A stretch of 35,812 nucleotides of DNA from Sulfurospirillum sp. UBA12182 (GCA_002742765.1 DLUF01000102.1:1-35812), one strand, 5' to 3'. Positions 1 through 35,812 are shown, numbered from the stretch's first letter. Numbers and translations: made by a program. Notes: generated by a model not told the origin, from the sequence alone.

Positions 1-719
1 TTTGAGAGGTCATTTGTTATGTTGAGTGAGCCAACGCCTAAAAAGTCATTGTATCTTATAGAATTTCCAGTATGAACGACCAGATTACAAGTAGCACCAC
101 CCATATCTATCACACATACTCCAAGTTCTTTTTCATCATGATTTAAAACAGCTATACTTGAAGCATAGCCACCAAGGACTATGTTGTCTATATCAATTCC
201 AGCAGATTTTACAGCTTTTTCAAGATTGCTTAGAGAGGATTTTTGAGTTGTGATGATATGTACTTGCACTTCTAATCTTGCACCATTCATCCCTAGAGGG
301 TCTTCGATAAACTCTTGATCATCTACTTTAAAATTATAAGGTAAGATATGAAGCTTTTCATACTCATTTGGGATGTTTGCATTATGGTCAGCCATCTGCA
401 TAGCACGGTTGATTTCACGGATTCCAATTTCACGATTAGGAATGTTGACTACACCACTACTATCTATACTCTTTGTGTAAGCACCAGAGATAGATACGAT
501 AACCTTTTCATACTGTGTACCAGCAACTCTTTTGGCATCATTCAAAGCATTTTTTATAGATTTCGAAGCTTGTTCAATATTTGTAATAATACCTTTTTTG
601 AGACCTTGTGATTTCGCTATACCAGCACCAAGTATCTTTATATCATCATCTGTTTTTTCAGCGATGATAGCACAAATCTTACTTGAGCCAATATCAATAC
701 CTAATATCGTAGTACCCAA
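1..719 (-). CDS. ftsA: Cell division protein FtsA (C-terminal part beyond the window)
   Basis: FtsA is the actin-like protein that anchors FtsZ to the inner membrane and recruits later divisome proteins. About 239 N-terminal residues lie in the window; the rest runs off the left edge. The minus strand reads MGTTILGIDIGSSKICAII at the start, the actin-fold phosphate-1 loop, and near the edge VIDMGGATCNLVV, the second phosphate loop. Between them is the FtsA-specific 1C region, including FIEDPLGMNGARLEV. I place the start at the TTG at 717-719, directly after the TAG stop of the ppiD-like gene (720-722), with an AAGGAAAA ribosome binding site inside the end of that gene. Translational coupling is likely. 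Helicobacter has a similar bioA / PpiD-like / ftsA / ftsZ neighbourhood, so ftsZ is expected just outside the window. Confidence 0.95.
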   Translation of the reverse strand, partial: MGTTILGIDIGSSKICAIIAEKTDDDIKILGAGIAKSQGLKKGIITNIEQASKSIKNALNDAKRVAGTQYEKVIVSISGAYTKSIDSSGVVNIPNREIGIREINRAMQMADHNANIPNEYEKLHILPYNFKVDDQEFIEDPLGMNGARLEVQVHIITTQKSSLSNLEKAVKSAGIDIDNIVLGGYASSIAVLNHDEKELGVCVIDMGGATCNLVVHTGNSIRYNDFLGVGSLNITNDLS

Positions 720-2180
720 CTATTTTCCTTTATAGTATTGTTCGCTTTCATAACGCTCAGTAAGCTTTTTAATCAAGTTTTGATTAAGCTCAGCCTGTTT
801 TGATTGGAGGACATTTTCTTCAATCAAACTAGCATACTTATCTGATTGTTTACTAGGAAGCAACTTTTGTTCCAAAACTCTGTAAAGAAGAGCTTTTTCA
901 CCTGAGATTTTGTATCCGACTCTCTCTTTTTTATCAAAAATATAGTTTATAAAATCAACACTTGAAGCCTCATCCATTCCTAAGATTTTTACCATACTGT
1001 CTCTACTAACAAAGCCGATGTCTTCGCCTTTAAAAGTTGCAACTTGTGTTTGTGCGTATTTGTTGAGTTCCTCTTCAAATTTAGATGCGTATAGTTCTTG
1101 CATCACTTCATTTTTTGCTTCTTCATAAGATTTTGGGCTAGGTTCATTTATCTTGTTTATTTTTACTATAAGATATGCATCACCTTGTTCGATAGGTTTG
1201 AGAGTCTCTCCAACTGCGATACCTCTTAATTCATTCACAGGAAAGCTTATGTCATTATCAAAAACAACTTTAGAATCTTGCGCTTGAATTTCACCTTTTT
1301 TAAATGCAAGGTATGTTTTAAGAGCCTCTTTCTTAGCATTTTTTAGTAAAAAATCTTTTGTAGCACTCTCTTTTGCATCTTCAAACTTTAAAATCTTTCC
1401 TTCAGCGTCTGTGTAGTTGTGTTTGTTCTCTTCAAAAAATGTACTTAACTCTTCTTCTGAAATCGTGCTATCTTGTGGATGCACGTTGATATACTCTATC
1501 TCATAACTTTTGATGCTCATATAAGAGTTTTTATTTTCTTCCCAAAACTTCTTTGCTTCATCTTCACTTATCTTGATACTATTTTTGTCGATAGTAACTT
1601 CTGCAACTTCAAGTTTGTCTTGCATAAGGATAGCTGAGTAGAAAAGTTCTATCTCTGATTTTGTAGCAGGGAGTTGTAATACACTTTGAAGTTTTTCTAA
1701 AAGGATTTGCTTTTTGAGGCTTTTTTCATACTCATTTGCACTAATACCCATTCTTTTAATCGCATTGTAGTAAATCTCTTTGTTAAAAACACCCTTTTCT
1801 TGAAATGCTTGATCAGCTGCTAATTTTGCTTTTACTTCACTATCTAGTGCTTGAAGTCCTAACTCATCAGCATAGCTGAGTAAAGAAGCTTCTTCCATAA
1901 GACTTTTAAGAACCATTTTTTCTAAACCAATTTCATCAGCTTTTTCTTGTGTTAATTTTCCACCTAAAAGGTTGTTGTAGAAGTTATAATGATTAGCATA
2001 TGCTAGTTGAAAATCTTGAACACTGATTTTTCTATCTCCAACTTTTGCAACAGCAGTGGCACGATCGGAGTTAAAATCATAAGCTCCCCAACCAACAAAA
2101 CCAGCTCCAACAAATGCTATAACGCTAATCCAAATAGTCACAACCAAATACTTCTTGTGACGCTGCATCCATGTAATCAT
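720..2180 (-). CDS. ppiD: PpiD/SurA-like periplasmic peptidyl-prolyl isomerase, membrane anchored
   Basis: This 486-residue protein has one N-terminal transmembrane segment (about residues 11-32, VVTIWISVIAFVGAGFVGW) followed by a SurA_N-type chaperone region (KVGDRKISVQDFQLAYANHY). Near residues 325-365 a stretch resembles the end of a parvulin domain (GDAYLIVKINKINEPSPKSYEEAK). PpiD proteins sit at the Sec translocon and help secreted proteins fold; many parvulin domains in such proteins are weak or inactive isomerases, and I cannot judge activity here. The protein is shorter than E. coli PpiD (about 620 residues), as usual in Campylobacterota. The start ATG follows AAAGGA with 5 bases spacing. 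It is first in an operon with ftsA and is divergent from bioA across 102 bases. Confidence 0.85.
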   Translation of the reverse strand: MITWMQRHKKYLVVTIWISVIAFVGAGFVGWGAYDFNSDRATAVAKVGDRKISVQDFQLAYANHYNFYNNLLGGKLTQEKADEIGLEKMVLKSLMEEASLLSYADELGLQALDSEVKAKLAADQAFQEKGVFNKEIYYNAIKRMGISANEYEKSLKKQILLEKLQSVLQLPATKSEIELFYSAILMQDKLEVAEVTIDKNSIKISEDEAKKFWEENKNSYMSIKSYEIEYINVHPQDSTISEEELSTFFEENKHNYTDAEGKILKFEDAKESATKDFLLKNAKKEALKTYLAFKKGEIQAQDSKVVFDNDISFPVNELRGIAVGETLKPIEQGDAYLIVKINKINEPSPKSYEEAKNEVMQELYASKFEEELNKYAQTQVATFKGEDIGFVSRDSMVKILGMDEASSVDFINYIFDKKERVGYKISGEKALLYRVLEQKLLPSKQSDKYASLIEENVLQSKQAELNQNLIKKLTERYESEQYYKGK

Positions 2181-2225
2181 CTATATCCTTTATAAGCACT
2201 AACTCTTTGCACTTAAAATTTTAGA

Positions 2226-2231
2226 TATAAT
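2226..2231 (+). promoter_or_regulatory. Predicted -10 box for bioA
   Basis: TATAAT in the context TTTAGATATAATTC lies 52 bases before the bioA ATG, in the divergent ppiD/bioA gap. It matches the Campylobacterota vegetative -10 element, which usually has AT-rich periodic DNA rather than a firm -35 box upstream. TTGCAC lies upstream at only 13 bases spacing, too close to count as a normal -35. Confidence 0.5.
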
Positions 2232-2282
2232 TCTAGCTTGATTGTCATTAAACAACCATAAATTGGACACAGGAAAAGAGTT

Positions 2283-3593
2283 ATGCATAAAAAAAGTATA
2301 GAGTTGAAACAAATGGACTTAAAACATATCTGGCATCCTTGTACACAGATGAAAGATTATGAAAAACTCCCCTTAATTCCGATAAAAAAAGGAAAAGGTG
2401 TTCATCTATATGATTTTGATGGAAACAAGTTTATAGACTGTATCAGTTCTTGGTGGGTCAACCTTTTTGGTCATTCTAACGAGTATATCAATAAAAAATT
2501 AAAAGAACAAATCGACTCATTAGAACATGTTATCTTGACATGTTTTACCCATGAACCTATCATCAATCTCTCCCAAAGATTAGCCAAGATAACACCAGAA
2601 GGATTAAACAGAGCTTTTTATGCAGATAATGGCTCTTCCGCGATTGAAGTTGCTATAAAGATGAGTTTTCAATACCATAAAAATAAAAATCAAACACGTC
2701 CTTTTTTTGTTTCTTTGGAAAATTCTTATCATGGAGAGACCTTAGGAGCGCTCTCTATAAGTGATGTAGGATTGTATAAAGAGACTTTTGAAGATATCTT
2801 GTTACGCTCTTTACATGTAAGTGTTCCAAAAGACCAAAGTGAAGATGAAGCTAGAAGAGCAGCACAAGAACTTGAAAAACTTTTCCAAGAAAAAGCTCAT
2901 TTGATTTCAGCTTTTATACTTGAACCACTCGTACAGTGTGCAGGTTCTATGCATATGTACTCACCTTTATATCTTAAACTCGCACGAGAACTTTGTGATA
3001 AGTATGATGTACATCTTATAGCAGATGAGATTGCTGTTGGATTTGGTAGAACTGGGAAAATGTTTGCTTGTGAACACGCTCAGATAAGTCCAGATTTTAT
3101 GACTCTCTCAAAAGGACTCACAGGGGGGTATCTTCCTCTTTCTGTTGTGATGACAACGGATAGAGTTTATGAAGCTTTCTACTGCGATTATAATGAATAC
3201 AAAGCGTTTTTGCACTCTCACTCTTATACTGGAAATCCTCTAGCTTGTAGTGCAGCAAATGCAACTTTAGATATCTTTGAAAATGAAAATGTGATTGAAG
3301 AAAATCAAAAAAAGATAGCCTACATAGCTCAAAAATTAGAATGTTTTAAAACTTTACCAAATGTTGCAAATGTACGACAAACAGGGATGATAGCAGCACT
3401 TGATATCACAGGCTATGAGCCAAAAGACAGGATAGGGCTAAAAGTGTTTGATTATGCGCTCAAAGAGGGAGTTTTTCTAAGACCTTTAGGAAATGTAGTC
3501 TACTTTATGCCACCTTTTATAATAACATTTGAAGAGATTGACTTGATGATAGATACAGCTTATGAAGCTATAAAAAGATTAGGTGATGTATAG
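2283..3593 (+). CDS. bioA: Adenosylmethionine-8-amino-7-oxononanoate aminotransferase (biotin synthesis)
   Basis: BioA transfers the amino group of S-adenosylmethionine to KAPA, giving DAPA, a late step in biotin synthesis. The 436-residue length is normal. Visible class III aminotransferase landmarks are IWHPCTQM near residue 16, SSWWVNLFGH (substrate side), DNGSSAIEVA at about 115 (PLP phosphate binding), SLENSYHGETLGA, LIADEIAVGFGRTG at about 245 with the PLP-ring Asp, the Schiff-base lysine K277 in TLSKGLTGG, and HSYTGNPLAC. The ATG at 2283 has AGGA 8 bases upstream. A second Met at residue 11 is possible but has no better site. The last codons overlap the start of the downstream hydrolase. 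No other biotin genes are in the window. Confidence 0.95.
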   Translation: MHKKSIELKQMDLKHIWHPCTQMKDYEKLPLIPIKKGKGVHLYDFDGNKFIDCISSWWVNLFGHSNEYINKKLKEQIDSLEHVILTCFTHEPIINLSQRLAKITPEGLNRAFYADNGSSAIEVAIKMSFQYHKNKNQTRPFFVSLENSYHGETLGALSISDVGLYKETFEDILLRSLHVSVPKDQSEDEARRAAQELEKLFQEKAHLISAFILEPLVQCAGSMHMYSPLYLKLARELCDKYDVHLIADEIAVGFGRTGKMFACEHAQISPDFMTLSKGLTGGYLPLSVVMTTDRVYEAFYCDYNEYKAFLHSHSYTGNPLACSAANATLDIFENENVIEENQKKIAYIAQKLECFKTLPNVANVRQTGMIAALDITGYEPKDRIGLKVFDYALKEGVFLRPLGNVVYFMPPFIITFEEIDLMIDTAYEAIKRLGDV

Positions 3594-4124
3594 TATCGTT
3601 TTTGTAGCAGGATATCAAAACTCTGAGCCAGAGCATTGGCAAAGACTTTGGCATAAAAAGAGATGCAAAACTCCTACTTTGTAGAGCAGGATAACTGGGA
3701 TAGTCCCAAGAAAGAAGCATGGATAAAAAGACTCGATGATACTTTACAAAAGGTTGAGGGAGAGGTTGTTCTTGTAGCACACAGTATGGGATGCTGTACG
3801 GTTGCACAGTGGGCAGCTAACTATAAAAATGAAAAAGTAGTCGCTGCGCTTTTGGTAGCCATCCCTGATGTTTTACAAGAGGGTTTTCCTAAAGAGATAG
3901 TGGGTTTTGACAATCCACCTGTTAAAAAGTTGCCATTTCCCTCTATCGCTGTGATAAGTGAAAATGACCCTTATTCAAGTGTTCAACGCTCAGAAGAGAT
4001 AGCCGCAATCTGGGGCTGTGAGAGTTTACATGTAGGAAAAAAAGGACACATAAACTTGGCTTCAAATCTAGGCGAATGGGCAGAGGGACAAGAGATACTC
4101 AAAAAGCTTACATGTAAGAAATGA
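3586..4124 (+). pseudogene. RBBP9/YdeN-type serine hydrolase, frameshifted near its N terminus
   Basis: The C-terminal 153 residues (frame opening at ATG 3663) carry the alpha/beta-hydrolase triad of the RBBP9/YdeN family: nucleophile Ser in VAHSMGCC, Asp in SENDPYS and His in KKGHINLAS. The family N terminus is present just upstream in another frame: ATG 3586 overlaps the bioA stop and reads MYSIVFVAGYQNSEPEHWQR, the expected first strand and the H-W motif, then hits TAG at 3682. The frames cross between about 3652 and 3670, near the run CATAAAAAGAGATG. One inserted base or two deleted bases would restore a roughly 180-residue protein, the family size. Either the gene is broken, the sequence has an error, or the second part is translated from ATG 3663 alone, which would lack the oxyanion-hole strand. 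Confidence 0.75.
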
Positions 4125-4137
4125 AATCAATACCTAA

Positions 4138-4518
4138 TTACTTCTCTTCAAGGATTTTATAAGCATCTTCAAGTGTAGGGGCATAATATATTTTCATATT
4201 TGAATTATTAAAGTTTGAAAATTTTGCAAAGGTCACTAAAGCAAATTTGGAACTACCTACAACTCTTATGATTCTCTTTGCTCCTTTACTTTGAATTATA
4301 GCAGTGCCTTTTTTTATCTCTTTGGCTGCTTTTGAATCAACAAACTTCAACTCTCTTACATCATTGATGACATCAAATCCTTCTCTTAGTTTTACAACTT
4401 CTGCATTAATACGGTTGATGAGCGGTAAAGCATCTTCAATACTAAAAGTGCCAGAGAGTTGTATATTTAATCTATTGAGAGCTTTATCAGCAACTATGTT
4501 ATATCCATTTCTTTCCAT
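4138..4518 (-). CDS. STAS/SpoIIAA-like small protein
   Basis: This is a 126-residue soluble protein with no signal peptide or membrane segment. Its pattern resembles a STAS or SpoIIAA-like fold: an N-terminal strand pair (YNIVADKALNRLNIQLSGTF), a helix with ALPLINRINAEVVKL, a strand with DVINDVREL, a KFVDSKAAKEIKK helix and a late VVGSSKFALVTFAKF segment. Such domains bind partner proteins or nucleotides, but no function is assignable. The start follows AGAGG. It lies 68 bases downstream of the aldolase-like gene on the same strand, so the two may share a transcript. It ends 13 bases from the convergent hydrolase. Confidence 0.55.
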   Translation of the reverse strand: MERNGYNIVADKALNRLNIQLSGTFSIEDALPLINRINAEVVKLREGFDVINDVRELKFVDSKAAKEIKKGTAIIQSKGAKRIIRVVGSSKFALVTFAKFSNFNNSNMKIYYAPTLEDAYKILEEK

Positions 4519-4586
4519 ACAAACCTCTTATGGTTTATTTGTTTTAAAACTCTATCTTAGCGTAGCTTTTGTTTACATGTAAGCGT

Positions 4587-5171
4587 CTAAACTCTTCTTG
4601 TTTCAAAGCCATTGGCATAGTAGAGTAACTTGGCACTGTTTTCAAGAAGTGCTATGGTTTTAGCTATCTTGTTAATGTCTCTATCGTAGATATAAACTCC
4701 ATACCCTTTGATGATGAGTAAGTTTGTAGAGTTCTCTTTCATTTGCCTGTATATCTCGATATCAGCTCTTTCATACCAGTCATCATAAAGTTTAGGGTCA
4801 TACACCCTAAGTGAACCAAACTTTTGCGCACCAAAATAATCTTTTGGAGTGATTGTATCGTGGATGAGAGAGTAGGCTGTTATAAAAGGTGGCATCGCAT
4901 AGCAAACATATTTTGCTTCATTGATGTTTTTGTAGATATTTAGATGGATATCAGCATCCATACTCGCTTCATTCCATCTGTAATCTTTTTTTGAATAAAG
5001 TTCTATAAAGTCACTTCTTTTAAGATCATCAAATATAGCATCTTTTTTGTTGATTAAAAATTTGTTATGTTCTACTCTTGCCGAAATCGAACCATGAAAG
5101 ATACCTATGAAGTCTTTTCTGAACATTGAAAGAGAGACATTTTTTAATTCATTTGCTAAATACTGTTCCAT
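4587..5171 (-). CDS. Class II aldolase/adducin-fold protein lacking metal ligands
   Basis: This 194-residue protein fits the class II aldolase/adducin fold: an N-terminal helix, FIGIFHGSISARVEHNKFLI (family GN.S.R strand), NEASMDADIHLNIYK, VCYAMPPFI, and LLIIKGYGVYIYDRDINKIAKTIALLE, matching the family GHG-V-V-G-D-L segment. True aldolases of this family bind zinc with a Glu and three His. Here the HxH of the VVHTHP motif reads Y-A-M, the GHG His is Tyr, and the Glu position appears to be Asp. The fold should be intact but the catalytic metal site is gone, so it is probably not an aldolase. A structural, binding or regulatory role is possible. It is divergent from rsmH across 82 bases. Confidence 0.7.
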   Translation of the reverse strand: MEQYLANELKNVSLSMFRKDFIGIFHGSISARVEHNKFLINKKDAIFDDLKRSDFIELYSKKDYRWNEASMDADIHLNIYKNINEAKYVCYAMPPFITAYSLIHDTITPKDYFGAQKFGSLRVYDPKLYDDWYERADIEIYRQMKENSTNLLIIKGYGVYIYDRDINKIAKTIALLENSAKLLYYANGFETRRV

Positions 5172-5253
5172 ATAGTCGTATAAGCCTTTTTTTAGAGCTT
5201 CTTTGGTATTATAGCAATCCAGTAATAAAAAAACAATTTTTAGGAAAGAGACT

Positions 5254-6168
5254 TTGAAAATACCCCATATTCCTGTTTTATATGATGAAGTAATCGAAAC
5301 TTTTAAAGAGATAAAAGAGGGTTATATCGTTGATTGTACTTTAGGTTATGGTGGTCATACAGAAGCGATTTTAACAAATAACCCAAACATAAAGATGATA
5401 TGTTGTGACCAAGATTTAGAAGCGATAGAGTTTTCAAAAAAACGTCTTGAGAAGTTTGAGGGAAGGGTTGTTTTTGAACATGCACGTTTCTCAACAGTGA
5501 TACAAAAATACCAAAACTATGATATTAGAGGTATCTTGGCTGATATCGGAGTTTCTTCATTGCAGTTAGACAAAAAAGAGCGTGGTTTTGGTTTTGAGAG
5601 TGAAACTTTGGATATGCGTATGAATCCTCAAAATCCACTAAGCGCAAAAGAGGTTATCAACAATTACTCACAAGCAGAATTAGAAGAGATACTCCAAGAG
5701 TACGGAGAGATGAGAGATGCTAAGAGAGTTGCCTCACAGATAGTTCAAAATCGACCTTTTGAGAGTGCAAAAGAGCTTTCAGAACTGATGAAAAAGTTCG
5801 GAGGAAAACCAAAAATTCATCCAGCAACACTTCTGTTTCAAGCGATTCGTATAGAAGTGAACAATGAACTAGGTGAGCTTGATGAGCTTTTAGAAAGTAT
5901 AGCAAATGCGAGATTGAGAGATACTCTTGTTGCTATAATCTCTTTTCACTCTTTAGAAGATAGGATAGTTAAGCGTACATTCAAAGCGTGGTCTCAAAGC
6001 TGTATCTGTCCTCCAGAAGTGATGCGTTGTGTTTGTGGGAACTCCCATGCGATTGGAAAGATAGTAACAAAAAAACCTATCGTTCCAAGTAAAAAAGAGC
6101 AAAAGAGTAACCCTAGAAGTAGAAGTTCAAAGATGAGAGTATTTCATATAAAGAGTGATGATGAGTGA
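5254..6168 (+). CDS. rsmH: 16S rRNA (cytosine-1402-N4)-methyltransferase RsmH
   Basis: RsmH (MraW) methylates N4 of C1402 in the ribosomal P site using S-adenosylmethionine. The 304-residue protein has HIPVLYDEV at the N terminus, the SAM loop DCTLGYGGHT (about 28-37), ADIGVSSLQLD with RGFGF (about 95-115), RMNPQNPLSA, HPATLLFQAIRIEVNNEL (about 190-207), ISFHSLEDRIVK and a basic tail. The start is TTG at 5254, preceded by AGGAAAG at 5242-5248; no upstream ATG fits better. It is first in a tight plus-strand operon whose next gene is the ftsL-like divisome gene, the usual mraW-ftsL order of division clusters. Confidence 0.95.
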   Translation: MKIPHIPVLYDEVIETFKEIKEGYIVDCTLGYGGHTEAILTNNPNIKMICCDQDLEAIEFSKKRLEKFEGRVVFEHARFSTVIQKYQNYDIRGILADIGVSSLQLDKKERGFGFESETLDMRMNPQNPLSAKEVINNYSQAELEEILQEYGEMRDAKRVASQIVQNRPFESAKELSELMKKFGGKPKIHPATLLFQAIRIEVNNELGELDELLESIANARLRDTLVAIISFHSLEDRIVKRTFKAWSQSCICPPEVMRCVCGNSHAIGKIVTKKPIVPSKKEQKSNPRSRSSKMRVFHIKSDDE

Positions 6169-6454
6169 TAGAAATCAGCTTTTAAATGATTATGACCAAG
6201 AGCAAAAAAGAGAGAGAAATCTCGATTTTAAAACTCTTTTGCTTGTGTATCTTGCATTAGGAGTTGCTTTTTTGATAATTCTTCCAAAAGTTTACATAAA
6301 AAATCAGATTTACTATACTAGTAGAGATATAAATAAACTTTATAGCGAATACTCGATCTTAGAAGAAGAAAACAGATATTTAAGACAAAAAGTAGAGTCT
6401 ATTCGCTTTAAAAACCAGATACTTGATTCTGTTTTGATTGACTTGAAGGATTGA
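6161..6454 (+). CDS. ftsL: FtsL-like bitopic division protein
   Basis: This is a 97-residue single-pass membrane protein: a charged cytoplasmic tail (about 1-22), one transmembrane helix (about 23-42, TLLLVYLALGVAFLIILP) and a periplasmic coiled coil with heptad-like leucines (INKLYSEYSILEEENRYLRQKVESIRFKN, given here only as the region about 53-82). Size, topology and position after rsmH are those of FtsL, which with FtsB activates septal peptidoglycan synthesis; sequence similarity among FtsL proteins is low. Possible starts are GTG 6155, ATG 6158 and ATG 6161. I chose 6161 because AAGAG at 6151-6155 lies 5 bases before it. It overlaps the end of rsmH and ends in a TGATG overlap with the RND gene. 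Confidence 0.75.
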   Translation: MSDRNQLLNDYDQEQKRERNLDFKTLLLVYLALGVAFLIILPKVYIKNQIYYTSRDINKLYSEYSILEEENRYLRQKVESIRFKNQILDSVLIDLKD

Positions 6455-9400
6455 TGTTGATAAAAAATTTTATACGTTTTGCTGTTGAAAAAAATATTTT
6501 AAACCATATATTTTTAGTTTTTTTAGTTGTTTTATCTATCTTCTCTTACCAAAAAATCCCAAAAGAGATTTTTCCACCCTCAAATTTAGATGCTATCTCT
6601 ATCACTGGGGCATATGCAGGGACAAGTCCTGATGTCTTAGATAAGATAGCAGTAAAAGAACTCGAAGATGAGATAACAAATCTCAACGATATAGACCGCA
6701 TAGAGAGTGCTATAAAAAATGGAGCTTTTTCTATCACCGTTTATCTTAAAGATGGGGCAGAAAAAAATGAGATATTAGATGAGATAAAAGATATCATCTC
6801 TTCACAAAGAAGTGATTTACCTTCTGATATGGATGAGCCGATAGCGAAGGTTATGACAACGACTTATCCACTAGTTGCCATCGCTATCGCAAGTGATAAG
6901 AGTGTTGAAGAGATTTTAGAAGTTGCTTCAAAACTAAAATCTTCTCTTTCAAAAATCCCTGATTTAAGTGATATTTTTATAAGAGGTGATGCAGATAAAG
7001 AGTTAGTCATCAAGATAGATGAAAAAAAACTACTAGCATATAACCTTAGTATAAATGAAGCTTATAGTGCAATCTCATCTTTGAGTGAAGTTTTCCCAGT
7101 AGGAGTTATCAAAGAGCGAGGAAATCATCTTTATGTAAGCACTTTTGGTGGAGAAAAAGAGGTTGAAAAACTAAAAAATATACGCTTAAGTATCGGTGGT
7201 AAACGGATAAAGTTGAGTGATATTGCAAATGTGGCATTTAGTTTAGAGGATTTGAGTGAAGTATCGCACTTTAATGGAAAAACAAATATCTCTATCAGCA
7301 TCAACAAAGCAAAAACTGGAAATGCCATCACTCTTGTCAAAGAGATTAAAAAACTTCTCAAAGAGTATGAAGCAGGTTATGAGGGATTTACCTTTCAAGC
7401 TTATTCTGATACCTCTGTTTGGATACGAAACCGACTCAATACTGTCATCTCAAACATCCTTTTTGGCCTTATCTTAGTCTCTCTTTCTGTATATATCTTC
7501 ATAAGTGGAAGGATAGCTTTTGTAGTAGGACTTGGTATCCCTGTGAGTTTTATGATAGGTTTGATAGCCGCTCAAATGATGGGTTATAGTCTTAACATGC
7601 TCTCCTTGCTAGGGGCACTCATAGCACTAGGAATGCTCGTAGATGAAGCTATCGTTGTGGCTGAAAATATCTATAGGCACTTAGAAAATGGAGACACCCC
7701 AAAAGACGCCGCTATAAATGGAGCAGCAGAAGTGTTCCCAGCTGTTTTAACTGCAACTGCTACGACTATCTTTGCTTTCTTACCACTTCTTATCATGAGT
7801 GGAGAGATGGGTGTTTTTATGAGAGTTTTACCTATCATGATATCTATACTACTTTTAAGTTCTTTGTTTGAAGCATTTTTCTTCTTACCACTCCATGCAA
7901 AAGACTTTTTGAAAGTAAAAACAAAAGAGAAAAAAAATGAGTCATGGTGGAGAAGTTTTAACCTTATTTATAAGCAGATTTTATCTTTTATCATACATTA
8001 TAAAAAGAGTATTTTGAGTGCTTTTGTTTTTGTAACTCTCTTTTTTATCGGAGTATTTTTTAAAAATATAGATTTTCAACTATTCCCAGATTTTGATACA
8101 ACAGAGATTTATATCAGTGGAAAAGTCAATATAAATTATGATATCCATAACACACAAGAGATTGTCAATGAGGTAGAAAAGCTTTTGCTTGCAAATCTTT
8201 CTAAAGATGATATCTCTTCTATAGCCTCTGTTTCTGGATTTATGCTTGATGCAAAGTATAGACCTCATGTGGCTGAAAACAATTTTCATATCTTTATCAA
8301 TCTACACGAGAGAAAACCTGAGAATTTTTTCAATATATACATAAATCCTTATCTATCCCCAGAATATGACGATACAAATATGCGTCGTTCCCGTAGTGCT
8401 TTGGAGATTTTAGAAGATGTCAAAAAGTTGACTGATAAATTTGCAACAGATGAACGTTTTGAAGAGTTCAAAGCAGTTGTTCCAGGTGCTGGTATCGTTG
8501 AGAGTGATGTGGAGATAGCACTTTCTCATCCTAACATCAAAGTAGTAGAAGATGCTGTAAAAATTCTTAGTGAAAAGCTAAGTCAGATTGAAGGAGTTTT
8601 TAATGTTCAGCACGATTTACAAGAAGGAAAAAAAGAGTTAAAACTAAGAGTAAATGAGTATGGTCAAAGCTTAGGTTTTAGTGAAAAACTTATCTCGACT
8701 TATCTTCGTCCTTACTACTTTAAAGCAGAATCTGGGAAAATGTTTTACAATGGCGAGCTTATAAACATACGAACACAAGAGAGTTTCAAGGATAATTTTG
8801 ATTCTATAAGCACTTTTTATCTACCTATTCCAAACTCAGACAAAAAAGTAAAACTCTCTGAAGTTGTTGATTTTGATTTTGTAGATGGTTACTCTGATAT
8901 CTATAAAGATGATGGCAAAAGAGTTAGTTCTGTTTTTGCCTCTTTAAACAAGTCTATAATGACCTCTGGAAAGATGTTTAAACTCCTTGAATCTCAACTA
9001 AAACAGATAGAAGAAAAAGGAGTAAACGTAGAGATAAAAGGTGAAGAAAAAGAGGGAGATAAAGTAAAAGAAGAGATGCTTCGAGCAGCTATAATCGCTG
9101 TTTTCCTTATCTTTTTAGCTCTTGTATGGATGTTTGATTCTATCGTTTTATCTATCCTTATCTTAACTACTATACCACTTTCGTTGTTTGGAGTTTTGGG
9201 TGGACATCTTTTGATGGGCTTAAATCTCACAATGCCAGGGATGCTTGGAGTCGTAGGTTTAAGCGGAGTTGTAGTCAATGATGGGATTATCATGATGGAT
9301 TTTTTGAAAAAAGCAAAAAGTTATGAAGATATCATCAAGTATGCAACTATGCGTCTAAGACATATCCTTTTAACTTCGATTACGACTGTTTTAGGTTTAG

Positions 9401-9549
9401 CAACACTTATCTTTTTTGCTTCAGGGCAAGCAGTTATCTTGCAGCCTATGGCTATATCTTTAGGGTATGGGATTGCATGGGCAACTGTGTTAAATCTTTT
9501 TTACATACCTTTAGTATTTACTATCGTTAAAGGAAAAAAACTTGATTGA
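6454..9549 (+). CDS. RND-family efflux permease without local partners
   Basis: This is a 1031-residue inner-membrane permease of the RND/AcrB type: a first transmembrane helix, two large periplasmic loops and twelve expected membrane spans. Landmarks are IFPPSNLDAISITGAYAGTSP after helix 1, helix 4 with GMLVDEAIVVAENI, where the proton-relay Asp is present but followed by Glu rather than a second Asp, and helix 10 with GVVGLSGVVVNDGIIMMDF, which lacks the AcrB relay lysine as in other VND-type permeases. Substrate is unknown. No membrane-fusion protein or TolC-type gene is adjacent, so partners must be elsewhere. I prefer ATG 6454 (TGATG overlap with ftsL) over TTG 6451. It overlaps rmuC by 8 bases at its 3-prime end. 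Confidence 0.85.
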   Translation: MLIKNFIRFAVEKNILNHIFLVFLVVLSIFSYQKIPKEIFPPSNLDAISITGAYAGTSPDVLDKIAVKELEDEITNLNDIDRIESAIKNGAFSITVYLKDGAEKNEILDEIKDIISSQRSDLPSDMDEPIAKVMTTTYPLVAIAIASDKSVEEILEVASKLKSSLSKIPDLSDIFIRGDADKELVIKIDEKKLLAYNLSINEAYSAISSLSEVFPVGVIKERGNHLYVSTFGGEKEVEKLKNIRLSIGGKRIKLSDIANVAFSLEDLSEVSHFNGKTNISISINKAKTGNAITLVKEIKKLLKEYEAGYEGFTFQAYSDTSVWIRNRLNTVISNILFGLILVSLSVYIFISGRIAFVVGLGIPVSFMIGLIAAQMMGYSLNMLSLLGALIALGMLVDEAIVVAENIYRHLENGDTPKDAAINGAAEVFPAVLTATATTIFAFLPLLIMSGEMGVFMRVLPIMISILLLSSLFEAFFFLPLHAKDFLKVKTKEKKNESWWRSFNLIYKQILSFIIHYKKSILSAFVFVTLFFIGVFFKNIDFQLFPDFDTTEIYISGKVNINYDIHNTQEIVNEVEKLLLANLSKDDISSIASVSGFMLDAKYRPHVAENNFHIFINLHERKPENFFNIYINPYLSPEYDDTNMRRSRSALEILEDVKKLTDKFATDERFEEFKAVVPGAGIVESDVEIALSHPNIKVVEDAVKILSEKLSQIEGVFNVQHDLQEGKKELKLRVNEYGQSLGFSEKLISTYLRPYYFKAESGKMFYNGELINIRTQESFKDNFDSISTFYLPIPNSDKKVKLSEVVDFDFVDGYSDIYKDDGKRVSSVFASLNKSIMTSGKMFKLLESQLKQIEEKGVNVEIKGEEKEGDKVKEEMLRAAIIAVFLIFLALVWMFDSIVLSILILTTIPLSLFGVLGGHLLMGLNLTMPGMLGVVGLSGVVVNDGIIMMDFLKKAKSYEDIIKYATMRLRHILLTSITTVLGLATLIFFASGQAVILQPMAISLGYGIAWATVLNLFYIPLVFTIVKGKKLD

Positions 9550-10738
9550 TAATGTTTTATTACTTACCATTTTACTAGGAGTTATCTTTACATGTACGCT
9601 TCTTATCGTATGGCAAATTAGAAGTTTATTTGCCCAGCAAAAAGATTTTTTATACCATAAAATTGAGCAAATAGAAGCAAAAGTCTTGGAAAATGTAAAA
9701 CATACAGTATCTCAAATCGAAAAAAATGCTGAACTTTTTTTAAAGATTTCAACGTCTCAGCAACTCATGCGAACAGAGGTTCAAAAAACACTTCATGAGA
9801 TAAGCAAAGAGATTTCATTGAGTGTCACAGAAGCTTTAAAAGCGCAACAGTTACAAAGTAGTAAAGATATAGAGAAACTCTCTTTAAAAGTTGAAGAGAA
9901 ACTCTCTTTAATCAATGAAAAAGTTGAAAAAAGACTCTCTAAAGGTTTTGAAGACATAGATAAAACATTTAAAGATATTATTCAAGGTGTTGCAAAAATC
10001 TCTGAGGCACAAAAAAAGATAGAAACACTAAGTTCTGATGTAAACTCTTTGCAAAATGTTTTAACTGACAAAAAATCAAGAGGTATCTTCGGCGAAGTTC
10101 AGTTAAATGCGATTTTACGCTCTATCTTTGGAGAAAAAAGAGAGTTATATGACTTGCAATATACTTTTGAAAGTGGAGTGATGGTAGATGCTATCATCAA
10201 AGCTCCAGAACCAGTGGGTATGATACCGATAGATTCTAAATTCCCTCTTGAAAATTACACAAAGATGATAGAAGATGCAAAGTTTAAAAGTGAGTTTAAA
10301 CAAAATATCAAAAAACATATAAATGATATAAGTCAAAAATATCTTATCAAAGGAGTTACCGCAGAGATTGCTATCATGTTTATGCCTGCTGAAGCGATTT
10401 TTGCAGAGATAAATGCCTATCATGATGATTTGATTGAGTATGCTAGAAATAAAAAAGTTTGGATTGCTTCTCCTACCACTTTGATGGCTCTCTTAACAAC
10501 TATCATGGCGATTGTAAGGGATATAAAAACACAAGAACAGGCAAAAAAAATCCAAGAGGAACTCTTAAAACTTTCAGAAAATTTCAAACGATACAAAATC
10601 CGCTGGGAAAGCTTGGCAAAACACATAGAAACAGTAAGTAAAGATGTCAAAGATATCACAACAACTACAAACAAAATCTCTAGTGAATTTGAGAGGATAG
10701 AAAAAGTAGAGTTTGAGGAAGTTGAAAAACTCACTTAA
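9542..10738 (+). CDS. rmuC: DNA recombination protein RmuC
   Basis: RmuC proteins limit inversions between short inverted repeats and have a nuclease-like core; the exact reaction is unsettled. The 398-residue protein has an N-terminal membrane anchor (about 3-23), a long coiled coil (about 35-165), and the RmuC core: DKKSRGIFGEVQLNAILRSI, PIDSKFPLENY and WIASPTTLMALLTTI. A further helical tail follows. The start is TTG 9542 with AAAGGA at 9530-9535 inside the RND gene, and it overlaps that gene by 8 bases, so it is the last gene of the rsmH operon. One TACATGTA copy lies in its anchor-coding part. Confidence 0.9.
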   Translation: MIDNVLLLTILLGVIFTCTLLIVWQIRSLFAQQKDFLYHKIEQIEAKVLENVKHTVSQIEKNAELFLKISTSQQLMRTEVQKTLHEISKEISLSVTEALKAQQLQSSKDIEKLSLKVEEKLSLINEKVEKRLSKGFEDIDKTFKDIIQGVAKISEAQKKIETLSSDVNSLQNVLTDKKSRGIFGEVQLNAILRSIFGEKRELYDLQYTFESGVMVDAIIKAPEPVGMIPIDSKFPLENYTKMIEDAKFKSEFKQNIKKHINDISQKYLIKGVTAEIAIMFMPAEAIFAEINAYHDDLIEYARNKKVWIASPTTLMALLTTIMAIVRDIKTQEQAKKIQEELLKLSENFKRYKIRWESLAKHIETVSKDVKDITTTTNKISSEFERIEKVEFEEVEKLT

Positions 10739-10807
10739 ATTTCTTTTGGTAAATAATTTTTAACCGATTTTTAAGTCTTCTTCGTATACCATTTCAAAAA
10801 TAACTCA

Positions 10808-10834
10808 TGTATAGGTCTAAGGTTTAGACATACA
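10808..10834. promoter_or_regulatory. Imperfect 27-bp palindrome upstream of the rhodanese operon
   Basis: The arms are TGTAT-ag-GTCTAA and TTAGAC-ATACA around a GGT centre: 11 paired positions interrupted by a two-base bulge. It lies 93 bases upstream of the first rhodanese ATG, in the 189-base gap after rmuC. No T-run follows, so it is a poor terminator and more likely an operator or a small RNA hairpin. A TATATT at 10905-10910 and a strong AGGAGG at 10918-10923 lie between it and the gene. The rest of the gap holds one TACATGTA copy (10895-10902) and nothing else I recognise. Confidence 0.4.
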
Positions 10835-10927
10835 GGGAATACAAAGCGTGAGTCTTCTCTATTTGATTTTTTATTCTTCTACACTCTTCATCTATACATG
10901 TAGCTATATTTATCTTTAGGAGGTTTT

Positions 10928-11362
10928 ATGAAAGGAATTTTAATTTCTTTATTGGCTGTTTTAGTTTTTGTTGGTTGCGGTGGGAAAGTGGATAAAAAAT
11001 CCCAATATAATTACATAAGTGCAGATGAAACTGCAAAAATTATGATGGAAAATCCAGATAAAATAGTTCTAATCGATATCCAAGAAAAAGATGATTTTGA
11101 GGAAGAACACTTAAAAGGCGCTATCGGAACATATGCATATCCAGTGAAAACTGAAGAGGAAAAAGCACGTATCGCAAAACACATCCAAGATATCAAACCT
11201 GATCAAAAAGTTGTTGTTGTATGCCCAAGAGGTGGTGGCGGTGCTGATAGAGCATATGATTTTCTACTTCAAAGTGGTATCAAAAAAGAGAACCTTTTTA
11301 CTCTCACAGATGGTCAGTATGGTTGGCCACGAGACAGACTTAGTGATGTTTTAGACAATTAA
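10928..11362 (+). CDS. Rhodanese-like lipoprotein
   Basis: This is a 144-residue exported single-domain rhodanese. The signal peptide ends in a lipobox (LVFVGC, Cys17), so it should be a lipoprotein on the periplasmic side. The rhodanese fold is seen in YISADETAKIM, IVLIDIQEKDDFEEEHLKGAI and the active loop VVVCPRGGGGADRAYDFL, with Cys99 as the likely persulfide-carrying residue. The loop is glycine-rich and followed by Asp-Arg. Rhodaneses move sulfane sulfur or bind oxyanions; the substrate is unknown. It has a strong AGGAGG site and begins a four-gene operon with its paralogue, an HdrD-like protein and a TVP38/TMEM64 protein. Confidence 0.88.
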   Translation: MKGILISLLAVLVFVGCGGKVDKKSQYNYISADETAKIMMENPDKIVLIDIQEKDDFEEEHLKGAIGTYAYPVKTEEEKARIAKHIQDIKPDQKVVVVCPRGGGGADRAYDFLLQSGIKKENLFTLTDGQYGWPRDRLSDVLDN

Positions 11363-11381
11363 ATTAAAAAAAGGAAAATAG

Positions 11382-11825
11382 ATGTTAAAGAAAATAGCAG
11401 CTATCACAAGCGCACTTCTCGTTAGTGCAACAGTTATGTTTGGCGGTGTTTTTGATGTTTTCAAAGGCTATAACTATATCAGTGCTGAGGAGACTGCTGA
11501 GTTAATCCGTACAAACCCACAGAGTATCGTTTTGATCGATATCCAAGAGAAACCAGGTTTTGCAAAAGAGCATCTTATAGGTGCGATTGAAACAAATGCA
11601 TACCCAGTGAAAAAACAAGATGAACTTGATAGATTGGCTGCACTTTTACCACAAATCAAGCCAGACCAAAAGGTTATCATTATATGTCCAAGAGGTGGTG
11701 GCGGTGCTGATAGAGCATATGATTTCTATCTCAAAAGTGGTATAAATAAAGACAATATCTTTACACTAAAAAATGGTCAAGAAGGTTGGCCAAGAGAACA
11801 AATCAGCGACGTTTTGGCTAAATAA
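11382..11825 (+). CDS. Periplasmic rhodanese-like protein, paralogue of the preceding gene
   Basis: This 147-residue protein is a tandem duplicate of the upstream gene, roughly 60 percent identical by eye after the signal region. It has an ordinary signal peptide (about 1-22) without a lipobox Cys, so it should be soluble in the periplasm. The active loop IIICPRGGGGADRAYDFYL with Cys102 is preserved. A 38-base stretch around that loop (11688-11725) is identical at DNA level to 11225-11262 in the paralogue, which suggests recent duplication or gene conversion. The stop overlaps the ATG of the HdrD-like gene (TAATG). Confidence 0.88.
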   Translation: MLKKIAAITSALLVSATVMFGGVFDVFKGYNYISAEETAELIRTNPQSIVLIDIQEKPGFAKEHLIGAIETNAYPVKKQDELDRLAALLPQIKPDQKVIIICPRGGGGADRAYDFYLKSGINKDNIFTLKNGQEGWPREQISDVLAK

Positions 11826-12898
11826 TGAATCACGAACAAGAGTGCATTGACTGTAAAGCTTGCATGAAGGGTTGCTTGATGATGGGAGAGTTTACCGACT
11901 CTCCTAAAACCCTCTTAGAGAGTATCAAAAACTCACCTGCCAATGTAGCATTTTCCTGTGCTGCTTGTGGATATTGTGAGCATGTTTGTCCTAAGGACAT
12001 TAGTATTCAAGAGTATTTTGTAGAGCGAAAAAAAGAGTTAGCTCCTAGCGAGCTTCACAATTTTGGATATAAAGCCGTTTTGTTCCACCAAGTGCTTAGT
12101 TTTTCTAAATCTTTAACGACTATCAAAAAGTTTTCAACTTCTAACTATTCTAATGTAGCTTTTATGCCTGGGTGTGCGTTGAGTTCTTATTCTCCAAGAT
12201 TAGTGGAGTCTATTATCCACCATTTACAAAAAGTCTCTCCAGGGATGGGCGTACTTATGCAATGTTGTGGAAAACCAACCCGTATGCTCGGCGATATGCC
12301 TCGTTTTGAGAATTTTTATAGTAAATTAGACGCTGATATAGATCGTCTAGGTATTGATACTGTGGTAACTGCCTGTGAGAATTGTTATATGAGTCTTAAA
12401 GAGTGTTCCCCTCACGTAAAGACTATTTCTTTATATGAGTGGCTAGATATGAAGGGAATACCAGAGTGTTCATTTGAACATGCGCAAATTGTTGCTCTTC
12501 ATGATCCGTGTCCTACAAGGCTTGAAAAAAGCTTACATGAAAGTGTTCGTTCACTTTTAAATAAAATGAAACTCCCTTTTAAAGAGTTTCGCTTTAATCG
12601 TGAAAAAACACAATGTTGTGGTAGTGGAGGAATGCTTGATGTAACAAATCCAAAACTAGCTAAACAGCAAATGGTTTCGCGTGCTAACCAAACTGAGTGT
12701 CAGACAATCGTTACTTATTGTCAAGAGTGTGCCAGATCTATGAGTAGAGGAGGAAAAAGTGGAGTGCATATCTTAGATTTACTCTTTACTCCTTCAGTAG
12801 CACAAAGCTTTAAACAACCACTTCATGGTGCACTTACATCATGGATAAATCGTTATAAAACAAAACAAATAATCAAAAATTTTAAAGTAAAAATATGA
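11825..12898 (+). CDS. HdrD/GlpC-like iron-sulfur protein with two CCG domains
   Basis: This 357-residue cytoplasmic protein carries two 4Fe-4S ferredoxin motifs (C7, C10, C13, C17 and C45, C48, C51, C55) and two cysteine-rich CCG domains (C117, C147-C148, C184, C187 and C229, C264-C265, C299, C302). This is the build of heterodisulfide reductase subunit D, GlpC and LutA/GlcF relatives, which pass electrons to or from thiols, disulfides or quinones. It has no membrane helix or flavin domain. It lies between exported rhodaneses and a membrane protein, so a role in sulfur or metalloid redox chemistry is plausible but not shown. It overlaps both neighbours by 1 and 4 bases. Confidence 0.85.
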   Translation: MNHEQECIDCKACMKGCLMMGEFTDSPKTLLESIKNSPANVAFSCAACGYCEHVCPKDISIQEYFVERKKELAPSELHNFGYKAVLFHQVLSFSKSLTTIKKFSTSNYSNVAFMPGCALSSYSPRLVESIIHHLQKVSPGMGVLMQCCGKPTRMLGDMPRFENFYSKLDADIDRLGIDTVVTACENCYMSLKECSPHVKTISLYEWLDMKGIPECSFEHAQIVALHDPCPTRLEKSLHESVRSLLNKMKLPFKEFRFNREKTQCCGSGGMLDVTNPKLAKQQMVSRANQTECQTIVTYCQECARSMSRGGKSGVHILDLLFTPSVAQSFKQPLHGALTSWINRYKTKQIIKNFKVKI

Positions 12899-13584
12899 TA
12901 AAAAAATTCATTTTAATAGCCTTTTTTATAGGGATGATTGTTGCATATAATATGTTAGGATTGGAGACAATATTGTCTTTTGAAATGCTTAAAGCAAAAA
13001 AAGAGTTATTGTTAGAGTTGGTGCAAAATCATTTTTTGCTTAGTGCTTTTTTATTGATGGGCTTATATGCTATTTCTGTTGCATTGATGATTCCTATCGC
13101 AACTCTATTTTCTTTAGCTGCTGGTTTTATGTTTGGTAGTATTTGGGGAACGCTGTTTGCAGTGCTTGGGGCAACGCTTGGCGCAGTTGCAAGTTTTTAT
13201 GTTGCACGTTTTATTCTTGGTGAGAGCCTTCAAAACAAATATGCAAAAGAATTAGAACGTTTTAACAATGAGTTTGCAGCAAATGGTTACAGTTATCTTT
13301 TTGCGTTGCGGTTACTTCCTATTTTTCCTTTTTTCCTGATTAACCTTTTATGTGGTCTTACTCGTATTGATATCAAAACCTTTTTTATTACAACTTTTAT
13401 CGGTATCATCCCTGGAGGATTTGCTTACACATACGCTGGCTCGCAACTCTCTTCTATCAATGCGTTGGGGGACATCTTTACCAAAGAGATGGGATTAGCG
13501 CTTCTCTTTTTAGGGCTTATTTCTTTGGTTCCAGTCTTGTATAAAAAATGGAATCAAAAAAAATTTAAAAATCAAAATTTATAA
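12895..13584 (+). CDS. TVP38/TMEM64 family membrane protein
   Basis: This 229-residue integral membrane protein of the DedA/VTT superfamily has a start helix (about 5-23) and further helices around 47-68, 75-105, 130-160 and 200-220. Family landmarks are ATLFSLAAGFMFGSIWGTLFAVLGATLGA and LRLLPIFPFFLINLLCGLTRI followed by FFITTFIGIIPGGFAYTYAGS (about residues 139-183). Superfamily members move or remodel lipids. To my knowledge TVP38/TMEM64 genes are often found with ArsM or TIGR04283 glycosyltransferase genes, which fits this neighbourhood. Its start overlaps the HdrD-like stop, and its end overlaps the convergent glycosyltransferase by 13 bases. Confidence 0.85.
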   Translation: MIKKFILIAFFIGMIVAYNMLGLETILSFEMLKAKKELLLELVQNHFLLSAFLLMGLYAISVALMIPIATLFSLAAGFMFGSIWGTLFAVLGATLGAVASFYVARFILGESLQNKYAKELERFNNEFAANGYSYLFALRLLPIFPFFLINLLCGLTRIDIKTFFITTFIGIIPGGFAYTYAGSQLSSINALGDIFTKEMGLALLFLGLISLVPVLYKKWNQKKFKNQNL

Positions 13585-14870
13585 AAGTTTTTTAGCCTTT
13601 TTGCTGAGACTCCAAAGAAGTAGAGTGTACTTAAAACTCTATTTCTAAGGCTTGTATAGATAATACCCTCTTTGTGCCATCTTCTATCTGAAGTTTGCAC
13701 TTTTTGCTTTAAAATCTCTACTTTGAGATTTTGTTGATGAATTTTTTTAATGATAGCAACATCTTCCATAAGAGGTATCTCATCGTATCCACCAACTTTA
13801 TTGAAAAGTTGAGAGCTAATAAACTGTGCTTGGTCACCATATGGAGTGTTTGTAAAAACAACTCGAAGATTTGCTAAAAACTCTATAACTTTGATAAGCA
13901 AGTTTTTTGTTTTTATCCCTAGTTTAAAAGCCCCAGCTAGATTTTTATCTTTTACATGTAAACTTTTTATAAGTAAATCCCACTCTTTTGGTACAAGAGT
14001 ATCAGCATGTAAAAAGAGTAAAATCTCTCCTTTGGCTCTTTTAGCCCCTTCATTTAGCTGATATGCTCTACCAGCTTTTGGTGCGCAAGTTGTTCGTAAG
14101 TTTGTAGTTTCTATATCTTCTATCGTAGTTTTTAAAGGAGTATCAACGATGATGATTTCATAGTTGTTTTCTCTTGCATTGGCTCTTAAATGCTTCAAAG
14201 TTTTTGGCAAGTTCTCTTTTTCGTAGTATACTGGGATGATGACACTGATGCGTGGTAGTGTGGCTAAAAAACTCTTTACATGTAAAGCAAGTTTACTTTG
14301 AAGATTTAGAGTATCAAAACTTCTCAAATCCTCTAAAACATCCACATCAAAAAGCTCTTTTCCAATCTTTACATGTAAAGGCTCTAGTGCTTGTAAAGTT
14401 TGAGAAAAAACCTCTTTACTAAAGTCAATCTCAAATGCTTTTTGGCTAAAACACTCTTTATGAAAACCGATGAGATAGTATCCTCCATCACGACTTGGAT
14501 TTAAAACTGCTTGTTCAAACTCAAATGCTTCATTGATAACCCCCTCATCTAAAAGAGGGATATCACCACCTACTAAGATAGCTTTTTCATATCCATTCTC
14601 AAACACTTTCTCAAATGCATTTGCCATCTTTTGCCCTATATCCTCTCCCACTTGAATAAAGCACTCAAGCCCATCAAAATGTTTTTGATATGTAGGTGTG
14701 TAAGCTTCTACAAAAACAAGCTTAGAAGCCTCTACTTGTAAGCCTAAAATCTGCTCTAATATGAGTTTATAAAGCTCAAGTGCTTCAACTTCGCCGATAC
14801 TTTTTGCAAGTCTTGTTTTGACTTTGGCTAAAAGTGGCTCTTTGGTAAAGATGATGAGTGCTGTTTTCAA
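13572..14870 (-). CDS. Fusion of DUF2064 nucleotidyltransferase-like (TIGR04282) and family 2 glycosyltransferase (TIGR04283)
   Basis: The 432 residues hold two complete enzyme domains. Residues 1-195 are a MobA/CofC-like DUF2064 domain of the TIGR04282 group: FTKEPLLAKVKTRLA, VGGDIPLLDEG (GGD 101-103) and PSRDGGYYLIG (125-135). Residues 207-432 are a GT-A glycosyltransferase of the TIGR04283 group: ISVIIPVYYEKENLPKTL, APKAGRAYQLNEGA, LFLHADTLVP (HAD 288-290), YGDQAQFI and WHKEGI. The two groups are usually separate neighbouring genes in arsenosugar or rSAM/selenodomain-associated clusters. Fused, one part could activate a sugar and the other transfer it. The ATG at 14870 overlaps the end of the kinase gene by 4 bases. 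Four copies of the TACATGTA palindrome fall in or beside this gene. Confidence 0.85.
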   Translation of the reverse strand: MKTALIIFTKEPLLAKVKTRLAKSIGEVEALELYKLILEQILGLQVEASKLVFVEAYTPTYQKHFDGLECFIQVGEDIGQKMANAFEKVFENGYEKAILVGGDIPLLDEGVINEAFEFEQAVLNPSRDGGYYLIGFHKECFSQKAFEIDFSKEVFSQTLQALEPLHVKIGKELFDVDVLEDLRSFDTLNLQSKLALHVKSFLATLPRISVIIPVYYEKENLPKTLKHLRANARENNYEIIIVDTPLKTTIEDIETTNLRTTCAPKAGRAYQLNEGAKRAKGEILLFLHADTLVPKEWDLLIKSLHVKDKNLAGAFKLGIKTKNLLIKVIEFLANLRVVFTNTPYGDQAQFISSQLFNKVGGYDEIPLMEDVAIIKKIHQQNLKVEILKQKVQTSDRRWHKEGIIYTSLRNRVLSTLYFFGVSAKRLKNFYKF

Positions 14871-15826
14871 AAAAACCTTTCAAGGATACGCAAAAACTCT
14901 TCTGTACTTTTTACATGTAAGCTTCCAATCTCGTTTGCTATGCTAAAAGCTAACTCATACGCTTGTGTATTTTGCAAGTCCTTTGATTTTGCAGGAACAA
15001 AAAGGCGCCTTGCCATCTCAACCGAACAAAAACCTATGGCATTTTGAACAATATCTTTTTCAAAAGGTTTTAACAAAGCATAGATTTTTTCTTGATAAGG
15101 GGTGTTTTTATGCCCAATTTGAGCTAAGATGACATGGGCTAAGAGATTGCCGATATCAAAACTCACTTCACAAAAGAGTGAAAATTCACTATCGATGATA
15201 GCTATACAATCCTCTTTTACCATGACTGAATCACTGTGTAAATCCCCGTGAATCAGTGAAGTCTTAGAGTGTAAAAAAACCTCTTTCAATCTCTCTTTAT
15301 TTGCTAAAAACTCCGCTGAAAACTCTCGCCATTGAAAAAAATCTAATATGACTAAAGCTTCATGATTTTTGATAAAAGGAAACTCAAACACATAGTTTTT
15401 TGTTATCTGCTTTAACTCTTCACACTCATAGTACGCGTTATTTTGTGGAGTCTTTTGTGAGAGAGAAAAAAGAAAATTGCCAAGCTTTTTATATGCTGTT
15501 GTGTTTTGTGGATTTTCTCTAAGTGAGCTGTAACCATCAAGATACTCCATCACAAAAAAGTGCTCATTCTCACTTTTATGATAGATTTTTGGAACAAAAT
15601 CAGGTGCGATAGAGTGAAAATACTCCATAGAATTCATCTCAGCAACTACTCTTTTTTGTGTGAGTTGAAAATCTTTTCCAAGTATCTTGAGATAGGGTTT
15701 TGCATGTTTGATGGCGTATGTTTTTTCTCCATCATTTAGCTTATAAACATAGTTCATATTGCCGTCTCCTATCTCAGTGGAGTTTTCAAGAAGAGTGGCT
15801 AAGGAAGTTCTTTTAAAATCTAGCAT
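14867..15826 (-). CDS. 5-methylthioribose kinase-like sugar kinase (MtnK/APH fold)
   Basis: This 319-residue aminoglycoside-phosphotransferase-fold kinase resembles S-methyl-5-thioribose kinase: the nucleotide loop EIGDGNMNYVYK (GDGN 20-23), Lys40 in YAIKHAKPYL, the Brenner motif LIHGDLHSDSVMV (HGD 193-195) and IIDSEF (Asp212, Glu214), the D-x-E-F metal motif of MtnK in place of DFG. It then has VSFDIGNLLAH. It is shorter than typical MtnK (about 400). I start at ATG 15826, which has GAAGG 5 bases upstream; an ATG 27 codons earlier only translates the operator region. MtnK phosphorylates the anomeric carbon of 5-methylthioribose. No mtnA or other salvage genes are here, and the neighbours suggest another 5-deoxy-5-substituted ribose as substrate (inference). 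Confidence 0.8.
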   Translation of the reverse strand: MLDFKRTSLATLLENSTEIGDGNMNYVYKLNDGEKTYAIKHAKPYLKILGKDFQLTQKRVVAEMNSMEYFHSIAPDFVPKIYHKSENEHFFVMEYLDGYSSLRENPQNTTAYKKLGNFLFSLSQKTPQNNAYYECEELKQITKNYVFEFPFIKNHEALVILDFFQWREFSAEFLANKERLKEVFLHSKTSLIHGDLHSDSVMVKEDCIAIIDSEFSLFCEVSFDIGNLLAHVILAQIGHKNTPYQEKIYALLKPFEKDIVQNAIGFCSVEMARRLFVPAKSKDLQNTQAYELAFSIANEIGSLHVKSTEEFLRILERFF

Positions 15827-15829
15827 AAA

Positions 15830-15880
15830 AACCTTCGTTATGATAACCTGCGTTATTATAACGAAGGTTATCTTAGATAA
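15830..15880. promoter_or_regulatory. Three-copy 12-bp operator-like motif over the kinase promoter
   Basis: The 12-mer AACCTTCGTTAT lies at 15830-15841, AACCTGCGTTAT at 15845-15856 in the same direction, and its inverse ATAACGAAGGTT at 15858-15869. Copies two and three with flanks form a 31-bp palindrome (15842-15872) with one mismatched pair. TTATCT-T-AGATAA (15868-15880) is a further 13-bp palindrome. On the minus strand TATAAT (15860 to 15855) lies inside the palindrome and would start transcription just upstream of the kinase ATG. This layout is typical of repressor binding over a promoter. The regulator is unknown, and I did not find the 12-mer elsewhere in the window. Confidence 0.65.
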
Positions 15881-15953
15881 AAGGAGACTTATCCCAGCTT
15901 TTTGCACCTTGAATCTTTTTATAAAATTCGTATCTTTCTAGCAATTTACTCAT
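15873..15953 (-). CDS. Very short ORF, possibly a truncated gene start
   Basis: ATG at 15953 overlaps the end of the winged-helix remnant (ATGAGTAA) and reads 26 codons, beginning MSKLLERYEFYKKIQGAKSW, before a TAA at 15873-15875 inside the operator region. The composition is protein-like (charged helix, then K-S-W-D-K). It may be the cut-off start of a former gene or a real small protein. I recognise no family, and coding status is uncertain. Confidence 0.25.
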   Translation of the reverse strand: MSKLLERYEFYKKIQGAKSWDKSPFI

Positions 15954-16278
15954 TTCCGATTCCTTTATTATTTTTCAAAATCTCCCAGTTCCCATCCCTT
16001 AAGCTTCCTACTCTTTGTACTCTTTTTTCATCTTTTAATTTTTTTATCGCTTTTTTGATTCCTGATTCACTCATATCTAAGGTAGCCATCAATTTTTTGA
16101 TAGTTATCTTATTGTTTTTTTGCATAAGTTGTAAGATTTTTTGGTCACTTTTTAGAGATTCATTGATGTACTAACTTTTTTCATATCCCTGCTTAAGTAA
16201 GCTTTTGGTAAAATCAAAATCTTGATAAGGCTTTAGGATTGAAGCATACATCTTGAAAAACACTTCTCTTTTCTGCAC
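15946..16278 (-). pseudogene. Decayed winged-helix protein with an in-frame TAG
   Basis: Most of the 481-base gap between the kinase and the radical SAM gene is an old coding frame on the minus strand. From GTG 16278 (AAAAGG 8 bases upstream) it reads 35 residues, including MYASILKPYQDFDFTKSLL, to TAG at 16171-16173. It continues in the same frame for 74 codons to TAA at 15946. The second part is a winged-helix domain: KITIKKLMATLDMSESGIKK, then KKLKDEKRVQRVGS and GNWEIL, as at the C terminus of AlbA_2/RecG-like regulators. An AAG-to-TAG change would explain the break. It may once have been the local regulator. A downstream restart at an internal ATG would give only about 59 residues. Confidence 0.55.
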
Positions 16279-16307
16279 AGATGTAACCTTTTATAAACGG
16301 ATATTTT

Positions 16308-19295
16308 ATGCAAGATTTTTTAACAGATTGGAATCGTGTTTTATTTGAAAACACACCAGTATATTTTTATAAACATAGTGCGGATTGGTTTGTGCCAAAT
16401 GCAAAAGCAGATGAGATTTTACAAGCTAAAAAAGATGATTTAGAAGCGATAAAACTAAAAAACCGCATCTCTTTACCTAACCCAAGAGTCTATACAAAAC
16501 AGCCACAAAAAGAGCAGACGAACTTACAAGAGTTTTGGTTACATGTAACAAATCGCTGCAATATTGAATGTACGCACTGTCTCTTTAGCTCTTCGATTCA
16601 CGACAAAGATACTCTAAGCTTGGAATTGATGCAAAAGCATATCAAAGATGCGTATGAGCTAGGGTGTAGGCTTTTTGTTCTAAGTGGTGGTGAGCCATTT
16701 GTACGAGAAGATATCAATGAGCTTTTAGAGTTTATATTCTCACTTAAAGATTCAAAGGTAGTGATTCTAACCAACGGAATGCTCCTTGAAAAAAACCTAT
16801 CAAAAAAGAATTTTGATAAAAGTAGACTCTCACTTCAAATAAGCCTAGATGGACTCGAAAATGAGCATGATGCCATCAGGGGAAAAGGGAGTTTTGCAAA
16901 ATTAGCTAAAAATCTAAAGTGGCTAAAAAATGAGGGATATACTTTTTCAATCTCTACTTGCTTGACACCTCTTAGCATAGAAAATTTAGATGAAATTATC
17001 GATTTGATTTACTCTTTTGGAGCTAGTCATGTCCACTTTTTGTGGTACTTTGCAGAGGGAAGAGCAAAAGAAGATACTCTTTTAGAATCACAAAAGATTT
17101 ACGAAGCACTTACCAAAGCTTATGAAAAATCAAAAAAATTAGGCATCTTTATAGATAACTTTGAAGCACTCAAAACTCAAATCTTCGCTCCAAAAGGGAC
17201 TGTGCACGATGGTTCAAGTTCTGCTAGAACTTCTTTGGCTCTTGGTTATGATGGAGCATTTTACCCAAGTGCAGCGACTGTTGGGATGCAGGATCTTTTA
17301 CTTGATGGAGTGAGTATCGAAGAAGCTCTCTCAAGCCCAAAAGCAAGGGAGATTCAAAGCCAAAGTGTTTTACATGTAAACTCTACTATGCGCTTTATCC
17401 TAGGTGGGGGAGATTTAGACCATAGCTTTTCTCACTCTAAAACTTTGATAGGCGATGACCCTTACGAGCCACTTATAGAAAAACTTGCTCTTTATCTTAT
17501 AACAAGTGAAGCAAAAAGGTTTGATACAAATCCAAGTAAAGCCAATCTTACTTTAGAGATGGGAGATATCCTCTACACTTGTGGAGCGAGCGAGGGAGTG
17601 GCGCATACTCACGCAAACTGTTTATTAGCCACAGGAGAGAGTGAATCTCTCAGTTTTGTCAAAGAGTTTTACACTGAGGCAGCAGACGAAGATAAAGAAG
17701 ACATCTTAAATCCAGCTTGTTATGAAGAGGAGTACTTAGCTCATATCCCTTCAAAATATCGTTTTCGAGGATACGGATGTGGTAGTCCTATCTTAGAAGC
17801 CAACCTAAAAGAGGGTGAAGCTCATCTTGATCTAGGAAGTGGAAGAGGGGTAGAGTGTTTTATCTCTTCAAAGCTTGTAGGAAAAAGTGGAAAAGTAGTG
17901 GGTGTTGATATGCTTGACTCTATGCTTTCTATAGCAAAAGATGGAGCAAAAGAGTGTGCACAAAATCTTGGTTTTGCTAACTTAGAGTTTAAAAAAGGCT
18001 ACCTTGAAAAACTTCCTCTTGAAGATGGAAGTTTTGATGTCATCACTTCAAACTGTGTTCTCAATCTCTCTACACATAAAAGAGAGCTTTTTAGTGAGAT
18101 TTATAGAGTTTTAAAAGAGGGTGGAAGAGTTGTTATCTCTGATGTAGTGTGTGATGAAGAAGCAAGTGCGCTCATACGCAATGATGCAAAACTCAGTGGT
18201 GAGTGTATCGCTGGTGCACTTAGCATAAGCCATCTTGTAGGACTTTTAAAAGAGTCTGGCTTTGAAGGTGTAGAGTTTGTAAAACGTTTCTTTTACAGAG
18301 AAGTAAAAGGAGAGAAGTTTTATTCGCTTACTTTTAAAGCCTATAAACCAGATACACAAAAAAAAGTAGATGTAATTTACAAAGGCTTAGGCGAGAGCAT
18401 CACACTAGAAAATGGTCAAACACTTTTCAAAGGAGTGAAGACTAGCATAGCTAAAGAGTTTGCAGAGGCTTTAAATGATGTTGTGTTTATCTTAGATGAA
18501 AAAGGTGAAGTGACAAACCAAGAGGGTGAAGCTTGTAACTGTGCACTTCCTCCTGAAGAGAAGATAGAGCCTAAAAAACCAACTTTCTCTTTTTCTCCAT
18601 TTGTCCAAAAGCATACAAGCAACTGTATGGTGTGTAAATCCCCACTCGTTTATGGCAATGAAGTCAAAGAAGTAGAGTGCTTTTACTGTAAAACTAAGGC
18701 TAGCAGTAGCGTTACATGTAAAGAGGGACACTATGTGTGTGATAAGTGTCACTCAAAAGAGGCACTGCAAGTTATAGAACAGATTTGCCAAGCCTCAAAG
18801 CAGACAGATATGATGGAGCTATTTCGTACCATAAGAGAGCATCCAAGTATCCCAAAACATGGACCTGAACACCACGCGATGGTGCCAGCTATCATCGTAA
18901 CAGCTTATAGAAATCTTGGAAATGAGATACCAAAAAATGCACTCAAAACAGCTCTTAGTCGAGGTTCTACGGTTATAGGTGGTTCATGTGGATTTATGGG
19001 GATGTGTGGGGCTGCTAGTGGTGTAGGTATAGGCTTTGCGATACTTCTTGAAGCAAGTCCAGTGACAAGCACTTCAAGGATGATGGCGCAACAAGTAACG
19101 CATAAAGTCTTAGGTGAGATAGCAAAGTATGAAGCAGCACGTTGTTGTAATCGAGAAGTATGGACTGCTCTCACGCTTGCTAGTAAATTCTCCGAGGAGT
19201 TTTTAAAAGTGCATTTACCAACGACTGAGGAAGTAAAGTGTGACCAAAAGAGATACAACCAGTACTGCTATGGTAAAGAGTGCCCGATATTTTAG
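16308..19295 (+). CDS. Trifunctional fusion: radical SAM / ArsM-like methyltransferase / DUF5714
   Basis: The 995 residues hold three domains. (1) Radical SAM, about 75-350: LHVTNRCNIECTHC with cluster cysteines C84, C88 and C91, then LSGGEPFVRED and SLQISLDGL; the stretch after it (about 300-360) lacks the cysteines of a SPASM auxiliary-cluster domain. (2) Arsenite-methyltransferase-like domain, about 465-680: SAM loop LDLGSGRGVECF, and the ArsM cysteines C471, C491 (YGCGSP), C583 (SNCVLNL) and C633 (SGECIAG); the last two are 50 apart, as in characterised ArsM (C174/C224). (3) DUF5714, about 770-990: zinc-type cysteines C773, C776, C791, C794, C804, C811, C814, then HGPEHHAMVPAIIVTAYRN and GGSCGFMGMCGAASGVGIG. 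Arsenite or a related metalloid is the likely methyl acceptor; the product is unknown. The ABC importer follows directly. Confidence 0.82.
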   Translation: MQDFLTDWNRVLFENTPVYFYKHSADWFVPNAKADEILQAKKDDLEAIKLKNRISLPNPRVYTKQPQKEQTNLQEFWLHVTNRCNIECTHCLFSSSIHDKDTLSLELMQKHIKDAYELGCRLFVLSGGEPFVREDINELLEFIFSLKDSKVVILTNGMLLEKNLSKKNFDKSRLSLQISLDGLENEHDAIRGKGSFAKLAKNLKWLKNEGYTFSISTCLTPLSIENLDEIIDLIYSFGASHVHFLWYFAEGRAKEDTLLESQKIYEALTKAYEKSKKLGIFIDNFEALKTQIFAPKGTVHDGSSSARTSLALGYDGAFYPSAATVGMQDLLLDGVSIEEALSSPKAREIQSQSVLHVNSTMRFILGGGDLDHSFSHSKTLIGDDPYEPLIEKLALYLITSEAKRFDTNPSKANLTLEMGDILYTCGASEGVAHTHANCLLATGESESLSFVKEFYTEAADEDKEDILNPACYEEEYLAHIPSKYRFRGYGCGSPILEANLKEGEAHLDLGSGRGVECFISSKLVGKSGKVVGVDMLDSMLSIAKDGAKECAQNLGFANLEFKKGYLEKLPLEDGSFDVITSNCVLNLSTHKRELFSEIYRVLKEGGRVVISDVVCDEEASALIRNDAKLSGECIAGALSISHLVGLLKESGFEGVEFVKRFFYREVKGEKFYSLTFKAYKPDTQKKVDVIYKGLGESITLENGQTLFKGVKTSIAKEFAEALNDVVFILDEKGEVTNQEGEACNCALPPEEKIEPKKPTFSFSPFVQKHTSNCMVCKSPLVYGNEVKEVECFYCKTKASSSVTCKEGHYVCDKCHSKEALQVIEQICQASKQTDMMELFRTIREHPSIPKHGPEHHAMVPAIIVTAYRNLGNEIPKNALKTALSRGSTVIGGSCGFMGMCGAASGVGIGFAILLEASPVTSTSRMMAQQVTHKVLGEIAKYEAARCCNREVWTALTLASKFSEEFLKVHLPTTEEVKCDQKRYNQYCYGKECPIF

Positions 19296-19303
19296 GAGAA
19301 GTT

Positions 19304-20191
19304 GTGAGAAAGATTTTATTGTTTTTATGTAGCTGTGGGTTGCTCTTAGCAAACCCTCTTAAAATCGCGTATCAAGATAGAGTTATAGATGCGCTTTTTA
19401 TCGTTGCAAATGCGCAAAATTTGTTTGAAAATTCTGAAGTGGAGTTAAAGAGGTTTAGCAGTGGACCAGCGACCAATGAAGCTTTACTTTTTGGAGATGT
19501 GAGTATGGCTACGATGGGCGACACTGCTGCACTCATCGCTCTTTCAAAATACTGCCCAAAAGTAAAAATCTACTCAATCTTAGGCGGTGGAGAGGCTCGT
19601 CACAGTATCGTGGTGAGAAAAGAGAGCGATATAAAAACTTTGCAAGATTTGGCTGGCAAAAAGATAGCTATCAAAAAAGGCACTTCTACTCATGGTGGCT
19701 TTTTGCTCAAAACTTCTCAGATGGGAGTAAATCTGAACAAAGAGTTGATGGACTTAAGCCCTTCACTTATGGCTCAAGCGCTTTTAAGCAAAGAAGTAGA
19801 TGCCATCGTGGCAAGTGAGCCAACTCCAAGCGTCATCGTAGAAAAGGGTTTTGCCAAAAGACTTTTGAGCTTAGATGGCGTAGGAAGCAACTATCCGCTT
19901 GCCTTGGTAATCAAGAGTGAAAGCTTTGATGCATCAAAGATGTCAAAAGTTTTAGAGGTCTTAAAAAAAGCTCAAGAGTTTATAAAAACAAATCCTCAAG
20001 CAAGCTATGAGATCATCTCTAAAGCAACAGGGCTGAGTCTGGGTAGCACCAAAGAGGCGATGGCAAAACATGAGTATAAAGTGGGATTTGATGATGTTTC
20101 TATGAAAAGTTTGCAAAAAGTAGCGAACTTTTTATTTGAACAAAAAAAGATAAAGTCTCTACCTGATTTTGAAGCGTGTTTGATAAGATAA
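19304..20191 (+). CDS. NitT/TauT-type ABC transporter substrate-binding protein
   Basis: This 295-residue periplasmic binding protein has a signal peptide ending near LLLANP (about residue 15) and a SsuA/TauA/NMT1-like fold: LKIAYQDRVIDALFIVANAQ, SSGPATNEALLFGDVSMATMGDTAAL, SIVVRKESDIKTLQDLAGKKIAIKKGTSTHG (as region about 100-132), and KEVDAIVASEPTPS. The ligand cannot be read from sequence; family members bind sulfonates, nitrate, pyrimidines or other small organics. I chose GTG 19304 because AGGAG (19294-19298) lies 5 bases before it and a signal peptide follows at once; an earlier in-frame GTG at 19280 lies inside the upstream gene. It follows the radical SAM/ArsM fusion by 8 bases, so the importer is probably co-transcribed with it. 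Confidence 0.85.
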   Translation: MRKILLFLCSCGLLLANPLKIAYQDRVIDALFIVANAQNLFENSEVELKRFSSGPATNEALLFGDVSMATMGDTAALIALSKYCPKVKIYSILGGGEARHSIVVRKESDIKTLQDLAGKKIAIKKGTSTHGGFLLKTSQMGVNLNKELMDLSPSLMAQALLSKEVDAIVASEPTPSVIVEKGFAKRLLSLDGVGSNYPLALVIKSESFDASKMSKVLEVLKKAQEFIKTNPQASYEIISKATGLSLGSTKEAMAKHEYKVGFDDVSMKSLQKVANFLFEQKKIKSLPDFEACLIR

Positions 20192-20192
20192 T

Positions 20193-20966
20193 ATGCTAAA
20201 AAAACTCCTCTTTTCACTCTTTTTATTTGTATTATTTCTCCTTTCTTGGGCTTTGTTTGGCTTAGGAGTTGAACACTTTAGGGGCGTGCCTTTTCCTATG
20301 CCTCAAAGTGTGTTTTATAGATTTTACGAGTTTTTGAGTGGAGAGCTTTTATACGAACACCACATCTTAGAGCATTTTTTTGCAAGTCTGAAACGATGGC
20401 TTTTTGCTTATGTTTTAGCGGCACTTTTTGGGTTTTGTTTAGGGCTTATAAGTGGTTGGTTTGAAAAAACTCATAAACTAGGGGTGATGAGCGCAACACT
20501 TTTGCAGATGATGCCAGGACTTGCTTGGATACCTTTTGCGATGCTTCTTTTTGGTATCGGAGAGAAGGCAACACTTTTTATGATATTTATGACGGCTTTT
20601 CCTCCAATCTTTTTACATGTAAGCACAGCTGTGGCAAATCTACCTAAAGAGTATGTGAAGATGGGGCAAATGATGGGGCTTAGTAGGGGAGTTTTTTTAG
20701 GCAAAATCCTCTTTCCTTATCTCTTGCCTTCCTTAGTCGTAGGGCTTCGCATAGGGCTTGCTATAGGCTGGAGAGTTTTGATAGCTGCGGAGATGGTTGT
20801 GGGAGGAAGCCAAGGACTAGGCTATACTATCATCCAATCTCGTTGGTCGCTTGATTTTGAATCTGCTTTTATCTCCATAGGGCTTATCTGCTTGGTTGGT
20901 CTTTTTTTTGAAAAATTTGTCTTCACAAAAGTAGAAGAGTATATCCATAAAAGGCTTCGTATATGA
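20193..20966 (+). CDS. ABC transporter permease, SsuC/TauC type
   Basis: This 257-residue permease has six expected transmembrane helices. Helices are visible at about 5-24, 65-88, 97-120, 125-147, 175-200 and 222-243. The EAA loop that docks the ATPase is PSLVVGLRIGLAIGWRVLIAAEMVVG (about 179-205, given as region), as in the NitT/TauT permease group. It begins one base after the stop of the binding protein and overlaps the ATPase gene by 4 bases, so the three form one importer. One TACATGTA copy lies at 20614-20621. Confidence 0.9.
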   Translation: MLKKLLFSLFLFVLFLLSWALFGLGVEHFRGVPFPMPQSVFYRFYEFLSGELLYEHHILEHFFASLKRWLFAYVLAALFGFCLGLISGWFEKTHKLGVMSATLLQMMPGLAWIPFAMLLFGIGEKATLFMIFMTAFPPIFLHVSTAVANLPKEYVKMGQMMGLSRGVFLGKILFPYLLPSLVVGLRIGLAIGWRVLIAAEMVVGGSQGLGYTIIQSRWSLDFESAFISIGLICLVGLFFEKFVFTKVEEYIHKRLRI

Positions 20967-21700
20967 GACTTTTAAGTGCTAAAAATCTCTCAAAAGCTTA
21001 CTATCTGCAAAAAGATGAGAGCTGTATCTTGGCTCTTTCAAACATAAACTTTGAGATACAAAAAGGTGAATTTGTCTCCATAGTAGGACCTAGTGGCTGT
21101 GGTAAATCAACTCTTTTGAAGCTCATCGCTGGGTTTGAGCAAAAAAGCAGTGGGAATCTTTTGTTTGAAGACAAAGAGATAAAAACTCCTCATGGCAAGC
21201 GAAACTATATCCCCCAAGATAGTGGGCTTTTCCCATGGCTAAATGTCGAAGAAAATGTAAAACTTGCTATCAATAAAAAAGAAGATAAAGAGAAAAAAGC
21301 CCTTGAGTGTTTAGAAAAAGTAGGATTAGCAAAGTTTGCTAAAGCTTATATAGATGAGCTCTCAGGTGGTATGAAACAGCGAGTTGCACTTGCAAGAGCC
21401 TTGGCTATGGAGTCTAAGCTCATCCTCTTAGATGAGCCATTTTCCGCACTTGATGAGCTAAGTCGCGAGAAGATAGATAGAGAACTTTTAGAGTTTTTTG
21501 CGCAAAATGAGATGAGTACTATCTTAGTAACGCACTCCATCAAAGAGGCGATTATCCTCTCTGATAGAATTTTTGTGATGGATACAAATCCTGGGTATAT
21601 CATAAAAATGATAAGCGTAAAAAAAGAGAAAGACTCTCACTACAAAGAGAGCCTTTATGAAGAGATTTTGTCGTTGTTTAATAACTCTTCTACTTTTTGA
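20963..21700 (+). CDS. ABC transporter ATP-binding protein, SsuB/TauB type
   Basis: This 245-residue nucleotide-binding subunit completes the importer. Walker A is GPSGCGKSTLLKLIAG (about 43-58), the Q-loop region is YIPQDSGLFPWLNVEENV, the signature is LSGGMKQRVALARAL (about 134-148), Walker B is LILLDEPFSALDELS, and the switch His is in LVTHSIKEAI. The ATG overlaps the permease stop. The last 46 bases overlap the 3-prime end of the convergent C_GCAxxG_C_C gene. No intrinsic terminator follows directly. Confidence 0.92.
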   Translation: MRLLSAKNLSKAYYLQKDESCILALSNINFEIQKGEFVSIVGPSGCGKSTLLKLIAGFEQKSSGNLLFEDKEIKTPHGKRNYIPQDSGLFPWLNVEENVKLAINKKEDKEKKALECLEKVGLAKFAKAYIDELSGGMKQRVALARALAMESKLILLDEPFSALDELSREKIDRELLEFFAQNEMSTILVTHSIKEAIILSDRIFVMDTNPGYIIKMISVKKEKDSHYKESLYEEILSLFNNSSTF

Positions 21701-22080
21701 GTGACAAACTCTATGTACTTAGCGCATTTTTGATTTTTACAATCCCCCGATTCAAACTTTGCTCCACCATCGCTATCTGTGAGGTTAAAGCTCAAAAGAG
21801 TTGAACAGCTAGTTGCGCCAAACTCTTTTTCAAAACTGCTTCTAAGTTCAGCTATATCTTCAAAGAGTTTATCTACTCCTTCGTTATTTGAAGCTCTTCC
21901 TTGCACTGCTGAGAGAGCTAAAATCCCACCACTTAAAGCACCACAAAGAGAGTTTCCATAAGCGATACCAGCACCAAAAGCACTCGATGCTCTCAAAAGA
22001 GTTTCATCTTTGATAAAGTTTTTTACGATGGCTTCTGAACAAAGATATCCATCTAAAAAATCTTTTACAGCGTTGTTCAT
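21655..22080 (-). CDS. C_GCAxxG_C_C family putative redox protein
   Basis: This 141-residue cytoplasmic protein belongs to the cysteine-rich C_GCAxxG_C_C family (TIGR01909/PF09719), thought to be redox-active or cofactor-binding but without assigned reaction. The family Cys pattern is seen in GYLCSEAIV, FGAGIAYGNSLCGALSGGILALS, FGATSCSTLL and the tail SGDCKNQKCAKYIEFV. The usual first GCA Cys position here reads A-G. I chose the inner ATG at 22080, with GGAG 6 bases upstream, over an ATG four codons earlier that has no site. It overlaps the ABC ATPase gene tail-to-tail by 46 bases. Confidence 0.75.
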   Translation of the reverse strand: MNNAVKDFLDGYLCSEAIVKNFIKDETLLRASSAFGAGIAYGNSLCGALSGGILALSAVQGRASNNEGVDKLFEDIAELRSSFEKEFGATSCSTLLSFNLTDSDGGAKFESGDCKNQKCAKYIEFVTQKVEELLNNDKISS

Positions 22081-22174
22081 ATCCGTCTCCATTTTTATTT
22101 TATTGTAACTTTTCTATGATAAAAAGTAGATTTTTAAGAGAAAATTTGTCTCATTAATAAATTGTTTATAAAAT

Positions 22175-22299
22175 ATTTATACCACGTTTAAGTAGGAGGA
22201 ATATACTTTCATTACCAAGACAAAAACCTCCTTTTTGTAGATATAACTTACAAACTTTTAAGCGTCTTTCAGTTGCCCGCCTGAGAGACGCTTTTTTTT
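22175..22299 (+). ncRNA. Candidate small RNA ending in a strong terminator
   Basis: The 217-base gap between two minus-strand genes holds a possible plus-strand transcript. An AT-rich promoter-like stretch (TTTATAAAATATTTATACC, about 22165-22183) precedes AGGAGG at 22194-22199, which can pair with CCTCCT at 22227-22232. The strong hairpin and T-run at 22261-22299 follow. There is no usable start codon between them. Transcript existence is inference; the hairpin may simply end the genes on either strand. The rest of the gap shows nothing I recognise. Confidence 0.35.
22261..22299 (+). terminator. Strong rho-independent terminator
   Basis: A 12-bp stem, AGCGTCTTTCAG at 22261-22272 with CTGAGAGACGCT at 22281-22292 (one G-T pair), encloses the loop TTGCCCGC and is followed by seven T at 22293-22299. 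It is a good terminator on the plus strand. On the minus strand it lies right after the stop of the NlpC/P60-M15 lipoprotein gene but has only a weak T-run, so it may act in both directions. Confidence 0.85.
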
Positions 22300-24250
22300 A
22301 TTCTATGCTAAAAAAAAGTTCAGGTCGATACTCAAAATGCATGGTGTCATAGTGGTACCATCTCCCACCCCAGATAAATCCATGTTCTTCAAAGATATCT
22401 ACGATTTCTTGTGGAAAGTTGTTTCTAAAGTTATATTTTTTATCCCATTTCCAGTAGGCAGATTCTTTGACATTCAAATCAATCGCAATCCCAAAACTAT
22501 GAGCAGAGAGTCTGTTTGTCCCAGCGATAGTTCGGTGGTTATAGGTTCCAGCGATGTTGGTGATGTATCTTTGGTACTCTTTTGGGAGTTTTTGAAGTTT
22601 AGTGATGATCTTTTGAAGCTGTTTTGAAGCTCCTTGTCGTTTGTTAAAGTAGAGTGTTTGACCATCTATCCATGTGAGTTTTACTAGATTGTTTCGTATC
22701 TCTTCTTGGTTTGCTCCATAAAGTTTTTTGAAAAAATCTTCATTTCTTACTCGTCCTGCGTCATCTTGCGGTGGCATGATAGGCTCAAATGCTTTATAAG
22801 AAAGCTCAAACATATCTTCTATATCTGGATTTTCAAGTTTTTGCTCAAATGTTTTTTCCTCTTTATCATCGTATATCATCGTTGTATTATCATCAAAGTA
22901 AACGAGATTTCCCTCTACACTTACAACACTCTCATAAGATTTGGTGAGAGGATGTGCTGCAAAGTAAGTGTTAAGTGGAGCGATAACAAATCCTTTGAGT
23001 TGGTTGATGAGCATACTCTCTTCGATGATAGTCTCCTCTTGTGAGCCTAAGTACAAATCCGAGATGATAGAGCGACCGATGATTTTGCGTTTTTCTTGTC
23101 CGTTTTCTTCTACCTTCAATCCCCAAGTGTTATGCATCACTAAAGCTTTCTCTTCAAAAGTTCCAAGATAGAGCATGATATGCCCTCTTAGGTAAAGTAG
23201 ACTTTGAAAAGGGATAGCCTTTTCTTTTAGAAGAGCTTCTTTTTCTTTGATACTTAAGTTTTCCAAAGAGATATAATCCCCACTTTTGCTCTGTGAAAAT
23301 GAGTTTCTAGGAAGCCAGATACCAAAACTTTGAAAGTAGTCTTTAGTCATCGCAGAGCAGTCGCGGTTGTTCATAAAACCACCCCAGCCATAGCGTTCTC
23401 CTAAAAGTTCGTTTGCTACTTGTTTGATAGAGTTTTCCTCAAAAGCAAGAGGAAAGGTCGCTGCTTCATCTTTTGAAACTTTTGTTAGGATTTTATGTGG
23501 AGCGAAGATATAAGTATAAAAAAAGTTTTCATCTTCACTAAGAATTGGCAAGAGTGAGCCAAGCTTTACATGTAAAAGATAGTTTGAGGCTGTGTCATAA
23601 AGTGGGATATTGTCTTTTGTGATGAGTAAAAGAGGGGAGTTATGAAAAACGGTAAGCTCTTTTGCGCCTAAGAGTTTCAACTCATTTGCTCTAATCCAGC
23701 CAGTTGAGACATTTGTCTGTACGAAAGCCCAAGTTTTATCTAAACTATAATGTGAGACAAAAAGAGGTTCATTTACATGTAAACGTGTGTTTTGAAGATA
23801 ATCAAAATTAAACCCTTCACCAGCTAAATTAGGATCTTTAAAAAAAGGGCTTAAGCTAGGTAGGTTTCTGATTTGTACTTCTTTTGTAGTGATGGCGTAT
23901 TTTGCTACTTTGTTCAAATCTTCAAAATTTGTATTTTCGATAATCTTTTGTATCTTTTCATACTCCCAAGGAAGCATGTTTTCTGCGTAGTATTTATCTT
24001 TTTTGTTAAAAACAACATTTGCCCAAGAGAGCTTCTCTTTGTCCATCTTAATGGCACTTATACGCCAAGGCATAAAGTAACGAGAGCGAAAGTTTTCTAA
24101 GTTTACATGTAAAGGAGTTAGCTCTTTTAAGTAAGCTGAGATATCTTGCGTATAAGCTATAAGAGGTGTTTGTTTTTTAGAACAAGCAGTGAATAATAAA
24201 ACAAAAGGTATAATGAGAAAAATTGTTAGCCTCTTCATGAGCGTAATCAT
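22298..24250 (-). CDS. Lipoprotein with SH3, NlpC/P60 and M15 peptidoglycan-hydrolase domains
   Basis: This 650-residue envelope protein starts with a signal peptide and lipobox (LLFTAC, Cys23). SH3-type regions lie around 115-255 (EVQIRNLPS and TGWIRANEL). An NlpC/P60 cysteine peptidase domain follows: ERYGWGGFMNNRDCSAMT with nucleophile Cys298, His357 in RGHIMLYLG, and MHNTWG. The C terminus is an M15 carboxypeptidase-like zinc domain: LSAHSFGIAIDLN (His584, Asp591) and YDTMHFEYRP (His638). One protein thus carries two cell-wall peptidase types: NlpC/P60 enzymes usually cut stem peptides at D-Glu-diaminopimelate, and M15 enzymes trim D,D or L,D ends. The start may be ATG 24250 or the Met four codons later; neither has a clear ribosome site. 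It is divergent from the helicase gene across 20 bases. Confidence 0.85.
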   Translation of the reverse strand: MITLMKRLTIFLIIPFVLLFTACSKKQTPLIAYTQDISAYLKELTPLHVNLENFRSRYFMPWRISAIKMDKEKLSWANVVFNKKDKYYAENMLPWEYEKIQKIIENTNFEDLNKVAKYAITTKEVQIRNLPSLSPFFKDPNLAGEGFNFDYLQNTRLHVNEPLFVSHYSLDKTWAFVQTNVSTGWIRANELKLLGAKELTVFHNSPLLLITKDNIPLYDTASNYLLHVKLGSLLPILSEDENFFYTYIFAPHKILTKVSKDEAATFPLAFEENSIKQVANELLGERYGWGGFMNNRDCSAMTKDYFQSFGIWLPRNSFSQSKSGDYISLENLSIKEKEALLKEKAIPFQSLLYLRGHIMLYLGTFEEKALVMHNTWGLKVEENGQEKRKIIGRSIISDLYLGSQEETIIEESMLINQLKGFVIAPLNTYFAAHPLTKSYESVVSVEGNLVYFDDNTTMIYDDKEEKTFEQKLENPDIEDMFELSYKAFEPIMPPQDDAGRVRNEDFFKKLYGANQEEIRNNLVKLTWIDGQTLYFNKRQGASKQLQKIITKLQKLPKEYQRYITNIAGTYNHRTIAGTNRLSAHSFGIAIDLNVKESAYWKWDKKYNFRNNFPQEIVDIFEEHGFIWGGRWYHYDTMHFEYRPELFFSIE

Positions 24251-24270
24251 AGCAAAAAATAGGAAAGATT

Positions 24271-25599
24271 TTGCAAATTTTAGAAAAACTCAAAAAAATG
24301 TTAGAAAATCAAAATGTCCTCCTCACAGGTGGGGGTGGAGTTGGTAAAAGCTATCTTACTTCACAGTTGAAAACAGAGCTAAAAAAGGAGGGAAAACAAG
24401 TCGTTGTTTTAGGTAGTACAGGCGTGAGCGCTGTCAATGTCAATGGACAAACGATACATAGTTTTTTTGCTTTTGGGATATGCAATAACTTAGAAGAGTT
24501 GAAAAGACATGACAAATACACGAAACAAAGAGTAAAAGAGTTAAATAAGATTTTATACAGTGCGGATTTGCTCATCATAGATGAGATAAGCATGGTGAGT
24601 GCAGATTTGCTAGACATGATACGCTTTCGTTTGCAAAATGCTAGTTTTTCAGGCTCTCTTTTGTTTGTAGGAGATTTTTTTCAGCTCCCTCCAGTCATAA
24701 GTAAAGTAGAGAACAACTCTCTTTTTGATGGTGCGCATTTTGCTTTTCAAAGTAGTTCATGGGACTATTTTGAACCTTGTGTGGTAGAGCTTACAAAAAC
24801 CAAAAGAACTATGGATGAGCATTTTTTTAGGATACTTGCAAATATAAGAAAAGGGAAGTTTGATGTTCATATACAAGAGTATCTTTTTGATTTAAAAAAC
24901 AATTTACATGTAAAGGATTTAAACCCTACGATTTTATACGCCACAAACAAAGAAGCTGATGCGAAAAACCTCCAAAAACTGAAAGAGATAGATGCCATCG
25001 AAGTGGTTTTAAATGCAAAAGAAAAAGTACATGTAAACTCTTTGCATGAGGGCAAGATAAAAAGTTGGAAAAATGCTTTGAGTGTACCTGTGAGTCTTAG
25101 TCTAAAGGTCGGGGCTGTTGTACTTTTTTGTACAAATAAGTGGGGAAGTTACTATAATGGAGAAAGAGGCGTTGTTAGAAGTATAGATGATGAATTTGTA
25201 AGTGTTGAAAAAGAAAATGGTCAAATCGTCAAAGTAACAAGACAAGAGTACACGATGCATGAAAATATCATCTTAAATGGAGAAATCAAAGAACAGCCAC
25301 TCTTTAGTATAGAGCAGTTTCCCCTAAAACTAGCCTATGCTATAACAATCCATAAGTCACAAGGTATGAGTATCGATACTCTGATATGTAACATAGACCG
25401 TATCTTTGAAAGCAGTCAATTTTATGTTGCTATTAGTAGGGCAAAAGAGCCAAAAAATCTCATGCTTGAGTATTCGTATGATGAGAGGAGATTTGTTTCT
25501 CATCTTCAAAGGTGCATACAAGTCTCTCCTGTGGTTTGTGAATTTTATGAAAATACAGATATAATAGATATCGAGAATGAAGGTTTAACTCTTTTTTAA
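24271..25599 (+). CDS. Pif1-like superfamily 1 DNA helicase
   Basis: This 442-residue ATP-dependent helicase is related to Pif1/RecD. Walker A is TGGGGVGKSYLTSQL (about 19-33), followed by GSTGVSAVNVNGQTIHSFF, Walker B LIIDEISMVSADLLDMIRF, the motif VGDFFQLPPV and the late motifs AYAITIHKSQGMSIDTLI and FYVAISRAK. Pif1 enzymes unwind DNA 5-prime to 3-prime and resolve G-quadruplexes or replication blocks. It lacks long accessory domains. The start is TTG 24271 with AGGAAAG at 24261-24267. Two TACATGTA copies lie in the gene (24905 and 25028). Confidence 0.88.
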   Translation: MQILEKLKKMLENQNVLLTGGGGVGKSYLTSQLKTELKKEGKQVVVLGSTGVSAVNVNGQTIHSFFAFGICNNLEELKRHDKYTKQRVKELNKILYSADLLIIDEISMVSADLLDMIRFRLQNASFSGSLLFVGDFFQLPPVISKVENNSLFDGAHFAFQSSSWDYFEPCVVELTKTKRTMDEHFFRILANIRKGKFDVHIQEYLFDLKNNLHVKDLNPTILYATNKEADAKNLQKLKEIDAIEVVLNAKEKVHVNSLHEGKIKSWKNALSVPVSLSLKVGAVVLFCTNKWGSYYNGERGVVRSIDDEFVSVEKENGQIVKVTRQEYTMHENIILNGEIKEQPLFSIEQFPLKLAYAITIHKSQGMSIDTLICNIDRIFESSQFYVAISRAKEPKNLMLEYSYDERRFVSHLQRCIQVSPVVCEFYENTDIIDIENEGLTLF

Positions 25600-25720
25600 C
25601 TATGGTCGATTTACATGTACACAAAACATAAGGTGACTTATCGTCTGTTGACAAAAGTTTAGTGTCTAAGCATGATGGATTTATCTGATTCATGCGAGAT
25701 TGATTAGTTGGGAGGCTAAC

Positions 25721-26227
25721 ATGAAGATAGATAGTGCATACACAAGTGTAGCTAGTTTGTCCACAACAACTTCTGTTTCTGCAAATAAAGCTTTAGAAGA
25801 AAAACTCGATGCAAAAAGCATTACAAATTCTTATCTAGCGCAGTATCAACTCCAAGTTGAAGAAAAATCAAAAGAGACTTTTTCATTTCAAGCGGATACT
25901 TTTACTCTAGCAGATATCGGATATAACGGAAAACCCATAGCAGAACTAACCCAGATGGAAGCTAAAGAGTTAGTAAGTGAAGATGGATTTTTTGGGATAG
26001 AACAAACAAGCCAAAGGATAGCGGATTTTGTCCTCAATGGTGCTGGAGATGATGTAGAAAAACTCCGAGCAGGACGTGAGGGAATCTTAAGAGGGTTTAA
26101 AGAAGCTGAAGAGATTTGGGGAGAGACACTTCCTGATATCAGTTACCAAACCATTAACAAGGCTGTTTCACAAATAGATGAAAAATTAGCTAGTTTAGGA
26201 GCGAATGTACTTGAAGTTAATGCATAA
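25721..26227 (+). CDS. Uncharacterised Campylobacterota protein
   Basis: This is a 168-residue soluble protein without signal peptide. It has a Ser/Thr-rich N terminus (about 1-25), a helical middle, and a conserved-looking C-terminal part: TLADIGYNGKPIAELTQMEA, GFFGIEQTSQRIADFVLNGA, then KLRAGREGILRGFKEAEEIWG and a final helix. From memory, similar proteins in this phylum are auto-labelled hydrogenase-4 component G; nothing here supports a hydrogenase role. The start ATG at 25721 follows GGGAGG with ideal spacing. The 121 bases upstream contain one TACATGTA copy and no clear promoter. It overlaps the next gene by 8 bases. Confidence 0.6.
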   Translation: MKIDSAYTSVASLSTTTSVSANKALEEKLDAKSITNSYLAQYQLQVEEKSKETFSFQADTFTLADIGYNGKPIAELTQMEAKELVSEDGFFGIEQTSQRIADFVLNGAGDDVEKLRAGREGILRGFKEAEEIWGETLPDISYQTINKAVSQIDEKLASLGANVLEVNA

Positions 26228-26606
26228 ATTTTTACTCATTCTAAGTACTCTTGTTCTTTTAAATGCAGAAGAAACTTTTATGGTAGATGATTTTGAAGCT
26301 ACCTTGTTTAGCAAAGCTTCTGGAACCTTGCAAGTACAAGGAAGTTTCATTTTTGAAGGTAGAGATGTAGATATCTATGATTTTAAGATTATAGATGCTC
26401 TGAATGTAGTCATAGGAAGTTTTTATGCAGAAGATTTACTCACTTCAAAAGGGAAAGAAGCTTTTAAAACAACTCTTATCAAGTACGTACAAGAAAAATA
26501 CGCTCTTGATATAGATACTCTTTATATCCAAAAATTAAAAGTTTTGGATGATACAACAGCACAAAAAATCATAGAAGCTCTGAAAAAAGAGGGTTGTTGT
26601 AAGTAG
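26220..26606 (+). CDS. Exported FliL-like small protein
   Basis: This 128-residue protein starts with a signal peptide (MHKFLLILSTLVLLNAEE). The mature part resembles the C-terminal domain of FliL, the flagellar basal-body protein: LQVQGSFIFEGRDVDIYDFK, then DLLTSKGKEAFKTTLIKYV and DTLYIQKLKV, matching the family pattern of a strand, LLT..GKE..K..I, and a final strand. It is not embedded in a flagellar operon, so I call it FliL-like only. ATG 26220 inside the end of the upstream gene gives a clean signal peptide; an ATG five codons earlier would put charged residues before it. It ends exactly where convergent lolA ends. Confidence 0.6.
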   Translation: MHKFLLILSTLVLLNAEETFMVDDFEATLFSKASGTLQVQGSFIFEGRDVDIYDFKIIDALNVVIGSFYAEDLLTSKGKEAFKTTLIKYVQEKYALDIDTLYIQKLKVLDDTTAQKIIEALKKEGCCK

Positions 26607-27122
26607 TTATTGGGTTATGATATCAAATTCCTGAGGGATAACAACTTCAAAAAGAGATGCATCTAAGTAGCCATTTATGCTTTGGTTTAAAAACTCAATA
26701 ACTACTTTGTTATCTAATTTATCTTTATACTCTATCTTTTGGATTTGCTCTTGTTTTGTATAGATAGTATAGGTGATATCATCAAAATTTGTTTCGTAAG
26801 TAAAAGGAGCTATCTCTTTTGCATTTTTTAAGATATTTGCTATGTTTGGAGTGTTTTTGAGAGTTGTGATGATAGCTTGTTCAAGTTCTGGCTCTATGAT
26901 GACAACTTTGTTCGCGTTAAAATACATCTTTTTTGAGATTGGTTTGTTATATATCCAGAGTGCTTTTTCTTCTTTAAGAGCGTAGAAACTCCCTTCATAG
27001 TGGATTTGTTTTCCCTCTTCATTTGTGATTGTTTGTTTGAAACTACTTTGTATAGAATTAAAATCTAAAATATTTGAGAAAGAAAAAGTAAAAAAAACAG
27101 AAATCAAAAGTAAAAATCTCAT
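26607..27122 (-). CDS. lolA: Outer-membrane lipoprotein carrier protein LolA
   Basis: LolA ferries lipoproteins across the periplasm from the LolCDE exporter to the outer membrane. The 171-residue protein has a signal peptide (about 1-16) and the LolA fold: LDFNSIQSSFKQTITNEEGK, IHYEGSFYALKEEKALWIYN (the family G.F...P....W.Y pattern), KVVIIEPELEQAI and a late QKIEYKDKLDNKVVIEF strand pair. Length is slightly below E. coli LolA (203 with signal). It is divergent from secA across 106 bases, with a lolC/E-like gene after secA, an arrangement also seen in Helicobacter. Confidence 0.88.
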   Translation of the reverse strand: MRFLLLISVFFTFSFSNILDFNSIQSSFKQTITNEEGKQIHYEGSFYALKEEKALWIYNKPISKKMYFNANKVVIIEPELEQAIITTLKNTPNIANILKNAKEIAPFTYETNFDDITYTIYTKQEQIQKIEYKDKLDNKVVIEFLNQSINGYLDASLFEVVIPQEFDIITQ

Positions 27123-27171
27123 AAAATAACCTCCAGATAAATCTCTTGTAAAGTTTTAGCAAATAAATAGT

Positions 27172-27197
27172 AAAGATATGATAAAATCCTTATCTTT
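27172..27197 (+). promoter_or_regulatory. Nested inverted repeats in the secA leader
   Basis: AAAGATA at 27172-27178 can pair with TATCTTT at 27191-27197, and GATAA at 27180-27184 with TTATC at 27190-27194. The two pairings exclude each other. The element lies 32 bases before the secA ATG and overlaps promoter-like ATGATAAAAT. It could be an operator or leader switch; AT-rich DNA also gives such repeats by chance. Confidence 0.25.
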
Positions 27198-27228
27198 AAA
27201 TGATAATTAGGCGAAAAGGTAAAGATAT

Positions 27229-29808
27229 ATGCTAGGTATTGTACGGAAAATTTTTGGAACACAAAATGACAGATTAGTCAAAAAGTATTTTGCTCTTGTC
27301 AAAAACATCAATGACTTAGAAGCGAAATATGAAGCAATGAGTGATGAAGAGATAAAAAGTATCTTTGAAAACTACAAAGCAGATGTTCAAGCAGAAAAAA
27401 TCTCTCTTGATGATATTTTGTATGATGTATTTGCTATAACAAGAGAAGTAAGTAAGCGTACTACTGGCATGAGACACTTTGACGTACAGCTTATAGGTGG
27501 TATGGTTTTACATAAAGGTGATATAGCTGAGATGAAAACAGGTGAGGGGAAAACTCTCGTAGCAACTCTTCCTGTTGTTTTAAATGCTATGAGTGGCAAA
27601 GGTGTCCACGTAGTTACTGTAAACGACTATCTAGCACGTCGTGATGCTGAAGATATGAGTAGAATTTATAACTTTTTAGGGTTAAGTGTTGGTATCTTAA
27701 CAGGTGATTTACATAGTGATGCCCAAAGAAAAGCACAGTATGATTGCGATATCACTTACGGTACAAATAATGAATTTGGTTTTGATTATCTTCGTGATAA
27801 CATGGGATACTCTTTAAGCGAGAAGATGCAAAGAGGACATAACTTTGTTATCGTAGATGAAGTTGACTCTATCTTGATAGACGAAGCAAGAACTCCGCTT
27901 ATCATCTCTGGACCAACAGATAGAACTCTTGATGGATATAAAAGAGCTGATGCAGTAGCTTTAAAATTAGAAAGAGATAAAGACTTTGTTGTTGATGAAA
28001 AAAACAGAACTATCTCTTTAACGGAAGAGGGAAATGAAAACGCTGAAAAGCTTTTTGGAGTTGATAATCTTTATAGCATGGATAATGCTGTTCTAGCACA
28101 CCACCTTGACCAAGCCTTAAAGGCGAGATATCTTTTTGAGATTGATGTTGATTATGTGGTGAAAGATGGTGAGATAGTTATCGTTGATGAATTTACTGGT
28201 CGTTTGAGTGAAGGAAGACGTTTTAGCGAAGGTTTACATCAAGCACTAGAAGCAAAAGAGGGAGTTTCGATAAAAGAGGAGTCTCAAACTCTAGCAGACA
28301 TCACTTTCCAAAACTATTTTAGACTTTATAAAAAACTCTCAGGTATGACAGGAACTGCTCAAACAGAAGCAACAGAATTTGCTCAAATCTACAGTCTTGA
28401 TGTTGTTTCAATCCCTACAAATTTACCTATGATTAGAAAAGACCTCAATGACTTAATCTATAAAACAGAAAAAGAGAAGTTTGAAGCAGTTATCAAAGAT
28501 ATAGAAGCTTGTCACAAAAAAGGGCAACCAGTCTTAGTAGGAACGGCTTCTATCGAAAAGAGTGAGTTCCTTCACAAACTTTTAAAACAAGCTAAAATCC
28601 CTCATACAGTTTTAAATGCAAAAAACCATGAAAAAGAGGCTCAAATCGTTCTTGAAGCAGGTGCTAAGGGTGCTGTAACTATCGCAACAAATATGGCTGG
28701 ACGTGGGGTTGATATCAAGATTACTGATGAGATAAGAGAACTTGGCGGGCTTTATATCATAGGTACTGAACGCCATGAATCAAGACGTATAGATAACCAG
28801 TTAAGAGGTCGTTCAGGACGTCAAGGAGACCCTGGAAAAAGTAGATTTTATCTCTCTTTAGAGGACAATCTTCTTCGCATCTTCGGAAGCGATAAAATCC
28901 GTTCAATCATGGATAGATTAGGTATCGAAGAGGGTGAACATATAGAGTCAAAGATGGTAACTCGTGCTGTTGAAAATGCTCAGAAAAAAGTTGAACAAAT
29001 GCACTTTGAATCAAGAAAACACCTCTTAGAGTACGATGATGTTGCCAATGAGCAAAGAAAAACTATCTATAACTTTAGAAATAATCTTTTAGATGAAAAC
29101 TATGACATTGATACAAAAGTAAATGAGATAAGAGAAGATTATATCGATGATTTACTTTTTAGAGCTGAGATTTATGAAGGAAGTGTGAAAGAGGAGTTTG
29201 ATTTAGAGAGACTTATCGCTATGTTAGCGAGTGAGGTTCAAGAAAAAATCTCAAAAGATGAGCTTTTAACTTTTGATTACGAAGGGCTTAAAGGTTATCT
29301 TCTCGAAAAACTTACGAAGAGTTTTGAAGCAAAGATGAGTGTTGTTGATGAAAAACAAAAAAGAGAGATTGAAAGAATTTTATATCTTCAAGTTTTAGAT
29401 AAAGCTTGGAGAGACCATCTATATCAAATGGATATTTTAAAAACAGGTATCGGACTTCGTGGATACAATCAAAAAGACCCACTTACTGAATATAAAAAAG
29501 AGAGTTACAACCTCTTTATGGAACTTGTAAATCAGATTAAATTTGAGTGCATAAAAACTTTGCATCTTATCCAATTAAGAAGTGAAAAAGAGGAAGAAGA
29601 GAGACGCGCTATGGAAGCAATGCTCTCAAAGATGCAAGCAGATGCTGAAGCTGGTATGAGAATGGAACATAATTCTGTTTTAAATGAACAAGATGCAATG
29701 ATTGAGAAGAAAGTTCCTAGAAATGGACCATGCCCTTGTGGAAGTGGAAAAAAATACAAACAATGTTGTGGTAAAAGTGGACCTAAAAAAGGTTTATTAG
29801 CTGAATAA
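27229..29808 (+). CDS. secA: Protein translocase ATPase SecA
   Basis: SecA is the motor that pushes preproteins through SecYEG. The 859-residue protein is full length. Visible parts are the Walker A region [15 protein letters not shown] (about 102-116), [31 protein letters not shown], Walker [54 protein letters not shown] (as region about 500-525) and the helical wing domain. The C-terminal zinc motif is [15 protein letters not shown] (about 838-852), which binds SecB or ribosomes. ATG 27229 follows AAAAGG. The lolC/E-like gene begins 9 bases after its stop. Confidence 0.97.
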
Positions 29809-29817
29809 AGAGATATC

Positions 29818-31017
29818 TTGAATAAGATCAGTTCCTATCTTGTAAAAAAATATTTGAGATTTGATAAGTCTCAACCTTTTATCACTGTAAGTGCTATTTT
29901 GGCTTTTGTTGGCGTTGCTATAGGAGTTATGGTACTCCTTATAGCAATGGCGATTATGAATGGTTTTGATAAAGAGTTTGAAAGAAAACTCTTTACGATG
30001 AATTATCCTTTGACTTTGCACCCTAACTCTTTTGAACCTATTACACAAGAGGATATCCAAACTTTAGAGCAAAAATTTCCCTCTTTAAAATTTAGTCCAT
30101 ATCTCTCCTCTCAAGTGATTTTAAAAAGAGGAGATAAGCTAGAGGGTGGACTTATCTTTGGCGTTGATTTTGAAAAAGAAAAAGAGATTAATTCTGTTCT
30201 AAAAGAAGCTTTAAAAGATATCAAAATCGAAAAATATGATATTATCGTAGGCAATGAGATACGCAAATCTTATTATCTCTCAAACGAAGATAAGCTGACC
30301 CTTATCTTCACTCAAAGTGACCCTGGTGGTTTTTCTTTAATCCCAAAAATGAAACGATTTACCTATAAAACTTATTTTGAGTCTGGTTTAATCGCTTATG
30401 ATAAGGTTTACATGTACACTTCATTTGAGAGTTTATCAAAAGTTTTAAACTATCCAGAAGGTGTATTTGACGGGGTTCATATATATAGTGAAAATGCTTT
30501 TGATGATATTCAAAAGCTTAAGAATGAACTACCATCTCACATTTCTGTTGTTGGCTGGTGGCAGATGAATGGAAACTTTTTTGCTGCTTTAGCACTTGAA
30601 AAAAGAGCTTTGTTTATCGTTTTAATGCTTATTATCTTGATAGCTTCGCTAAACATCATCAGTTCGCTTTTGATGACAGTGATGAACAGACGCCATGAGA
30701 TAGCACTTTTACTCTCTCTTGGAGTCTATAAAGAAGAGATAAAAAAAGCATTTTTCTATCTAGGAAGTATCATAGGAGGAGGAGGTATCCTTCTTGGTGT
30801 GATGCTTGGCTTTTTAGGAATTTATCTTTTAGGTTCATTTAACATCATAGATTTGCCTGCTGATGTTTACGGCTCTTCAAAACTACCACTTGAATTATCG
30901 ATATTTGATTTTGTTTTGATTGTTTTTGGAGCTGCCATCATCGTTGCTCTGTCTTCTTTTTACCCAGCTTATAAAGCTACACAAATAGATGTTTTAGAAA
31001 CATTGCGAAACGAATAA
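29818..31017 (+). CDS. LolC/LolE-type lipoprotein-releasing permease
   Basis: This 399-residue inner-membrane permease of the MacB/FtsX-like class has helix 1 at about 20-45, a large periplasmic domain (about 50-260), and three C-terminal helices (about 262-290, 315-345, 362-388). Family landmarks are VSAILAFVGVAIGVMVLLIAMAIMNGF and SLLMTVMNRRHEIALLLSLG, the coupling helix that contacts the ATPase LolD. LolCDE extracts outer-membrane lipoproteins and hands them to LolA, encoded nearby. Campylobacterota often have a single LolC/E-like subunit. No lolD is in the window. The start is TTG 29818 with a weak AAAGAG site, likely coupled to secA. Confidence 0.87.
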   Translation: MNKISSYLVKKYLRFDKSQPFITVSAILAFVGVAIGVMVLLIAMAIMNGFDKEFERKLFTMNYPLTLHPNSFEPITQEDIQTLEQKFPSLKFSPYLSSQVILKRGDKLEGGLIFGVDFEKEKEINSVLKEALKDIKIEKYDIIVGNEIRKSYYLSNEDKLTLIFTQSDPGGFSLIPKMKRFTYKTYFESGLIAYDKVYMYTSFESLSKVLNYPEGVFDGVHIYSENAFDDIQKLKNELPSHISVVGWWQMNGNFFAALALEKRALFIVLMLIILIASLNIISSLLMTVMNRRHEIALLLSLGVYKEEIKKAFFYLGSIIGGGGILLGVMLGFLGIYLLGSFNIIDLPADVYGSSKLPLELSIFDFVLIVFGAAIIVALSSFYPAYKATQIDVLETLRNE

Positions 31018-31054
31018 ACCTACAAAAAATCTATACAAATAAATCATTTTTTTC

Positions 31055-31062
31055 TATAAAAT
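31055..31062 (+). promoter_or_regulatory. Predicted -10 box of the thiD operon
   Basis: TATAAAAT lies 20 bases before the thiD GTG, preceded by a T-run. A start about 7 bases downstream leaves a leader of only about 13 bases, with AAAGGAG at 31071-31077. That leaves no room for a TPP riboswitch, and I saw no THI-box sequence in the gap. Confidence 0.5.
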
Positions 31063-31081
31063 TTCATATAAAGGAGTTTGT

Positions 31082-31837
31082 GTGAAAGTAGTTCTTAGTA
31101 TAGCAGGTAGCGATAGTAGTGGTGGTGCAGGGATTCAAGCTGATTTAAAAACATTTGAATATTTTGGCGTTTTTGGTTGTAGCGTTTTGACTGTCTTAAC
31201 CGCTCAAAATACGCAAGGTGTAAGTGATATTGCAGAACTTAGCCCAAGTTTTGTTCAAAAGCAATTAGAAGCTGTTTCCCAAGACTTTGAACTTGCTGCT
31301 GTTAAGATAGGAATGCTTTTCTCTAATGATATCATCAACATTGTAAAAGAGTTCATTAAACCTTTAAATATACCTATTGTTTTTGATCCCGTTTTTATAT
31401 CAAAAGCTGGTTCACCCCTTCTTAGTCCTGATGCTATCGCTAATCTTAGAACCTTAATGCCTTATGTAACCCTTACAACTCCAAATCTTTATGAAGCGCA
31501 AAATCTTTTTGGAAAAAACTATACACAAAAAGAGATACAAAGCTATGGTTCTAAAGTTTTAGTAAAAAACAATATTATAGAAGATAAATCCGTTGATATC
31601 TTATATGTAAATGGAAAAGAAAAAAGGTTTTATTCAGACTTTATACCATCAAATAATACACATGGAACTGGATGTAGTTTTTCTAGTGCCATTGCTGCAA
31701 ATCTTGCCCTTGGTCAAGAGCTTACAAAAGCCATAGAAGTCTCTAAATCTTTTATAAGTGATGCTATCTTAAATGCTCCTAATCTAGGACATGGTAAAGG
31801 TCCAATCTTGCATAATCTAAGGTTAAAAAATGGTTAA
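31082..31837 (+). CDS. thiD: Hydroxymethylpyrimidine/phosphomethylpyrimidine kinase
   Basis: ThiD phosphorylates HMP to HMP-P and then HMP-PP, the pyrimidine half of thiamine. The 251-residue ribokinase-fold protein has VLSIAGSDSSGGAGIQADLK (about 3-22), CSVLTVLTAQNTQGV, KIGMLFSNDII, FDPVFISKAG, TPNLYEAQ and the anion hole HGTGCSFSSAIAANLALG (about 199-216) with the catalytic Asp-position here filled by Ser (GTGCS, the usual ThiD form). GTG 31082 has AAAGGAG 5 bases upstream. It overlaps thiE by 8 bases. Confidence 0.94.
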   Translation: MKVVLSIAGSDSSGGAGIQADLKTFEYFGVFGCSVLTVLTAQNTQGVSDIAELSPSFVQKQLEAVSQDFELAAVKIGMLFSNDIINIVKEFIKPLNIPIVFDPVFISKAGSPLLSPDAIANLRTLMPYVTLTTPNLYEAQNLFGKNYTQKEIQSYGSKVLVKNNIIEDKSVDILYVNGKEKRFYSDFIPSNNTHGTGCSFSSAIAANLALGQELTKAIEVSKSFISDAILNAPNLGHGKGPILHNLRLKNG

Positions 31838-32462
31838 TTTAGAAGGACTTTATCTTATCACAGATGAGATACTTACACCAAAGCAGACTCTATTTTCTCA
31901 AGTAGAAAAAGCTCTCAAAGCGGGAGTAAGAATCATTCAATTAAGAGATAAGACAAGCTCAGATGAAGAACTTGAAGAAGTAGCTGATTTTCTTCAAACA
32001 CTTTGTGTCCGATATGATGCTCTTTTTGTGATGAACGATAGAGTAGAGTTAGCTATAAACAATAGATTAGAAGCTTTACATGTAGGAGAAAGTGATTATG
32101 CAAGACTTCCTTATATTAGAGAAAATTTTCATGGTATTTTAGGTGTTTCCTGCTATGGAGATTTGACAAAAGCAAAAGAATTAGAGACTTTAGGAGTAGA
32201 TTATGTTGCTTTTGGCTCTTTTTATCCCTCAAAAACAAAGCCAAATTCTAAGGTAGTTGATAAAAATATTCTACTTGAAGCGAAACAAACTTTAAAAATC
32301 CCAATCTGTGCCATAGGGGGAATAGTTTTGGAAAATTTAGAAGATTTATTGTTTTACAAACCTGATATGATTGCTGTAATTAACGATATTTGGATAGATA
32401 AAAATATAGAAGAAAAGATAAAAAACTATAATCAAATTATTTATCAAAAGGAGAGTGTGTGA
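31830..32462 (+). CDS. thiE: Thiamine-phosphate synthase
   Basis: ThiE joins HMP-PP and thiazole phosphate to thiamine phosphate. The 210-residue TIM-barrel protein has LYLITDE, VRIIQLRDKTSSDEEL (pyrophosphate and metal binding), FVMNDRVELAI, ALHVGESD, GVSCYG, YVAFGSFYPSKTKP and ICAIGGI. All are standard ThiE positions. ATG 31830 lies within the thiD end and GTG of the next gene overlaps its TGA, so the three genes are coupled. One TACATGTA copy encodes the His-Val of ALHVGES. Confidence 0.94.
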   Translation: MVNLEGLYLITDEILTPKQTLFSQVEKALKAGVRIIQLRDKTSSDEELEEVADFLQTLCVRYDALFVMNDRVELAINNRLEALHVGESDYARLPYIRENFHGILGVSCYGDLTKAKELETLGVDYVAFGSFYPSKTKPNSKVVDKNILLEAKQTLKIPICAIGGIVLENLEDLLFYKPDMIAVINDIWIDKNIEEKIKNYNQIIYQKESV

Positions 32463-33340
32463 AAGATATCAAGATAGCTTTAGAATGGTTTCTAAATCCT
32501 GACCATCTACCATTTATAGTCGGAATCCAAAGTGGTATCTACTTACAAAATGGTTTTGATGTAAAACTTATTGTACCTCATGAGCATTATGATGGATTTG
32601 ATGCCTTAGAAAAAGGTTTAATCGATTTACATGTAAATGAACCAATCCATCTTTTTGAGCATTATAAAGAGGGAATTAAATCTCTTGGCTGCTACTTTGA
32701 AACGAGAGGTGGAATTATGATAAAAAAAAGTAGTGTTGAAAAGTTATATTCCAATGAAAAAATCACTATAACTACACCAGCTGCAAACAATGTTACAAAC
32801 AAAATAGGATTTGAAATTCTAAAACGATATGCTCAAAAAGAAGGATTTAGGCTTGATGAGGAAAATGTAGAGTTTATACAAACAGATTTCTATCATCTAA
32901 AAAATTTAAAAAGTGGAAAGTTTGATGCTGCATGGCTTTGTTTTTACAATTTTGAAGGAATTGAAGCAAAAGAAGAAAATTTTGATAATCTCTTTATTGA
33001 TCAATTCGTAAGTCCATATCCACATTTTAGTGCATTAGAAATTATCACAAATGAAAAAATTCTAAATGAAAAAAAAGAAAACATAGAAGAGTTTTTAACA
33101 ATTACAAAAAGTATTATATCTGATTTACCTAAAGATATAGAAAGAGCTAAAGAGTGTTATTATGGCTATTCTAAAGAAGTTAAGACAGATTTGATGGATA
33201 AAATAATAGAAGATACAATTATGAGATTTTATTTTGATTTTTCTGCTAATGCTCAAAAATGGAAAGAGTTGTATAAACTGCTTGAAGACTTTGGCTTTGT
33301 AAAATTAACAGCTGAAAAATACGATAAAATTTGGAATTAA
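32459..33340 (+). CDS. Thi5/NMT1-like pyrimidine protein, apparently cytoplasmic
   Basis: The 293 residues have the periplasmic-binding-protein fold of the NMT1/THI5 group: KIALEWFLNPDHLPFIVGIQSG at the very N terminus (given as region 4-25), GFDVKLIVPHEHYDGFDALEKG, LIDLHVNEPIHLFE and FDAAWLCFYNFEGI. Relatives are ThiY, which binds thiamine pyrimidine precursors for an ABC importer, and yeast Thi5, which makes HMP-P from PLP and its own active-site His. This protein starts directly with the first strand and has no signal peptide, and no permease or ATPase follows. A His falls near the Thi5 active-site His (EPIH), but I see no Thi5-like CCCFC motif. It follows thiD and thiE in one operon. The GTG start has AAAGGAG upstream. 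Confidence 0.75.
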   Translation: MKDIKIALEWFLNPDHLPFIVGIQSGIYLQNGFDVKLIVPHEHYDGFDALEKGLIDLHVNEPIHLFEHYKEGIKSLGCYFETRGGIMIKKSSVEKLYSNEKITITTPAANNVTNKIGFEILKRYAQKEGFRLDEENVEFIQTDFYHLKNLKSGKFDAAWLCFYNFEGIEAKEENFDNLFIDQFVSPYPHFSALEIITNEKILNEKKENIEEFLTITKSIISDLPKDIERAKECYYGYSKEVKTDLMDKIIEDTIMRFYFDFSANAQKWKELYKLLEDFGFVKLTAEKYDKIWN

Positions 33341-33352
33341 AAGGAGTAAAAG

Positions 33353-33625
33353 ATGTTAAAAGAGTTACTTTATACAGGTATCGGAGCAGTGAGTGTTCTT
33401 AAAGAAAAAGTTACCGAAGAGGTAAAAAAACTAGAAGAAAAAGGAAAAATCAACACTCAAGATGTTAAGAGTTTCTTAGATTCAATCGAAGAAAAAGGAA
33501 GAGTTGAAGATGAGAAGATAAAACAAAAAATCAAAGAGAGCCTAAAAGAGATTATAGATGAGTTAGGGCTTGCGACAAAAGAAGATATCGAAGCATTGAG
33601 AAAGGATATTTCATCAAAAAGCTAA
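33353..33625 (+). CDS. Phasin-like small helical protein
   Basis: This 90-residue, highly charged helical protein begins MLKELLYTGIGAVSVLKEKV, continues with LEEKGKINTQDVKSFLDSIEEKG and ends with an amphipathic helix and EIIDELGLATKEDIEALRKDI. The pattern resembles PhaI/PhaF-type phasin-family or polyhydroxyalkanoate-regulator phasins, which coat granules; many such proteins occur in bacteria without PHA, so function is open. ATG 33353 follows AAAAGGAG. It lies immediately before the UbiB-like gene, whose coding region may begin inside its 3-prime end; phasin-like and AarF/UbiB genes are neighbours in several genomes. Confidence 0.7.
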   Translation: MLKELLYTGIGAVSVLKEKVTEEVKKLEEKGKINTQDVKSFLDSIEEKGRVEDEKIKQKIKESLKEIIDELGLATKEDIEALRKDISSKS

Positions 33626-33669
33626 GATTTTTTTCCCTCAAAAGGGTTTACGCTGTTTTTCTTTTTTTA

Positions 33670-35154
33670 TTGAGTATATATCTTGTTATAAAGAAAAAAG
33701 AGAGCTTTTTGGGTTTAAAACCTTTAAATCCTAAAAAACTCCACGATACTATCGTTTATCTAGGGGCAAGTTTTATCAAGCTTGCCCAAGTCTTAGCTAC
33801 TAGGGCTGATTTTTTTTCCAAAGAGTATATAGAGGAGTTAAAAAATCTTCATGATAAATTACCCATGATGAATGATGAGGATTTTTTATATGTATATCAC
33901 AAAGCCTTTGATGAAATGACTTTTGATAGTTTTGAAAAAAAGCCCATTGGTTCAGCTTCCATAGGTCAAGTTCATATAGCTTACAAAGATGGCAATAAAT
34001 TAGCAGTAAAGCTAAGAAGAAGAGGGATAAAAGACCAAGTTGAAGCTGATATACTTATCATCACTTTTTTCAATAAAATCTTTCAACCCTTTTTCTCTTT
34101 TTATACAAAAAATTCGATCGATTCAGTTATCAGTGAGTTTTCAAAGATGATTATAGAAGAGGTTTCTTTAACACAAGAGTTGCAAAATCTCAAAAAATTC
34201 TCATCTATTTATGCAGATAAAGGTATAAAATTCCCTCAGATATATGAGAAATTGTGTAGTGATGATGCTTTAGTTATGAGCTTTGAAGAGGGGTTTCGCT
34301 TTGATGATAAAGTAAATATCTTGGCTCATAAGATTGACTTTCATAAAGTAATCAAAAATTTAGTAGATTTTTATACGACACAGATGCTTATAAACGGCTT
34401 TTTTCATGCCGACCCACACCCTGGTAATATCCTTATTACAAAAGAGAGTGAGATAGTGATGTTGGATTTTGGGATGGTAAAAACAGTTCCAAATGACATA
34501 AGAATAGCTATAATAGAACTTTTAAAAGCTGCCAATGAAAAAAATTATGAACTTTACATAAGTGCTAGTAAACGTTTAGGAACTATCGCTTATGAAGCTC
34601 CTACTGGTGAGTTGGCAAGTTTTACCGAAAAGATGTTTGAGATTTTTTCAAATGACAATCTCTCTAGTGAGTCTATGCAAAAACTAGCTTTTGAAGTTTT
34701 AGAAACAACGAGGGATTTTCCTTTTAAACTTCCTAGTGATGCCATCTATATCTTACGAGTTAGTGCGATTATAGAAGGACTTGGAACAACATATATAGAA
34801 AATTTCAATGGCGTAAAAGATATCCTACCGATTTTAAATCAAAATTTACCAAAGGCATTAGGAACTGGTGAGAGTATCATTGAAACTATAATTGATGAGA
34901 TAAAAGATATCCCTTTTATCATCAAAGACATAAAAACAGTTGTAAAAAAAGCAAGTCAAGGAGAGTTAAATGTTGAACTCTCAAAAATGCAATTAGAATG
35001 GATAGCAAAAGTTTTAAAAGAGCATTTACGTTCATATATGTTTTCTTTTGCATTACTAATCGCTAGTTTTTATCTTTTACTTTATGATGCACAGTTGAAA
35101 GAAGTTTCCTTAGTACTTTTTATTTTTGGTTTATTTCGATTGATATACAAATAA
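33670..35154 (+). CDS. ubiB: AarF/UbiB (ABC1) family atypical kinase; true start probably further upstream
   Basis: UbiB-family proteins are atypical kinases or ATPases needed for quinone synthesis or lipid handling. The protein has SFIKLAQVLATRADFF (the KxGQ motif, here K-L-A-Q), GSASIGQVHIAY with a Lys in AVKLRRRG, HADPHPGNIL (catalytic loop), VMLDFGMVK (metal Asp) and C-terminal membrane helices (about 455-490). TTG 33670 is the first standard start in the frame but has no ribosome site and cuts off a hydrophobic stretch (KRVYAVFLFLLSIYLVIKK) typical of the family. The frame is open back to TGA 33559-33561 with no ATG, GTG or TTG. ATC 33613, with AAGGA 6-7 bases upstream, would give an N terminus reading MKKLRFFSLKRVYAV. 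The gene symbol marks the family only. Confidence 0.85.
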   Translation: MSIYLVIKKKESFLGLKPLNPKKLHDTIVYLGASFIKLAQVLATRADFFSKEYIEELKNLHDKLPMMNDEDFLYVYHKAFDEMTFDSFEKKPIGSASIGQVHIAYKDGNKLAVKLRRRGIKDQVEADILIITFFNKIFQPFFSFYTKNSIDSVISEFSKMIIEEVSLTQELQNLKKFSSIYADKGIKFPQIYEKLCSDDALVMSFEEGFRFDDKVNILAHKIDFHKVIKNLVDFYTTQMLINGFFHADPHPGNILITKESEIVMLDFGMVKTVPNDIRIAIIELLKAANEKNYELYISASKRLGTIAYEAPTGELASFTEKMFEIFSNDNLSSESMQKLAFEVLETTRDFPFKLPSDAIYILRVSAIIEGLGTTYIENFNGVKDILPILNQNLPKALGTGESIIETIIDEIKDIPFIIKDIKTVVKKASQGELNVELSKMQLEWIAKVLKEHLRSYMFSFALLIASFYLLLYDAQLKEVSLVLFIFGLFRLIYK

Positions 35155-35163
35155 AGGCAAAAA

Positions 35164-35802
35164 ATGGAAGATTTATCGAGTATGAGAAAAGAGTATACAC
35201 AGTTTTCTTTAAATCTTGAAGACCTAAATCAAGACCCAATTGTACAGTTTGATAACTGGTTTAGTGCTGCAAAAGAAGCAAAATTGATAGAGCCAAATGC
35301 TTTTACTTTGAGTACAGTAGGGCTTGATTTGAAGCCAACAAGCAGAACAGTTTTACTCAAAATGTACTCCAAAGAAGGTTTTGTCTTTTTTTCAAACTAT
35401 ACAAGTGTTAAAGCTAAACAGATAGAAGAAAACCCAAATGTTGCAGCTCATTTTGCTTGGCTTGGACTAGAGAGACAAGTACGGATAGAAGGAAGCATTG
35501 AAAAAATTTCAACTGCGCAATCTCTCAAATACTTCTTATCACGTCCTAAAGAGTCTCAGATAGGAGCTTGGGTTTCAAATCAGAGTCAAGTTGTGGATTC
35601 TAAAAGTGTTTTAAAAGCAAAGTTTGAAAATTTGAAAGAAAAATTTTTGAACAAACAAGTTCCCCTTCCAGATTTTTGGGGTGGATATATCATAAAGCCA
35701 GAAAAAATCGAGTTTTGGCAAGGTGGAAAGAATAGACTTCACGATAGATTTTTGTATACCAAAGTAGAATCTTCATGGAAGATAGAGCGTCTTTGCCCAT
35801 AA
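35164..35802 (+). CDS. pdxH: Pyridoxamine 5-prime-phosphate oxidase
   Basis: PdxH uses FMN and oxygen to oxidise pyridoxine or pyridoxamine phosphate to PLP. The 212-residue length is standard. Landmarks are the N-terminal MRKEYTQFSL, DPIVQFDNWFSAA, TSRTVLLKMYSKEGFVFFSNY (about 58-78, as region; FMN binding), ERQVRIEGSIEKI, SRPKESQIGAWVSNQSQ and the substrate region WGGYIIKPEKIEFWQGG followed by RLHDRFLY. It follows the UbiB-like gene by 9 bases with a modest AAAGGCAAAA site. An oxygen-dependent PLP salvage step fits a micro-aerobic organism. Confidence 0.95.
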   Translation: MEDLSSMRKEYTQFSLNLEDLNQDPIVQFDNWFSAAKEAKLIEPNAFTLSTVGLDLKPTSRTVLLKMYSKEGFVFFSNYTSVKAKQIEENPNVAAHFAWLGLERQVRIEGSIEKISTAQSLKYFLSRPKESQIGAWVSNQSQVVDSKSVLKAKFENLKEKFLNKQVPLPDFWGGYIIKPEKIEFWQGGKNRLHDRFLYTKVESSWKIERLCP

Positions 35803-35804
35803 AA

Positions 35805-35810
35805 AAGGAG
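35805..35810 (+). promoter_or_regulatory. Ribosome binding site of the next gene
   Basis: AAGGAG starts three bases after the pdxH stop and lies two bases from the window edge, so another plus-strand gene begins just outside. Confidence 0.6.
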
Positions 35811-35812
35811 AT

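Follow-up and report, generated by a model that had tools for sequence, protein, structure and literature searches.

A radical SAM/ArsM-like methyltransferase/DUF5714 fusion protein in Sulfurospirillum is a candidate alternative to separate ArsM and ArsS in arsenosugar-type synthesis

Arsenite methyltransferases of the ArsM/AS3MT family (PRK11873/NF008823 group; CmArsM, PDB 4kw7) combine a SAM-binding fold, arsenic-coordinating cysteines and a C-terminal subdomain. In arsenosugar synthesis of the Synechocystis type, ArsM operates with ArsS (TIGR04167), and in oxo-arsenosugar synthesis a radical SAM enzyme is reported to adenosylate arsenic, which is the ArsS type of chemistry (PMC12159101). 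Arsinothricin synthesis (arsQML) likewise relies on a radical SAM enzyme, ArsL, and an ArsM that act on one arsenical, with ArsL performing an aminocarboxypropyl transfer (PMC8552651). Here, a gene encoding a radical SAM domain, an ArsM-like domain and DUF5714 in a single chain was analyzed in a 35,812-nucleotide stretch of DNA from Sulfurospirillum sp. UBA12182 (the window). In contrast to the arsinothricin system, whose enzymes are separate proteins and lack sugar genes, this gene lies beside a putative set of sugar-activating and sugar-transferring enzymes. The features of the locus are as follows.

10928..11362, + strand, rhodanese-domain protein (Pfam Rhodanese; conserved in the cluster)
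11382..11825, + strand, second rhodanese-domain protein (Pfam Rhodanese)
11825..12898, + strand, Fer4 and CCG (cysteine-rich) redox protein, resembling part of NF045663 ("dicluster-binding protein near Sec")
12895..13584, + strand, VTT-domain (TVP38/DedA-like) membrane protein (Pfam VTT_dom, 1.5e-27)
13572..14870, - strand, fused TIGR04282 (CofC-like, DUF2064) and TIGR04283 (GT2 glycosyltransferase) protein (NCBIfam; conserved beside the trifunctional gene)
14867..15907, - strand, divergent 5-methylthioribose (MTR) kinase-like protein, overlapping the TIGR04282-TIGR04283 gene by 4 bases
16308..19295, + strand, trifunctional protein of 995 aa, radical SAM/ArsM-like methyltransferase/DUF5714 (Pfam, NCBIfam, orthologues)
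16308..17711, + strand, radical SAM part, residues 1-468 (CX3CX2C at C84-C88-C91; Pfam Radical_SAM 80-234)
17655..18545, + strand, ArsM-like As(III) methyltransferase part, residues about 450-746 (C471, C491, C583, C633; PDB sequence matches, Foldseek, tree and alignment)
18501..19292, + strand, DUF5714 part, residues 732-995 (Pfam E 2.2e-59; invariant residues)
19280..21700, + strand, ABC transporter of the NMT1/SsuA type, three genes (Pfam, NCBIfam)
21655..22092, - strand, C_GCAxxG_C_C putative redox protein (Pfam 5.9e-20)

The reading frame at 16308-19295 is open for 995 codons on the + strand and contains no in-frame UGA. Pfam placed Radical_SAM at residues 80-234 (E 1.7e-20), Methyltransf_31 at 501-639 (E 2.2e-29) and DUF5714 at 823-994 (E 2.2e-59), all above the curated cut-offs, so that the preliminary description of three domains joined in one chain was borne out, as were its motif positions (C84-x3-C88-x2-C91, GCGSP at 490-494, DLGSGRG at 508-514, and C583 and C633 spaced 50 residues apart). 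The gene is present in one copy in its own genome. Full-length orthologues recur in Sulfurospirillaceae at 60-76% identity, which rules out chance; among named species, an orthologue is carried by S. arcachonense (76%), S. diekertiae and S. cavolei. Of the 31 cysteines, 28 are invariant wherever the orthologue region was read; C84 and C88 deviate solely in one orthologue sequence with masked bases, leaving C550 as the only unconserved cysteine. Many histidines are invariant as well. At a threshold of E ≤ 1e-30, the trifunctional protein matched 22 of 100 related genomes; in G002 and G029 the match was confined to the ArsM portion of another protein, an ArsS-ArsM fusion. An alignment-based search of genome contigs returned 15 loci, all from Sulfurospirillum or related MAGs, while a single-sequence search of the contigs with the same protein returned zero matches. 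One orthologous chain (G003) is split after the ArsM part, where the stop overlaps a possible ATG (TAATG), either naturally or through sequence error. Channeling of a methylated metalloid between the domains, as first suggested, is speculative. The structure model of the full-length protein (mean pLDDT 64.6, pTM 0.42) was used for domain fold matches only and not for domain arrangement.

The middle domain appears to work like an ArsM. Each of its five best sequence matches among solved structures was an arsenic methyltransferase (E 8e-38 to 5e-30, the next best being 7e-12), with 4kw7, 4fr0, 5evj and 8xt7 among the PDB entries matched, and the 13 best Foldseek matches of the full model were ArsM or human AS3MT over about 300 columns. 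The alignment places C491, C583 and C633 at C72, C174 and C224 of the algal CmArsM (4kw7), in which the last pair is also 50 residues apart, and C471 corresponds to the upstream cysteine of bacterial ArsMs. These cysteines are invariant in the orthologues and are accompanied by the SAM-binding motif. The beta-rich stretch reaching to about residue 745 in the model would correspond to the C-terminal subdomain of ArsM ("YKG..."), which ends here in C743-x-C745. The domain differs from described ArsM/AS3MT enzymes in its position at the center of a three-domain chain, in forming its own clade and in scoring below the curated cut-off: it reached 209.7 bits (212.6 in the genome search) against the 263 required by the arsenite methyltransferase model NF008823. 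In the phylogenetic tree, seven middle-domain sequences formed one fully supported clade, and a single clade of all arsenic-cysteine enzymes was not rejected (p-AU 0.277). The phylogeny is consistent with the proposed ArsM ancestry but only weakly resolved, in its deep branches as well as in the place of the domain among the ArsM groups. Given the structure and cysteine matches on one side, and the missed cut-off and weakly resolved tree position on the other, "ArsM-like" is the best name for it.

The radical SAM part belongs to the Radical_SAM superfamily by its CX3CX2C motif and its Pfam score (74.3 bits; cut-off 29.5), and no curated NCBIfam family was matched above cut-off; the best partial models (NirJ2, AhbD, Rv1681 and MftC) all scored far below theirs. 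The ArsS model TIGR04167 had zero matches in the genome at E ≤ 1e-20, in agreement with the preliminary view that this domain is unlike ArsS, and curated models of general SPASM families came at least as close to it as that of ArsS. A profile comparison with ArsS was significant over the common core (98%), as would be expected of any SPASM-type relative. Within a degenerate SPASM-like segment the protein reads "GYDG.FYPSA" where ArsS reads "YDG.YDCD", the ArsS cysteine after "YDG" being replaced by serine. In the linker that follows the core, the orthologues all keep C425, H433, H435 and C438. SkfB, BlsE, SuiB and viperin were the structural neighbors retrieved by Foldseek.

The C-terminal part scored 200.3 bits against DUF5714 (PF18978; gathering score 26.2). 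It contains the seven cysteines noted earlier (C773, C776, C791, C794, C804, C811 and C814) in a zinc-ribbon-like arrangement with H808 and H815, together with two glycine-rich cysteine motifs, and among its further features are HGPEHH, GG.CGF.G.CGA, RCC and a C-terminal C978/C987/C992 set. No PDB match to DUF5714 was obtained at E ≤ 1e-3, and the model of this part had a mean pLDDT of 67.7. The named protein closest to it is MbdU (NF045648), a metal-binding double selenoprotein (PMC13188914), which is alignable over residues 764-995 at 135.5 bits (cut-off 600), whereas the present protein has Cys rather than Sec and is fused to two other domains. A distant relationship with C_GCAxxG_C_C proteins, considered for the common GG..CG motif, received a probability of 6% in profile comparison and was rejected. 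In three Paraclostridium bifermentans plasmids a standalone DUF5714 gene adjoins arsM; one strain of this species methylates arsenic and carries an arsM-acr3-MPPE-arsR1 operon (PMC11653729). In Lachnospira eligens a standalone DUF5714 gene lies in an operon with an arsR-type regulator on one side and a low-molecular-weight phosphatase on the other, and the DUF5714 loci of Selenomonas and Acetoanaerobium have no adjacent ars gene. The arsM and arsR neighbors elsewhere suggest the metalloid or cofactor role that had been proposed for DUF5714, and our best guess from this sequence context is that it may handle trivalent arsenic. No paper naming DUF5714 was found among the open-licence papers searched, where the search for work joining these families returned only a review of methionine salvage.

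The genetic context connects the trifunctional gene with arsenosugar-type enzymes. The neighboring fused protein scored 224 bits against TIGR04283 (cut-off 182) and 131.6 bits against TIGR04282 (cut-off 134), both of which carry the NCBI label "arsenosugar biosynthesis glycosyltransferase". This fusion was found at the trifunctional loci with sufficient flank. Besides it, the orthologous loci have in common the MTR kinase-like protein, the Fer4-CCG protein, VTT proteins and either one rhodanese or two. Comparable sets surround ArsS. In other families of the phylum the ArsS operons contain TIGR04283, Fer4-CCG and C_GCAxxG_C_C genes and a TIGR04282 gene whose product is fused to a kinase-like domain, and a pair of VTT proteins is encoded within the operon or close by. 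The Fer4-CCG homolog lies near or directly before ArsS; C_GCAxxG_C_C homologs occur near the trifunctional gene and, in other genera, immediately behind ArsS. VTT proteins are thus found at both kinds of locus.

ArsS and the trifunctional protein appear to replace each other across genomes. In a phylum sample of 397 near-complete, quality-filtered genomes, TIGR04283 was detected at E ≤ 1e-30 in 33, one of which (G058) had a weak match below the cut-off. The 32 genomes with strong matches divided exactly into 17 with ArsS and 15 with DUF5714, with zero overlap, and every ArsS genome and every DUF5714 genome in the sample also had TIGR04283. In this sample DUF5714 always occurred as part of the trifunctional protein or its split form (G003). 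Hypergeometric probabilities that ignore kinship were 2e-18 for the 15 DUF5714 genomes falling inside the TIGR04283 set and 2e-7 for the absence of overlap among the 32; both are too small, as 14 of the 15 DUF5714 genomes belong to one bacterial family, and the partition for the same reason represents few independent events. The remaining one (G383) is an outlier carrying the trifunctional protein in another family. A less complete genome outside the 397 (G038) contained both ArsS and the trifunctional protein. The exchange is also visible within genera: in one, G000 has the trifunctional protein and G002 an ArsS-ArsM fusion, and in another, G006 and G012 show the same swap. The ArsS-ArsM fusion of G002 adjoins the same rhodanese, VTT, Fer4-CCG and VTT genes, and the fusions of G012, G029, G352 and G378 lie beside TIGR04283, three of the four beside TIGR04282 as well. 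These Campylobacterota fusions (668-713 aa) resemble the trifunctional protein in having radical SAM followed by ArsM in one chain within the same gene surroundings, but differ in lacking DUF5714 and in an ArsM part that groups with CrArsM and AS3MT. The earlier statement that ArsM and ArsS are separate proteins therefore does not hold generally, since close relatives carry them fused, while the link to arsenosugar-type synthesis, formerly a guess, is now backed by the gene context and by the exact phyletic partition among the 397 genomes.

The gene set shared with ArsS and the partition between the two make it probable that the trifunctional protein covers the functions of both ArsM and ArsS. 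Our main reading, to which we assign a probability of roughly 55%, is that it stands in for separate ArsM and ArsS and produces the organoarsenic compound from which an arsenosugar-type product is built. We infer all catalytic steps, their order and the element handled. The middle domain would use SAM and the ArsM cysteines to methylate As(III); the radical SAM domain, not of the ArsS kind, would cleave SAM and place a SAM-derived group, most likely 5'-deoxyadenosyl, onto the methylated arsenic; and DUF5714, cysteine-rich and probably metal-binding, may hold, reduce or hand over trivalent arsenic. Adenine could then be removed by 5'-methylthioadenosine nucleosidase, and the MTR kinase-like neighbor might phosphorylate O1 of 5-arsino-5-deoxyribose, a methylthioribose analog. 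The resulting sugar 1-phosphate would be activated with a nucleotide by the TIGR04282 half of the fused protein, and the arsenosugar moved to an acceptor by the TIGR04283 half. A more specific version is tentative, and we would sooner bet against it than for it: the non-ArsS radical SAM domain forms the C-As bond on a methylarsenical held by the fused ArsM and DUF5714 domains, so that one chain leads from arsenite to an arsenic nucleoside, with the MTR kinase-like enzyme opening a new way of activating the sugar for arsenosugars and DUF5714 serving as arsenical carrier or reductase. If the main reading is right, the committed step of arsenosugar-type synthesis would have a second enzyme of independent construction; such chemistry would be placed in the common anaerobe Sulfurospirillum, DUF5714 would gain its first functional context, and an MTR kinase-like enzyme would be the proposed activator of the sugar.

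The kinase-like protein at 14867-15907 matches the solved structures 2pyw and 2olc and scored 178 bits against TIGR01767, below the cut-off of 275. Its family was present in 15/15 genomes with the trifunctional protein versus 2/48 controls. The HGD (HGDLHSD) and RR (MARR) motifs are kept in it and in all 22 family members examined; in the plant MTR kinase, they contact O1/O2 and O2/O3 of methylthioribose (PMC2194712). By analogy, the methylthio group of MTR would take the position of the dimethylarsino group in the predicted arsenic intermediate. A gene for methylthioadenosine nucleosidase is present in the genome. Methionine salvage by the MtnA route was rejected as the role of the kinase because MtnA was not found in the genome.

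The identity of the substrate is where the main competitor to arsenic arises. ArsM was not detected in 12 of the 17 ArsS genomes, in which a second model (NF038099) was negative too, and the ArsS-TIGR04282-TIGR04283 set is hence not always tied to arsenic methylation; for this reason arsenic as the substrate is deduced from the ArsM domain and the ars-linked DUF5714 rather than from the sugar genes. These 12 genomes would fit a cluster that builds a sugar conjugate of a thiol, a selenol, Sb, Te or Hg, with the ArsM-like domain methylating that element and "arsenosugar" being merely a family name. The rhodaneses, which suggest sulfur chemistry, the likeness of DUF5714 to a selenoprotein named for metal binding, and the ABC transporter, whose nearest models are Sao (organometal) and nitrate/taurine, lean the same way. 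The transporter missed the SAO (Sec-assisted organometal) cut-offs (SaoA 207/360, SaoP 107.7/295 and SaoX 21/300 bits). Retention of every ArsM cysteine, including the counterparts of the C174/C224 pair, and standalone DUF5714 genes beside arsM and arsR speak for arsenic instead, and we regard a different substrate as rather unlikely, at perhaps one chance in a handful.

Two further explanations leave arsenic in place and alter the chemistry. The protein might be a detoxifier: arsenite would be methylated by ArsM and sequestered by DUF5714, with the radical SAM domain serving to mature either DUF5714 or a small peptide, and the sugar genes would form a separate operon nearby. The location of the sugar genes on the opposite strand (13572-15907) and the modeled fold of the radical SAM part, which resembles peptide-maturing SPASM enzymes, agree with this, but a detoxifier would not be expected to show the strict association with TIGR04283 or the mutual exclusion with ArsS, and a peptide gene was not noticed, making this explanation improbable. 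We give still less credit to chemistry modeled on arsinothricin-type ArsL/ArsM. There ArsL pairs with ArsM (PMC8552651), and the arsinothricin ArsM model NF040538 was indeed the second-best match of the middle domain (182.7 bits, below the cut-off of 500); the kinase, nucleotidyltransferase and glycosyltransferase neighbors, however, require ribose and not an amino acid, and an ArsL-like partner was not seen within the window.

The extent of the locus varies among genomes. The ABC transporter (binding protein 19280-20191, permease 20193-20966 and ATPase 20963-21700) begins within the trifunctional reading frame, its first gene overlapping it by 16 bases, and follows the trifunctional gene in the same order at four other loci (L036, L039, L040 and L045). 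The transporter or the C_GCAxxG_C_C protein is present at some orthologous loci only, and at the S. arcachonense locus the 10-kb flanks retain only the TIGR04282-TIGR04283 fusion and the MTR kinase-like protein.

Arsenosugar-type radical SAM enzymes (ArsS) joined to ArsM occur naturally in relatives, as fusion proteins of 668-713 aa encoded at the following loci, where the surroundings consisted either of TIGR04283 and TIGR04282 genes or of the same rhodanese/VTT/Fer4-CCG operon.

L053, 8503-10506, reverse strand: ArsS-ArsM fusion
L054, 2881-4923: ArsS-ArsM fusion
L115, 9063-11201: ArsS-ArsM fusion
L116, 6083-8158, reverse strand: ArsS-ArsM fusion

The trifunctional chain itself was split in genome G003 into two ORFs of 732 and 284 aa that overlapped at TAATG (L022:3600-3780); it was fused in close relatives of G003. 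A further variant (L044:3-2603) had a shorter and different linker between ArsM and DUF5714. Genome G038, which is not part of the quality-filtered genome set, encoded a separate 332-aa ArsS in addition to the trifunctional protein, and TIGR04283 was absent from its locus (L057), a short contig. ArsM was undetected in 12 genomes carrying ArsS and TIGR04283 (G103, G129, G152, G182, G186, G215, G229, G231, G243, G307, G349 and G360).

TIGR04282 carried a C-terminal kinase-like (thiamine-kinase-like) domain in two ArsS operons, indicating that the pairing of kinase and nucleotidyltransferase recurs in a different form.

L112, 6848-8293: TIGR04282 with kinase-like domain
L113, 9884-11527, reverse strand: TIGR04282 with kinase-like domain

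In Paraclostridium bifermentans, arsM had a DUF5714 gene as its neighbor; the published study of an arsenic-methylating strain of this species, when searched by text, did not mention any DUF protein (PMC11653729).

L060, 8989-9711: DUF5714 gene

A 653-aa ORF at L126 (G229) contained, as judged by eye, a putative metallophosphoesterase domain preceding ArsS in the same chain; the Paraclostridium ars operon likewise includes a phosphodiesterase (MPPE) gene (PMC11653729).

Transport-type genes were also found as neighbors.

L034, 12996-13814: MIP-family channel gene, directly 3' of the trifunctional gene (S. diekertiae group)
Window, 19280-21700: NMT1/SsuA-type ABC transporter

SaoA and SaoP, parts of the proposed organometal (SAO) system, were among the best-matching models for the window transporter, with scores below the cut-off. 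The channel gene was placed identically at L042 and L056, and a CobW/GTPase-like gene adjoined it in the S. diekertiae group.
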